Assembly: GCA_949710005.1 (NCBI GenBank)
Contig: OX453281.1
Coordinates: 25,446,362 to 25,510,361, forward strand
Reading direction: 5' to 3'
Source of the DNA: Ricordea florida
Taxonomy: Eukaryota; Cnidaria; Anthozoa; Corallimorpharia; Ricordeidae
Length of the DNA stretch: 64,000 nucleotides
The position numbers and the translations under genes are program-made. Below the pieces are notes generated by a model. The model was given only the letters and a program-made list of their open reading frames with translations. It was not told where the DNA came from and did not search any database. Positions within the stretch are counted from its first letter, which is position 1. Each line of letters begins with the position of its first letter. Of the stretch, positions 1 through 64,000 are shown one piece after another.

Positions 1-743
1 CGATTCGGTCACTCTAGTAGGAGCAGTAATTAATTGCGATAAGTTAAACGACTCGTAAAAACTGGTTAAAGATTTCGATTCTCTACAATCAGTGCTGAGA
101 AGATTACAGTTTAAGTCCCCCATTATGTACACAGGCTTGTCCAGTGATAACGCATAAATCAAAGTTGTTGTTAAATCGTTCTCCCAACAGGTTAGCGGTG
201 TATCCGGAGGTCTATAGACAGTGCAAATAATAATTGACTTTACATTCCTGACCTGTATTTTCAACCAAAGCTGATGAAAACCGGTGGTTGAAATGTCAGA
301 GATATCACCCATTAGTTCTGTACGATAGGTATTCAAGACGTATGCACAGATCCCGCCGCCAGTCTTGTTTCTTCGATCAACCCTGTAGATGTTATAACCA
401 GGCACTTCAATCTCCAAATCTGAAACAGAGGCATCTAGCCAAGATTCAGATATAGTAAACACGTCGAATTTGTTTGATAAAATAATCCCTTTAACAAGCA
501 AAAAGTGATCCCGGCATTTCAGCGAGCGAACATTAAGGTGAGCAATCTTTACGTTGTTGATGTTTCTAGTATTTACCTTCACCGAGCAGTTAGAGGAACC
601 ATTCGGACCAGGATTGAGTTCTATATCGAAGATCAGCTTGAGAAGCGGTCGAAAAGTCAATGTAGAGTTACAATACAATGCACATGCACGCTGTGTTCTT
701 CTAACCTTTGCTATCACAAGCAAGCGCTTGGTCCGCCATATTA
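1..743 (-). mobile_element. 5' part of a CR1/L2-type LINE: endonuclease domain with 2A-like motif
   Basis: The minus strand reads open from 743 to the window edge (about 248 codons). It shows the APE-type endonuclease series: HLNVRSLK near 540-517, ISESWLD near 450, the GGGICAY stretch near 360-340, TVYRPP near 220, MGDLNCN near 123-103 and LITAPTRVTE at the edge. Upstream of the domain, at 627-604, lies DIELNPGP, which fits the 2A consensus D-x-E-x-N-P-G-P. 2A-like N-termini are known in several APE-type non-LTR elements. The residue before the Asp is Phe, not the usual Gly. The reverse transcriptase half would lie beyond the left edge. The 5' end abuts a MITE at 744. Whether the element is full length cannot be judged here. 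Confidence 0.85.
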
Positions 744-1119
744 GGGACCTTAAGCAAGGACGACGTCGACGAGAACGACGACGCCAAAAAAAGAATAGGC
801 ATAATGAGCAAAAACAATGCCTCTGCACGCCCTGCACGTGCGTTTTGCATTTTGGTACATTCTGTTGCCGTTCTCTCCAAAACAACAACGTGAAATGACC
901 AAATTTAAAGTTCTGTGGAGGCCGTGAGCACACGTATAGAAATATTCGATTCATTCGGAAAACATTAACGCCGTTCATGCAAGTCAAATTCCTGGACATT
1001 TGGCACGAGTTTCACAAGGAGAATGTGTTGGAATAATTGCAATTTCATTGCAGTAATGCGAATTTATGTTTTTCGTAGTCGTTCTCGTTGGCGTCGGCGT
1101 CGTCCTTGCTTAAGGTCCC
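744..1119. repeat. 376-bp MITE with TA target duplication
   Basis: Terminal inverted repeats start GGGACCTTAAGCAAGGACGA at 744 and end with the reverse complement at 1119. TA is present on both sides (742-743 and 1120-1121), as for Tc1/mariner-type insertions. A truncated second copy lies in the right inverted-repeat arm (8988-9272). A single similar terminus (TTAGGGACTTTAAGCA) occurs near 27463. Confidence 0.75.
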
Positions 1120-1356
1120 TAATGTTGTTGATTGTCGGATGAAATAGGAATTGGACTTAAAGCTGTTCTTCTCCGGCGAAATTCCCAAAAAATCAGTGGT
1201 AGATGAAGGGCAGCTTGTAGTGCTGTGATCTGGTAATAGAGAGACATTAATTGTAGCAGTAACAAGGAAGAATATTGCCCCGATGAAGAGAGCACGTTTA
1301 GGAGTGGCCATGCTAATATGCTAATATATATATATATATATATATGTATATTTAGC

Positions 1357-1392
1357 AATTATTCCACGAAATCGAGTCGTATATGAGCTAAT

Positions 1393-1425
<33 letters not shown>

Positions 1426-1459
1426 AGCTCGTATACGACGAGATTGAGTGGAATAATTG
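1357..1459. repeat. Short foldback (hairpin) element in left arm
   Basis: CAATTATTCCAC at 1357 pairs with GTGGAATAATTG at 1448-1459. The inner arms (GTCGTATATGAGCTA...AGCCAACGAGGCGC) fold back almost completely. The mirror copy is at 8644-8746. Confidence 0.75.
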
Positions 1460-2385
1460 TTTTATTATATCTCTAAACCCTCACTTATGAGACACTGGAA
1501 TTAGTTTGTACGACAAGAATTGACTTTGTTATTGTTTTTGAACAGAACCATGTTGTTGCCGAGCCGACATATTGTAGAGCCGGTGTGTAAAAATGTTTCA
1601 AACACGAGTCCGGCTCGTTTTTAAACATCTCTTTAATGTACTTGTCAATTTTTTTTCGAGTTAGCAAATTAGTTTAAGAATTTTAAAGTGGAAAAAGTAG
1701 GCAGAAATAAAACAAAAACTCAGTTTACGGGCTTCACAGATCTTTCAAAATGGCGGCTGTTTGTAAGAGTTTCACTTTCGTTCGTAATAAACAATTTCGC
1801 AATATAATTTGCCCACTTACCGTCGAATAATTTCATCCCATACTTATTTGCTTCGGTAGTATTTCTTTGGTGTATGATTTTGAAGCTTGACTTGAATTTC
1901 TCCCAGTCTAATTCAAGAAATCATACCTCCATGATGGCCGTTTTCCGTGCCAATGGTATATGAGCTGATATACCATGAGTAGGGAACCAATCAGAGCGCG
2001 CGTTTGCTCATATACAAGGGTTGCAGATATAATAAATATATATATATGTATATATATATATTTATAAAATGTTCGAGTAATTGCGCGCGCTGTGATTGGT
2101 CAGTTCGAGTTCATTATAACTCCATAAAGCACTCTGCTTACGTCACGCGCGTGCATTATAACTCAACATATGCACGCAAGCTACGTCACGAAATAGGAAA
2201 ACGTTTGTTTCTTGCCATAAAGGGAACGGTTTTACTTTTCATTCAGCATTTAAGCCAATAAAAAGAAAGCATGTACATGTAAGGAGAATACTTATTGTGA
2301 TTAATTAAAATTCGCAATCCTTTTCTTGTTTAATATGTCTTTATGTTAATGTGGTGGTTTACATTTTATAAAAGAAATAAAAAAA

Positions 2386-2550
2386 CGCGCCCTTCGTGCA
2401 TTGTTGAGTTATATAAGCACTTGGGAATTTTTAAGAACACTCGAGAAGTGCGAGAAGCACTCGGCTGCGCCTCGTGCTTCTCTATGCACTTCTCTCGTGT
2501 TCTTAAAAATTCCCGCGTGCTTATATAACTCAACAATGCACTCGGGCGCG
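2386..2550. repeat. 165-bp foldback MITE in left arm
   Basis: Arms of about 75 bp: CGCGCCCTTCGTGCATTG at 2386 pairs with CAATGCACTCGGGCGCG ending at 2550, including the shared block GGGAATTTTTAAGAACAC and its complement. The mirror copy is at 7553-7717. Confidence 0.8.
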
Positions 2551-2565
2551 TTTTTCATTTCTATA

Positions 2566-3030
2566 GTATTCTTTGCCTTTTTCAGGTTACTATTGAAGTA
2601 TTCGAAAATTTTGTTTTCAAATACATATTAAAGACTGCAATGAGTAGAATATATCAAGTTAAAAAGCATTCTTTTCAGTTTGAAACGCGCGCCTTTTCTT
2701 CCAAACGGCTCTCCGGTGTAGGAAATCCGATTCCTGTCTGCGGTCAGTTGCAAAACATGTTAGGTCACGCAGACTCTAGTGCATACAATACATTCATCGC
2801 TCGCTAAAAGATTAGAATACTCCAAAAATCTATTGAAAATCTACATTTTTCACCGAAGTAAAGTTTTTGCATCGCGGCACGGTGTTTTGTGTATTTTCAT
2901 AAATCCAGTAGCGGTGAAACCATGTATCATCCTAACCGAAACAAGGAACACTTGTTTACTGACTGAATGTTGATATTGATTCAAAAGTGAGTAAAATTAA
3001 TTTCAAAACAACTGTTATCTGAGTAATTAC
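2566..3030. other. Spacer next to left arm, no gene seen
   Basis: AT-rich unique sequence. I looked for the next exon of the minus-strand transposase gene at 3031-3663 and saw none that continues it, so the inverted repeat or a deletion probably removed it. Confidence 0.5.
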
Positions 3031-3663
3031 CTCAGGTTGACGGTAAACTTTCCTGAAATAACAGGACTAGAATACCATCGTAGGGAATGGCCAGCAGCAC
3101 AGCTCAGACTGATGCGAACTGCATGTCCATGGCGCAAGAAAGCAAACGATTCCATGTCAAAAAGAAATCCACAGAGAGGACACTTCCCATTATAGCTTGC
3201 CATGGTGCTCAAAAGTTGCCGCGTAGCGTCGGTCGATGCGATGAAATAATCCTCATCAAGTTTACTTCTTGTATGTATATCAAAGCAACCCGTTGTATTC
3301 TCCCCATGGCACAAAATGTACGGTAAAGGGTACGATCCACACACATCGGTTTGCGAAGCAGCGTTGCACGTGAGATGGGACGAGGGAGAGAACGAGTGAG
3401 ATGTAAACAAAGAGGAATGACTTCCACTTACCATTCCGTTTTGTTCAGACCGTTCGAATGCGTCTAACAGTTGTTCCATCAAAATTACATTTCCCATCGG
3501 CGTTCGACTTGCTATCCGAAGCCCTTCCTTCACTCGCTGAATTTTACTCTTCAACTGTTCGAGTCGCTCTTCCATCCCAGGTTCGACTGCAAGCTCTAAT
3601 GTGTACCTGATTCGTGGCGCGCGGGCAACTATTTTTGGCTTTCTTGGAAGGTAAATCGGCCAT
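3031..3663 (-). pseudogene. N-terminal exon of a transposase-like protein (truncated)
   Basis: The minus-strand exon encodes an Arg/Lys-rich start, a short coiled-coil-like helix (MEERLEQLKSKIQRVKEG), and a Cys/His module, CPLCG...RHGH...C..GHSLRW.SSP, near the exon end. This module resembles the N-terminus of a DDE-type transposase-like family that I recall as abundant in corals. The exon ends at a good donor (CTGAG|GTAATT, exon end 3031). The ATG at 3663 (MADLPSKK) is in a different frame from the rest, so a 1-nt shift near 3645 is likely. The next in-frame ATG is at 3575. No catalytic exon follows before the repeat arm. I infer a dead fragment. Confidence 0.55.
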
Positions 3664-3668
3664 GACAA

Positions 3669-4697
3669 AATAAAAAGATAGCGTAATGTTAGAAAACGAT
3701 TTCTATGTGATTAGAACACGCGACAACAGCTCGATTCAAGGAGGAAGACGAGATATGTCGCAAGGTAAGGCAGTGACATAGCTCGCGTTCCGCCATGAAT
3801 CGTGCAATTTCTGGTTTATTACATCACGAAGAGCCACCTTTCGAGCATGTCAAAAACCTTTGGACCACAAGTCAATAACATCGAAGGCTCAAGAAGTTGA
3901 ATGAAGCAGAGAGGAGTCTGTGGACCAAAGCGACCATCTTCATCTTCATCTTCGCGATTGGCGGAACCGTTAGGTGCGCGAAATTCAAATGTTCGACAAA
4001 GAAATTTCAGACTTACGATAAAAGAGAGCCGGGAATTATTTATTGCTCATTTACATGAAGAAATGTGATCATTTCTAGATGAAAAAAAGTGAAGAAAGAC
4101 AAGACCCAATGCCTCGTAATACAAAGTGCTTTTTTCCCTTCCTCTTCGACCAGTCAGCCATCTTGGATAAGTTGTAGAAACAGTGATTGCGTGACACGAA
4201 GGGGGAGGAGCTATCCCTTTTATAGTCAGGGTCCTTGTTTAACGGGGTGACCGTAAGGCGGGGTTCCACTGTAGTTAGTAATACCTAAGCTATATTAGAT
4301 GCTTCGGTAATGCAATTGGCTTTCGCCTCAAAGTTGCTGGTTCTCAGAAGTTTTTGTTTATATTTGTTGTAAATTAACAGCTTCAGAACGAACCATTTAC
4401 CCATTTGTCTATCACTTCTACGACATCATATCTTCCCATTTTCTTCAGTTTCTGAACAAGATCATTCAGGGTTCCTGAGTTTTCTTTAGCAGCGAACGTT
4501 TGCATGAGGAGACTGTAAGTCTTATACCCCATTCACACCAAAGCTTAAACATGTTTAAAACTTGTTTTGATAAACAGATTTAATAAAACTAGCCGTTCAC
4601 ACTGCGGGTGCGTTTAATAAAACACGTCTAAAACCGTGTTTAACAAACCGACCCCGCGAGGTAGTTTAACAATCGTGTTTAATAAAACACATTCAAA
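3669..4697. other. Non-coding spacer, degraded repeats
   Basis: No convincing gene. ATGTCGCAAG|GTAAGG at 3752 is an isolated start-plus-donor of unclear meaning. At 4560-4690 the motif GTTTAATAAAAC recurs several times just before the Myb/SANT-like start codon and could be part of a promoter or an old AT-rich element. Confidence 0.4.
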
Positions 4698-5041
4698 ATG
4701 GCGGCAGAAACCAAAACTCGCGGAAGAGTTTGGGAGCACAAAGAAACCCTCCTGTTACTTGAAAAATGGGGAGACGAGAATATCCAGCTCCAGCTCAACT
4801 CATGTACAAGAAAAAAGCCTATATGGCTAGAAATTGCGACATATCTGCGAGCTGCAGGCTATGAAAACAGAGACGACGGAGGCTGTAAGACACGAATTCA
4901 TACTTTAACAAGCGCCTATAGAAGCTACAAAGACGAATGCGCCAGGACGGGAAATGCCACACCAAAGAAGAAGCCGGCTTTCTTTGACGAAGTGGACGAG
5001 CTGTTGTCGGACAAGCCATGTACCAAACCAAAAATAATTAT
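4698..5041 (+). pseudogene. Myb/SANT-like DNA-binding protein, first part
   Basis: Starts at ATG 4698 within AAAATGGCGG. The first about 100 residues fit a Myb/SANT-like (trihelix-type) domain: RVWEHKETLLLLEKWGDE (helix 1 with Trp), KKPIWLEIATYLRAAGY (helix 2 with Trp), CKTRIHTLTSAYRSYKDE (recognition helix), then PAFFDEVDELLSDKP, the usual closing motif. Such proteins bind DNA; many are encoded by, or derived from, PIF/Harbinger-type elements. The frame runs into a foreign insertion at 5042 and soon stops. The acidic continuation of the reading frame reappears at about 6984, so the exon was split. Confidence 0.7.
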
Positions 5042-6964
5042 AGCGGGGCTCCCGCGCGTGGAGCAGAGCCCCATGCATACTCATGGTTGTCACGTGACTG
5101 ACCGAGCGTACGTACGTACGTACGCGTCTACAGATTGTACGGGTAGGGTAGGGGAGACTATCAAAAGGAAGGGAGGGGTATCTCAGGCTTAATATGGTCA
5201 ATTGACAGCTGTCAAAACGGGATAGCCACTGACCGGCATCACGTGACCATATTGTGGGCTCATGTGTCAACTCATCGAGGTGACGTGATTTATTTGGAAG
5301 CTGTTCTGGTAGCCCGCATATTTTGGCGGGAAATTGCGTTGACGACTGAAAAAGAAATTTTCAGTTCATTGTCTTTTTGAGACACAATATTACTACTCTA
5401 CACTGTTAAAGTTTTACTAAAGGATAAACGAAACAATTTCTATTGCTATGTCAACAAACAATAGCAGAGAAAATATAATTTGCAGAACACAGGGTTCAGG
5501 TGAAGAGCAACGGGAAAGAGAGCAAGAATTAACTGAGGAAGAATGAGCGAAGTAGATCGCCAAAGAAGGCGCGCTCGGGAAAGAGAAAGGAGACGAAATT
5601 ATAGCGAAGAACGCCGACAAGCAGAAAGAGTCCGGGCTCGAGAAAATAGACAAGATGTTAACGAAGAACGCCGAGAAGCGGAAAGATTCCGTGCTGTGGA
5701 AAACAGACAAAATTGTAGCGAAAAATGCCGAGAAGCGGAAAGACTTCGTGCTGTGGAAAACAGACAAAATTTTAGCGAAGAAAGCCGAGAAGCGGAAAGA
5801 CTCCGTGCTGTGGAAAACAGACAAAATTGTAGCGAAGAAAGCCGAGAAGCGGAAAGACTCCGTGCTGTGGAAAACAGACAAAATTGTAGCGAAGAAAGCC
5901 GAGAAGTGGAAAGACTCCGTGCTATGGACCACAAATTTGCATAAGTTTTGTCTGCAAAATATTTGCTCACTGATGCGTGACTCAGCACTCGCACTTTCCA
6001 CTTTCCCTTAAACTTGACACTTGACTTGGAAAACCGACTTCTAAACAAACCTTCTTCAGAAAAATGATCTTCTGAATGCACTACTTTTGAATGAGAAGCA
6101 AACTGATGAAAGATTTCAAATTTTTATGTCCTTTAATCATATAAACATCTCCCCTGTCGACGGCTAAGAAATACTCCCGCGGGAATTTTCTCTTGGCGGC
6201 AAATTGCAGAATGTAGCGCTTTCACTGGCAGCTTTTCGCATTGTCGACGTTGTCATTTAGTGTGTCGATTGAGAACTTTGGTTTCAACGCCGTTGTTTTC
6301 GTAAAAAATGTTCTTCTAAATTGTAAAATGTCTCAAATGTATGTTAGTCATTCACGTTTTGCGTTGGACCAGCTCTACTTATAGTTCACACTTTTACGGT
6401 TATTTATTTCTTTTGTAAAGTAACTACAGCTGATTGTAGTGAATAAATGAGGGCAGTAATTTTTTAAACTTACAATGTAATTAAGAAAAGAATAATTAAT
6501 AATTATTTTTAAATTCTCGTGAAAAATGTTTTTCGGGCTGGTAGATGTTGGTTACAGCTTGCCCGAAGGGCAATCTGTAAAATTAATTTTCTTTGCACCC
6601 TGCTTGGAGTAAACATTTATTTTACCGAGGTGTTCGTTTTAACACGAAAATGACAAGAGTTGTGTCCTGCATTTCCCAGTAGCGTGTACAAATCTTTTAA
6701 ATACATTTACGCAAATAGAATGGTTAATTTCATCAGGAATAGAATACAGTACATTGATAATTTGTGTTTTTTGTAGAATATACTCCATGACTTTGTAGGT
6801 ACAAAGACCGTACTTATGGCAGACGAAAGTTTAGACAAAAATCATAGCAAGTTAACCGACCTCGACACTTAACTATAATTAAAAACGTTTGTGAATTCCT
6901 TGGCAATATTTTAGAATGCTTTTACAGTTTAAAGTGAAATGAAAGTACTAACGGGAGCCCCGCT
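5042..6964. mobile_element. 1.9-kb TIR element inserted in the Myb/SANT-like exon
   Basis: Ends are 13-bp perfect inverted repeats: AGCGGGGCTCCCG (5042-5054) and CGGGAGCCCCGCT (6952-6964). The coding sequence on either side belongs to one gene. I could not define a target duplication. It carries one repetitive open frame (5543-5944), an (ACGT)n run near 5105-5125, and otherwise AT-rich non-coding sequence. Confidence 0.6.
5543..5944 (+). CDS. Charged repeat protein, 20-residue repeats
   Basis: ATG at 5543, 133 codons. After a basic start (MSEVDRQRRRARERERRRNY) there are about six 20-residue repeats of the form SEESREAERLRAVENRQN, encoded by a 60-bp tandem repeat. Composition is Arg/Glu-rich and predicted helical. 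Similar charged repeats occur at the N-terminus of some transposon proteins, but nothing catalytic follows here. The last repeat breaks down and the frame stops at 5944. Because the period is a multiple of three, all frames of the repeat stay open, so openness alone is weak evidence. I do not assign a function. Confidence 0.4.
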   Translation: MSEVDRQRRRARERERRRNYSEERRQAERVRARENRQDVNEERREAERFRAVENRQNCSEKCREAERLRAVENRQNFSEESREAERLRAVENRQNCSEESREAERLRAVENRQNCSEESREVERLRAMDHKFA

Positions 6965-6983
6965 TTTAGGCTTGGCTAAATCT

Positions 6984-7137
6984 ATATATTAAAGTCCGCA
7001 ACAATTTCCATCGATGGCGAAGATGAAGATGAAAAAACAAGAGCAGAAAACGTTGAACCGAACGTAAACAACCCTTGCTGCAGCAAAGAAAAGTCGGAAA
7101 ACCTTGACAAAGCTCTCGATTGTGTGACAGCCGTAAC
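6984..7137 (+). pseudogene. Continuation of the split Myb/SANT-like gene
   Basis: In one frame the sequence reads SATISIDGEDEDEKTRAEN...NNPCCSKEKSENLDKALDC and ends at a splice-donor-like ACAG|GTACTAG near 7137. The acidic linker followed by a short helix is what usually follows a Myb/SANT-like domain in such proteins. I take it as the 3' part of the exon that begins at 4698. No later exon was recognised before the TA tract. Confidence 0.5.
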
Positions 7138-7404
7138 AGGTACTAGTAAGAGTTATAAAATGCTTTCAGATTGGACGGCCAGACAATAGAATTGTTTCCA
7201 ACAGCAACATATGACGTCGTCTGTGAAAGTTTTGTTCAGTCATGCCGTATTTGAGAGTTTTTGATATGCATACAAGCGGATACAAGACAGGTGTATTCGT
7301 ATTACAGTGTAGTATTGAGATAACTATACCATAAGTCTTTAACTTAGAATGACATCTTTTATTTCTCTCTTAGCTATATTGTTATTGTTAGCTATATTGT
7401 TTAA

Positions 7405-7537
<133 letters not shown>

Positions 7538-8677
7538 TATAGAAATAAAAAACGCGCCCGAGTGCATTGTTGAGTTATATAAGCACGCGGGAATTTTTAA
7601 GAACACGAGAGAAGTGCATAGAGAAGCACGAGGCGCAGCCGAGTGCTTCTCGCACTTCTCGAGTGTTCTTAAAAATTCCCAAGTGCTTATATAACTCAAC
7701 AATGCACGAAGGGCGCGTTTTTTTATTTCTTTTATAAAATGTAAACCACCACATTAACATAAAGACATATTAAACAAGAAAAGGATTGCGAATTTTAATT
7801 AATCACAATAAGTATTCTCCTTACATGTACATGCTTTCTTTTTATTGGCTTAAATGCTGAATGAAAAGTAAAACCGTTCCCTTTATGGCAAGAAACAAAC
7901 GTTTTCCTATTTCGTGACGTAGCTTGCGTGCATATGTTGAGTTATAATGCACGCGCGTGACGTAAGCAGAGTGCTTTATGGAGTTATAATGAACTCGAAC
8001 TGACCAATCACAGCGCGCGCAATTACTCGAACATTTTATAAATATATATATATACATATATATATATTTATTATATCTGCAACCCTTGTATATGAGCAAA
8101 CGCGCGCTCTGATTGGTTCCCTACTCATGGTATATCAGCTCATATACCATTGGCACGGAAAACGGCCATCATGGAGGTATGATTTCTTGAATTAGACTGG
8201 GAGAAATTCAAGTCAAGCTTCAAAATCATACACCAAAGAAATACTACCGAAGCAAATAAGTATGGGATGAAATTATTCGACGGTAAGTGGGCAAATTATA
8301 TTGCGAAATTGTTTATTACGAACGAAAGTGAAACTCTTACAAACAGCCGCCATTTTGAAAGATCTGTGAAGCCCGTAAACTGAGTTTTTGTTTTATTTCT
8401 GCCTACTTTTTCCACTTTAAAATTCTTAAACTAATTTGCTAACTCGAAAAAAAATTGACAAGTACATTAAAGAGATGTTTAAAAACGAGCCGGACTCGTG
8501 TTTGAAACATTTTTACACACCGGCTCTACAATATGTCGGCTCGGCAACAACATGGTTCTGTTCAAAAACAATAACAAAGTCAATTCTTGTCGTACAAACT
8601 AATTCCAGTGTCTCATAAGTGAGGGTTTAGAGATATAATAAAACAATTATTCCACTCAATCTCGTCGTATACGAGCT

Positions 8678-8710
<33 letters not shown>

Positions 8711-8751
8711 ATTAGCTCATATACGACTCGATTTCGTGGAATAATTGCTAA

Positions 8752-8782
<31 letters not shown>

Positions 8783-9272
8783 TTAGCATATTAGCATGGC
8801 CACTCCTAAACGTGCTCTCTTCATCGGGGCAATATTCTTCCTTGTTACTGCTACAATTAATGTCTCTCTATTACCAGATCACAGCACTACAAGCTGCCCT
8901 TCATCTACCACTGATTTTTTGGGAATTTCGCCGGAGAAGAACAGCTTTAAGTCCAATTCCTATTTCATCCGACAATCAACAACATTAGGGACCTTAAGCA
9001 AGGACGACGCCGACGCCAACGAGAACGACTACGAAAAACATAAATTCGCATTACTGCAATGAAATTGCAATTATTCCAACACATTCTCCTTGTGAAACTC
9101 GTGCCAAATGTCCAGGAATTTGACTTGCATGAACGGCGTTAATGTTTTCCGAATGAATCGAATATTTCTATACGTGTGCTCACGGCCTCCACAGAACTTT
9201 AAATTTGGTCATTTCACGTTGTTGTTTTGGAGAGAACGGCAACAGAATGTACCAAAATGCAAAACGCACGTG
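7538..9272 (-). repeat. Right arm of the 1.73-kb inverted repeat
   Basis: Reverse complement of 835-2565, nearly identical. It contains mirror copies of the hairpins (7553-7717 and 8644-8746) and a 285-bp truncated copy (8988-9272) of the MITE that is complete at 744-1119. It stops exactly where another foldback starts (9273). Confidence 0.9.
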
Positions 9273-9625
9273 TTCTCGACAAGCCAGGTACTTTGCTCCA
9301 TGGTCCCCTGGGAAGGTTTTTATCCAGGCCGCCGACGGAGCATTGTTGTGACAATCCCATCAAAGCAACGACTGGACGTGTTTACAAATGTTGAAAAAAA
9401 GTGCTTCGTTTAAAAGTCAAAGAGGCAGCATTGAATTAAGGATCGAGAAAGACGGGGAGAATTCAAGTCGATACCACATCGATACCGTCTATTTCAGATC
9501 TTCAAAAGATCTTAACATAAACTAGATGAGCTCTGTTGATGTATCTCAAAATAAGTATCTCACATTTGTAAACACGTCTAGTCTTCCCAGGGGACCGTGG
9601 AGCAAAGGCTTGTCGAGAACTGAAC
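9273..9625. repeat. Imperfect foldback abutting the right arm
   Basis: GTTCTCGACAAGCC at 9272 onward with GGTCCCCTGGGAAG pairs with CTTCCCAGGGGACC...GGCTTGTCGAGAAC at 9582-9622. A second stretch (GGACGTGTTTACAAATGT near 9373) pairs with ACATTTGTAAACACGTCT near 9565. The left arm carries about 55 extra bases. Confidence 0.65.
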
Positions 9626-11380
9626 CTGATCATCATTGTCATCTTGAAGGGGGAGGTCATGTTTTTCCTTCTGAGCAAGTGGGTGGATTCATAAAAAGAT
9701 TCTTGTGATTTGAGGGATCTAAAAATATTGCATTGTCTAAAAAACATCCTCTGCCCCAACCCCCTGTAGTATACATAATAATGCATCCTTACGTGATCCC
9801 ACAGTTGCGACCTCGCCAAACAAAAGACATATTTTGCCAGCCAATTTGATGTCTATTACATGCTTTCCCGCCAAACAATTTTCGGAAAACAATTTTCCCA
9901 GTATGGCCAGGGTATTGGTATGACTTCTGCGCTCGCCAACATCTTCCCAATAGTTGTCTGTGCCTCCCAATAGTTGTCTGTGCAGATGGTCATGTCAGCA
10001 AGCTGAGTTGGCAAAAATCCTCGAATTCCAGCTCTTGCGATGATAAGTTCGGTTTTCGTAATATCACATTTTGACAAGTGGCAGCTAGCAAGATGCGCGG
10101 AAACATCTGATTTGCGCTCGTGCAGTAAACAGGTAAAACATGGCTCTCCTCGCCCCCACTAGACCCGCATGGAGTATGTAAAATTTCACGTAAAGAACAA
10201 GTGGAAGGAGAAATACTAATTTCCGCATTTCTTCATTACCGACTGAGAGCCAGGTCTGCGCATCACGACAATTCGGAGAAAAATGAACTTTTCAAAGTCG
10301 TTTTCATGTAATTCAATTACGGCCAAAGAAACAGTTTTGTACTCCCACTAAAAAGAGGCAGAAGAATTAATTCTCCTTTACTCCAAGAAAAGGCTCTTCA
10401 TCGGGCACCAAATGGAGTTGTTTTAATATGAGAAAAGACAATTATTTATTTAAAAGAAAGCAGTATGATTTATTTGAAGACCGAGTTGCGGCAATGTTGT
10501 AATTGAATTGGAATGCAAAATGAAATTGACAGGATTGAGCAGAAAAACAGAATGCAGTGCATTGGGCGAAAAGGGGAAATTTTTCAAAGAACGTTCACCT
10601 AGAGTCTTAGCGCAATTTTTTCGGGTAAAAATTAATACAATTTCCTGGAAATGAACCGCAAAAAGGTTTTTTCATGAGGAACAAACACACATCGGGTTTT
10701 CAGTCAATTTGCATATTTGTGATGCGGATCGGATATCGGTCGTTGGTTTCATAGCATTTTTACGGACATTTGCATCTGTTGTAAACAACGGCAAAAACTA
10801 CCGAAAATGTTTATTTGCAACTAATGAGGCAGACTGTTGATGTTAACTTAAGTTCCAAAGCGTTTTTAGTCGGTCGTACCGCCGAAATGTAAGCGTACAT
10901 CACAATGGCGCAGATTTGGTAATTTAGCACAATTTCCCACAACGCAGGGCGTAGAGTGCCCACAGATTTTATTCTGTAAGTCACTAGTCTGGCCTTAGTA
11001 CTTTCGTGTCATGATTCAGTTTACCTTAACTTAGGTGCCACATTGGAGAAAATACTACTCAACTGAAGGTATGTCACGTTTCGCTTATTTTGTATTGTGA
11101 CAGAGGTTATCTTCACAGCCTTTTTGTTCGGTCAAACTTGTTCCAAGTTTTTCTGTACTACATGTTAAGTATTAAGGAGAGATTAAACTTGAATATGTGA
11201 AAAATTCAGCTTGTTTCGTGAAAAAGTTATAATTTGGCAGCTCCCTAAGTTTAGGGCTAAATCTGAGAATGTCGGCAGGCAAATCGGGCAACACTGAGGT
11301 TGTCTCAGAAACCGCCTCGCAAAAAATGAAATAAATCGAATTGATCCAAACAAATGTGATGTTTGTACATGGGACATAAT
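9626..11380. other. Gene-poor stretch
   Basis: No exon or element recognised. A small tandem duplication (CCCAATAGTTGTCTGTGC twice) lies near 9945-9985. Confidence 0.5.
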
Positions 11381-11386
11381 GGCTGA

Positions 11387-11716
11387 CTTTCACTGAAAAA
11401 AATCAGCCAACTCGGAAAAGGTCCGAAAATTGCCGGACGTTTTCGCCGAGATTCTGCTGAATCGGACGTTTCGATTGCAGCGTCAATCGAAAATACAATT
11501 GTGCAACGGAGTGCTGCAAAATCATTGAAATTTCAAAATGTTCCTACCACTTCTACTTCTTCTGTTGATCTCCTGGAAAAAGATGGTGAAATGTCATCCG
11601 AAGGAAGTGCAGGTCATTCAGGTCAAGGGGAAACTATCTCTTCAGTCACGCAAGAAATTCCTGAAACTCCGTTAAATGGTTTTTTTACAATAACTGAGCG
11701 AATTCTCGCGCGCTGA
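11387..11716 (+). CDS. Possible 5' exon of the DUF6589-like gene (uncertain)
   Basis: Open from 11387 into a MITE that starts at 11686. It encodes a low-complexity Ser/Thr/Glu-rich stretch (QNVPTTSTSSVDLLEKDGEM). DUF6589-type proteins commonly start with such poorly conserved sequence, and the recognisable part of the gene follows at 12156. No in-frame ATG is seen and the MITE interrupts the end. Assignment to the gene is a guess. Confidence 0.25.
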   Translation, partial: LSLKKISQLGKGPKIAGRFRRDSAESDVSIAASIENTIVQRSAAKSLKFQNVPTTSTSSVDLLEKDGEMSSEGSAGHSGQGETISSVTQEIPETPLNGFFTITERILAR

Positions 11717-12155
11717 TTGGCTAATTTTTATCATCAATAAGAGTACAGACACATAAAATGTTAATTTATGCAAGGTTTTTTCGCGTGATAAGTGAGCTGT
11801 CAAACAGTCAGATTTTTACCCAATCAAATTGTATTACGTGTCACAAGCCAATGAGAAGGCGAGAAAAGTTATTGAGCATAGTTGCGCCCTGATTGCGTCA
11901 ATTTAAATAAAATTCAGCATTTTTCGAGTTTACTTGCTGTTTACTTGCGTTTTCTTTTCATTTAAGTCTTCATTTGACCTTTTTCGCGTTTTGTTATTGT
12001 AAAAAACAAATTGACGTCAGTTATTTATGCGTCTGTCCTCTTATTGATGATAAATTGCGTCATAACATTGTCAAAGTTTGTTGTAGATCCGCGACAGACG
12101 TTTGTTGTAGATCGCGACAGACGCGACGCATAAAAAACGGACGTCAATTTGTTAA
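11686..12155 (+). repeat. MITE-like repeat, copy 1
   Basis: Runs from TACAATAACTGAGCGAATTC to GACGTCAATTTGTTAA. A second copy in opposite orientation is at 17044-17556. The inner 150 bp should be a hairpin (TTATGCGTCTGTCC arms), but in this copy one arm is partly deleted. The repeat separates a possible 5' exon from the clear DUF6589-like exon. Confidence 0.7.
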
Positions 12156-15100
12156 AGTTTACGTCGCCGCCGCCTCCTTCACTTCATTTGACGTCCACGC
12201 CAGTGACAGCCAACTTGAGTTTACATTCATCTCTACAAGCGGAGCCATACAGACGTTCAGCAGTAAAACTGTCGATTTTTTATCAAGTAAAACAGTCAGC
12301 AAATGTTTAGCGTCAGAATATGAAGCGATTGGAAAAGCCTTCATTTACGGCCCCCCGCAAAGGATCGCCAATGCTGTTGTAAAATCCAAATCGCTAACTA
12401 AGCACGTGGTTCAGAGTGTCCATCGACTTTTGTTTAATGAAGTTTGTGGTTTATGCTCCAGATCAAACCCGTCCCTTTTACGAAAATGCGACAGGGAAAG
12501 CCTTCTAAATTTTAGCTTTCAATCGGTTTGCGAGGAGTGGAAAAACAGAGCGCCGATCTTTTATTCTTTCTTGATGACCTGCAGCAGTGTTCAACCTACA
12601 AGAGAAGAATTGTGGCTGCCAAGTGTGGCAATAGCAGGATCTGTATTGCTTAAGCAGCGAAATCCTCAGATGAATGTCACTGCCAGTGTACTTGGAGTCC
12701 TCCTTAAAACAGGATCAATGGAGGTATGAATGACTATCTCAATTTGAACAGTGTACTCAGTCAGTTTTTGTGATTTCTGGTTCTTTTTTTTTTTTTTAAC
12801 ATTTTTTTTTTATTAAGATTTTTACACACTACGTACAAAACTAATACAGGTACACTATTTTACATTTCACTACAGTTCCTTACTCTAAATGACGATACAA
12901 ATACAAATGCCACACTACTTACACACACACACAAAAAAAAAAAATAATAATGATAAACTGCATACAAAAAGAGAAAAACTTTTCTATTATCTAAGGTCGA
13001 AAATTCAGAAAACAAAAAGTACAAAGTTAGGCATGCTTAAATCATCATTAAAAATAAGTTATCAAGAAAGCCAAGAGAGAAGGTGATCCCACTTTTTGTA
13101 ATGATTAATTAGAATTCCGTTCTTTTTTGCTATATATAATTCCAATTTATAAGTTGCTTTTAATCTAGCTTTGAAGACTGTGAGTGATGGACTGGCCTTA
13201 GAGAATTTACACTTATAGATAAAATATTTAGCCAGCAAAATAATATGATTAACCAAAAGAAAATCTTTGTCAAGGTCAAATTTTCCAAAAAGAATGTCCA
13301 TATGAGAGACATTAAGCAAAATATTGACTTCATCACCGAGCCAAGATAAAAGTTCTTTCCAGAAGAATGTTGATGACTTACAAAAATACAATAAATGCTC
13401 CAGGGATTCCTCTTCTTCATTACAGAACACACATAAGGGGGACTCCACCATTTTGAACTGGTAAAGTTTCTTATTGGTGAAAACAATAAGGTTTAATAAT
13501 TTATATTGGAATTCTCTGAGTTTTGTATCCAAAGTAGTTTCAAAAGCTAAAGAATATAACCTTTTCCAGTCTATGGAAAGATTCGGGTATTTACTCAAAA
13601 TTTTAGCTTTAGCGGTGGCTGTGGTTTGCTTAACAGAACGAAATTCCCTATAAACCAATTTGGACGTGATATTAACAAGGTCAATCGTTTTACCAGCAAT
13701 TGTTAATTCAAAACAAGTTTGATCCAACGGAGAGGGAGCACAGTAAGGGTTTGTTTTGATTATAGAATGCCATTCATTTGGAATAGCATCAATAACCCCC
13801 ATTAGGGAAAAAAGGTAACCAGGAGATAAAGAGGAGCTGAGAATTTTGTCACTTTTAAGAAATATACCTTCCTTTGAAACAAGATCGCCAACTTTAAGAA
13901 CTCCTTGCTTATAGAAAATCGGTTGAAAAATGGATTTTCCCTCACTCAAAATATACTTATTGTTCCAGATAATTTGGTTCATTATCCCTTTATAGGTTGT
14001 TGAATCATAATAAGTCCTTGAGGACCAGGCTTGCAAGCACTCCTTATAAAAGACCGGAAGTGAAATGGATAATTTCCGACAATCAAAATTACAATGCAAT
14101 AAAAATTTCCTGCCAACTTTCTTGAGATAAAAATCCAGAACATACTTCCAAGGACTTTCATAATTCTCAATGTATTTCTTCAGACACATGATTCGTTGAG
14201 CAAAGATCATAGATTCAAGATCCAGCATTTTCAAACCTCCATCCTCTATATCATTAATTAAGGCTGAGCGTTTGATTTTATCTTTGCCCTTCCAGATAAA
14301 GGAATAAAGTTCTTTATTAATTTCTTTAATAAATTCAGTTGACAATGGAATTAGACTAGCCTTGGACATAATTTTGGGTATGGCGAAAGACTTAACAATT
14401 TGTATTCTGCCAATGAGCGTCAGACCTCTCCATTTCCACATATTTAATACTTTTTTAATTGATTTAAGGGCAGAGTCAAAGTTGGATTTATTCCTCAATA
14501 TGTTATTGTAGTCAAAGTGCACACCAAGAATTTTAATAGAAGTTTTAAATTCATGAGGGTACGTTTCACGCTCTAGTTTCCTTGTACCAATACTGAAAAA
14601 TTTAGTCTTCTCCTCATTAACTTGGAGACCAGAACATTTCGAGAACGCACTAAGACAATCTCGTAAGCAATCATAGGAGGATTTGTTTCGGAGAAAGCAA
14701 GTCAGGTCATCCGCAAACAGAGACAATTTAACCTCGAAATTATCAATTTGAATACCCTGAATTTTTTCATTTTGTCGAATACTACATGCAAGAATTTCCA
14801 ATCCTAATATGAAGAGAAGAGGTGATAATGGGTCGCCTTGCCGCACCCCACGACCAACTGCAAAATAATCTGATGAAAAGCCATTATTAATGATGCAACT
14901 TGATATATTTGAGTAAAAAGTACGAATCCATTGGATAAAAGATGGCCCAAAATTAAATGCGTGCAAAACTTTTAAAAGATAAGAATGATCAAGAGAGTCA
15001 AATGCTTTCTCGAAATCAATAGCAACAAGAATGCCCGACATTTTCTTACATTTGGTGTATTCCAAAATATCCTCAATGGTTCTGACCGCGTCAAAAATCG

Positions 15101-18100
15101 ACTGTCCTTTCACGTACGCATTTTGATTGTAATGTATTAACCTAGGTAAGATTGGTTCCAATCGTTTGGCTAACGTTTTGGAAGCGATTTTAGAGTCAAC
15201 ATTGATAAGTGAAATGGGATGCCAATTTTTAATCAACCTTTTATCCTTGCCCTTCTTTTCCAACAAAGTAATTACAGCTTGTTTTTGAGAATTGGAAAGT
15301 TCGCCATGTTCATGTGCATAATTATAACAATCAATCAGGTGTTTGCCCACAAGCGGCCAAAACACTAAATAAAATTCTATCGTAAGACCATCATTCCCTG
15401 GGGTTTTGTTCTTTTGAAAAGTTTTTAAAGTATTAAAGCATTCACCTACCGTTAAGTTTTTTTCACATCTGCTCCTTTGTTCCACAGTCAATTTAGGGAT
15501 ATGTACACTACTCAGAAGTGAATCTGTCAAGGCGTTACTGTTTTCATTGGATCTATTTTGATAAAGATCAGAATAAAAGGAACGAAGTTCTTTTATAATC
15601 ACCTGAGGGTCTGAAGTTAAGGATTCGTCATCTTTGAATAATTTCCGAATTGAACTTTTTTTACCTCTGGAATTTTCTAAATTTAAGAAATATTTACTGC
15701 TTTTTTCACCTTGTTCGTACCAGGTGGCTCGAGTTCGTATTATTGCCCCCTGGGTGATGTAGTCATTCTGAAGCTCATACTCTGTTTTTATAACTTCGAA
15801 CATATTCATATTTTCTGGCGAGGGATCTTGATCACACATTTTTTGGCAGTCGTTAAGTCTTGCCTCTAAAGTTGCCATTTTTGACCTTCGCTCTTTAGCC
15901 TTCATCTTACTATAAAAAATGCTTTCTTGGCGAATCTTGTACTTCATCAGATCCCAAAAGAGCCTTGGATCTTTGACTTCTTTAAATTCATCGTTCCATA
16001 ATGGATATTTCGTATTAATCAAGGACACATATTCCTTATCATCCAATAAGCTAGAATTAAGCTTCCAATAAGAAGGACCTCGGGGTCCATTTTCAGTTCC
16101 ATTCAAAGATAGCACAATTGCGGAATGGTCGGATTTAAGCGATGGAATGACATCAACATTATCAATATCCTCCTGCATACCACTGCTTACTAGCCAGTAG
16201 TCCAGCCTCCTCTGAATTACGGGAGTCTTCTGACGCCACGTAAAACGTTTTTTCTTTGGGTTTCTAATCCTCCATATATCAACTAAATCATTGATAATAC
16301 ATATGTTTTCTATTGTCTTAACTGATTCTTTTCGTTTTGGATTTCCGCCATTACCATCCAAATCGGAGTCGAAAATTGCGTTAAAATCCCCACCAATTAC
16401 AATATTACAATCGTCCTCTAAACAAAAATTGTCCAGTTCTTCTCCAATTTCTTCAAAAAAGGTTAATTGCTCATTTGTTTTGTTTGGGGCATACAGGTTG
16501 ACAAAAAGAAAGGGATAATCTTGAACCTTTGCTTCTATAAAGATAAAACGCCCATCTTTGTCAATTTTCGAGGATTTCAGTTCGAATTCCAAGTTATTTT
16601 TAATAAGAATGAGGACGCCCTTACTATGAACCGTACCATGAGAGAAAAACATTTCTCCTTTCCATTGAAATTTCCAAATATTTTCCACCTCAGGAGTGCT
16701 ATACGATTCTTGCAAAAAACAAATATCCGCATTATTTTTCATCAACCACCCAAACAATGCCTTCCGTTTCTCAAAAGACCGAATCCCCCGAGCATTTAAA
16801 GACAATAACTTAAAGTTAATATTTTTAGAAGCCATATTTAAATGATAATCCATTCAAAAACCACCCATTTAAAACAAGTAGATTCATTAACTGTATAGCC
16901 AGCTTTAAGTGAGAGTAACCTTAAATTTGCATTTGACCTTACGTTAAACCAGCGTTTTATGCAGTTAATTACATCACAAAAAAAGACAACATGCAAAACA
17001 AAACACTTAAAAGTGAAAAACATATTCAACAGCAGCCAGAAAATTAACAAATTGACGTCCGTTTTTTATGCGTCTGTCCTCTTATTGATGATAAATTGCG
17101 TCATAACATTGTCAAAGTGTTGTAGATCCACGAGCCGATAGGCGAGTGGATCTACAACAAACTTTGACAATGTTATGACGCAATTTATCATCAATAAGAG
17201 GACAGACGCATAAAAAACTGACGTCAATTTGTTTTTTACAATAACAAAACGCGAAAAAGGTCAAATGAAGACTTAAATGAAAAGAAAACGCAAGTAAACA
17301 GCAAGTAAACTCGAAAAATGCTGAATTTTATTTAAATTGACGCAATCAGGGCGCAACTATGCTCAATAACTTTTCTCGCCTTCTCATTGGCTTGTGACAA
17401 CACGTAATACAATTTTGATTGGGTAAAAATCTGACTGTTTGACAGCTCACTTATCACGCGAAAATACCTTGCATAAAGTAAAATTTTATGTGTCTGTACT
17501 CTTATTGATGATAAAAATTAGCCAATCAGCGCGCGAGAATTCGCTCAGTTATTGTAAAATACTGCTTTGCTGCCGTGGATCGAATCGAGAAAAGTAACTG
17601 AAACACCGAACGGACTTACTCAAGAAAGAAAACTATCCCTATCGTGTTACGTGTCAGCTCTCCAACCAAAGCGCTACATACTTTACGGCTTATTTAAAAA
17701 GTGAAAAGATAGATGTTACCTTCCCTGTAGCGATAAACCTTATAAATTCATATAGTCAAAAAGTTCCACTAAGCACCATTTCAAACTTTCAACTTGAAAA
17801 TCTTTCTATTAATTTTAAATGACTATCGAAAAAGTACGAAGGCTATCCCAATCAGTTTATAATGGCACCAAAACTCCGCCAATGTAAAGCTTATCGGGCT
17901 CCGCACGGCTGAAATATGCAAGCTTACCGGATTTTCTCGCCTCTAACAACTTCTTCGACTGATCCCCGCGCCTTTTAACGATCTCCTTCGGCAAATCCGC
18001 TGATATGCGAAAACGGGAATCTTTCAAAAGACTCATCTTGGAGAAAATGAATTCTCGATCTTGATATCGCAAAAACCTTGCTATTATCGGTCGTAACCTT

Positions 18101-21100
18101 CCATCTTCGTTTGTTTTCCCCACTCTATGCACCCGTTGGAACTCAATTTGTTGAATTTCGTCTGGCTGGATACAGAGCACCTGTTCAAAAAAACCTCGAA
18201 GAGTAGAGCGGGCATCTTCCTTTCCCTCAGGCAATTCTTTAATACCGTAAAAGCGAAGATTTTCGCGCCGTTGATAGACCTCTGCGTATAATAATTTGTC
18301 CTGCAATTCCTTATATTTGTCATCGCAGTATTTCTTTACGCCATCACCGGCGGTCTTACTTTCTTCGACCATGGTATTCAAAGCTTGAAGGTGATTTCTG
18401 GTTCTACAAGAAAGGAAGTCAAGAGTTCTAGGCTTAAATAAGAGTAATTATTTTCTTTTAAATTGTAACGTACCCAGGAATAGGTTTATGGTGTGACCTA
18501 GTTTTTTCCAAATATTTTGGGATCTTGTTTACTATGCGTGATTGATTGATTGATTGATGGGTAATGTCGACCGAGATATCGGTCGATGTAGTGGTCGACA
18601 CCCGGTCGATGTAGCAGTCGACACTCGGTCGACACTCGGTCGATGCTCGGTTGGTACTCGGTCGATGCTCAGTCAACACTCGGTCGACACTAAGTCGATA
18701 TAGTGGTCAATAGTCGGTCGACACTCGGTCGAGACACGGTCGATAGTCGTTCCAGATGTGTCTCGGCCGATATTACTTTTCGTTCACCGACACTTCGCCG
18801 ACACTTCGCCGACACTTTGCCGACACTTCGCCGATAGTTGGTCGATACTTGACCAATATATTGGTCAGTAATTGGTCGACACTCGGTCGATGGTCAGTCT
18901 ACACTTGGTCGATAATCGGAAGATAGCCGTTCGATATATTGGGCGAGAGTCAGCCGATAGTCGATTGATATATCAGTTGAGATTTTTGTCGGTCTGTATA
19001 GTTTTTAGTCCATTATTTATAGCCCTGGAGAAGAAATTGGAGCGAGATTACTGAAATATGAACCGATTGGCCCCATTGACACGTGGAGATTCGTGAAAAA
19101 TTCACATTTTTGGACATTTTTCGGTCAGTTATGAGTCCAAACTACTCAAAATTAAACATGAAAGCATGCCTTTCTTTGCAATAGCATCCCGTTTTGTGAC
19201 ATATTTTGGTAGGGGCATGCCAAAAAATCTTACCCAATCTCTTTAGATTTATCTGCTTTTTTTCGCTTTTCCTTTTTCCCTTGTTTTTCTCATTTTCCTA
19301 GGCGCATTATTAGTGCGTTTTCTCAATAACCGATCGTTAAACAAAGGGTTGCTCCTGTCTTCAATGCAGAAATATATGTAAGTTTAATTTGTGGTCTCTG
19401 CACAAACGACAACTCGGCGTGATGAAGCAGGTCAAAGCCCGGTAATAAAAGATGTGTATTCCTTGCTCTTAATGCATGTCATGAACTGCCTTTTCCTAGA
19501 GACAGGTTCTGTTTAACAGCTAAAAATAAGACGATCGGGTGATGATACAAACTGGAAAAGAAAAACGGTTACCATGTCCTTATCTCCTAGTACTCTTCGG
19601 TTCGCTTCATAGAGTAATCGCGCCTCGCACTGCCACATGTTCCCCCGGCGCATGATAATTAGCAATTAATGAATGAGGCTGAGTAGGATATGAAGAATTA
19701 AGCGGATCGAGGAAGGTGTTATAACACCCTTCCGAGATCTGCTTAATTCTTCTTAATATCCTATGAAAGCCGAATTAATGAATTGCTTTATTATTTATCA
19801 AAATATTTTCAAACACTTAAAGGAGAAAATGAGCTTTATTTTCTCAAATTTCACACCCACCAGCAATATAACAAAACAACAAAATTACACAAGCTCGTCC
19901 CCAGGTCTTCTCGGTTAACGGTGCATTAACCTGCGAAAACGCTGCAATTTTGACGTCATTTCCTCGTTAGAGTCAAAATTCTTCCAAATTTGGTCATCAG
20001 TAACTGGTTATGGTGAATTAAACATGTGTTTTTAGCCAATCAGAATCGGGGATATATTTTGAATGAATAATAATGAATAATTGCTTAAAAAAAAGCCATT
20101 GGACTCACCTGATAAATTAACACACGACTGATATTCGAACGACAGTTGACCGATATACCACCGACAGTTAACCGATATACCACTGACAGTTGACCGATAT
20201 ACCACCGACAGTTGACCGATATATCACCGACATATGACCGATAGTAAGTCGAGGTGCGTCGTCAAAATATCGGCTGACTATCGACCGGCTGGCGACCGAC
20301 TATCGACCGAGTATCGAACGCTATCTCAGCTGACTGTCGACCGAGTAGCGACTGACTATCGACCGACTAGTGACCGAGTGTCGACCGACTAACGACCGAG
20401 TGTCGACCGACTAGCGACCGATCGTTGACCGCTATATCGACCGCTATATCGGTCGACATTACTCACAGTAAACAAGATCCATATTTTGAACAATTTTTCT
20501 AGAAAAGTAACTTTTCATACGAAGGTTTTCACAATAACATGCAAACCGACTATTTGTTTGACATAACAAAGGATAAAGGATCCTTACTTGGAAAAGAAAG
20601 AAATATACAACATAAATATCAGCTGCGTGATTAAGCTCTTTGCTATGTTTGACCTTACTTTGAATTATTATATTAAGTTAATTAAAGGATATTTGAGAAG
20701 AGGATGACATGCTGACCCCACTGTATACTCACTAGGGTGATCTGGGAGTTAAAAAAGTGGTCTCTTTGTTTATATCCAAAGCAGAATCCTCCTCTCCCTC
20801 CAACAGCTTAGCAGCAAGTTGCCCTTAAAGTCCACATATCGTCACTTGTTTCTTGTTACTATTTCACTATTAAACCATTGTTACATTTCCAAAGTGTGTC
20901 AGGGGCCTTGACGTTAATGTAGCAAGGTTCATTCTAGTTTAGAAACATTTTTTTGTTATTATTATTCTAGGGAAGTCTTGACCGCTTGGCAAAGCTTAAG
21001 ATCACCTGCTCAAACAGATGTGTCTTGGCTAAACTTGATGCTCTAGGTGAGGGCTTTGATCAGCCACTTGAGAATGCCAAGGAGAAGATTACAAGTGAAA

Positions 21101-23329
21101 ACCTGAAAACAAGAGAACTTCAAAACCAAGGTACTGCACAAGAGATGAATGAAAGGATTAAAGACCATCTTAGAAATTGCCAACCAGGTTTCACCATTGG
21201 ATTTGACAACATTGACTTTGAAATCCCACGAAAAAACATGAAGCTGGGAAAACAGAACCAGGATTTACACTGGGTCAATCACCTTATGTTTGTGAACAGG
21301 GTTTCGGGAAATTTGCTGTCCAATGATGCCCCAAGACGGGATCTGCAAACAGTGTCAAATATGACATTCTTACCGAGCGCCAGTGACCAGCTAAGGCAGC
21401 GTTACAATTATATTATTACATTAAATGGGTGTGTGCTGCTGAACAGAGTATCAGTTTTAGGACAAGGGTATTACACTTTCAATATTTAGCATTATGAGTG
21501 TGAATGTTGCCAATGAGCAGTAAATATTTGTAATCAACACACAATTTTTTTCCAAACAAATTTGATTCCATGATGTAATAATGTTGTAATTATGTACTCA
21601 AATGATATTCCATGTTGTCTGGAAAAATTTCTTGCTCCTCCTTTAAACATACCTCAACACACTCATTGCAGCATGTGAATATTTTTTGCAGAACTCCACA
21701 TTTATAATGTAACAACATATTTTAATTACAAAAGTTGAATTTTTCCAATTTGGGAAATACTAGAACAACCAAGATCCCCATCAGGGTCAGTGATCAGTGT
21801 TAGATATATACCCAACGCTTCGCGTCTCAGTATATTTCCACCACTATTCACCTCCCCTTTGAATAGTTGTGCACTATTTTAGCCATTGGAAGAGTCATTG
21901 TTCAGTGAAATGCTTGAGTAGGATTGAGGTGACATGGTTGCATGCTTCATGTTAAAAAACATCAATTTTCTTTTCCACTCTACAGCTCATCTTGAAGAAG
22001 TTTTTTTCTGGCAAATCAGAGAGTGATAGCTGTACGCTATTCTCTGACTGCACCCTGATAAATCGGAGAAATGTGAAGTCTGATCCACACACGGCATTCC
22101 GTGCTGACCGGGACTTCCTGCTTATCATTGTCAAATCAAGAGTAATTGCTGCTGCAATGTCAGTACTGGGGTTTTCTGACAAAGGGAGCCAGCCAGCAAA
22201 GTTTCCACTTCCAGTAGACATTGCTAACCAATCCGGAGTACAACGATTAGAATATTTAAACAAAGCTGCCGCATTAATTGTGGACAAATTTGTATTTAAT
22301 GATGATTCTGTCAGCAGGCTTCTTGATGATATCTTGACCAATCAAGAAAGTCAAGATCAAAGAGATCAGCAGGAACGAACTGTAGATGGCCGATTCCTGT
22401 GCCATTTTCCTGGGTGCCAGACTTCCTTCAAGTATGATGGTGCGAGGAGAAAGACACATGAGTTGTCTCATGACCCACCAGTGGATTTACCTAGCCAGCA
22501 AGGTTCCGAACAGTCTACCGCTGAACCATGCAACAAACCCACAGATGATGTCTACAGTTACAATTGTGCTCTGCTAGCAGATGGCTTGTTTTTCATCAAT
22601 TTCTTGGATGCAGTGAAAGAGGGGGATGGCGCGAGGCTTATGCGTCAGTATAAGTACATGTTGTTGTACTGCAGAGCTGATGGCCATGCCAGCAACAAGT
22701 ACGCGTTAGAGTGCCTTTATCAATCATCCCTCGTCCAATCTCTTCTTTCTCCTAGAGAAAGTGAGAGGTTTGTTTGGAATCGCAGCATCAATAATCAAGG
22801 TGAGAAAGGCTGCAATATCCCTCATGACTTGGAGGTGGAGCATTCTAATCGCTTTATCAAGGGTAGTGCCAAAAACATTGGTCCAAATTTAACTGAGAGA
22901 GCAGTTCAGCGTATCTGCCAAGCGGAGAGTGGGGCAAGATCTCTGACTGGCAATGTCAACCAAGATCTAAACAGGATCTGTGGGTCTGGAAAGCACACAA
23001 GTAGTTCACTAGAAAATGACCTAGATGAACTGTTAAGGCAAATTCAGCAAACAGATGTGTTTACTGAGCATCCAGGTCGATCATATCAGCACTTTAATGA
23101 CTTTGAAAGAGATCCATTCAAGACACTTAACATGTCATCCTTGTATCAGAAAAACATTAGAAAAACATTATTCGTGGAAATAGGGCTCGATAATGGAAAT
23201 GTTCTGTTCAATAATATTTATTTTTTCTTCAATGTAAATCGCATTTCCTTTGAGTGTATGGAACTGTATGCTGTTTCAAACAAAGGGAACAAAATTTACA
23301 CTAAGTATAAAATTGAACAGCAATGTTGA
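12156..23329 (+). CDS. DUF6589-type multi-exon gene with C2H2 finger (probably degraded)
   Basis: Exon A ends at 12723 (GAG|GTATGA, phase 0; its start is unclear). It includes IGKAFIYGPPQRIA, CGLCSRSNPSLLRK and WLPSVAIAGSVLLKQRN, matching my memory of the N-terminal half of coral DUF6589 proteins. Exon B starts at 20971 (TTCTAG|GGAAGTC, phase 0) and holds GFTIGFDNIDFEI, NQDLHWVNHLMFVNRVSGN and FLPSASDQ; its donor is unclear, near 21424. Exon C starts at 21986 (TCTACAG|CTC) and runs to the stop at 23329. It has RRNVKSDPHTAFRADRDFLL, a C2H2 finger (CHFPGC...H-x3-H) and GCNIPHDLEVEHSNRFIKG. The intron 12724-20970 is full of mobile elements. About 200 residues expected between B and C are not seen, so I suspect an internal deletion. 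The family's function is unknown; it may be transposon-derived. Confidence 0.65.
13062..16853 (-). CDS. LINE ORF2: endonuclease and reverse transcriptase
   Basis: Open for 1263 codons. APE endonuclease at residues about 15-250: LSLNARGIR (17-25), FLQES (46-50), GGDFN (154-158), RLDYWLVS (216-223), SDHSA (241-245). Then QGEKSSKYFLNLE (381-393), typical of L1/Tx1 elements. Reverse transcriptase about 470-780: NWHPISLIN (543-551, His where Arg is usual), AIDFEKAFD (611-619), GVRQGDPLSPLLF (669-681) and catalytic FADD (713-716). The C-terminus has a zinc-binding CVFC...H...C motif near residue 1150. The protein would nick target DNA and copy the LINE RNA. All core residues I checked are present, so this ORF2 may be functional even though ORF1 is short. 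Two Met codons lie at the start (MDYHLNM); I keep the first. Confidence 0.92.
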   Translation of the reverse strand: MDYHLNMASKNINFKLLSLNARGIRSFEKRKALFGWLMKNNADICFLQESYSTPEVENIWKFQWKGEMFFSHGTVHSKGVLILIKNNLEFELKSSKIDKDGRFIFIEAKVQDYPFLFVNLYAPNKTNEQLTFFEEIGEELDNFCLEDDCNIVIGGDFNAIFDSDLDGNGGNPKRKESVKTIENICIINDLVDIWRIRNPKKKRFTWRQKTPVIQRRLDYWLVSSGMQEDIDNVDVIPSLKSDHSAIVLSLNGTENGPRGPSYWKLNSSLLDDKEYVSLINTKYPLWNDEFKEVKDPRLFWDLMKYKIRQESIFYSKMKAKERRSKMATLEARLNDCQKMCDQDPSPENMNMFEVIKTEYELQNDYITQGAIIRTRATWYEQGEKSSKYFLNLENSRGKKSSIRKLFKDDESLTSDPQVIIKELRSFYSDLYQNRSNENSNALTDSLLSSVHIPKLTVEQRSRCEKNLTVGECFNTLKTFQKNKTPGNDGLTIEFYLVFWPLVGKHLIDCYNYAHEHGELSNSQKQAVITLLEKKGKDKRLIKNWHPISLINVDSKIASKTLAKRLEPILPRLIHYNQNAYVKGQSIFDAVRTIEDILEYTKCKKMSGILVAIDFEKAFDSLDHSYLLKVLHAFNFGPSFIQWIRTFYSNISSCIINNGFSSDYFAVGRGVRQGDPLSPLLFILGLEILACSIRQNEKIQGIQIDNFEVKLSLFADDLTCFLRNKSSYDCLRDCLSAFSKCSGLQVNEEKTKFFSIGTRKLERETYPHEFKTSIKILGVHFDYNNILRNKSNFDSALKSIKKVLNMWKWRGLTLIGRIQIVKSFAIPKIMSKASLIPLSTEFIKEINKELYSFIWKGKDKIKRSALINDIEDGGLKMLDLESMIFAQRIMCLKKYIENYESPWKYVLDFYLKKVGRKFLLHCNFDCRKLSISLPVFYKECLQAWSSRTYYDSTTYKGIMNQIIWNNKYILSEGKSIFQPIFYKQGVLKVGDLVSKEGIFLKSDKILSSSLSPGYLFSLMGVIDAIPNEWHSIIKTNPYCAPSPLDQTCFELTIAGKTIDLVNITSKLVYREFRSVKQTTATAKAKILSKYPNLSIDWKRLYSLAFETTLDTKLREFQYKLLNLIVFTNKKLYQFKMVESPLCVFCNEEEESLEHLLYFCKSSTFFWKELLSWLGDEVNILLNVSHMDILFGKFDLDKDFLLVNHIILLAKYFIYKCKFSKASPSLTVFKARLKATYKLELYIAKKNGILINHYKKWDHLLSWLS
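17044..17556 (-). repeat. MITE-like repeat, copy 2, within the LINE
   Basis: Opposite orientation to 11686-12155. It contains an almost perfect 190-bp hairpin (17048-17235) with the arms TTATGCGTCTGTCCTCTT and AAGAGGACAGACGCATAA, followed by the 330-bp tail ending CTCAGTTATTGTA. It lies between LINE ORF1 and ORF2, so it inserted after the LINE did or travelled with it. Confidence 0.75.
17857..18381 (-). CDS. LINE ORF1 (RNA-binding chaperone type), 5'-truncated
   Basis: The C-terminal half of an L1-type ORF1 protein. A short coiled-coil end (KYKELQDKLLYAEVYQRREN) leads into the RRM-like segment LRFYGIKELPEG...FQRVHRVGK...RPIIARFLRYQDREFI, followed by a C-terminal domain (FRISADLPKEIVKRRGDQ...). 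Such proteins trimerise and package LINE RNA. The true N-terminus is not visible: the open frame extends only to about 18430 before a stop. ATG 18370 or an upstream non-ATG codon would be the only starts, so the copy is probably truncated. Confidence 0.75.
   Translation of the reverse strand: MNTMVEESKTAGDGVKKYCDDKYKELQDKLLYAEVYQRRENLRFYGIKELPEGKEDARSTLRGFFEQVLCIQPDEIQQIEFQRVHRVGKTNEDGRLRPIIARFLRYQDREFIFSKMSLLKDSRFRISADLPKEIVKRRGDQSKKLLEARKSGKLAYFSRAEPDKLYIGGVLVPL
18520..20480. mobile_element. Foldback transposon with tandem TCGGTCGA arms and 8-bp target duplication
   Basis: Termini GGATCTTGTTTACT (18520) and AGTAAACAAGATCC (ending 20480) are inverted. ATATTTTG directly repeats outside both ends (18512-18519 and 20481-20488). 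Each arm (about 18570-18990 and 20110-20460) is a run of about 10-bp units of the type TCGGTCGAYA, in opposite orientation, as in Drosophila FB-type elements. The 1.1-kb middle holds no gene but carries a hairpin (19685-19762). An 8-bp duplication suggests mobilisation by a hAT- or Merlin-type transposase; which one is unknown. Confidence 0.8.
19685..19762. repeat. Hairpin inside the foldback element
   Basis: GGATATGAAGAATTAAGC pairs with GCTTAATTCTTCTTAATATCC. The centre is GGAAGGTGTTATAACACCCTTCC. GCAATTAATGAAT near 19660 and ATTAATGAATTGC near 19774 may be its outer ends, which would make it a nested MITE. Confidence 0.6.
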
Positions 23330-23783
23330 TATCATATATCCTATTGCTTTGTGCAGAAGGCACTTAAACAGCAACAATCCCTGTCTAGTGGTCATGCTGA
23401 TATTTTATAGGTGGTGACTGGTAATTCAATTTCTGCTGTGTTTTCAGTGATAATGCAGCTTTCATCGTGCACTTAGTGTTGAAACAGCTGAGGTTACAGT
23501 TTTCTTTTGGTTTGTTTTGTTGCCTGAATTGTTGTAATTTTGTGTGGCTTCAAAATATATCCATACCTCCCTCACAGAAGAGATTTTTCCCTAGACCCCC
23601 CCCACCAACCTCTATCTTGCGGATAACTATGAGGGAAACCAATTGCTTTATCCCTTGGAGAGTGATTTATCTATCACATAGTGCTATCCACCTTGTGAAC
23701 AACTGGAACCTGCTCTATAGATCAATACATAAAAGAAATAAAGGACAAGCCTAATTTAATATAAATTTCTTAATTCATTGCTA
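23330..23783. other. Intergenic between convergent genes
   Basis: 3' flank of the DUF6589-type gene (plus) and of the RecQ-like gene (minus). No further gene is seen. Confidence 0.5.
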
Positions 23784-24881
23784 TTAATCAGATGAAAAAC
23801 AGTAATCTTCAAGTGCAATCAAGGCTGCCAAGGGTAAATCATAATGCCCTGATTGTTCATTAGAAACATCAGCAGAAATATCTAGTTGCGACAAAGAAAG
23901 GTTTTCGACCGCAAGTTCAAAAAGCGAGTCATCCTGGAGCACATTATCCCATTCCCCGTTCCATGTAGCAGAATGATCAAGTTCATTTGAGATGTCATCA
24001 TCAAATGTCCAGTCATCAAAATCTTCCAAGTCCCCAAACATTTGACTCAGTAATTGAACTATAAACTGGGCATGCTTTAAGTCCCATATTTCCACTTTGT
24101 CCAGAACATCCTGAACAGAGAAGATGCTTTCACAATGCTTTAAAACTTGGCCAATTTGTACTTCCGAAAACCCTAAGAGAAACTGAGGATCGGCCAATGT
24201 TTTCACTTGATCATTAGATATTTTTAGCAAATCCATCACAAGGGACTTGCAATAGTTTTTAAGACATTTACGAAGCATGTTCTTCTGATCCAGGGTCACA
24301 AGCCTCATTGATACTGAAACATCAGATGATTCTTCATGTACACTACCGGGGAATCTTGTAAACTGTCCACAATGAGCTGATTGGCAGGCACACTTTTTTT
24401 CACAGTTGTCACAACACAAGTGCATTGGCTGAGGGTAACTCACCTCTGATGAGTTATCAAAATTTTTCAGCAGAGCCTTTCGCCGACATTCATCAGTTTT
24501 AACATACTGTTTCATATCTTTTTCCACATCAGTCAAAAAAATGCCTTGATAAACAACAAAAGCCACACTTTGTTTGCCATCCCTGCCCGCCCGGCCAGTT
24601 TCCTGGATGTAGGCGTCAATGTTCTTTGATGGCCTAAAATGAATAGTCCTGTAAACACCTTTACAGTCCACCCCCATCCAGAATGCAATAGTGGCCACCA
24701 AGACCCTCAGTGAAGAATTCTTGACTTGAAAAGATTGCAGGATTGCAGCCTTGTTAGCCTCGGGATTACATGAGTGTAACATTTCCATTATTACATCTCT
24801 TGGATTGTCACCGCTTTCATCCAAAAAAATCTCTTTTCCTAGCATTGCTCTCAGTGTTGAATAGATTAGCCCAAGCTGTTC

Positions 24882-25878
24882 TTCAAAAATTGTGTATAAG
24901 GAATTTCTTTCTTTTACGGCAGTCCCGCCTACTGCTCGAGCCAAGTGGGAGAAACAGTACCCAACCCTGTCAGAAGATAAATGGAAACAAGTTCACTCTT
25001 TAGCTTTTAATGTTACTTTAGACACGAAATTAAGAGCCTTCCAATATAAATTTTTAAATCGTATTGTTTATACAAATGAAAAACTGTTTGCGTTTAAAAT
25101 CACAGATTCCCCTCTTTGTACGTTTTGTAAGAAAGAGGTAGAATCCACCGAGCATTATTTTGTTCTTCGCGTGTAAAGTTATTGATGTCTTTTGGAAAGA
25201 AGTACTATCTTGGATGTCTGTTCATGGTATTGAAATAAATGAGATAACATTGTTAGATGTCTTGTTCGGAAATTTCAATCGAAGGGAGGATGGTATGGTG
25301 TTAAATCACATAATTTTGTTAGCAAAATTCTTTATTTACAGGTGTAAATTGGACAAAATTAATCCATCATTAACGGTATTTAAGGCTAAACTTAAAGCAA
25401 TATACAAATTAGAAACCTTTATTGCAAGAAAAAACGATGCTCTTTTGAAGCACTTTAGTAAATGGAGTTCTTTTATCTCTGCTTTTATATAGTACTTCTT
25501 TCCAAAATGTTGCAGACTCTGAACTACAGCTCTCTAGTTAAGCCTGCCACTTTTTCTCTCCTTTATATTTTAATGACAGTGTTCCTAACTTTTTTGATTT
25601 TAAATATTTTATTGTTTTTCTCTTTTGTAAGTACAATTAGTAAGCAATGTTAAACTCCTGTAGTGCCCTGTAGTGTTAGTAAGATGTATGTTTTTAGCTG
25701 ATAGTCTTGTATATATTTGTAGGTAAGTACCATTTGGCAAAATGTAAAGTATATTCGCAGTGTGTTTCTTTTTTTTTTTTTTTTCTTGTCATTGTCATTT
25801 TGTATTCTTTTCTTTTAACTTATATGTGTATTTGTAAAAGGAACCTTTGTAGTTGTGAAATAAAAATTGAAAAAAAAG
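24882..25878 (+). mobile_element. 5'-truncated L1/Tx1 LINE copy inside the RecQ-like gene
   Basis: The plus strand encodes the last about 200 residues of an ORF2 related to that at 13062-16853: SKIVYKEF, HSLAFNVTLDTKLRAFQYK, SPLCTFC...ST.EH and KINPSLTVFKAKLKAIYKLE, with a frameshift near 25165. It ends in a 3' UTR and an A-rich tail (about 25858-25878). A stretch of about 167 bp of the RecQ-like exon is present on both sides (24714-24881 and 25880-26046). Confidence 0.85.
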
Positions 25879-26815
25879 AATTCTTGACTTGAAAAGATTG
25901 CAGGATTGCAGCCTTGTTAGCCTCGGGAGTACATGAGTGTAACATTTCCATTATTACATCTCTTGGATTGTCACCAGTTTCATCCAAAAAAAAATCTCTT
26001 TTCCTAGCATTGCTCTCAGTGTTGAATAGATTAGCCCACACTGTTTAATTGTTTGGCAGTATATTATTGTGCGGGTGGTAAGTTCCTTTTCTGCGAGGAG
26101 TTCATCACCCAGCCACTGGAAATAATCCTCTAAGGATCTGTCCTTTGGAATATAGTATACAGAGTAAGCTATATTAGGTTTACCTGGACTTTTAAAAATT
26201 ACATGTGGGTGGTTCATCAGCAACACATCCATGATTGTTGCTCTTGTTGCACGGGTTGCAGTGGCTGTCAAAGCCATGATGTTTACAGAAGGTGCAAGAG
26301 ACCTTAACTCATGAAGATCAGAGAAGGTCTCCCTAAATGCCGCCATACTGCTGTTGTTGGAGGTTCCCCTGAAATAAACAGTAAAATAACAGTGAGAATC
26401 GTGATCTAAGTAAACTCACTGTTTGACAGAGTCTGTCCATGACATTAATAGTATCATCTGTAGGCCTTTTTTTGCAAAGGCTGACGAAATATAAGCTTAC
26501 GTGGATAAGTAAAAAGAATTGGCGCAGCAAATAAAAAAACAACAACAAACAAAAAATAAGACCAAATCTTAACCATAACTGATTTCTATAATACGCAAGT
26601 GTTTCTTATTTCAAACAAATAGAAAATCAAATAAAATAATATCTATTATCTGCATGGAAATATGCTTAACTCCTTACCACTGTTTAATGACACGAGCCTC
26701 ATCAACGGCGATGGCACACAATTTGGTTGCGTAAATGTCACTCGACAGCATTTTTCGCCACCGTTTATTGTTTAACCAAGCCTCTGCTAAGGGAAAGTCT
26801 AAATATATAACAAAG

Positions 26816-26953
26816 CACTTAATGTATGGTCCCTCGGGAAACTAGCTAGTTTTGTTTTCCCTCGAGTCCTGATGTTTCCCTCGACTTCGTCTCGGGAAAC
26901 ATCAGGACTCTCGGGAAACAAAACTAACTGTTTCCCTAACCATACATTAAGTG
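26816..26953. repeat. Foldback MITE in the RecQ-like gene
   Basis: CACTTAATGTATGGT (26816) pairs with ACCATACATTAAGTG (ending 26953). Inner repeats of CCCTCGGGAAAC also fold back. It appears to lie in or beside an intron: a donor (ACTC|GTAACA) and an acceptor (ATATTTAG) flank it on the minus strand. Confidence 0.75.
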
Positions 26954-27054
26954 TATAATGGCCCATACTGTTACGAGTCACGTCGAAAACAATCGGCAAA
27001 GCTTGGTAAATTAGTGATTTCCCGAACCCTGTCGGTAGGTTAATGAAAACATCC

Positions 27055-27186
27055 GGCTCATGTCCGGTGTAATATAATTTATTCCTTTTCTTTGTTAGTT
27101 AGGGTTAGGTACATTGTTAAGAATGCTTTGTGTCCTTTGTTTTACGTCAGTTGTGTGAATAAATTATATTACACCGGAGATGAGCC
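27055..27186. repeat. 132-bp MITE with 8-bp target duplication in a coding exon
   Basis: Inverted ends GGCTCATGTCCGGTGTAAT / ATTACACCGGAGATGAGCC. AAACATCC directly repeats at 27047-27054 and 27187-27194. Removing the element and one duplication joins the RecQ-like frame as [15 protein letters not shown], so it inserted into the Walker A exon. The 8-bp duplication is hAT-like. Confidence 0.85.
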
Positions 27187-27298
27187 AAACATCCTTTTTA
27201 TCCACAAAGTACGCTATAGCCTCTCGCTGATGAGCATTTAAGTCGACTATTTTGAACGTTTCACACACTCGTTTAAAGGACACGCTAGCATTCGCCAT

Positions 27299-27779
27299 GT
27301 TTATCTCCGATATCTCGCGCTGAAATCACTCCGGGTCCAAAGTGCACTTCTTCCCAGGTCTGGAAGTCTGCTGTGATTGGTCTACGTTTTTTCCTGCTCA
27401 GATCAGCGTTCGTGGGGAAGGAACGTTCGCGTTCGTGGGGAAGGACCGCGTGGGAAATATTAGGGACTTTAAGCAGTGACGCTTCTCGGACGGCTACGGT
27501 GACCGGAAGTAAAATTGTTCTGCAAAATATGTCAATGCGCATGCCTGTAATTTACTCTCCACCTTCTCTCCGCCGTAGCGTGTTGTCTACGACGGCAAAA
27601 GCATCATCTTCGCGTTGTAGCGAGTACGTGGTTTCAGGTGAGGGTTTTTCTCCTTATTATTTGAATAACGTGGCTAGTTTTAATTTCTTAGTGTAAAGCA
27701 ATGTTATTGATTTTGTTCTGACGAAAAAAATTAAGAATGAGCCGGCAACCTTTTATATTTTTGATAGTTTTTCGTTGGC
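27299..27779. promoter_or_regulatory. Probable bidirectional promoter of the RecQ-like gene
   Basis: A CpG-richer stretch between the minus-strand RecQ-like start (27298) and a possible plus-strand first exon (27780). It contains ACCGGAAGT (27502-27510), an ETS/GABP-type site, and TGCGCATGC (27536-27544), an NRF1-type half-palindrome. This pairing is common in animal CpG promoters. A lone MITE-like terminus (TTAGGGACTTTAAGCA) is at about 27463. Function is inferred from motifs only. Confidence 0.4.
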
Positions 27780-27838
27780 ATGGCATCCTCCGAAGGCAGC
27801 GCAGTAACTCCCGCAGTTGAAAACAAGCGATCCAGCCG
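27780..27838 (+). CDS. Possible first coding exon, gene unknown
   Basis: ATG at 27780 followed by MASSEGSAVTPAVENKRSSR and a good donor (AGCCG|GTACGTC). No continuing exon was recognised before 29390. It could be the orphaned start of a Myb/SANT-like gene, since such proteins often begin with a short Ser/Glu-rich tail ending in KRxSR, but nothing here proves it. Confidence 0.3.
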
Positions 27839-29389
27839 GTACGTCAAATCCTAAACATTTCATTGATAGATCCGTCCCATTAAACGAGGCACTGTATCGA
27901 AATCTCTATGATATTATATGTGCTTTCTCGCTGGCTAGGTTTTTGAAATGATTAGAATTTGACCTCCTTATATTTTCACTTGGCCGTCAAAAGAAAAGCA
28001 ATTATGGCCAAATGCATGTTAACTGGCTTTAAAGTGGACTGTTCACAAAAAAATAAATAAATAAGAAAGCAACAACTACCGGCATGTCATGTTTATTCCA
28101 GCTTTAGTTTTCGTTTTTGTTTTGCCGACAAGCGCGAGTCATAATCCCCCGTTGTAATGTAGTTATGGCATTTATTGTAGTCTAAAATATTTAGGATGAA
28201 TGTTTTTTAGATTTAGACTTCTGGAACTCCTCCTTTATGAAATACCGGTATGAAAATAATAGTAGTTACACTTCTTTCGAGTTCTAAGTTATGCAGGTGT
28301 GTGAGGTAAAACCTCACTATAGAGGTTTTTTTCTTAATTTGACTTATAACACTTATAACACTTATAACACAGAACACTTGATTGATATAAACCATCAAAC
28401 CTTTATGAAGGTTAAAGTTGCGGTCATTATTCCATTTAATCATTATGTAATCCCTAACATGCTCTAAAGTGAACTTCTGCATACAAAGAAAAGGAAAATA
28501 TCTAATGTGCTAATTAGAGAGCTCTAAGGATAAGAGTAAAAACATGTAAACATCAGCAGAAAAATTTGTAAGGAAACTTGTACTTTGGCAAGTTTTCTGT
28601 TGTAAGGATTTAAGTATCATAGTTTTTTTTCTATTCAAGTTGTTAAGCTTTAATTTTACATGGAGAGGGTGAAAGAAAGGTGAGGTGCAATTATTTGAGG
28701 GAGGCAGGTGCTTGGGATAATTTAAACTGGTGATTATTTGAAATATTTTTTACCAAAATGTTGGTCTGGACCAGACTGAAAATCAAGGCCATATATGGGC
28801 TATGCAACTGCCAAGCAAAATAATAGGAGAATATGAGACACTGATTTTACAGTTAAGCTTTTTTCAAATTATTTTTACATTTTTTGTCGGAAACTATCCA
28901 TGCAATCATGTGCACGCAAAGAAAAATTCATTCAAAAAAGGTTACAGCCATTACTTGAGTCATGGTGTTTGGCTAATTTGAAAAAGTGGGGGCAAATGTT
29001 GACAAAAAATGCTCGGCCATTGCTTTTTTTATGCTTGTGGTTGGCTTGCTTTGAAAAAAGTAAAAATAATGTCAAAAGCCATAGTGTTCGAGGTTCAAGT
29101 ATCCTCACTGTAAAATACTTTCATGTAAGATACTTTTTAAATTTCACCAAAAATGCTACTGACCTTGAAATTCCCCATACAATGCCTTTAACTATTATTC
29201 AAACTCACAAAGGAAATACATTTTATTATTTTGATATCATGATTTTCGTCTAAAAGTACACTCAGGGGATTGAAAAAAATATTTCTATTTAGTTCTCTAC
29301 TAAAAATTGTTGATAAATCAGATATGACAGAAGTTCTCTTTTTGCTTGAGCTGTACAATGTGTACAAAATGCTAAAATTCATGATATGA
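27839..29389. other. Stretch without recognised gene
   Basis: AT-rich. A small tandem repeat (CTTATAACA, three times) lies near 28343-28370. No transposon ends found. Confidence 0.4.
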
Positions 29390-30827
29390 CTAAGCAAAGT
29401 AGTCATGAAGATTCGGTGGGTCTAGGTCAAAATACTCTGACACCTGGTTGCCATATAAACATGTGAGGGCATTTCTTAGTATGGGAGCGACAACATATAG
29501 CTTTCCTACACTGCTTAATTCAATTTTTAAGTTCTTTTTGAAATCCAAGAACTTAAAGGAGTTAGCTATTTCTCCAAATAGCCATTCCACAGAGGACCTG
29601 ACTTTGCTCATGCATGTGTTATAGGCTTCCATTTGAGGAGTGAGCACAGCATTACGGAATGGGGCCTGCAAGTGAACCCGAAGAGGGTATACAGGATCCC
29701 CATATACACACATTGGTTGTCTTGTCAGTGAATGACCATGTGTTTCTAATGATGGAAGGAGACCAGAGTCAGCAAGCATACCTGAGTCATGTTTTCTCCC
29801 TTCTGCAAAACAAATTTGAGAGAGAGAGAGAGCAAGAGAGTAAAAGGTTACTTAGTAAATTAATAGAGCCAAATAAAACTGATGCCTAATTATTGTTTGT
29901 TAACTTTTGAGTATTTAGACATTCTAGCATATCTCTGTTTGTTCTCTTATAAACACTTGAGGGTTTTGGTTTAAACAGTCAGATTCAGTTTTTGATCAGT
30001 TCTGATCACAACAACAGTTGTATCTTTTTTCATTTCTAAATGCACAAGCAAAAAAAAGGTACACTGTCAGTAACTGTTGCTATATGAAACAGTGACAGGT
30101 TTGTTTATCATTGCTTTTTAAAAATTAATTCAAGTGGTTATAAATAAGATTAAAATAAACACGTACCGACTAGGCCATAAAGGTGCGCAATTAAGCCGTT
30201 CGGTATAGCTAACGCTTGAAATTTCAAGCTGTGGACACGCTTGTGGCCATTGTACAGAATTCGTTGATTAGTTCCTGGCCTTGCTATGGGGCGAACAGTT
30301 CCATCGATAAATCCAAAGCAGTTTTGTAGCGGTGCTCCCATTTGATGTATGGTGTCCGCGTAGACTTGAAGCGCTACAGGATTGAGGATATCAGCATTCC
30401 AGTCGCTGATTCGGTGATGATGGGTTGCATAAATGTGGTCCAGAACACAGTTTGTGGCCATGCACAACACTGGTACCGGGCGACCAAACCGTGGCAACAT
30501 ATCGCTATACCTACATGGGTATGTTAGCCGCTTTAGGAGCATGCATAAACCTTCCGTTCCCCCTGCCACGCTTCTTTGTTCCAGCATGAACTCTTGAGGG
30601 ATCTGGAGGGCTTCTTCTAACAGGGGAATGTCACGTTTTCTTACTCTAAACTCGGCCAAGCATTTATCGTCCTCCATGTCGTCCAACTCGAAGCGAGAAT
30701 ATTGATCATATGGTAAATCTAAGTTTGAAGATTTGTTGTAATCGTAGAGAAGCACAAATTCTTCTTCTGAAATCATGGCATCGTCAAAGGCAAGTAATAA
30801 ATGCGCTCGGGCATCTCTGAGTGACAT
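29390..30827 (-). CDS. HARBI1-like nuclease (PIF/Harbinger transposase family)
   Basis: Two exons on the minus strand. Exon 1 runs from ATG 30827 to 30167 (GTCG|GTACGT, phase 1). Exon 2 runs from 29802 (TTTTGCAG|AAGGG) to the stop at 29390. The junction gives GLVEGRKHDSGML, as expected for the family. Predicted length is 357 residues, close to HARBI1 (about 350). The DDE triad is visible: FGFIDGT (first Asp, exon 1), GDPVYPL (second Asp) and VEWLFGEI (Glu, exon 2). The frame is clean with all catalytic residues, so it is either a young transposase or a retained host copy. No flanking terminal repeats were identified. Active transposition would need a Myb-like partner; the Myb/SANT-like gene at 4698 is broken. 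Confidence 0.9.
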
Positions 30828-31115
30828 TTTAGGTCGTCAAATAAACTTGGGAAAGTTTGTTTTGAAAAGCTACAGATGTGAACAAGTTGTTGCTAAACGA
30901 CTCGAATTTCGCGGCTACGGCGCAGACTCTCCCCAACCTCCGCGCGACAACTCGTAACTTACGGTCGCCGTAGCGAGCGTTTCAGGTGGGCAACTTAATG
31001 ACGGCGATCACTGCTTTCACCTGTCAGAGCTAAATTTAAAATAATATGCGTGCGCATTGCAGCTTATGGCGCGCGTTGTGGCGGGAAGTTTAATAAAGAA
31101 AATAAAGCCCTTGAA
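30828..31115. promoter_or_regulatory. Divergent promoter between HARBI1-like and F-box genes
   Basis: Only 288 bp separate two start codons pointing away from each other. The stretch is CpG-rich (for example GGCTACGGCG and CCTCCGCGCGACA) compared with its surroundings, which suits a shared promoter. No TATA box was noted. Confidence 0.4.
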
Positions 31116-34100
31116 ATGTTTCCATCGTCAATGGCTTCCCCTAAAAAATGTCACGTCTGTTGTTGCAAATCGTCGTCGCGCTGGTATAGTATTGTTGAGA
31201 ATATTGTGGAAGACTTGAGGAATTGTTTTAACGTGGAAACAACGTGCAATGGTGCGTGTTTGTGTGCCTCTTGTCGGCGAAATTTGACGAGATGGCAACG
31301 AAGTTGCGACGAAGAAAAAGAAAAATATTTCGTAAAAGCCCAATCTCGAGGAAAGGCATTTGTTAACAGGGTAACACTAGCTCAACAGAACCGGAGGCTT
31401 GCCGTAAAAAATATCCCCGAAACAAAAACAGCCCCAATATCGTTGCTGCTATGTTTACCGGAGGTCGTGTTGTTAGATATTTTCAGATATGTTGGTATCG
31501 CAGATATTTGTAACTTGAGACTGACGTGCCGGTATGTAAACACAATTTGCGCGTCTAACTATTTGTGGAAATTTCTGTTGGAACGTGACTTTCCAGAAGC
31601 AATTCCCTTTCTAAATACAGTGCTGTCAGCGTCCTTAGCAGCTTACAGATTTTTGTACTCGGCTACGCTCTCGTCGAAAAAAGACCAAATAAGTTACCGC
31701 AGGCAAATAGGTGAACTTGAACGTCAGTTTCGCGAAAGGGAGAGCAAATTCTTGGTGGAAAACGCGGAATTACAACAACACGTCGACAGCCTGCAGTCAA
31801 AGCTATTTACCTTGCAAACTGACCGAGATCCTAACACCCCAGTCAGCAAACTTCAAGAACAGGTAAACCGTAATAAACTAATTTAACTCACCCAAAAACC
31901 CGTTCGCCCGGAACCCGGGATGTGACGAACGTCGAGAAGTACGTATTGGCTCGGCAGTAGATATATGAAATGAAAAATATGCCATGGGCGATAACAGGTT
32001 TATATATTTGGTGTTTGAAAGCGGCTTTTACTATGGGCGAACGACCGGATTCCCCTGTTGACTGAAAATGGTTGCAGAAAATCGTATACTATAAATCACA
32101 GGTGCTCTTTAGTCCCATAAAAGAAACCTAATGTTTGTGAAATAACAGTTTAAATCCCACTGTCTCATGTATTTAATATGTACTGCCTTACGTATTTCGT
32201 TGCATTGAACAACGAACTTGTCAGTGTAGGTGTTTCCTCGGGCGTCCGCATACTAACCTCTCCATAAACTTTTATTAAATTTGTTAATCTAATACTTTAC
32301 CACTCAACAATCTATGAAGAACACAAATTAGTTTTCTTTCAAGTGACAATGGAAATGTTAACTCTTTGCAAATAAGCTGAACTTATGGCTATTTGGCCAC
32401 ACTTGCACAAAACTAAGAAGTAGTACCGAAATAACTAAACCAGTACAATGCATGGTTCATGAAATCTGATTTTTGTTACAGCTTTTTGCTGGTTGAGAGG
32501 GAGTTAGTTTTTTCTGAGCAATATCTTGGCAAGATTTAAAAAAAAAACAGCAACAAAAAATAAATAATAATTGTGATATATTTTTATAAACAGGTATAAT
32601 GTTGATACTTCGTTCATTCCTCTGTTAGCAAAACTTGATAATAGTATCACCTTGAAAATATCTGTAAGTAACTTAAGGTTTGTTACCTGCAGGTATTTAT
32701 GAGTCTTGTCAAAAAGAAGACAGGGCAGAGTAATTCAGGCTTCATCTATGCAAACCAATCAAAAGGAAAGCCTATCAAGTTAATGTCAGTTTCCCAGCCA
32801 CAAACCGGAAGTTCATCTGCATCTTCTAGCACATTGAAAAAAAGGAGTCAAGTCATTGAGAAATTTGTAGAGAACGTAGCATCAGCAACAAAGGTGGCAG
32901 ATGATGTCATACATCAGACTGCAACATCGATTAAAAGAAAAAAGGATCGGTTTCTGAAGTCACTTTCGGAGGGAGGTCTGAACATCATACAGTCTTTTAC
33001 ACTTAAGCAGGTGAGTAACAACTACAAAGATGTTTTATTTGGAAAACAACATTGAAAATTTTCATTTGTTACGTGTGCATTTTGCAACAATGCAGAAAAA
33101 TAATTAACGAGTGTGAAGCCTGCATGAGTGTGTGCCATTATTTCAACTCTGCAGAACATTCTAATTTAATACAGGTTACCAAATACATAAAAAAAGGAAA
33201 TAATTTCACATAAAGTGATTGCCTACCATTGTACACTGTATGAGTATTAGAGAGTATAACAAAAACAAAAGCCTGTAACATTTTTGACATCAAAATAAAA
33301 AAAAGCTAAACCCACTGTTTGTCTGAAATTTATTATCACAAATGACATAACTTCTTTCAGGTTGCAGAGCTTAAAGCCCATATGCCCATGGAGATGTTAA
33401 GGATGATCAAAAGGACCTTTAGAGATGCTCTTGGTAAGCTTTTGAACAGTAAACCCTTGTCATTAATAGTATTTAATACCCAACAAAAGCCCATGTACAC
33501 TTTGATTAACACTCGCGATAAGTGTAGGTCACAAAAATATTAACAAAATTCAACAACGAAAATTGATTTTAAAAATGACTGGTGCTTGCTTGTCCCGTTT
33601 GAAGTCCCAGATTAGTAATTAAAGAAAGGGTAGAATTTGGGAAGCTGGGTGTACTGATCTGTTGAGCTTTCCAGCTTAGTATATTTCTTTCCCAAAAAAT
33701 TAGCCCTGCTAATAATTTTCCCTTTGGTTTACAGGATATGACATTTTTGGTTCTGAAAAAGAGATTCGAGGGCATTTAAAGTCTATGGAATTTGAGTATG
33801 AATGTGGGAATTTTGAAAGTTCAACTGGAAAGGATGTCTCTTTTGTAAGAGTAGCAGATGTATCTGATGTAGTGAAGAAATCTGTTAACGAACTGAATGA
33901 AAGTGGCTTTTTTGTGGAAAAGAGCAACATTCCAAAAAATTTGCTGTGGGTACTTCTCACAGGGGACAAGGGAGGGAAATCGACAAAGTTGCTGATGCAA
34001 TTTCTGAACTGCAAAGAGCAGCACTCCATTCAAACGGCCCGGCTGCTGGCTATATTTGAAGGCGACAAGGACAATCACCAGTGTATTCAGAAGGTTTTTG

Positions 34101-36104
34101 GTCCTGTTATAGAGGAAACAAAGAAAGTACTATCAAAGGTAACTGAATTGGACCTTAAGGTGGACCTTACAGAAAGCACAAGTCCAAGTAAGCAGCCTAA
34201 TTTTGAAATCAGAGGGATGGCAAACTGGCCGAAAGAGCTTCAAGAGTTATTCCGAAACTGCCAAAATGAGTATCACAGCCAAAGATGTTTGCTATGCCAG
34301 AAAACAGCCTATTTCAACTCACATTCCTCCAACTGCGATGCTAACAAGCCATCCAGTGCAAGTTATAGCATTTCAGAGTTCTGGCTCAGTCTTGGAGGGG
34401 ACTGGGAGTTCATAGCAAGGTTATTGGGTTTAACAGGGCCCAATGGAACTTTCTTTTGTAACTTCTGTCATGCTCAACTTAAAGATCTTGAGAAGGGGAA
34501 GCCTCATACTCCATGGTTGTTGCATCAAGGTGCCACTGCTAGTCACATACCTACCAAAAAGTTTCCTGTGCGTAGTTTTGAGTCAATCTTGTCTGATAAT
34601 GACAGATTTGTGAAAGGTGGTTCTGTAAAGTCAAAAGTCAACCAATTCCACAATTGTGAGAGCACTCCAGTCTATCAAGCAACTGGATCAGTTATTGACT
34701 CAGTGTCATGCATGCCCCTCCATTTGTCTCTGGGGCTTGGAAAGCAGGCACTTGAGCTGGTTGAAAGTGAAGCCATTTCACTGGATAACACCATTAAAGA
34801 GGCAAATGGAGAGGCATCCCCAGAACTGGTTGAGTCATTCCAGAAACGAGAGGAACTGATCTTGGACTGTGCCAATCTAGAAGAATTGTTGGAGAATGAC
34901 TATGAGGCCATTAATTCCACTGAAGAAAAGCTTCAGAGGTTTCTTGCCGACACAGCTCCTTGTCATCAAAAGGAAGGGCGAAGGTACAGTACAATGTGCA
35001 GAATGAAATTGCAAATGTCATCTGATAAATAAAATGATATAAAAGAAACCTTGTTGGAAACATATTATAAACATATTCTCCCTATGTAAGACAACTAAGG
35101 GTATTCTTAACATCAAAATTCCCTGTAGGGAAAACGTTTTCTCATATAAACGCTCACTAAATTTGTCTCAGGGGCAGGATTGACTTGGATTCCCAAGACC
35201 ATATAACAAAGGCCTCAATCGTGGTAACTGTCTGACGCTGACACAAATTAATAATAAATATGTTAATCTACAACGAGTAACTGATTTTCAAAATGGCCTT
35301 CATTTTTGTTGTAGGTTCACTACCCACACAGTGGAAGCTGTAAAAGCAAGGGAAAGGGCACGAGAACTTAAAAAGGGCAGGGATGAACAACAACACCAGG
35401 TGAAACAACATCAAGACCAGTTAAAAGCAGCAAAGGAACAATTGATTAATGTAGTTGCCAAAATACATCATTTGAAAGGGCCTTTCCAAAAGAGATTGGA
35501 TGGTGTACTAGAAAGGATGAATTTAAAGAGGCAAGTGTATCACAAAGAGGCTCTGGTTGGTAATGACGTTGCCAAAATTCTCCACCCTGAAAACATAGGA
35601 AAAATTGTGAATTGTTTCAAACCACTCAGAGTGAATCTTCAAAATGGAGAACATAAAGTTTTCAGTGATCAAAGAAGCATGAACAAGGTGTCAACATTAC
35701 TGACAAAACTTTCACAATGTTTCCAACTGTACTCACCCAGTACTCCTCTCTGTCGCCATGAGGTAGCCTTCCTTGCAGTCCGATGTGCTAGCTTTGGTCA
35801 CTGGTTCCCTATTAACTTTCCAAACACCAACTTGCTTCGAAAGTTTCATGTGTTAACTTTCCATGTACCTGAGAAAGCCATTTCCAAGCACACTGTGGGC
35901 ATGGAAGCTGAACACTGCTCTGAAAGTATACACCCAGTGGTCAATAGGCTTGAAAGGACTTATGCAACTACACAAAATACATGTGATCGGTTGGCTCTGG
36001 TAGTCAAGAGCCAGTGGCTTCAAAGCAACTCCACTCTGACAAATTTCAGGAAACCTAAACACAGAAACAGATCAGATGCAATTGTAATTACAACAGAAGA
36101 ATAG
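31116..36104 (+). CDS. Five-exon gene: Cys-rich module, F-box, coiled coil and transposase-like C-terminal half
   Basis: Exons 31116-31862, 32693-33010, 33361-33433, 33735-34983 and 35315-36104; every junction is GT-AG with matching phase, giving about 1058 residues. The N-terminus has CHVCCC...CLCASCRRNL (likely zinc-binding). LPEVVLLDIFRYVGIADICN...LWKFLLERDF (exon 1) is a good F-box, which usually binds Skp1 in SCF ubiquitin ligases. A charged coiled coil follows (QIGELERQFRERESKF). Exons 4-5 resemble a multi-copy cnidarian transposase-like family: LTGDKGGKSTKLL, GGDWEFIARLLGLTGPNGT, FFCNFCH, PLHLSLGLG and, near the end, EHCSESIHPVVNRLE. I read Asp in GDKGG and Glu in ES-IH as possible DDE residues; this is inference. 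The family name is unknown to me. The intact frame argues for constraint or youth. Confidence 0.8.
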
Positions 36105-36707
36105 TTTCTATATTGAAAATCGTAAATTTGCCAAGCTTCCATAACAAGTGGGGACTTAAAGCATATTGCACTAAAATATTTTATGACTCAGATATACTGC
36201 AACTAGGTGAATAAAATTGCACTTTTAATTTTAATCAATATTGCACAAATAATCTTAACAAGTTGCACAATTCCCAGTGAAGTGATGTTCCCTGCAATGT
36301 GGAAAGTAATTTGCATTTACTTAAGTTTTCCATTCTTTTGCTTACAGTGCAACGCACCTTAATGTAACCACCCAACAAACTTTTTCACAATTTTGATAGC
36401 CAACCAGAGAGCGAGAATTTCTTTGACCGGTAACACAAAACTGTTGATCTCATGTGTAGACAAAGTTGTGGTGTTTGCAGCACAATACAGAGCTAACTAA
36501 CTTGTGAAAAAAATGTGCATTGAGCTATAACAATTGACCTTAAAAAAACTTGCACCACTCTCTCAACAAGTCATGTCCGTTTTTCAGAGTTTTGTACTGG
36601 CTAAGTGTAATTGCTCTGAGTTATGAATGGTCGAATGGCTTGAAAGGGGCTGATAATATTGGGAGAGGCTTGCAAAACACAATAAGCCACAGTTACAGGT
36701 GTATGGA
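36105..36707. other. 3' flank between convergent genes
   Basis: AT-rich, with AATAAA near 36210 that could serve as a polyadenylation signal for the F-box gene. No other gene seen. Confidence 0.4.
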
Positions 36708-37168
36708 TCAGTTGTTTACAAATTTATTGTCATCTGACAAATTTAATTTCACAACTTTATTTTCTTTTTTTTTGGTTAATTTCTTGATCCTTTCTCTTTC
36801 CAATCTTTCCTTTAACTCTTCCCTTCTTCTCAATTCTTCTTCCTCTTCATATCTTTTTTCTTCTGGGCTGAAATGTATTAATTTTGTAACACTAAAAATT
36901 CCTTTACTATTTCCTTTTTAATGATAAAACCAAATCAGGAAAAATTGAATTTGCAAAAGCACGCTACCTTTTTTCTTCTTCTACCTCTGGCCATACAACA
37001 CCTCTTGGTTTTGGCCTACGAACAACTGTGCTTCTTCGAACATAGAAAAACGAATATATTTAGCTCGCAGCTGAAGCCAATATCCTTAAAAATAAAATTT
37101 ATTAAAACCAATTAAATGCACTACCTTTGTTTTGGCATTCCCCAAGAAACCAGACAAGTCGTAACCAT
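36708..37168 (-). CDS. Small three-exon gene, 97-residue charged protein
   Basis: Minus-strand exons 37168-37125, 37033-36968 and 36891-36708 (stop TGA 36710-36708) join in phase (2, 2). The product begins MVTTCLVSWGMPKQRSTVV, has a basic-Pro stretch (RRPKPRGVVWPEVEEEK) and ends in a long Glu/Arg/Lys helix (EEEEELRRREELKERLER). An alternative start is the internal Met of MPKQRS. The last exon is highly charged and likely forms a single helix or coiled coil. I do not recognise the family. Exon 2's acceptor (TTCGAAG) has a weak pyrimidine tract, the main doubt. Confidence 0.45.
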
Positions 37169-38397
37169 TGAGCCGAAAAAAATGAAACACGCGCGGCAAA
37201 ATTCCCGCGCTTTTTGAGGACGCGACCGGCCGACACAGCATCAAATAAAAATCGGGAAATTTGTGGTCAAGAAAATATCTGACAAAAGAGAACACTTGAT
37301 CGAAATATTCGCAATTGACAGCTCGAGAATCTGTTGATCAATTTAACTTAGAAGTTCGACACATTTAAATATGACAGTACATAGTGAACAATCTACCCCA
37401 ATGACGTTGTCCTGTCAAGAATTTAAGCTTAATAACGTACGACCTTTGAGTTAACCGTTTAATACTCATAGGTCCGTTGTGAAATAATCATCATAATATT
37501 TCTTCATTCAAACAAATAAACCACAAAAAAAACTAAAAACTAACCTGAGGCAACTGTCGAAGTTCTCCGCTAGGTTGGTGGAAAGCGCCAACAATCAGTA
37601 CCGCCGTATCTAGTGTGTTAATACAAAACCGTAACGCGGTAAAACCTCGAAATGGTCTTGAAGATACTGAATAAATTCCACTCTCATACAATCGAGACTG
37701 GTACAAACTGAAACCAGATATGTAATCTTCTTTTGAGTGAAAGGGCTTAATGGACAGCATTCTTCGAGGAGCGAATCCAGGAGAATGAGAAACGAGTGTC
37801 GTTCTGACAGATCCTTCCTGTCACCTTCCAATAAATCCACTTCTGAGCCATTTCACTGGTGAATAAGGTCCAATATAAACATTTCTACTCGACAAACGCA
37901 TTCTGTTGAAAACAATAAGATTCTTTAATTTAAAATTGGACTGAGGCAACCCTATCATTTTTGAGCGATCGCACACAACACGTAGACAAAGACAGTCAGG
38001 CGCGAAGTCATGCTTCTGGTAAAACGTCGAGAAGAAACTGCTAACTAATGAAGTTTCCAATAAAATAGGAAAATCAGAACTTACCAGTATATCGGCCTGT
38101 TTCTCACGATGACCTTCATAGCATATTCGCCACACATACCGACGAAATTTATGAAAAATGGAAAAATCCAGCGGGCTTGTAACCACAGATCGAAATACTT
38201 CGCTCTGTCCTTCGCACTCACGTGATGGAACGAAAAACGCAATGTCGACCAGCGGACTTAACTCAAAATCTACCGCTGCAAAGTTATAACGCAGGCTTCA
38301 AGTGGATCTGGCAGCCCAAGAATGAAACGCTCGTGCGCGCCTTTTAACAGTCGATGTCAAATTCAAGATGTCGGATCAGTTTTTGCTTCTGGTCAAC
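37169..38397. other. Upstream region, no gene recognised
   Basis: Several short minus-strand open frames but no motif or splice pattern I trust. Probably the promoter side of the small gene plus unique sequence. Confidence 0.35.
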
Positions 38398-38622
38398 CGA
38401 GCTCGATAAACCCTTATCGAGCTCGATATCCATACCGAGCTCGATAAAGAGATCGCACCAGGTATCGAGCTCGATTTGACACATTCTCGAGCTCGATCGC
38501 CGAGCATCAATTGCCGAGCTCGATATCAACTTGTCGAGCTCGATAACGGTAAACTAGATTCGAGCTCGATTAACTTGTTTTATTTTTAAGGGGGTGGGGG
38601 TGTTGGAGTTATCGAGCTCGAT
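38398..38622. repeat. Cluster of nine CGAGCTCGAT palindromic motifs
   Basis: Exact copies of CGAGCTCGAT start at 38398, 38418, 38436, 38466, 38488, 38515, 38535, 38561 and 38613, with irregular spacing of 18-52 bp. Several extend to the 12-bp palindrome ATCGAGCTCGAT. The spacers are unrelated to each other, so this is not a simple tandem array. It could be a dense protein-binding platform or a sub-terminal repeat cluster of an unrecognised element. Confidence 0.85.
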
Positions 38623-39205
38623 TGGCGTTACATTTTTCGGACGCGCCAATCGTCCGAAAAGTTTCCTTTTTGTAAAATACAAGACACATTTTTTCTTTCT
38701 CTGATCATAAAGTAGGGAAGATGCTGTGTTAAAAATTATATTTGTTAATCAAGGTTTACACCTTACAACAACAGTCTCGTTGTACGGTTATTGAAAACCA
38801 TTCGATCATGAGAAAACGTGTACAAGTATGAGATAATGTGCGGCTTTTCAATGCATTAAGGCCAACTATTGCCAGTAGATCAGAGTTCGGGTATATTTTT
38901 ATTCATATAGCTCATACAGATGCTTGCTTAAGCTTGAAGGAGCTGCGTAATTAAATCATACTAAATTGCTGAAAACCCATAACAAATATTGACCACATTG
39001 TAAACCAAAGAATTTTAATCAAGAATTGTTGGTAAATATTACAACATTGCATTCAAACAAGTATTTGTTGTTGGTTCGGCTATCTATGGTAAGGAGAGAA
39101 ATGGAGTACAACCTGACAAATTTATGCAAATATAGTAAATTATATATTACTTTTGAAACTTTTCTCCGTATAGATTATGGGAAATTATTACATTGCAGCA
39201 CTATG
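38623..39205. other. No gene recognised
   Basis: AT-rich, no motif or element identified. Confidence 0.4.
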
Positions 39206-39420
39206 CAGGAGTACCCAACAGAGCCGCTCTTCAAAATACCCGCTCGACAGTCTTAAATTCAGCTGGCTGGGAACATTAAAAGGGGAGAAAACACTTGCTG
39301 GGAAATTTTCCTTAAAAACTGGCTGTGGAAACTCACAGAAAAATTGAATTTTCTGGCTGGCGGGTGGTGCGCAACGCTTTCTGGGAATTATTCGCTCAGA
39401 ATTGTTCGCTGGCCAAAATT
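39206..39420. repeat. Left boundary patch: inverted motifs plus GCTGG cluster
   Basis: CAGGAGTACCCAAC (39206-39219) and ATACCCGCTC (39236-39245) occur inverted at 47919-47932 and 47813-47822. They are followed by repeated GCTGGCTGGGAA / GCTGGGAAATTTTCC / TCTGGCTGGCGGG units. It may be the end of a large element running to 47.9 kb, but the GCTGG units on the right have the same orientation, not the inverted one. Confidence 0.4.
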
Positions 39421-41925
39421 TTTTAGCTTAAAAGGTTTCCTGTAATCAAAGTAAGTATTTATCGGTATGTCTTTATCTTTTGTTCTGCTGTCATTTTTGG
39501 AGTGAAGACAGATCAGCAAATTGTTTTTTTGTGTGCAAAGGTTACACAGTGATCAAACCGTTTTTACAGTGCGCGCATTTCTACAGGGTTGAGTCAGTCG
39601 TCGAGTGCGTGGCAGTTATCTTTTTCTCTGGTTTTACGTACTTCTTTCCCAAGTCTTTAATTGGTAAGTAGCCTTTCAACTTCACTGTTTGATGTTAATC
39701 AAAGAGTTTTCGAAATGGATTATTACAAATTTAATTTGTTCCTTTTTGTTCCATTTTAACACCGTTTTTTAGCCCCTTGAACTGGCGGCCACTGCAGACC
39801 TGAATATAAGTCTTCCCTACCCGAGGAACTTTAATCACCAGTTTGAAAGAACAGCAGGTGAGGGCGCTGTGAATCATGTTTTAGCTGTACCTTAAAATAC
39901 AGTACTTTTTTGTTTCAAGCAAATGCATTTCTTATTGATTGAATTTATCAGTAATGCCCATGTTGCGAGTGTATTTTTACCGCTCCTCTCAATTTATTTA
40001 TTTTCAGTGGTAAATAATCATTAATTTGCCCTATACAAAAGTCACCGCCCGTTTTTTCTCGGAGCCAGTTGCATACCACAAAAAAGAAATTAAAAAAATC
40101 GTTCACATTTTTTGACGATAAACAAATTTGAACTGTTTGAAGTTTATAATCAGTTAACCGGTATGTGTCTTGCATCGTTTTATTGTTTCGTCCGTATCAA
40201 CTAAAATAACTTCCATCCCATCACTTCACCACAATAACGATTCTCATATAATGTCCTCGGTCATTGAAAGAAACCTAAAATCGATCATTCTGTAGTACTG
40301 GTAGTCTATTGTCGATTCTGCTACATCTGTTGCTGTTACGTTGCGATTCTGTTAGACCTCTAAGTCTGTTCTTAGTAACGTGGAAATTATCCGCTCCTAA
40401 AATAACTGTGGACGTTTTAGTTATTGTTCTTACTGAATTAAGCAAACTCCTGTTAATATGGCGCGCAAAAATCAATAATTTTCTTTTCCTCGACCATTTG
40501 ATGTGCTTTCACAATAGTGTAGTGCTGATAGTAACGTGTTCTTTACCGAAAAACGTCTTTTCACTAAAAAGCTATTGTTTTATCGCGTTACGGATGTTTT
40601 GCTTAGTAATTTGTGGCGTGGGTACTCTAAATGGAAAGTCCAAGATCCCAACGCGTAACATCAAACGTTGGCCAAGAACACTCAAAAGCTGTTTCACAAA
40701 TATACTTTCAAAAATATAATTCGGGATAACTTTCATCACACAGTTGAAATAATGCCATTGAACAACTCGCAACTACGGTTTATCTTTTCGCACTGCTAAT
40801 GCAAGCAACATAACTGAATAAATGAATTATACTTTATTTACATAAAATAAGTGAACATCCAATGAGCAAAATCATTGTAAATTGGCTCCTTTACACTCAT
40901 GTAAAGAATTTATGCAAATGGCTTCCACACTCATGGTAAAAGCCGATGACAGTAGCTACCCACACCCAGTTCTGAAGGCTTATCTACTTAGAGATGTTTA
41001 GTACGTGCATCGAGTCTGTTTAAAAGAGCTCCGTGAAACATTGAAAGTTCGCCATTACTCGTATTTTCCTGGTAAATGGCACTGACATGCACCGAAAAGA
41101 AATATTGCAGAACTGTTGCACTTTCTTTCCAATTTCACAGCCTTTTGTCTCTCGACATCAAAAGAAGAACGTGACAAAGCGGCAGTTGCGACCCAAAGTG
41201 TTGTTTGTTGTGTGATGTTTTCTTTTACGAATGAGTTTTATTTCCAGAAAAATTAAAAGACATCGTATCCCGAACTGCGTTGAAATGGCCTTTCATTCAT
41301 TAAACGAACCTTCGCAAACTAATACAAATTATGAAAGTCAAAGTTTTTTATTCTTCCGTAATTTGAAAATTTCTATTTTGGATCCTGTTTTTTTGCGGTT
41401 TCAACACAATCAACACCCACAGATTAGCAACGTTCCGCGGTTTCGCGGTCTACATTGCTGGACGTAGATAAAAAAAAGGCCACAAAAAGGGCACACGTCT
41501 TCGTAGTCAACTTGAAGTCACCAATCGCTTGTCAGTCAGAGAGTGACATTATAGTTTATTTCATATCAAATGCATTTAAAAAAATAATGCAATTAGTGCA
41601 AGCAGTTAACATTATAAAGCTTGAAAGTGTCTTGCACAAGTTCGAGGTTTGTAGACCTTATCCAAAATTTAAGGAGAACTTTGTGGGCCCTTGCTGGTCT
41701 TCTTGAATCTCCTCTATTCCAGCTAGCGTCTTCCATCACAAGGCTAGTAAAGACAGTAATGATAATTAAAATAAAAGTGAATAAGTGACCTAAACTATTT
41801 GTAAGTGTCAAATGTTCAGCGATATATGGAGAAAAACGGCAACAACGGCATTAGCATCAACGCCGGTTTACAAAAAACTACTGAAACTAGCGACTGTCAG
41901 TATTTCAAATCGAAAGCTTTTATTT
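39421..41925. other. No gene recognised
   Basis: Unique AT-rich sequence with only short chance open frames; no splice-consistent exons found. Confidence 0.35.
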
Positions 41926-42505
41926 TCATTCAATGCGAAGAATTATATTACTGTACCATGTTGTCTCCCAAATGGTGCCATTGTCAATCAAAGGTGCCAG
42001 TAACTGGGATATTCTTGCGTTCAGCGTTGCCTTAACTTGGAAGTGCTCTTTTACCTCAATACACATCTCATCTTTGGGATTCTTTGGATTGCGTACAAGT
42101 CTGTATGTTTGATCAGTGGTCACGTCCCTACCTCGGCCGTAGTAACACATTCCTACCGCTCGCACGCGTTCTTCAGGTGTCGCATTTTCTTTTTCCGTAA
42201 TGGTTACCTCTAAAACAGACATTTCCAAAACTTTTTTCTTTCTTCGGTTCACAAACTGACACAAGCAAATTGAACCACCGAAAAGGTTAATTAATTCGCG
42301 TGGAACGGTATGGTAATTGAACAATGTCAAGGGGCAGCCACGTGGTACGAGTCACGAATAAAGGTGTCCTTTGTTGACCTCTGTTCAAAATTATCGAAAA
42401 TTGCGTAACACCTAATGACACTAAAACCGGTGTCCTAGCGGATTTGGACGCAAGGGAATTATATGCTGGAGTCTTTTCAGTGGAAAGTTGTTCCAACGAT
42501 TTCAT
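41926..42505 (-). pseudogene. HIRAN-like domain protein with a frameshift
   Basis: The minus strand starts at ATG 42505 (MKSLEQLSTEKTPAYNSLAS...) and continues to RTTWLPL, where the frame must shift by one near a CCCC run (about 42330). It resumes as NYHTVPRELINLFGGSICLC...RAVGMCYYGRGRDVT...YRLVRNPKNPKDEMCIEVKEHF...LLAPLIDNGTI. The second part matches the HIRAN pattern (VG..YY...LVRNP.NP.D...V......LAPLIDNG). HIRAN domains bind single-stranded 3' DNA ends in helicases such as HLTF, but stand-alone copies also exist. A donor-like ACA|GTAATA near 41950 may end the exon. The frameshift is either a mutation or an assembly error. Confidence 0.6.
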
Positions 42506-44387
42506 TTTGTTATTGTTTAAACTCAGTGAAAGAATCCGCCTTTAACTTGGTCGCTTATAAACACCTTGTACAAAAAGCTGGTGTCGAGTTTCAATTAAAA
42601 TATCGATAACTTTCTCCCGTGGGGTCTTTAGCGGGATGAAGTAAACGTGCCTCGAAACGATAAGGACGATAAGTTATCTCTGCCTCTGCTAAAAAGTATA
42701 CAATTTACATTTGATGACTGACGAAGTCTCAACAGTTGCGGAACATTTGACATCTTGAAAGCAAAATGTTTCAATTTCACCAGCTCCTACACGGCGCCCA
42801 GCACTTCCTGAGCTCACTGATTTCACAACAAAAGATTCTCGCGCACATGATGATACCTTTTTACTCCAGGAAAAATTTGGAGAATTTCGATTGATTTTTG
42901 CTCTTCACGCCTCGCTCCGTTCGTTTTAATTTTTTTACACCTCTCGCGAGAATTATAATTTCTTTGTCTCTTCATCGAGTAAAGCATTGGCCAAATATTT
43001 TATTGCATATGAACAATGTTATATGCCGATATCTAAAAGAACTAAAATGTCACAGCAAAGTTCTCAAGAAAATGTTTAACAGCTGTCATGAGTCGTGGTT
43101 AAGTCACGAAAGACATTTACATAAGCAGACATTGCTCCTGTTGAGCGTGGGATAAACATTACTTTGCCTCTGGAACTACAATAACAATTACGTTAAGCAA
43201 GAATAATTTCATTTCTTCATTTCTTTGCCTCATATGCTTGATCCCGGTTTGCGTGTCTGGATGCAGGCAGCCTAAACAAAACTCTGTTGTTGGCTTTGTG
43301 TAATGATACAAGATAATCGATATCAACTTATCATTTATAGTTACCACTCGCGTGTTCTTATTCTAAACAACGCCTTGTCGTGACTCTCATTTATCTGCTA
43401 TACATAAAACACTACCAAGACAACGTAAACTGATCTCTCGTAAGGCTTGTGGAGCGACCCGTTCTGAAAACGCTCAACTTCTTTAAGTGTTGGTCTAACG
43501 GCGTCTTCGTTTGTATGTGATTTCATCGCCCTAGAAATGGAATCCGTGCTTTCAACACGGCGACAACAGCTTCTGTAAATGCTTACTGTGCTCAACTGCT
43601 CTACTCTACGCATGCGCAGGTCTGACTGGGATTTGACGTGGCAATCCCGTTTACTGAGCGAAAAAAAAACCAAACGTAGCCGAAATTTCAACCCAGGCAC
43701 TGCCACTGCCTTGGTAACAACAAAATGGCTGCAAGAAAAACTTAATAATGATAAAATTTCGCTGTTAATATTAAAGATTGTTATTGAAATATCGACTTGT
43801 CAATATGTCAAGAAAATGTTAGCAACTCATTCACCAGATAACAGTTACTATGTGTGGAAATGCACCAAATTTGCTTGGGTGGGTACCTTAAGCTACATTT
43901 GGGAGGTGGCTTGCGTAGTCCACTGGGTTGTTTGCGAGTTCTTTATTTCGGCCACGAGGAAAGTTTCCACTATCCCCATTCTCCTCGCTCTCTCTCTTTA
44001 GAAGTTCAGCCACCGAAACAAAGCACTTGCGCGCAAAATCGGATCGATATACGAAGGGCGGCTAGATTCTTCTCAAAATCAATGCCAGCTAAAAATTATA
44101 TCTCACTTTGTTTAGATGGTTTACTTTACAGGTTTCAAATGGCTTGGTCGGTGTCAACAATTACGCAGCCATACCTTACAACAAGACTCTCGAATGAAGT
44201 TCGTACAGACGAATACACCCGGAATTCTAAGCTCGTGGACCTCTTTTGCCGATTGGTGTAAAAGATAATGAGTTATTTAATCGAGTCATTTTTATTAAGT
44301 GCTATGGAAAATCGATAGAGTTAAAGAATAGCTTCTGCACTCAAACTTGGTTTTTCTGTTTTGAAACTGTTCATACTAACATGATCT
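42506..44387. other. No gene recognised; NRF1-like site
   Basis: ACGCATGCGCAGG at 43608-43620 matches an NRF1-type promoter palindrome, with ATGGCTGC at 43725 downstream, so a promoter and 5' exon may lie here. No coding continuation was found. Confidence 0.3.
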
Positions 44388-45705
44388 AACAAGGCTTTTG
44401 CTGTGAAACTTTGAGCCTTCTGTTGTGACACTTTTACAGTGATTGCATTACGACATAGGACAAGGCTTTTGCTGTGAAACTTTGCAGCTTCTGTTGTGAA
44501 ACTTTTACGGTGATTGCATGACAACATAGGACAGGACTTTTGCTGTGAAACTTTGCAGCTTCTGTTGTGAAACTTTTACGGTGATTGCATTACAACATAC
44601 GACAAGGCTTTTGCTGTGAAACTTTGCAGCTTCTGTTGTGAAACTTTTACGGTGATTGCATTACAACATACTACAAGGCTTTTGCTGTGAAACTTTGCAG
44701 CTTCTGTTGTGAAACTTTTACGGTGATTGCATGACAACATACGACAAAGCTTTTGCTGTGAAACTTTGCAGCTTCTGTTGTGAAACTTTTACGGTGATTG
44801 CATTACAACATACGACTTCCAACAAACGACAATGGCTTTGCTGTGAAACTTTGAGCTTCTTTGAGCTTCTGTTGTGAAACTTTTACGTTTATTGCAATAC
44901 AACATACGACAATAGCCTTTGCTGTGAAACTTTGCAGCTTCTGTTGTGAAACTTTTACGGTGATTGCATGACAACATACGACAAGGCTTTTGCTGTGAAA
45001 CTTTGCAGCTTCTGTTGTGAAACTTTTACGGTGATTGCATTACAACATACTACAAGGCTTTTGCTGTGAAACTTTGCAGCTTCTGTTGTGAAACTTTTAC
45101 GGTGATTGCATGACAACATAGGACAAAGCTTTTGCTGTGAAACTTTGCAGCTTCTGTTGTGAAACTTTTACGGTGATTGCATTACAACATACGACTTCCA
45201 ACAAACGACAATGGCTTTGCTGTGAAACTTTGAGCTTCTTTGATCTTCTGTTGTGAAACTTTTACGTTTATTGCAATACAACATACGACAATAGCCTTTG
45301 CTGTGAAACTTTGCAGCTTCTGTTGTGAAACTTTTACGGTGATTGCATGACAACGTACTACAAGGCTTTTGCTGTGAAACTTTGCAGCTTCTGTTGTGAA
45401 ACTTTTACGGTGATTGCATTACAACATACGACAAGGCTTTTGCTGTGAAACTTTGCAGCTTCTGTTGTGAAACTTTTACGGTGATTGCATGACAACATAC
45501 GACAAGCTGGCTTTTGCTGTGAAACTTTGCAGCTTCTGTTGTGAAACTTTTACGGTGATTGCATTACAACATAGGACAAGGCTTTTGCTGTGAAACTTTG
45601 CAGCTTCTGTTGTGAAACTTTTACGGTGATTGCATGACAACATACGACAAGGCTTTTGCTGTTAAATCTTTGCAGCTTCTGTTGTGAAACTTTTACGGTG
45701 ATTTT
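44388..45705. repeat. 71-bp satellite array, about 18 units
   Basis: The unit contains GCTTTTGCTGTGAAACTTTG, CAGCTTCTGTTGTGAAAC and TTTTACGGTGATTGCAT. Within the unit TGTGAAACTTT occurs twice, so it may have grown from a half-unit. A variant block starting CGACTTCCAACAAACGAC occurs at about 44815 and again at about 45193, giving a higher-order period near 378 bp. 71 is not a multiple of three, and the open frames here are incidental. Confidence 0.9.
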
Positions 45706-46112
45706 TGCAAGTTCTGTTCAGAGTTCTGCGGCAATTACAATGTTTGCTCAGCTTGAGTCAGTACCTTTTTTTACATTGTACTGAATTGAAATCCTTTCGT
45801 TTTTCGTAGATTTATTTTTTGGGCTCCTAGGCTAAGGAGAACAACCATGGAGGACACTGGCCAAAAAAGGCGTAGTGAGAGTACTGTACAGCAGTAGGTT
45901 GGAGTGCCTTTAACATCTTATAGATAAACGTAAACGTAAGGTGACTTTACCGGACAATTAGTCGGAGACGTTTAAGTGAAAACTTGTAAGAATTAACGTG
46001 TATAAATCGTAATAAGAAAAAATCATCAAAAGATATTCACGAAAGTTCGGATGAAGCTGGGTTTTCGACTACTTTATCGAAACTAATCTTTAGTTTGTTT
46101 TGGTTTTGGCAG
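45706..46112. other. Flank of satellite; possible 5' exon
   Basis: ATG at 45847 (MEDTGQKRRSESTV) with a donor-like CA|GTAGGT near 45895 might begin the gene that continues at 46113, but the phases do not match. Otherwise nothing is seen. Confidence 0.25.
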
Positions 46113-46259
46113 GAAAGGGAATTGAAAGACTCCTTGAAACCAGAAATGACCTGCTCTGGCAGATTTAAGGTAATTTGCAATTTTAATTTTGTATAACCAT
46201 TGCTGTACTCTTAAGATGTTTGATACACTATGAAACCAATTTGACAGCATGACACGATT

Positions 46260-46300
<41 letters not shown>

Positions 46301-46342
46301 TATACAGGATACTACTACTACTACTACTACTAATAATAATTA

Positions 46343-46374
<32 letters not shown>

Positions 46375-47426
46375 ATAATAATAATAATAATAATCGAATA
46401 TTAATTGTAAATAGGATAAAGGAGTTGCAGAGGTCCTGCGCTACAATAAGGAAATAAAATATTTCTTTGTAAATATGATTTTTATGCCCTTTCTCTGCTT
46501 GCGTATTGATTTATTCGGAGAGGGCCTGGGACTTGCAGGGAAGGTATAAGCACAATGCAGTTGAACCCCCTGTAAAGGTTTCGGGTAGCTCACATGATCT
46601 ACCAAGCCATGTGTTGAAATAAACAAATAAAAAATTAATTAATTAATAAAAATTATTGCAATGGTGACCATCCTGAAGAAAAGTAAAATCAAACAAAAAT
46701 TTTGCAACACACTTGATTCATAAACCAAAAATGAAAAATATATCTGCCACTTAAATAACCAAAAATGGCTTGGAAGTAAATTCGTGCAGACAATAAATAA
46801 TGATGTCGCTTTTTTTGTCTCGTGTTACCATGGTAACACGAAAATTTGGTGTGGGTACCTTTGGCGCGGGATAGTATTTCGTGTACGATCTCACGTGAGG
46901 TTACGAAGCGACAAGTGAACAAAGTTAAAACAATTAATATGTATTGTAAATTCGTTGTTAGGTTGCGGACGTAGAGCGTTGGATGATGGACTGTTTGACC
47001 AAAGTGGAAGTTGACTGCAACACGATCCCAAAAGAGGAGCTGTGGGGAAGCTTCTTCACTTACATGAATGGTGGTCTGGTGAGCAGAGAAAAGTTTTTTT
47101 CTTGCCTTGGTATTGCACTGACAAACGTAGGTTACAAAACGGTTAAACCAGTACTCAAGAAGGGGCGTCGTTCAGCATACAGGGGTTTAGGTTTCAAGGC
47201 CGATAACAATTCATTAAAATCAGTTACGTCTTCTGATGTGTCACATACGAAGAAAGCAAAGAGCACCCTTGACGCCAAAACAGTTCAGCAATGGATGGAG
47301 GCGTTCTATTGCGAGGGAGGGGAAAAGGACTTCATCGCCAAAGAAGAACTTGACGAACAATATTTAGTTTTTCAAGATTTTAAAATTCCTAAACTGACAA
47401 TGTTATTTCATGCAATAAAAAAATGA
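46113..47426 (+). CDS. Gene for a small basic protein with a winged-helix-like segment (5' incomplete)
   Basis: Exon 46113-46169 (TTGGCAG|GAA...AAG|GTAATT, 19 codons) joins in phase 0 to exon 46962-47426 (TTGTTAG|GTTGCG). The latter encodes VADVERWMMDCLTKVEVDC, then IPKEELWGSFFTYMNGGLVSREKFFSCLGIALTNV...KGRRSAYRGLGFK and a C-terminal Lys-rich part ending at TGA 47424. The middle resembles the winged-helix module seen at the end of some D5-type primase-helicases and in stand-alone DNA-binding proteins (E-L-W..F..Y....F...LG.AL....GRR..YRGL). Function is unknown and the match is by eye. The 5' exons are unresolved. Confidence 0.45.
46260..46395. repeat. (TAA)n and (CTA)n microsatellite in the intron
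   Basis: Alternating runs of AAT and ACT/CTA triplets, within the intron of the gene at 46113-47426. Confidence 0.95.
46402..46961. other. Rest of the intron, no element recognised
   Basis: AT-rich intronic sequence between the microsatellite and the acceptor at 46961. Confidence 0.4.
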
Positions 47427-47639
47427 AATTTTCTTCGATCTCAAACACTATGGGCAAATATGCACAGTACCTACCAAGTTATTAACATTTTTTATATATA
47501 AATGATTGATTTTATCAATAAAACCTACGAACTTCCTCAACAATAAAGAATGTAGCTAAAAAAAAACATTTAATTTTCGTACAAGTATTGGGGAAACATC
47601 CCAAGTCTGTTTTTTTTTTTTGCAAAATTTATTTCAAAA

Positions 47640-47932
47640 ATAGGCTGGCTGGCTTAGAGCCTGCACACGCGACTGCTGGCTGGCAAGATGGGAAAATTTT
47701 CTTCACACTGGCTGACTTTGCAATTTTTAACTTTCCTGGCTCGTTGATAAAGGTCACACTTATAGCTGGCTGGGATTTTTGTTTCTTAAAAGACTTGCTC
47801 GCTGGCAGTGAAGAGCGGGTATTTTTTTCCCAGTAAAGTTAAATATTAACTAAGATTGACGTGGCGACACTCAGCTGAAGTTTAGAACATAGCAGGATTA
47901 ATTTTCCCTGAAACGGTCGTTGGGTACTCCTG
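47640..47932. repeat. Right boundary patch: GCTGG cluster plus inverted motifs
   Basis: GCTGGCTGGC (about 47644), GCTGGCTGGCAAGA (about 47677), CACTGGCTGAC, TAGCTGGCTGGG and GCTCGCTGGC recur over 180 bp, followed by GAGCGGGTAT (47813-47822) and GTTGGGTACTCCTG (47919-47932). The last two are inverted relative to 39206-39245. Confidence 0.4.
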
Positions 47933-48217
47933 ACTATGTAAATTCACAAGGGATAGTTACATTATATGATTTATTTCATCTAGGCTTCAGAAAGAGGGGA
48001 CCACAATGTAAAGTAAAACAACCGGCACCACAGTACAGTTCAATACCTCTACTAAGAATGTTCATACATGCATTGTTTGATTCTCATATGAAAAAGTTAG
48101 AACCACACTGCCTAATGGCACATACGGTACGACAGTACAGTACTGTTCAGTAGCTTTACAAATAATGGTCACACTGCATTGTTTGATGCACAATTAGAAC
48201 CAAAATGTACAGTAAAA

Positions 48218-48632
48218 CCCGGGGGGGTGGGGGTACTTGGGTTAATGTTTGCTGGGTATGTGCCGTTGGCCTCTCAGAGCCCCCACCCCATTTTAGTCTA
48301 TTTTTTGGCCAATTATAACCCCATCTTAGTCACTTTTTGGAAAATGCATCTACCTTGTCAATCCTTTAAAAAGCCGGGTCATCCAAAAATGAATTGACAC
48401 AATTTTTTAAACACTTTACTTTCACCTAAATAAACAACTTTCTGATCTTTTTAACCGAGAATCTTCCCATTTTGATTCCCTATTTACCCCCAAAATTCGA
48501 AAATTTTCGACCCCATTCTAGTCACTCTATTGAAAATGCGACACATTATAGTCACTGCAGTTGTGAAAATGCGACCCCATCCAGCGGCACATCCCCATTA
48601 GGCTCCTGTAAGGGAGTACCCACCCCCCCGGG
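48218..48632. repeat. 415-bp C/G-tipped MITE with 7-8 bp target duplication
   Basis: Ends CCCGGGGGGGTGGGGGTACT and AGTACCCACCCCCCCGGG. AGTAAAA(C) repeats at 48211 and 48633. It inserted into a short direct duplication (GCATTGTTTGAT at 48070 and 48176; CAGTACAGTACTGTTCA at about 48135 and, with one change, about 48655). Confidence 0.8.
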
Positions 48633-49114
48633 AGTAAAACAAACCGCACCACTGTACAGTACTGTTCATTAGCAGAAGTGATCAAAAGTACCGGTAACAA
48701 TGTCTATACGATTTCATTCGGGGACACAGATTTAACCACTATGTATGAACGGTACACCATCAGGCTACCGCTCCTCATCACTCTTCTTCCTCTGCCTTCT
48801 TCATCCTCTTTCTCTCCCTTCTCTCCCTCTGGCTCCTTTGATCCTTTTGTTTCCTTTTTCGTTTGCTCTCTGTTTCCTCTCCTCTTTCATTTCCATTTTG
48901 CTTGTCTGCAGGACCTTATTGGTAGGTTGGAAATTACACGTTAACAAGTTTATTCTGGTTTAACAAGTATTATTGTGATAACTTTATATGTATCCAAAGG
49001 AGATCACGTTAACCTACTGTAGCCTACTGTACGACATATGGAACTAAATGGGAAGTGTTTAATTATTCTAAGGTGCTTTATAAGCTATGCACTAATACTA
49101 ACCTTGTTCAACAG
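48633..49114. other. No gene recognised
   Basis: Pyrimidine-rich stretch (about 48775-48905) ending in TTGTCTGCAG, an excellent splice acceptor. A short exon after it is possible but not identifiable. Confidence 0.3.
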
Positions 49115-49576
49115 CAGTATCGTTTCCATGAATATGAGTTCCCTGATCAACAGGTACAGGTGCTTCTGAAACCATAGAATACATACATACTGCTGTAACG
49201 TTCCAAAATAAAAACAATTTTACAGAGAATATATTGTAAACAATGGTTCTGTAATTATCTGACTGGTTAGATATCTATGGAAAACTAATTTATTAAATTG
49301 CTTCATTTTGTTGTTTAACTTTTTATAAGCCTTGATTCTTAATAAAGCTGTATTGATATTAAGTTCAGTTGTTTGTAATCATGGACCGGTACTAATTTTT
49401 TTGTACTTCAGCAGTATTTGCTAGATGCCACTGGTCTACAGGAACAGTGTCTTCAGGCAAGGGATGAATGCAGAATTATATTAGCATTTTTTAGATACGA
49501 ATTAACAGCTTCTTTCAACATTGTCAGTGATGATTCTGCAATTAACTACCTACATACGGTATTTAAGACATGTTGA
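49115..49576 (+). CDS. Candidate last two exons of an unknown plus-strand gene
   Basis: Exon 49115-49153 (TTCAACAG|CAGTATCG...CAACAG|GTACAG, QYRFHEYEFPDQQ) joins in phase 0 to exon 49412-49576 (GTACTTCAG|CAGTATTTG), which reads QYLLDATGLQEQCLQARDE...FRYELTASFNIVSDDS and stops at 49574. Both acceptors are followed by CAGTAT. The peptide is not low complexity. I do not recognise it and cannot find the upstream exons. Confidence 0.3.
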
Positions 49577-49839
49577 CTGATTTGTTTTATTTTGCTATTG
49601 TGAGTTGTTTCTGTACTGTGGAAAGAGAATTGTAAACCACCAACTTTATGAATCTGGACACAATGGTTCTGGCTCATGAAGAGCATGGTCGCATACCTCC
49701 AGGTTCAATAGACCCATTAAAGCCCCAATATCAATATTCATTTTATCCTCACTGTTTTTCTGTGATCATTTTCATTATTCTCATAACATGAATGTTGTAA
49801 TGTAAAATTGGATCCCATGCTGGTCACTACTTGGACTTA

Positions 49840-52283
49840 AAGGGTTAAGGTCTGGCTCACTTACAGCCTCATCACAGAGACCTTGGTTCAATAAAGAACC
49901 TTTGTAACCTAATCTTATGTGCTTAAAACCTGTCCTTTGGACCTTTGTCACAGAGTTCAATGGAGAACCCATGTTGACTAAAAACATTATGTGCCTAAGA
50001 GATTAGTCAGAGGATCTGGTTCAATTAAGAACCTTTGTTGCCTAATGTTATGTCCTTAAGAACCTGGTCACAAAGGTCCTGGCTCACGAAGAGCCTGGTT
50101 ACAGAGGTCCTGGTTCAATTAAGAACCTTAGTTGCCTAACGTTATGTCCTTTGGAGCCTTGTCACAGAGTTCATGGTTCAATTGAGAACCCATGTTGCCT
50201 GAAATTGTTATGTCCCTAAAAGCTTAGTCAGAGAGGATCTGGTTCAATTAAGAACCTTTGTTGCTTAACCTGGAGTCATTAAAAACCTTGTCACCAAAAC
50301 TGGTGTGTCCTTATTAAAGAGCCAAATAACAGGGAACCTGGTTCAGTCAAAATGCCCTGCCATCCAATGTTGTACCCCAAAGGGCCCAGTAATAACAGAG
50401 GTCCTGCTTCAGTTAAAAACTTTTGTTACCTAATTTTATGTCCTTAAGGTAATGCTTACAGAGTTCCTGGTTCAATTAATAACCTTTGCTGCCTAATGTT
50501 ATGTCCCATAGAGCCCAGTAATAGATGTGCTGGTTCAGTTATGAACTTTTGTTGCCTAATGTTTTGTTCCCTACAGTCTGGTCACAGAGGTCCTGGTTCA
50601 ATTAAGAACCTTTGTTGCCTAATGTTATGTCCTTAAGAACCTGGTCACAAAGGTCCTGGCTCACGAAGAGCCTGGTCACAGAGGTCCTGGTTCAATTAAG
50701 AACCTTTGTTACCTGATGTTATGTCCTTAAGAACCTGGTCACAAAGGTCCTGGCTCACGAAGAGCCTGGTCACAGAGGTCCTGGTTCAATTAAGAACCTT
50801 TGTTGCCTAATGTTATGTTCTTAAGAACCTGGTCACAAAGGTCCTGGCTCACGAAGAGCCTGGTCACAGAGGTCCTGGTTCAATTAAGAACCTTTGTTGC
50901 CTAATGTTATGTCCTTAAGAACCTGGTCACAAGGGTCCTGGCTCACGAAGAGCCTGGTCACAGAGGTCCTGGTTCAATTAAGAACCTTTGTTACCTAATG
51001 TTATGTTCTTAAGAACCTGGTCACAAAGGTCCTGGCTCACGAAGAGCCTGGTCACAGAGGTCCTGGTTCAATTAAGAACCTTTGTTGCCTAATGTTATGT
51101 TCTTAAGAACCTGGTCACAAAGGTCCTGGCTCACGAAGAGCCTGGTCACAGAGGTCCTGGTTCAATTAAGAACCTTTGTTGCCTAATGTTATGTTCTTAA
51201 GAACCTGGTCACAAAGGTCCTGGCTCACGAAGAGCCTGGTCACAGAGGTCCTGGTTCAATTAAGAACCTTTGTTGCCTAATGTTATGTTCTTAAGAACCT
51301 GGTCACAAAGGTCCTGGCTCACGAAGAGCCTGGTCACAGAGGTCCTGGTTCAATTAAGAACCTTTGTTGCCTAATGTTATGTCCTTAAGAACCTGGTCAC
51401 AAAGGTCCTGGCTCACGAAGAGCCTGGTCACAGAGGTCCTGGTTCAATTAAGAACCTTTGTTACCTGATGTTATGTCCTTAAGAACCTGGTCACAAAGGT
51501 CCTGGCTCACAAAGAGCCTGGTCACAGAGGTCCTGGTTCAATTAAGAACCTTTGTTGCCTAATGTTATGTTCTTAAGAACCTGGTCACAAAGGTCCTGGC
51601 TCACGAAGAGCCTGGTCACAGAGGTCCTGGTTCAATTAAGAACCTTTGTTGCCTAATGTTATGTTCTTAAGAACCTGGTCACAAAGGTCCTGGCTCACGA
51701 AGAGCCTGGTCACAGAGGTCCTGGTTCAATTAAGAACCTTTGTTGCCTAATGTTATGTCCTTAAGAACCTGGTCACAAAGGTCCTGGCTCACGAAGAGCC
51801 TGGTCACAGAGGTCCTGGTTCAATTAAGAACCTTTGTTACCTGATGTTATGTCCTTAAGAACCTGGTCACAAAGGTCCTGGCTCACGAAGAGCCTGGTCA
51901 CAGAGGTCCTGGTTCAATTAAGAACCTTTGTTGCCTAATGTTATGTTCTTAAGAACCTGGTCACAAAGGTCCTGGCTCACGAAGAGCCTGGTCACAGAGG
52001 TCCTGGTTCAATTAAGAACCTTAGTTGCCTAACGTTATGTCCTTTGGAGCCTTGTCACAGAGTTCATGGTTCAATTGAGAACCCATGTTGCCTGAAATTG
52101 TTATGTCCCTAAAAGCTTAGTCAGAGAGGATCTGGTTCAATTAAGAACCTTTGTTGCTTAACCTGGAGTCATTAAAAACCTTGTCACCAAAACTGGTGTG
52201 TCCTTATTAAAGAGCCAAATAACAGGGAACCTGGTTCAGTCAAAATGCCCTGCCATCCAATGTTGTACCCCAAAGGGCCCAGT
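49840..52283. repeat. 94-bp satellite array with 1.9-kb duplication
   Basis: The unit includes AAGAACCTGGTCACAAAGGT, CCTGGCTCACGAAGAGCCTG and TCCTGGTTCAATTAAGAACC. The core (about 50590-52010) has about 15 almost identical units; 49840-50590 is degenerate. A distinctive 280-bp segment at 50111-50390 recurs at 52004-52283, offset exactly 1893 bp, so part of the array grew by a large tandem duplication. Period 94 is not a multiple of three, so it is not coding. Confidence 0.92.
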
Positions 52284-52545
52284 GAATGTGAATGTGGATG
52301 GCAATGTGGATGTACATGACAATGTAGAGGTCGATAGCAATGCGAATGTGGATGGTATTGTGGATGCGACTGGTTGTATAGATGTGGATAGTGGAGCAAA
52401 TGGTACTGAATACAAAGATGTAGATGAAACTATACATGTGGGTGGTAACATGAATGTGAATGGGACCGAAATTGCAGGAAATGATGCTGTCACTGTGGAT
52501 GCAGTGGATGGAATGGTAGTAGTAGATACAGTTGTAGTCGGTTGA
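52284..52545 (+). repeat. GTGGATG-rich low-complexity tract
   Basis: Irregular repeats of AATGTGGATG/GTAGATG. The plus frame is open and reads Val/Asp/Asn-rich (VNVNVDGNVDVHDNV). The minus frame is also open, Ser/Thr/Pro-rich. Openness follows from the hexamer-like repeat; I do not call a gene. Confidence 0.5.
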
Positions 52546-52896
52546 GTGGATGTGGATGTGACACGTGCAGCTGTAAAGAGATCAATATAAAATCAATAAC
52601 AGAAAATGAACATAGATAATGATTTTTTCATTTATACATGTTAGAGGTACATACATGAGTTATTTATACTAGTATTTAGCATCCACTTTGTGGTTTTTTT
52701 CCTGTTACTGTTCTACTACTTTAGATAGTAGTTCTGAGCTTTAGAATTAATTGGTCATGGCTACAGTGATAGCACTTGAATCATGGCCCATCAAATACAT
52801 TTAATGCCAATATTGAATGTCTTTTTTTAGAATGAACGAAATTTTTGTGGCAAGTTTTAACTGACATACTTTATTCTTTTTCAATCTTAATATGTT
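52546..52896. other. No gene recognised
   Basis: AT-rich flank of the low-complexity tract. Confidence 0.4.
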
Positions 52897-54608
52897 TCAT
52901 GCAATTAAAGTGCAAATTACATGGATTTGAAGCGAATTATACACATCTGTAGAGATTTTATTGTTTAGATACTCGATAGCGATTGGATAATTTGTATGAC
53001 ATTTGTTTGGATGACCTCTGTTCGAGTGGTCACACTGTAAACATAATGCACTATTTAAAAAGAAAAATAACATTTTACCTGGTAGGGTTGACAACCGTTA
53101 TAACTCAATAATGTTTAAGATTTGTTAAAACACATAACATTTTCACTAACGCCTCATTTATACCGTTATTAAAATGTGCTTCAACGTCTACTCTAAGGAG
53201 GTAATGCGGGACACCGGTATCCGGTCACTTCGTTCCATGGTCAGAACGTTCCAAGTCAGATCGTTCCAAAATAAAAGTCAGATCGTTCCACGATATAATC
53301 AGTTCGTCCCACAGTAAAGTCAGATTGTCCCACAGTATAACGTTCTGACCATACTGTGGAACGATTTGACTTGGAACGATCTGACCATGGAACGAAGTGA
53401 CCGTAAACCGGGACAGCAAGAGATCGAAAATGTATAGGTCTAGACATCAAAGACATCAATGATACACAAGTTAACATTTTAGTTACGCTACTCATGTTCA
53501 CGTCATTTCACTTATGTAATCACGACCGTATTACAAACTATCTTACGTACACGAAGGCAGATATAGAAACACCTTCTTTCTCCTGGATCCACCAAAAAAC
53601 GCGACAACCTTGGCTCCGGTCTGGAGCCCAGTGGCAACGCAACTCATAGCGTGTCCTCGAGAATAAGAGGCGATGAATTGCAAACTGAAAAAAAAAAAAC
53701 AATAATTTCACGGTTATACACTGTACAGAGAACTTACATGTAAACACGGTAATTCTAGATGTATCCAGAGGTAACTGTCGATCAGAAGTTGATAATTTGC
53801 AAAGGAAAATTATGAAGTGAGGAAGCCGCTGAATATTCTTTTAGTCCGCGGGCGGGTGAATCGCTTGGCTTTCCAAAAAAGGAAGTCACAACCTAACGAT
53901 ATGTATAAGAATGTATAAGTAAAGCCCTGGAAGCACAGGTTTTTCCCTTACCCTAATTTTGCACCCAACTTTTACTTAGTACTTAAAAAAACCCTGAGTG
54001 GAAACTGCTAGAAATACCCAGCCAACTGTTCCTATCGGAACTGCATATCAACGACGAGCTAAAATGTCTCATGTTTGATTGATCGATGTCCACGTGGTTG
54101 CCATTCTTATTCGTTGCAGCCGAATACCCAGCTTCTAAAAGTATATTTCGTTTTATCATTATCATTTGTTCTATCACTATCATTGCGCCACGAAGTCAGC
54201 TACCAGGAAATCATCCGTAGTTCCTTATAAACCAACAAAACCCCTTTTGTGCCGCTACTCGTACAACGGGAAAACCTGACCCAGAGTAGCAAATAAAATA
54301 AAGTATCATGAGATATATACATGTAGGTTTATGTAGCATAAGCCAGTAATGGATTATCTACGATCGAAGAAAGGTGTGTAAAATGGTAAACGATGTACTC
54401 ACCGGGTAAGATCTTTCCCAGCCAAAACAGGAAAGCAGCTCACCAGGATTGTCCCAAGCTGTGGAGCTGTTGTGTTTTTTGTAAAAGATATATCTTTAAT
54501 ACGCCCCGCACTTGACAACCTACTCATTTCCAGCGCACCGGGAACCGCAATTGATCTGGATTCCAGAAGAACCCTAGTACGGGCAAAAGCTCGATTGCTG
54601 AAACTCAT
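52897..54608 (-). CDS. Possible three-exon gene, 165 residues, function unknown
   Basis: Minus-strand exons 54608-54403 (donor CCCG|GTGAGT), 53684-53547 (TTTTTCAG|TTTGC ... TGTAC|GTAAGA) and 53050-52897 (TTTAAATAG|TGCATT, stop at 52897) join in phase. The N-terminus (MSFSNRAFARTRVLLESRS) is Arg/Ser-rich with few acids, as in mitochondrial presequences. Exon 2 reads ASYSRGHAMSCVATGLQTGAKVV minus its first residues. Exon 3 has CDHSNRGHPNKCH. No known domain recognised. A MITE lies in exon-free sequence between exons 2 and 3... in fact downstream of exon 2 at 53216-53409, inside intron 2. Confidence 0.4.
53216..53409. repeat. MITE of GTTCCA repeats, 8-bp duplication (7/8)
   Basis: Ends share CGGTCACTTCGTTCCATGG and its complement. 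GGGACACC (53208-53215) and GGGACAGC (53410-53417) flank it. Inside are several GTCAGATCGTTCCA-like units in both orientations. Confidence 0.7.
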
Positions 54609-55142
54609 TTTTGAACCCTTTTTTTGAAGCAGTTAACGGAAACAATTCGAACAGAGAACAACGCGTCAGTGTCTGTTATGTGAGGCGTGCACGAAGAAAA
54701 CTGATGCCACTGAATAACCCAGTGACGTATGAAAGCTGCCGCTGAGATTGGCGTCTTTGAAGAAAAAAGAAAAGGTGAAACTAGCGGTTCGTTCTTTAAT
54801 GAAAGAATACTTTGTTAAGATCATAAAACATTATCGTGCAAATTGCGAACTCATTATCATAACAGCCAATCTAGGGGAACCTTAGCGGCTAACGTTTAAT
54901 CAGCGGAACTTTGAAAAAGCCTAGTTAATTATAATCTAACAAATATCCTTTTGTAATTGTAACAATGGGTCGATTGATTTCTCGGTGCGCCAAATAACAC
55001 TTCAGTTAATTTTTAAAGATTCACTTTTCCGTTTGAGAGTATTCCTGGCAAATACTGCCTGCGTCATTGCTTCCTTGTGTTCTTCACTACATCAGTGTTC
55101 GAGTTTGTGGAGAGAATCTTTAAATACAGCATTCCTGTGACA
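54609..55142. other. Divergent intergenic region
   Basis: Between a minus-strand start at 54608 and a plus-strand start at 55143; it probably contains both promoters. No strong motif noted. Confidence 0.35.
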
Positions 55143-57125
55143 ATGTCTCATTTCAAGTTTACGACAGAACCAGATGCGCGTTTGAATTGTTCCGTTTGGT
55201 GAGTTTTGTGTATCAATTTTGATAATAATATTCACGAAGCGCTATTCTTAAGGTAAATTTCCTCTTTCATTTTTAGTCTCTCAACGATGTCAAAGCCAGT
55301 TACATTGACATGTGGGCATTCGGGTTGCCAGGATTGTCTGGCCAAATTGGTGGCCATAGAAGACAATCCAAGGTGCCCATTATGCAAAAGAGAGTTTAAG
55401 AAGGATGCTCCACTGAATGTGAACGTCGTTCTGGATGACATTTCCGGACAACTCAAGGTCCAGTGCACCAACAATGGCTGTATGTGGAAAGGCGTTTTCG
55501 AGTCGGTCTCCGATCATTCAAACCAATGCCCAAAGCTGGAGTTATTGTGCTCAAACATTGGCTGTAGGGAAAAGGTTTGTAGGGGAGACATGGCCGCCCA
55601 CCGTTTGCAGTGCCCCAAAGAGAAAGTCCCCTGTATGGACTGCGGAAAAATCATGGCAAGGGATTCACTGATGCAACACACCACCATGCTGTGTTCGTTC
55701 AACAGGATCCCTTGTCCGCTTGGTTGTGGAACACATTTGCCGAGGTAGGACCAAAAATTGTCCCTGTTAACCGATTAATTTTTCATTTTTACGCCCTTGC
55801 CTCTCGTCCTTCGCGCTTCGCGTTTTAGTTCGCCCTCGACCAAAAATCAAACCACTGGTTAGGCTCTGTGTTTGTTCCTTTATCCACCATAACATATATA
55901 CGAGACGATTCTACTTGTTTTGGGAACGACAGTGGTCTGGCAGAAACTCACACACCTTTTCCCCAGCTCTATCGCCTACAAGCGAGGAGCCAAAGCTGCC
56001 TGCTACACATACGACCTTCATTAGTATTTCAACAGACCTGGAATAATACATGAAGGAACAACATATCTGTGTAACTATTTTTAACGATTTCCGAACATCT
56101 TTCCTCTCTACAGATGTCATTTCACCTTGCATCAGAGCGAGTGCAGCGAAAAGGCAGTAAAATGTACAGTCGTTGGCTGCAACACGATAACGAAACGGAA
56201 AAACCAGGCGGAACATGTGAAGCAGGCAGCCTCCAGTCACGCTGTTCTACAGGGCGGAGAGGTTCAACGTTTGCGACGGATCATCCACTTCAAGGTTTGT
56301 GGCCAAAAAATTGAAATACGAATTTTGGTTAGAGATTGATTGCTGGCTCATGTATCTGCATCAATTCGGGAAAATTGTTAAAAGGCATAAAGTAGGAAAG
56401 AAAAAAATAGACATTGTTATTGAATGCATGTGCGCACACTAGAAATCAATAGCTATGATTTCTAAATTGATAAATTGTAACAAGCAATCGCCTTCCCTTT
56501 ACAGACACGAAAGCCATCTCTGATTATGTGCGAAGAAAGCTTGTTTTCCTTCTGCTGGAAGGTACCAGATTGGAAGGAACTAGAAGGTTCGGTGTCAAGC
56601 ACTGAGTACCGCTGCACCAACGGAAACCGGTGGCGGGGCATCATTAAATGCAAAGACCGTGAATTGCACGTTTCTGCACAACTTCTTGCCGCCACAAATC
56701 CCGTTATGGTTGGAGTAAGGTAAGAATCGTAAATTTCAAAAGTAGCAATTGATCTCAGCAGGAGGTATATCATCGAACTGCGAGCGTGGAGGCCGCCCTT
56801 TTAATATCCAAGCTATCCAACTTGGAAGTTTAGTAATGTATTTGGAAATAAGAAAAAGAAGATGGATGATTTATTTTGGATATATACATTGTGCAGAAAT
56901 GCGGGGTTTCCATTTTTTTCCAAAACAGGCTAACTCGCCGTTTCATTTCTTTGCAGGATTGTTCTTATGCCGGACACCAGCCACGAGAAAGTATTCCCTT
57001 TCCCTACTGGCGAGGTTAAGGAAGGCGAACTCGTTGGTAGGGCAACAGTTCAGCAAGCAACAAGTGCCATCCCTGACGGAACGCTGTCTGTTAAATACGT
57101 CGTATCGTATTGTAATTTAATATAA
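55143..57125 (+). CDS. RING and TRAF-type zinc finger protein (likely E3 ubiquitin ligase)
   Basis: Exons 55143-55198, 55277-55744, 56114-56294, 56505-56719 and 56957-57125, all GT-AG and in phase; 362 residues. RING at residues 16-55: Cys16, 19, 31, His33, Cys36, 39, 52, 55 (C3HC4 order; the Cys19 codon is split by intron 1). Then two or three TRAF-type fingers: CTNNGCMWKG...H..QCP, CSNIGCREKV...H...CP, CMDCGK...H...C and CPLGCG...H...EC (exons 2-3). The C-terminal about 130 residues (exons 4-5) are not an obvious MATH/TRAF-C domain. Such proteins typically act in ubiquitin signalling downstream of TNF/Toll-type receptors. AATAAA near 57174 could be the polyadenylation signal. The gene looks intact. 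Confidence 0.9.
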
Positions 57126-58447
57126 ACGTTACAATGTTAAAACGCAGGTTTTCAATAACCTACATCAAGGCAAAATAAATTCACATTCCCTGTGTCTAGC
57201 GCAGTCGTTTGTGTTTTTGCCAACGTTCCTTGTTGTTGTTTGTCGTTAGGGCGATTCGTCCTCTGAAAATATGATCAGTCACAGGTCACCACCTAGTGGC
57301 CTCAATGACAAAGGAGTCAATCGGCCTGATGATATTTAAAAAAATTTAGGTGAATGAGGGGTGGTAATATGAAAAATGGTCCCAGGTATTCGTAAACATA
57401 TACCAGTTTGGCAACAAGTTTGTGGTCAACATACAGCAGTGCACTGAATATTCGGGTCAAAGAAGAACGCTCACAGATGTTGTTGTTACCTTTTGTAATG
57501 AAACTGTTGTACTCAATAAAATAAAACGGTGTCAAATGTTTTCCATTTTCCCTATCAATTTCAAGAGAGGAGTAGCAAAACTGTGTGTACTATTAAAGCT
57601 CCTAAGATATCAAGAGCCAAGTATTTGTTTGCCCTTGTAAGACGGGATCCAATATTTATCAAATTTTTACTTAAGACTAAGTTTAATCCAATTGCGATCC
57701 CCATTCCTCCATATTCCAGGGTGGTTTCAAATCGAAGCAAAGAGAGATGCGTAAACGTTTCTTGCGGATATTAAAAGTAATAATTAACTTGCACTTATTT
57801 TTCTCTGGAAAGTACACGCTACGCTTTTTCGGTTTTAAGTTTGACAGCACACAAAGCTCGTGTAAACGTTAAAACAATGATATTGTGAGGAGCGCTCTAT
57901 TACGCCAGAATTGAAAATGACTACTAAATTATCCATTAAAACCATCCATTACTTTCTCGCTAATACAATGGCCTGTTCATTAAAACAGCATGGTTTGCAT
58001 TTTAAAATTTGTTTCATGAACGGGAAGATGTTGGAGTGCACATAACTGGCTGTATAGCTACAGTGATTAAAAAATAAGAAGTTTATACTGTTTAACGCTT
58101 TGCGTAACACCAAGGTAGGCCAAAATAGTAAAAAAAAAACCTTCACACTTGCTTGGACATGAGCTGTTAACTTGTAAGTAGAATATGCAAAATGTAACAC
58201 TTTGTGGCAAACAAAAACGTTAATGAAAAAACTATTGCCGGTATCACAAGTCGGCCACTGATACCGCCAACAATTGAGATACCGCGCTATGAAACAACTG
58301 ATATTCCCAAAGGTCCATGCACATGTTTAGACAATGAATATATTTTTTGTTACCGTAATTAGCATTCAGTATAACTTCTTCTTTTATTATAATCAGCGAC
58401 GACTTCCAGTTCGAACTAAGCTGCTGTATTACCTTTTTTGAGAAGCT
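57126..58447. other. Intergenic, no gene recognised
   Basis: AT-rich. Short open frames only. No element ends recognised for the Merlin-like gene that follows. Confidence 0.4.
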
Positions 58448-59763
58448 ATGGATCTAAACACTTGCATTTTTTTGCAACGCGGACCACGTTCTCAATTGAT
58501 ACAGTGGCTTCAACAGCGATCTCTTTTGGCCAATCCGCTTCAGTGCGCTCAGTGCAGTCGATGCATGGATATGGTGAACAGAAACGACGATCATGTAGAT
58601 GGTTTTCAATGGTATGTGAAATGTATAAGAACGTTAGCTAACAGAGTCATATGTCAGGGTTATTAAGGCAATCTCGGATACGAAAACAGTACATATTTTG
58701 AAATATTCTGAAAACAACTAACTGGCTAACAGCTTTAAACGTGCTGTTCCCTAGGCGCTGTGGAGGTTGTAGAAAAAAAAAAAAGTCTGCGTGCAAACAG
58801 CTTTTTCGAAGAGTTTCCACGAGTTCAACTGGGAACACTCATACTAGTAATCTACTATTTTTTTATCGGACGAGTCGCAGAGAAAAACTGGCCGCACACT
58901 GAGTCTCAACCCAGCCCTGGTTTCCAAGATATACCGCCAGTTACAGGATGTCTGCTCCAGAGATGTAGAGGCAAATCCATTTACGCCATTTGGAGGACCA
59001 GGAACCATAGTAAAGTGCGATGAGAGCAAGTTCAATCACAAGGCAAAGGTAAATTGCTTTCCGGTTACGGGCATAGGTGCAAAATATTGTAATAGTGACT
59101 AATTCTACACCTTGACGACTATCTCGCATAGAAGTCTGGAGCAACCGACTATAGAATTCTTAACATAACCTATTGGTATAACTCTTACAAAACGTTTTTA
59201 TCGGATTACCCGAAACAAATTTTAAAACTAAAAAGCACTGAAAATAAAGTCGACTCTGCGGCATTCATTTTCAAATCACTTTTTCTTATTAGCACAACAG
59301 AGGGAGGAGAGCTACCAGACAAGCATGGGTATTTGGCATCGTAAGCACCGAATCCAGTCCAGCAAAGGGCTACTTTCAAGTTGTGGAGAGGCGGGACACT
59401 GCCACACTGGATCCCATCATATCACGATGTATCCTACCTGGAACAGTTGTTTACACTGATGACTGGGCTGCATACAGAGGCATGGCAGCGAGAATCAACA
59501 ACGTTGCAGCACACAGGGTGGTAGTGCACAGTAGACACTTCGTGGACCCTGTCACCGGAGTCCATACCCAGGAAGTCGAGTCCTGTTGGAATAACCTGAA
59601 GTTGGGGGAAAAAGTACGTCGTGGTATAAGAAGGGAAGACCTCCAATCTTACCTTGACGAACGTATGTGGCGCCAGTGGAGAGGCGGCGATCATCAGCAA
59701 ATAATGCTCAATTTCTTGGCCATTTTGCCCTTGCAATTCGTAGTTAGCAACCCAGTGTTATAG
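58448..59763 (+). pseudogene. Merlin/ISXO2-like DDE transposase with two homopolymer frameshifts
   Basis: Three exons: 58448-58611 (CAATG|GTATGT), 58755-59048 (CCCTAG|GCGC ... AAAG|GTAAAT), 59293-59763 (TTATTAG|CAC). The N-terminus has CAQCSRCM...WRCGGCR, a zinc-ribbon as in IS1595/Merlin proteins. The core shows KCDESKFNH (first Asp), [12 protein letters not shown] (second Asp), [25 protein letters not shown] (His then catalytic Glu). In exon 2 the frame needs one base fewer in A12 (58773-58784) and one fewer in the T run near 58859, so the copy as given is broken. Both faults lie in homopolymers and could be sequencing errors. Merlin-type elements make 8-9 bp target duplications. Confidence 0.8.
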
Positions 59764-62700
59764 TTGTGATGTAAATAGTCACAATAAAGTAAAAACAGTC
59801 CACTTTGAGTAGATGTGGCGCGATACAATCAGTTCGCTTTCGTAAACAGGATTAGAAATAACGGGCTGCAGGGAGGGGAAAGAGGGTGAAAATTTTTCGA
59901 TGAGTGAATTTGTTTTGGAACCCTTAGCTTGAAAAAATGTTTTCCTCTACATGAATTTTTGTTTTAATTATGTATCACCAGTCGCAGGGTTTTTTTTACA
60001 ACTTTTCATTGCAGGAATCATTTTCATTGTAGGAATCAGTATACAACAAGGATTCATTGTAGGAATCAGTTTTACTCTCTAATCGGCCCGTCTCTTATTT
60101 TACAGCATAAGAATAATACGCGATAACTGTTTAGGGAATTTTAAACCAAGTGGTTCTGGTGGAGCTCGTCCAAAACTCAGCAGTCGTTAATGAAAATAGT
60201 TTTGTAACGGCATTGTAATTTGAATAAGGTGGTTTCGCGCCATGCAGAATTCGAACATGAAACAAAATAAGTAAGTCATATAATCAATATTTTCAAACTG
60301 GGTCAGCGTGAACATTATGAATAGTATACTTACACACTTTGATTATCGTCCCAGATCAAATGAAAGAAACGAAGAAGCTTATTGGTTAAAATTAACGATT
60401 TATTATAACCTCACAGCTTATGTAGAGATAATACAAACCTTGCTCGCAGAGATCACCACAATGCGTTGATGTTGGTTTCATCTATACTTAGAGTTCTTTC
60501 CTGTCGGCAGGTTTGACTGCGGTTCCTATTATTACCTAAAGACCATTTACGAATTCCAACATACAATAACTTAATTTCTTTCTTGTTTCCGTTTTCCCAT
60601 TCAAGTTTTTGACACTTTTCTTAAATCCACAGGAGTAGCTAGCCCCCTCTTGACCCGCTTGTTTCTATGGACAGAGAAAGTGAACAACATAATAATAAGG
60701 GGTAAAAGGCAAGAGCTACGATGGGTAACTGAGGTAAAACATGGAGAATCAGTTTGGTACTAAATACAGCGAGCTATGTCACCACTCAAATTAACACTAT
60801 CAGGACACAAAAGTAGTATTTCGAAATTGGAATCTTTCCTTGAAGGCTAATGCGATGTTCAATATCAGGCGCGGAACGAGTGAAGTTGATTTAAAAAAGC
60901 ATTGATAACCGCTGTTCACTTTCTCAAGAGAAAAGTCTTGCATGTGACTGGCAGCTCTACGGCTAGGGATGATACTTTCTAATGGATGCTCTTGTGCATT
61001 ATCACTCCGTTCAACGACACTGATCTGGCGGCGTTACTACAGCACAGACTGATGGCCACTTGCTGATCCAGAGCTTTCCATAAAAACTCTGGATATGACA
61101 GTTCATAAGGCTGACAACAAGGTCTATTATAATCATCAGTTCCAATTAATATTGGGACTGTAAATGCTGATTTAAACCTGAGGATGCGAACACAGGAAGA
61201 GCAGAAGAGTTTTTCCTCTGCTATTCTAATTAGAACCCTGCCCAATCAAAATATATAAAGAATTTAACGTGTCTAAGTTAACCTCCAATTAGGGTGCGTC
61301 CACGTAAAACGGAGGGGTTTTGCGTTCACTACAGTGGGTGTCTACATCGCTTCCATAAAACAAAACCTCAAGCAGTGGAATCATACGAGGATAAGTTACT
61401 TTCTTTATTTCTACACGCGAGGGTACATAAAAAAATAGAACAAATGTTATGTGCTCCTTGACATGAGGCATTTACTTCTGAGGGCAATGCGGTGGACGTA
61501 TATAGGACAGAGATGAATGTGATTACTCACATATCCATTATAATGTACCAATGTGGATAAAGCGAATTCAGCGGGGTACACCCCTCCTGACCCCCAATAA
61601 AAAGCTTCAAAATGTCATTGGGTTGGAGGTAAAACTTGCCTTACGAATTACTTTTTTCCTAGGCATATGGTAATGAGAATGCAGGGTCCATATCTGTAAT
61701 CAAAATAGGGAACACTAGAATACAAATTGAAGAGGAATTTGAACACATTTTTTTTTCATTTATACCTTGCAAGGTACGGTGTCGATGCGAAAACATATTT
61801 ATGTCAAACAGTTAGAGAGAGAGAGAGGTTGTCAATGAAATAAACGTTACAGATGCATTTCTGGAGGAAGAGTTAGGGATCTCATAAGAAACCAAGTTAG
61901 AACCTCGCAGCTTCTGTGGGACAATTTGAAGAACAAAAACCTCTCAGTAGCACAAATCCCTCAGCAGAATGGAAAACAGACCTATCTTTGTTAAAAACTG
62001 AGCACATAAGGGATTTAAAAATTTGAATGAGTCATTTAAGGTGCATAGCTTCTATGGAGTCACCTCAGCCGTAAATACTGATATCCCCGCTAAAATATTA
62101 TCATTGACGGAAAGTTGGCCGATATAAAAGTTTGTCAAATGAAAATCCGTGTATAAACAACGACACTCTATCACGGCTTCTGAAATTAGGTTGACATGGA
62201 GAAAGAAGAAAGTGGACAAGAAACTAGGCATACCTTTTGGTTGTCAACCAATAGCTTATTTAAAGTTGGGTAAGAGGTCATTAAGCAGCTCCAGACTGTG
62301 ATAGATCTCTATTGCAGGACTCTCACTACACGTATCCTAGTTTTATTTTCTTTGGTACTATGTCATTGGACCCGGCGCGAGTTTTCGGAAGACCTCTTAG
62401 ATGGCCTTGCACATTGAGTTTGCAGCGCGGGAGACAAAAATTAAATGGAAATATTTTGTAAAAGCAAGGAGCATCGAGGGTTATGGGCTCCTGATTAGCA
62501 CAGATTTTGCTACATCGCAATACCTAGAACAAGTGTGCGCCGGATGCAACTATAAAACAGACCGGCTATCGATAGTAAAAAATATGATGTTGGTGAGAGG
62601 CGAAATCTGTATTACAGTTATTATTTACTCCTATCTCACTTATATTGTCTATTTTTAGCGAACTACTTATTTTTCATTTTGCCAACGATTTTGTTGTCAA

Positions 62701-63003
62701 TAGAACATAAAGAGGAAGCGAGTTTCAAGTTGCTTGTTTGTTGTACAAATGAACAAGGGTGGGGCTGAAATAGTCCGCATGAGACTTGCATCGTCACTTG
62801 CATATAGCTCTTTCTTTATTTCTTTTAATTAAATGCGCGTCTACTTTATAAATGGCAGTGATAACTTTTGTCCGTTACGAACCGTGACATATTTCAGAAA
62901 TTTGTTGCTATTTCATGCTATTCCTTAATTTTTACTGCCAAAAAATGTCCCCAAACCTGCGCGTTTCCAGGTATCGGGTGTGTCTAAAACCGCCATTCTT
63001 TAG
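59764..63003. other. 3.2-kb stretch without recognised genes
   Basis: AATAAAG at 59783 may end the transposase transcript. GATTCATTGTAGGAATCAGT-like short repeats lie near 60010-60075. A minus frame at 61245-60979 (CSSCVRILRFKSAFTVPI...) has two Cys pairs but no splice or domain support. A (GA)n run lies near 61815. No element boundaries found. Confidence 0.35.
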
Positions 63004-63339
63004 AAGAGGTGTGCATGCTGACCCTATCTTTTTAAGCTTAGGAATTCTAAAATTGGAAAATATTATCAAGCTCCAGATAGCTAAGATCGTGTACCAGTAC
63101 AAAAACAGACTTGTTCCTGAAAGTTTCAGTGGCAAGTTTTTACATAACTGGGACATACATTCATATAACACCAGAATGAAGAATTATTTCCGTCTGCCCT
63201 ACTACAGAGCAAATATAAGGAAATTTTCACCCCCTTTGTATGATGTCAAAGTATTTAATTCCATTTGCCCTGAAATTCAAAACGCTTCTAGTATTGCTGT
63301 TTTCACCTCGACACTTAAGTCAATTCTCCTGGCATAAGG
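63004..63339 (+). mobile_element. 3' tail of a CR1/L2-type LINE ORF2
   Basis: Reads RRGVHADPIFLSLGILKLE, IIKLQIAKIVYQYKNRLVPE, HSYNTRMKNYFRLPYYRA and YDVKVFNSICPEIQ, the typical end of CR1/L2-type reverse transcriptase ORFs after the RT domain. It stops at 63335-63337. 5'-truncated: upstream sequence is unrelated. It may belong to the same family as the endonuclease end at 1-743. Confidence 0.8.
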
Positions 63340-64000
63340 TTTTTTTTTAGCCATTCACTTATTCATTTTTTGCATGTTATTTTTTTTATCCTATAGTTCG
63401 AATGATTGTTCTTCTCAGTAAAGATGTGCTTACAAGTGATCTAGCCTGCCGATGACAGTATTCCATTTATGATAATTAAACATATATAAAGTATTTCTTA
63501 AGGTAGCCCTTTACATATGCCTTATTTGCTTTCATGAACTCCCTTGCGTCATAGTTTTAATGTTTTGTATTTATCGTATTTATTAAATATGGCAAAAATA
63601 AAGAAAGCAAGATGTCCGGAATTGGCTGCAGAAAAGGCGACCTCGAGCCGGATAAATCTGTATTTTGTGCGCACTTGAATACCGAACAGTTCGACCTCTT
63701 TAAGTCAATCTCCCTTTGGATTGTTGTATAATTTTGGAACGATGCAATATCTGGCCGTTCATGACCCCTGTTTAATTGTTAATCAACCGCTATAATTTAA
63801 TCTTATTTCATTCCTTTTGTTTGGAAGAAGCTGGTAAAGACCCATTTCAAAGCTACACCAGTAATAAACCTTTCTTATGGTTTCTCTTGATAATATGATT
63901 ATGTTTTCTTTTAAGTTAACACACAATTAATTCTTAAAGACATATTTTAAGTCAATAGTAAATGAAATTTGACAATCATTATTTCCCGTATTTTACGGGG
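63340..64000. other. LINE 3' flank and unique sequence
   Basis: AT-rich, probably LINE 3' UTR for the first few hundred bases. No other feature recognised up to the window edge. Confidence 0.35.

Follow-up and report, generated by a model that had tools for sequence, protein, structure and literature searches.

Whether a gene that joins an F-box to a transposase-like half belongs to the host or to a mobile element is the question raised by a locus in the Ricordea florida genome, which we analysed in a 64,000-nucleotide stretch of contig OX453281.1 (the window). The F-box is a domain that normally links proteins to the cell's ubiquitin machinery, and RAG1, the antibody-gene recombinase, has a RING ubiquitin ligase. 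Transposon ends, 4-bp duplications, multiple copies, an intact frame, an F-box and diagnostic core motifs are all seen in the sequence. We read them, with a probability of about 0.7, as a cut-and-paste DNA transposon of the Chapaev group that is autonomous and was active recently. In this reading its spliced transposase would have a Cys/zinc-like module at the N-terminus, followed by an F-box, a candidate coiled coil and a DDE core resembling that of RAG1, with the F-box in a ubiquitin role. Features are listed in Table 1.

Table 1. Parts of the element and its gene, and a related empty site, in window coordinates.
Feature	Position	Strand	Content or basis
Whole transposon, about 7.36 kb	30972..38335	+	shared ends in blastn of copies
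Left terminal inverted repeat, CACGAGCGTTTCA in other copies	30972..30984	+	
Exon 1	31116..31862	+	N-terminal Cys module, F-box, predicted long helix
Cys-rich N-terminal module, C12-x2-C15 ... C50-x2-C53	31149..31274	+	sequence
F-box, residues 111-154	31446..31577	+	PF12937/PF00646 above curated cut-offs
Predicted long helix, residues 188-235, candidate coiled coil	31677..31820	+	AlphaFold2 single-sequence model
Exon 2	32693..33010	+	linker; in-frame ATG at residue 252
Exon 3	33361..33433	+	DUF1280 match begins here
Exon 4	33735..34983	+	DUF1280, putative transposase core: D457, D602, C621-x2-C624, LH 708-709
Exon 5	35315..36104	+	H974-x4-H979, E999, stop codon
Element tail, 2.2 kb	36105..38335	.	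several minus-strand frames, 69-158 aa
Right terminal inverted repeat, TGAAACGCTCGTG on + strand	38323..38335	-	
Paralogous empty target site of copy L019	4518..4960	+	elsewhere in window

The F-box that a first-pass annotation had placed on the N-terminal side of the gene lies within exon 1 and is significant in Pfam searches of both the whole protein (PF12937, 9.2e-10) and exon 1 alone (PF12937, 1.3e-10; PF00646, 3.9e-10). Genome-wide, exon-1 matches sit at copies of the element in 20 of 20 cases, and the F-box is matched in 18 of these places, the remaining two being truncated. The best match of exon 1 among PDB sequences was F-box only protein 4, at E values (0.21 and 0.26) that are not significant. 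Pfam matches of the Cys-rich module were sub-threshold only (FAM60A, E=0.08-0.81), and a FAM60A-like zinc finger was considered for the N-terminus at these values. The module is possibly a Chapa-type zinc finger, and its pattern resembles, by eye only, the N-terminus of L046, a RAG1L locus in the same genome. No RING finger was matched in the protein by Pfam, and L046, used as a control, does give RING matches. Structure models were single-sequence, as the genomic copies are near-identical and no further relative was found for a deeper alignment. What stands of the coiled coil proposed earlier is a predicted helix with block-mean pLDDT of 58-79 over residues 191-240; with a mean of only 44 for the exon-1 model, the coiled coil itself is a candidate.

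Most likely, the F-box would recruit SKP1-cullin to the transpososome. By binding SKP1 it would bring a cullin-RING ligase to the complex, taking over the job of the RING finger in RAG1 and some Chapaevs. The target of ubiquitylation would most likely be the transposase itself, or chromatin at the donor and target sites, and the complex would be turned over or the site opened. Some F-box proteins act outside SCF, and the domain could instead be kept solely for protein interaction or dimerisation, with no SCF ligase, SKP1 binding being supported at the sequence level only. We consider this unlikely while leaving it some weight. The F-box is well above both Pfam cut-offs and has the LP start usual in SKP1 binders. 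Related enzymes have a ubiquitin-ligase RING at the same place: in a passage of PMC4411706, RAG1 and two subgroups of Chapaev have it behind their Chapa domain.

The five exons join in phase into a frame of 1,058 codons plus TAG that is free of stops, and all four introns are GT-AG (donors GTAAAC, GTGAGT, GTAAGC and GTACAG; acceptor ends, in the same order, CTGCAG, TTTCAG, TTACAG and TTGTAG), as the first-pass annotation had proposed in describing an intact five-exon gene. From this structure we infer splicing into a single protein. Seven other genomic copies (L009-L015) have the five exons, GT/AG at all junctions and the whole frame. The same transposon might nevertheless make two products, a short F-box/Cys protein whose message is polyadenylated within intron 1, and a transposase starting in exon 2, with the fusion absent or made part-time. 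Intron 1 is 830 bp long, an AATAAA lies just within it at 31872-31877, directly 3′ of the donor, an in-frame stop follows 8 codons beyond the donor, and the in-frame ATG of exon 2 is at its base 7. Given that donor and acceptor are good, and that the junction between exons 1 and 2 is in phase 0 and is retained in the seven other intact copies, two separate products seem rather improbable, and we favor the spliced fusion.

The C-terminal half matches PF06918 (DUF1280) at residues 356-508 (E=3.8e-21, 76 bits against a cut-off of 25), and the Chapaev-type motifs C(2)C, LH and H(4)H are all there together with acidic residues D457, D602 and E999. These residues were read from sequence, not structure, D457 being taken as the first acidic residue from its position in the DUF1280 match. 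The core would cut the CAC ends via D457/D602/E999. DUF1280 is equated with Chapaev, and grouped with RAG1, in passages of PMC3985635, and a passage of PMC4079192 names C(2)C, LH and H(4)H as diagnostic of Chapaev. For the DDE reading, which the annotation had called tentative, the domain match, motifs and acidic residues speak in favor, while the exon-4 AlphaFold2 model built without an alignment (pLDDT 34) was too poor for a fold search and the alignment to RAG1-like protein is weak. The best blastp E value against RAG1L was 0.044, with the best segment in exon 5 and a second-best segment that is not a motif; in a global alignment the H-E end lines up and the D602/C(2)C motif does not. Spacings of D602(18)C..C and H(4)H(19)E are identical to those of L046, and this joint D-to-C and H-to-E pattern, picked after both proteins had been seen, arose in 8 of 20,000 shuffles. 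The RAG1 Pfam core PF12940 was not listed at E values up to 10, a range in which HMMER filters drop most matches above about 0.1. Searches of PDB sequences with the core returned no RAG1 chain and only an irrelevant GTPase (E=0.34), and the seven pattern matches in viral contigs included no relative.

The Chapaev group is part of the RAG1-related CACTA-Mirage-Chapaev-Transib assemblage, and the core could come from another CMCT lineage (Transib, CACTA, Plavaka or ESTA), because the whole CMCT clade has C(2)C and H(3-4)H in common in the account given in part of PMC12730594 and the Chapaev placement is read here from domain match, motifs and ends. We give such an origin little credence: DUF1280 is reported as a Chapaev model in a passage of PMC3985635, and the LH motif, CAC ends and 4-bp duplication match Chapaev as described in a section of PMC4079192.

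The ends themselves were located by blastn of copies, in which alignments of at least 80 bp share a left end at 30974 in 15 of 18 cases and a right end at 38335-38338 in 11 of 18. The element is present at 19 other places in the genome, and the whole frame is kept in 8 of the 19 copies examined. Both ends were found in 11 of the 19, and all 11 have CACGAGCGTTTCA inverted repeats, ends that read CAC..GTG, and perfect 4-bp target duplications of varied sequence (CGGG, CGCT, GGGG, ATCC, ACCC, AGCT, AGTG, AGAG, GTCT, ACGT and ACAG). The window copy starts with AG, other copies with a left end found start with CA, and no 4-bp duplication flanks the window copy (CCGT/CGCG). When the joined flanks of the 11 copies were compared with the window and fetched stretches, counting site-spanning alignments, three copies (L017, L019 and L023) gave such alignments, and in two of these cases the sole partner was repeat sequence surrounding the copy itself. 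The empty site of L019 is 434/443 identical, ungapped, across flanks joined with one 4-bp duplication.

Allowing up to 2 mismatches, the left-end word occurs 51 times genome-wide: 17 exact, the window copy with 2 mismatches, and 33 others, 30 of which are one variant word. A short-MITE or sister family among these 33 was considered and the matches were judged coincidence, as in the two that were opened (L047 and L048) the word is embedded in a more extensive repeat (87% identity across 1,346 bp) and neither stretch showed an inverted repeat to match. ORFs read by eye in L047 include integrase- and capsid-like frames. In the 2.2-kb tail none of the frames tested had a Pfam match above cut-off. 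A RAG2-like second gene there was considered and found no support: six tail frames tested gave no RAG2-like kelch match in Pfam, and no in-phase exons could be assembled by eye. Rfam and tRNA searches of the window found nothing.

Full-length copies L011 and L012, on different contigs, have zero differences at aligned positions, and identical copies of a 5,829-bp deletion derivative occupy four sites, each flanked by a different duplication; together these observations indicate recent activity and movement in trans. Counted over the eight intact copies only (L022, L024 and other non-intact copies excluded), 14 synonymous and 13 non-synonymous differences separate the coding sequences, with dN/dS about 0.25 (binomial p=5e-4). 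Decayed copies L022 (S12/N31) and L024 (S19/N41) have dN/dS of about 0.7 and 0.6, calculated by hand; constraint is barely apparent in them, which fits dead copies. Five intact exons and a dN/dS below 1 would also suit a domesticated host gene with a captured transposase core, an origin that is extremely improbable for a gene that is flanked by terminal inverted repeats and 4-bp duplications and occurs at 20 places, internally deleted derivatives included. The first-pass annotation had offered either a host-captured transposase or a transposon carrying its own F-box. The former finds no support, as the gene moves with its repeats and is not restricted to one locus; the latter is borne out by the inverted repeats, duplications, near-identical copies, deleted family and position of the F-box exon inside the element. 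We found no published element with an F-box in a transposon's transposase in the literature, Repbase lying outside the search.

One tentative idea, which we hold as possible rather than probable, is that RAG1-related transposons need a ubiquitin-ligase function lastingly and that the F-box lineage swapped its RING E3 for a loan of host SKP1-cullin. If so, this transposon would, as far as we know, be the first in which the transposase serves as an SCF substrate receptor itself, and the F-box may act against host silencing factors or turn over the post-integration complex. The original purpose of RAG1's RING in the ancestral transposon is unclear; a different ubiquitin-ligase adaptor at the RING position in a distant relative suggests that the transposon itself benefited from ubiquitylation. 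Being young and having several unbroken copies, the element offers a direct test bed for such a role; F-box use would become a recurrent strategy with a second repeat family of this genome, L049/L050, that also bears an F-box.

Among known systems, the element shares with Chapaev its CAC..GTG inverted repeats, 4-bp target duplication (3-4 bp in Chapaev), DUF1280, DDE residues with C(2)C, LH and H(4)H, and a Cys-rich N-terminus. It differs in its F-box: in passages of PMC4411706 described Chapaevs have a Chapa zinc finger, to which two subgroups add a RING, and relative to the RING-bearing subgroup the F-box stands in place of the RING finger. Chapaev3 elements (Merrow, Garfield and Conan) belong to the same wider superfamily and share the diagnostic motifs, according to a section of PMC4079192, but have 3-bp TWA duplications, whereas those found here are 4 bp and of varied sequence. 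With RAG1 and RAG1-like proteins (ProtoRAG, TransibSU) the transposase shares the order of N-terminal Cys module, ubiquitin-ligase-type module and DDE core; unlike them, it has no RING, no RAG1 Pfam match and no RAG2-like kelch match in the six tail frames tested. An F-box and a transposase-derived domain also occur in one protein in Caenorhabditis F-box::Mos1-HTH and zebrafish F-box::CxC7, described in part of PMC12062965 as host genes with a transposase fragment, whereas here a mobile element has complete core motifs. In those cases host F-box genes captured pieces of a transposase; here the reverse is seen, an F-box aboard a mobile element.

The gene model of the first-pass annotation, which had joined an F-box to a transposase-like protein in five exons, stands: all four introns are GT-AG, their phases agree, and 1,058 codons are followed by a stop codon. 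Pfam places the F-box in exon 1 at residues 111–154 (E 1.3e-10 and 3.9e-10) and a DUF1280 match at residues 356–508 (E 3.8e-21). A C-x2-C ... C-x2-C module (C12, C15, C50, C53) lies N-terminal of the F-box and a predicted helix (188–235) C-terminal of it; the helix is the best-modelled part (block-mean pLDDT 58–79 over 191–240) of an exon-1 model of poor quality (mean pLDDT 44 across the entire model).

The window's own genome, which was searched for copies of the element, comprises 537.8 Mb in 48 contigs. Exon 4 gave 21 matches, of which 13 cover the whole exon with an identity that rounds to 100%; these, the window's own included, are spread on 9 contigs. Exon 1 alone gave 20 matches, every one at a copy of the element: the window, the 18 other copies that we fetched (L009–L026), and one further place on C1; one of the 20 lies outside the fetched L022 sequence, upstream on the same contig. 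The exact left end adjoins 17 of these matches, and the window copy adjoins it with 2 mismatches. No free-standing host paralogue of exon 1 was found at E up to 0.001 among 29 candidates scored. F-box genes are numerous elsewhere in the genome, and the element accounts for 18 of the 150 F-box-like matches listed (257 candidates); the two exon-1 places at which no F-box was matched are cut short there. Among the 19 copies examined (window plus 18), 8 keep the full frame, namely the window copy and L009–L015. L021 has one stop, unread bases precede the exon-1 portion of L016, and L022–L026 are broken or partial.

Blast against the window gave a common left end at 30974 in 15 of the 18 fetched copies and a right end at 38335–38338 in 11. 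At each end is a 13-bp inverted repeat, CACGAGCGTTTCA; on the left, the other copies reach 2 bases further out than the window copy does. Both ends were located in 11 fetched copies of the 19 examined, and each of the 11 is flanked by a perfect 4-bp duplication of different sequence; for the 7 remaining fetched copies at least one end was not located, partly because of unread bases (781 in L009; 2,550 in L016). In the window copy both edges are present, but its first bases are AG rather than CA and its flanks are unequal (CCGT versus CGCG), so that either its left edge was altered after insertion or it arrived by another route. The element is a transposon.

When the flanks of L019 are joined with one duplication, they match part of the window ungapped (434/443), which therefore holds an empty relative of the L019 target site. 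L011 and L012, on two contigs, have zero differences over aligned positions, a sign of recent movement. L017–L020 are one 5,829-bp derivative without window 35415–36961, hence without most of exon 5; they are mutually identical, yet carry four different duplications, which marks a non-autonomous form moved in trans.

The 8 intact copies show 14 synonymous and 13 non-synonymous differences (681 and 2,493 sites), for a dN/dS of 0.25 (p=5e-4), on small numbers and among copies that share ancestry. Synonymous and non-synonymous differences, respectively, are 6 and 5 in exon 1, 3 and 2 in exon 2, none in exon 3, 4 and 3 in exon 4, and 1 and 3 in exon 5. The ratio and these counts indicate that the gene, exon 1 included, was constrained until recently.

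DUF1280 represents Chapaev transposases, and within the RNase H-like superfamily it groups with RAG1 (PMC3985635). Chapaev marks are CAC..GTG ends, 3–4-bp duplications and C(2)C, LH and H(4)H motifs (PMC4079192), C(2)C and H(3-4)H being common to the wider CMCT clade and RAG1 (PMC12730594). All three motifs are present in the F-box protein, whose core has D457, D602, C621-x2-C624, LH at 708–709, H974-x4-H979 and E999. For comparison, an open 969-codon frame from the same genome (L046) has a Cys-rich N-terminus and matches RAG1 (5.3e-77) and the RING finger (2.3e-8). Its D643-18-C..C and H-4-H-19-E spacings recur unchanged in the F-box protein; the two spacings taken together, a pattern picked after both proteins were seen, occurred in 8 of 20,000 shuffles. 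Local blastp alignments of the two proteins rank the H(4)H-E segment first (E=0.044), a segment with no motif second (E=0.50) and the C(2)C segment third (E=0.66); globally, the H-E end is in register and the D602/C(2)C motif is not. The F-box protein has no RAG1 match in Pfam or PDB sequences. Since these alignments are weak and the structure model of exon 4 is too poor to show a fold, its Chapaev/RAG1-like core is assigned from DUF1280 and motifs, not from fold.

The most economical mechanism would have the F-box bind SKP1 and bring SCF to the transpososome, where it could ubiquitylate the transposase or nearby chromatin. A Chapaev-group transposon whose F-box recruits SKP1–cullin is the best explanation as a whole, with a probability of about 0.7. 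Alternatively, the F-box may serve binding alone. Separate F-box and transposase proteins are improbable given the phase-matched introns of the fused frame; an AATAAA at 31872–31877 inside intron 1 and an in-frame ATG where exon 2 begins would allow them, and the ATG slightly raises their odds and slightly lowers those of the SKP1-recruiting transposon.

Coordinates of features in the window and in other stretches of the genome
Feature	Location	Strand	Remarks
F-box protein exons	31116–31862, 32693–33010, 33361–33433, 33735–34983, 35315–36104	+	
Frames in 2.2-kb element tail	36105–38335	-	Several, 69–158 aa; none reaches a Pfam cut-off; might represent a second gene, convergent with the first
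Shared alignment stop	37623		Blast alignments of L013, L016, L025 and L026 all break here; suggests that some family members share an insertion or a rearrangement
Harbinger-like transposase remains	30150–30836	-	Adjoin element's left side; DDE_Tnp_4 E=8.5e-4, below cut-off
Open frame	29390–29851	-	May be part of the Harbinger-like remains
18-nt repeat, 7 copies	38412–38624		Around TCGAGCTCGA; just beyond element's right end
LINE endonuclease-reverse transcriptase-like frame	13062–16853	-	1,263 aa, open; by reading of translation
Match to joined L019 flanks	4518–4960		
Signal-recognition-particle RNA gene	L018 1524–1819		Metazoa_SRP, 248.8 bits, which marks the host as an animal; deletion derivative inserted at it
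RAG1-like frame	L046 124–3033 (G000:C15:3040850-3043950)		
RAG1-like frame, second copy	G000:C5:18269945-18271819		Scores nearly equal; third place broken
Second F-box family ORF	L049 939–1406 (G000:C4:25949400-25954400)		Also in L050, L051, L052; 155–157 aa

A second young repeat family (L049–L052) also encodes an F-box (PF12937, 2.6e-10), followed by a weak match to CxC7, the KDZ transposase cysteine cluster (E=0.05). Identity is 99.9% across 2,888 bp between L049 and L050 and 99.7% across 2,486 bp between L051 and L052. Upstream in L053 is QTDRKSCGVF, which we take to be a candidate Ulp1-like word; a terminal repeat was looked for and none was found. L047 and L048 hold a Polinton-like repeat. 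In L047 its frames look integrase-like and capsid-like by reading alone, and a word inside this repeat mimics the F-box element's left end.

Our literature search found no published link between Chapaev and the F-box, and only PMC4411706 joined Chapaev transposons with a ubiquitin ligase. Among the titles and abstract openings listed in wider searches there was no transposon-borne F-box transposase; Repbase lay outside the search. The nearest report describes host F-box genes of Caenorhabditis and zebrafish that have captured parts of a transposase; its screen yielded 820 F-box proteins bearing TE or viral domains, and some of these might be relatives of our element (PMC12062965). The second F-box family is similar to the zebrafish F-box::CxC7 genes of that report, described there as host captures; those genes may therefore be transposon-borne.

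In RAG1 a zinc region at the N-terminus is followed by a RING finger that acts as a ubiquitin ligase and then by the DDE core; the element's protein has, in order, a Cys module, an F-box and a core. In two Chapaev subgroups a RING follows the Chapa zinc finger; an ancestral RING that was lost elsewhere has been inferred (PMC4411706). Where RAG1 and the RING Chapaevs carry a stand-alone ligase, the F-box element carries a cullin-ligase adaptor.
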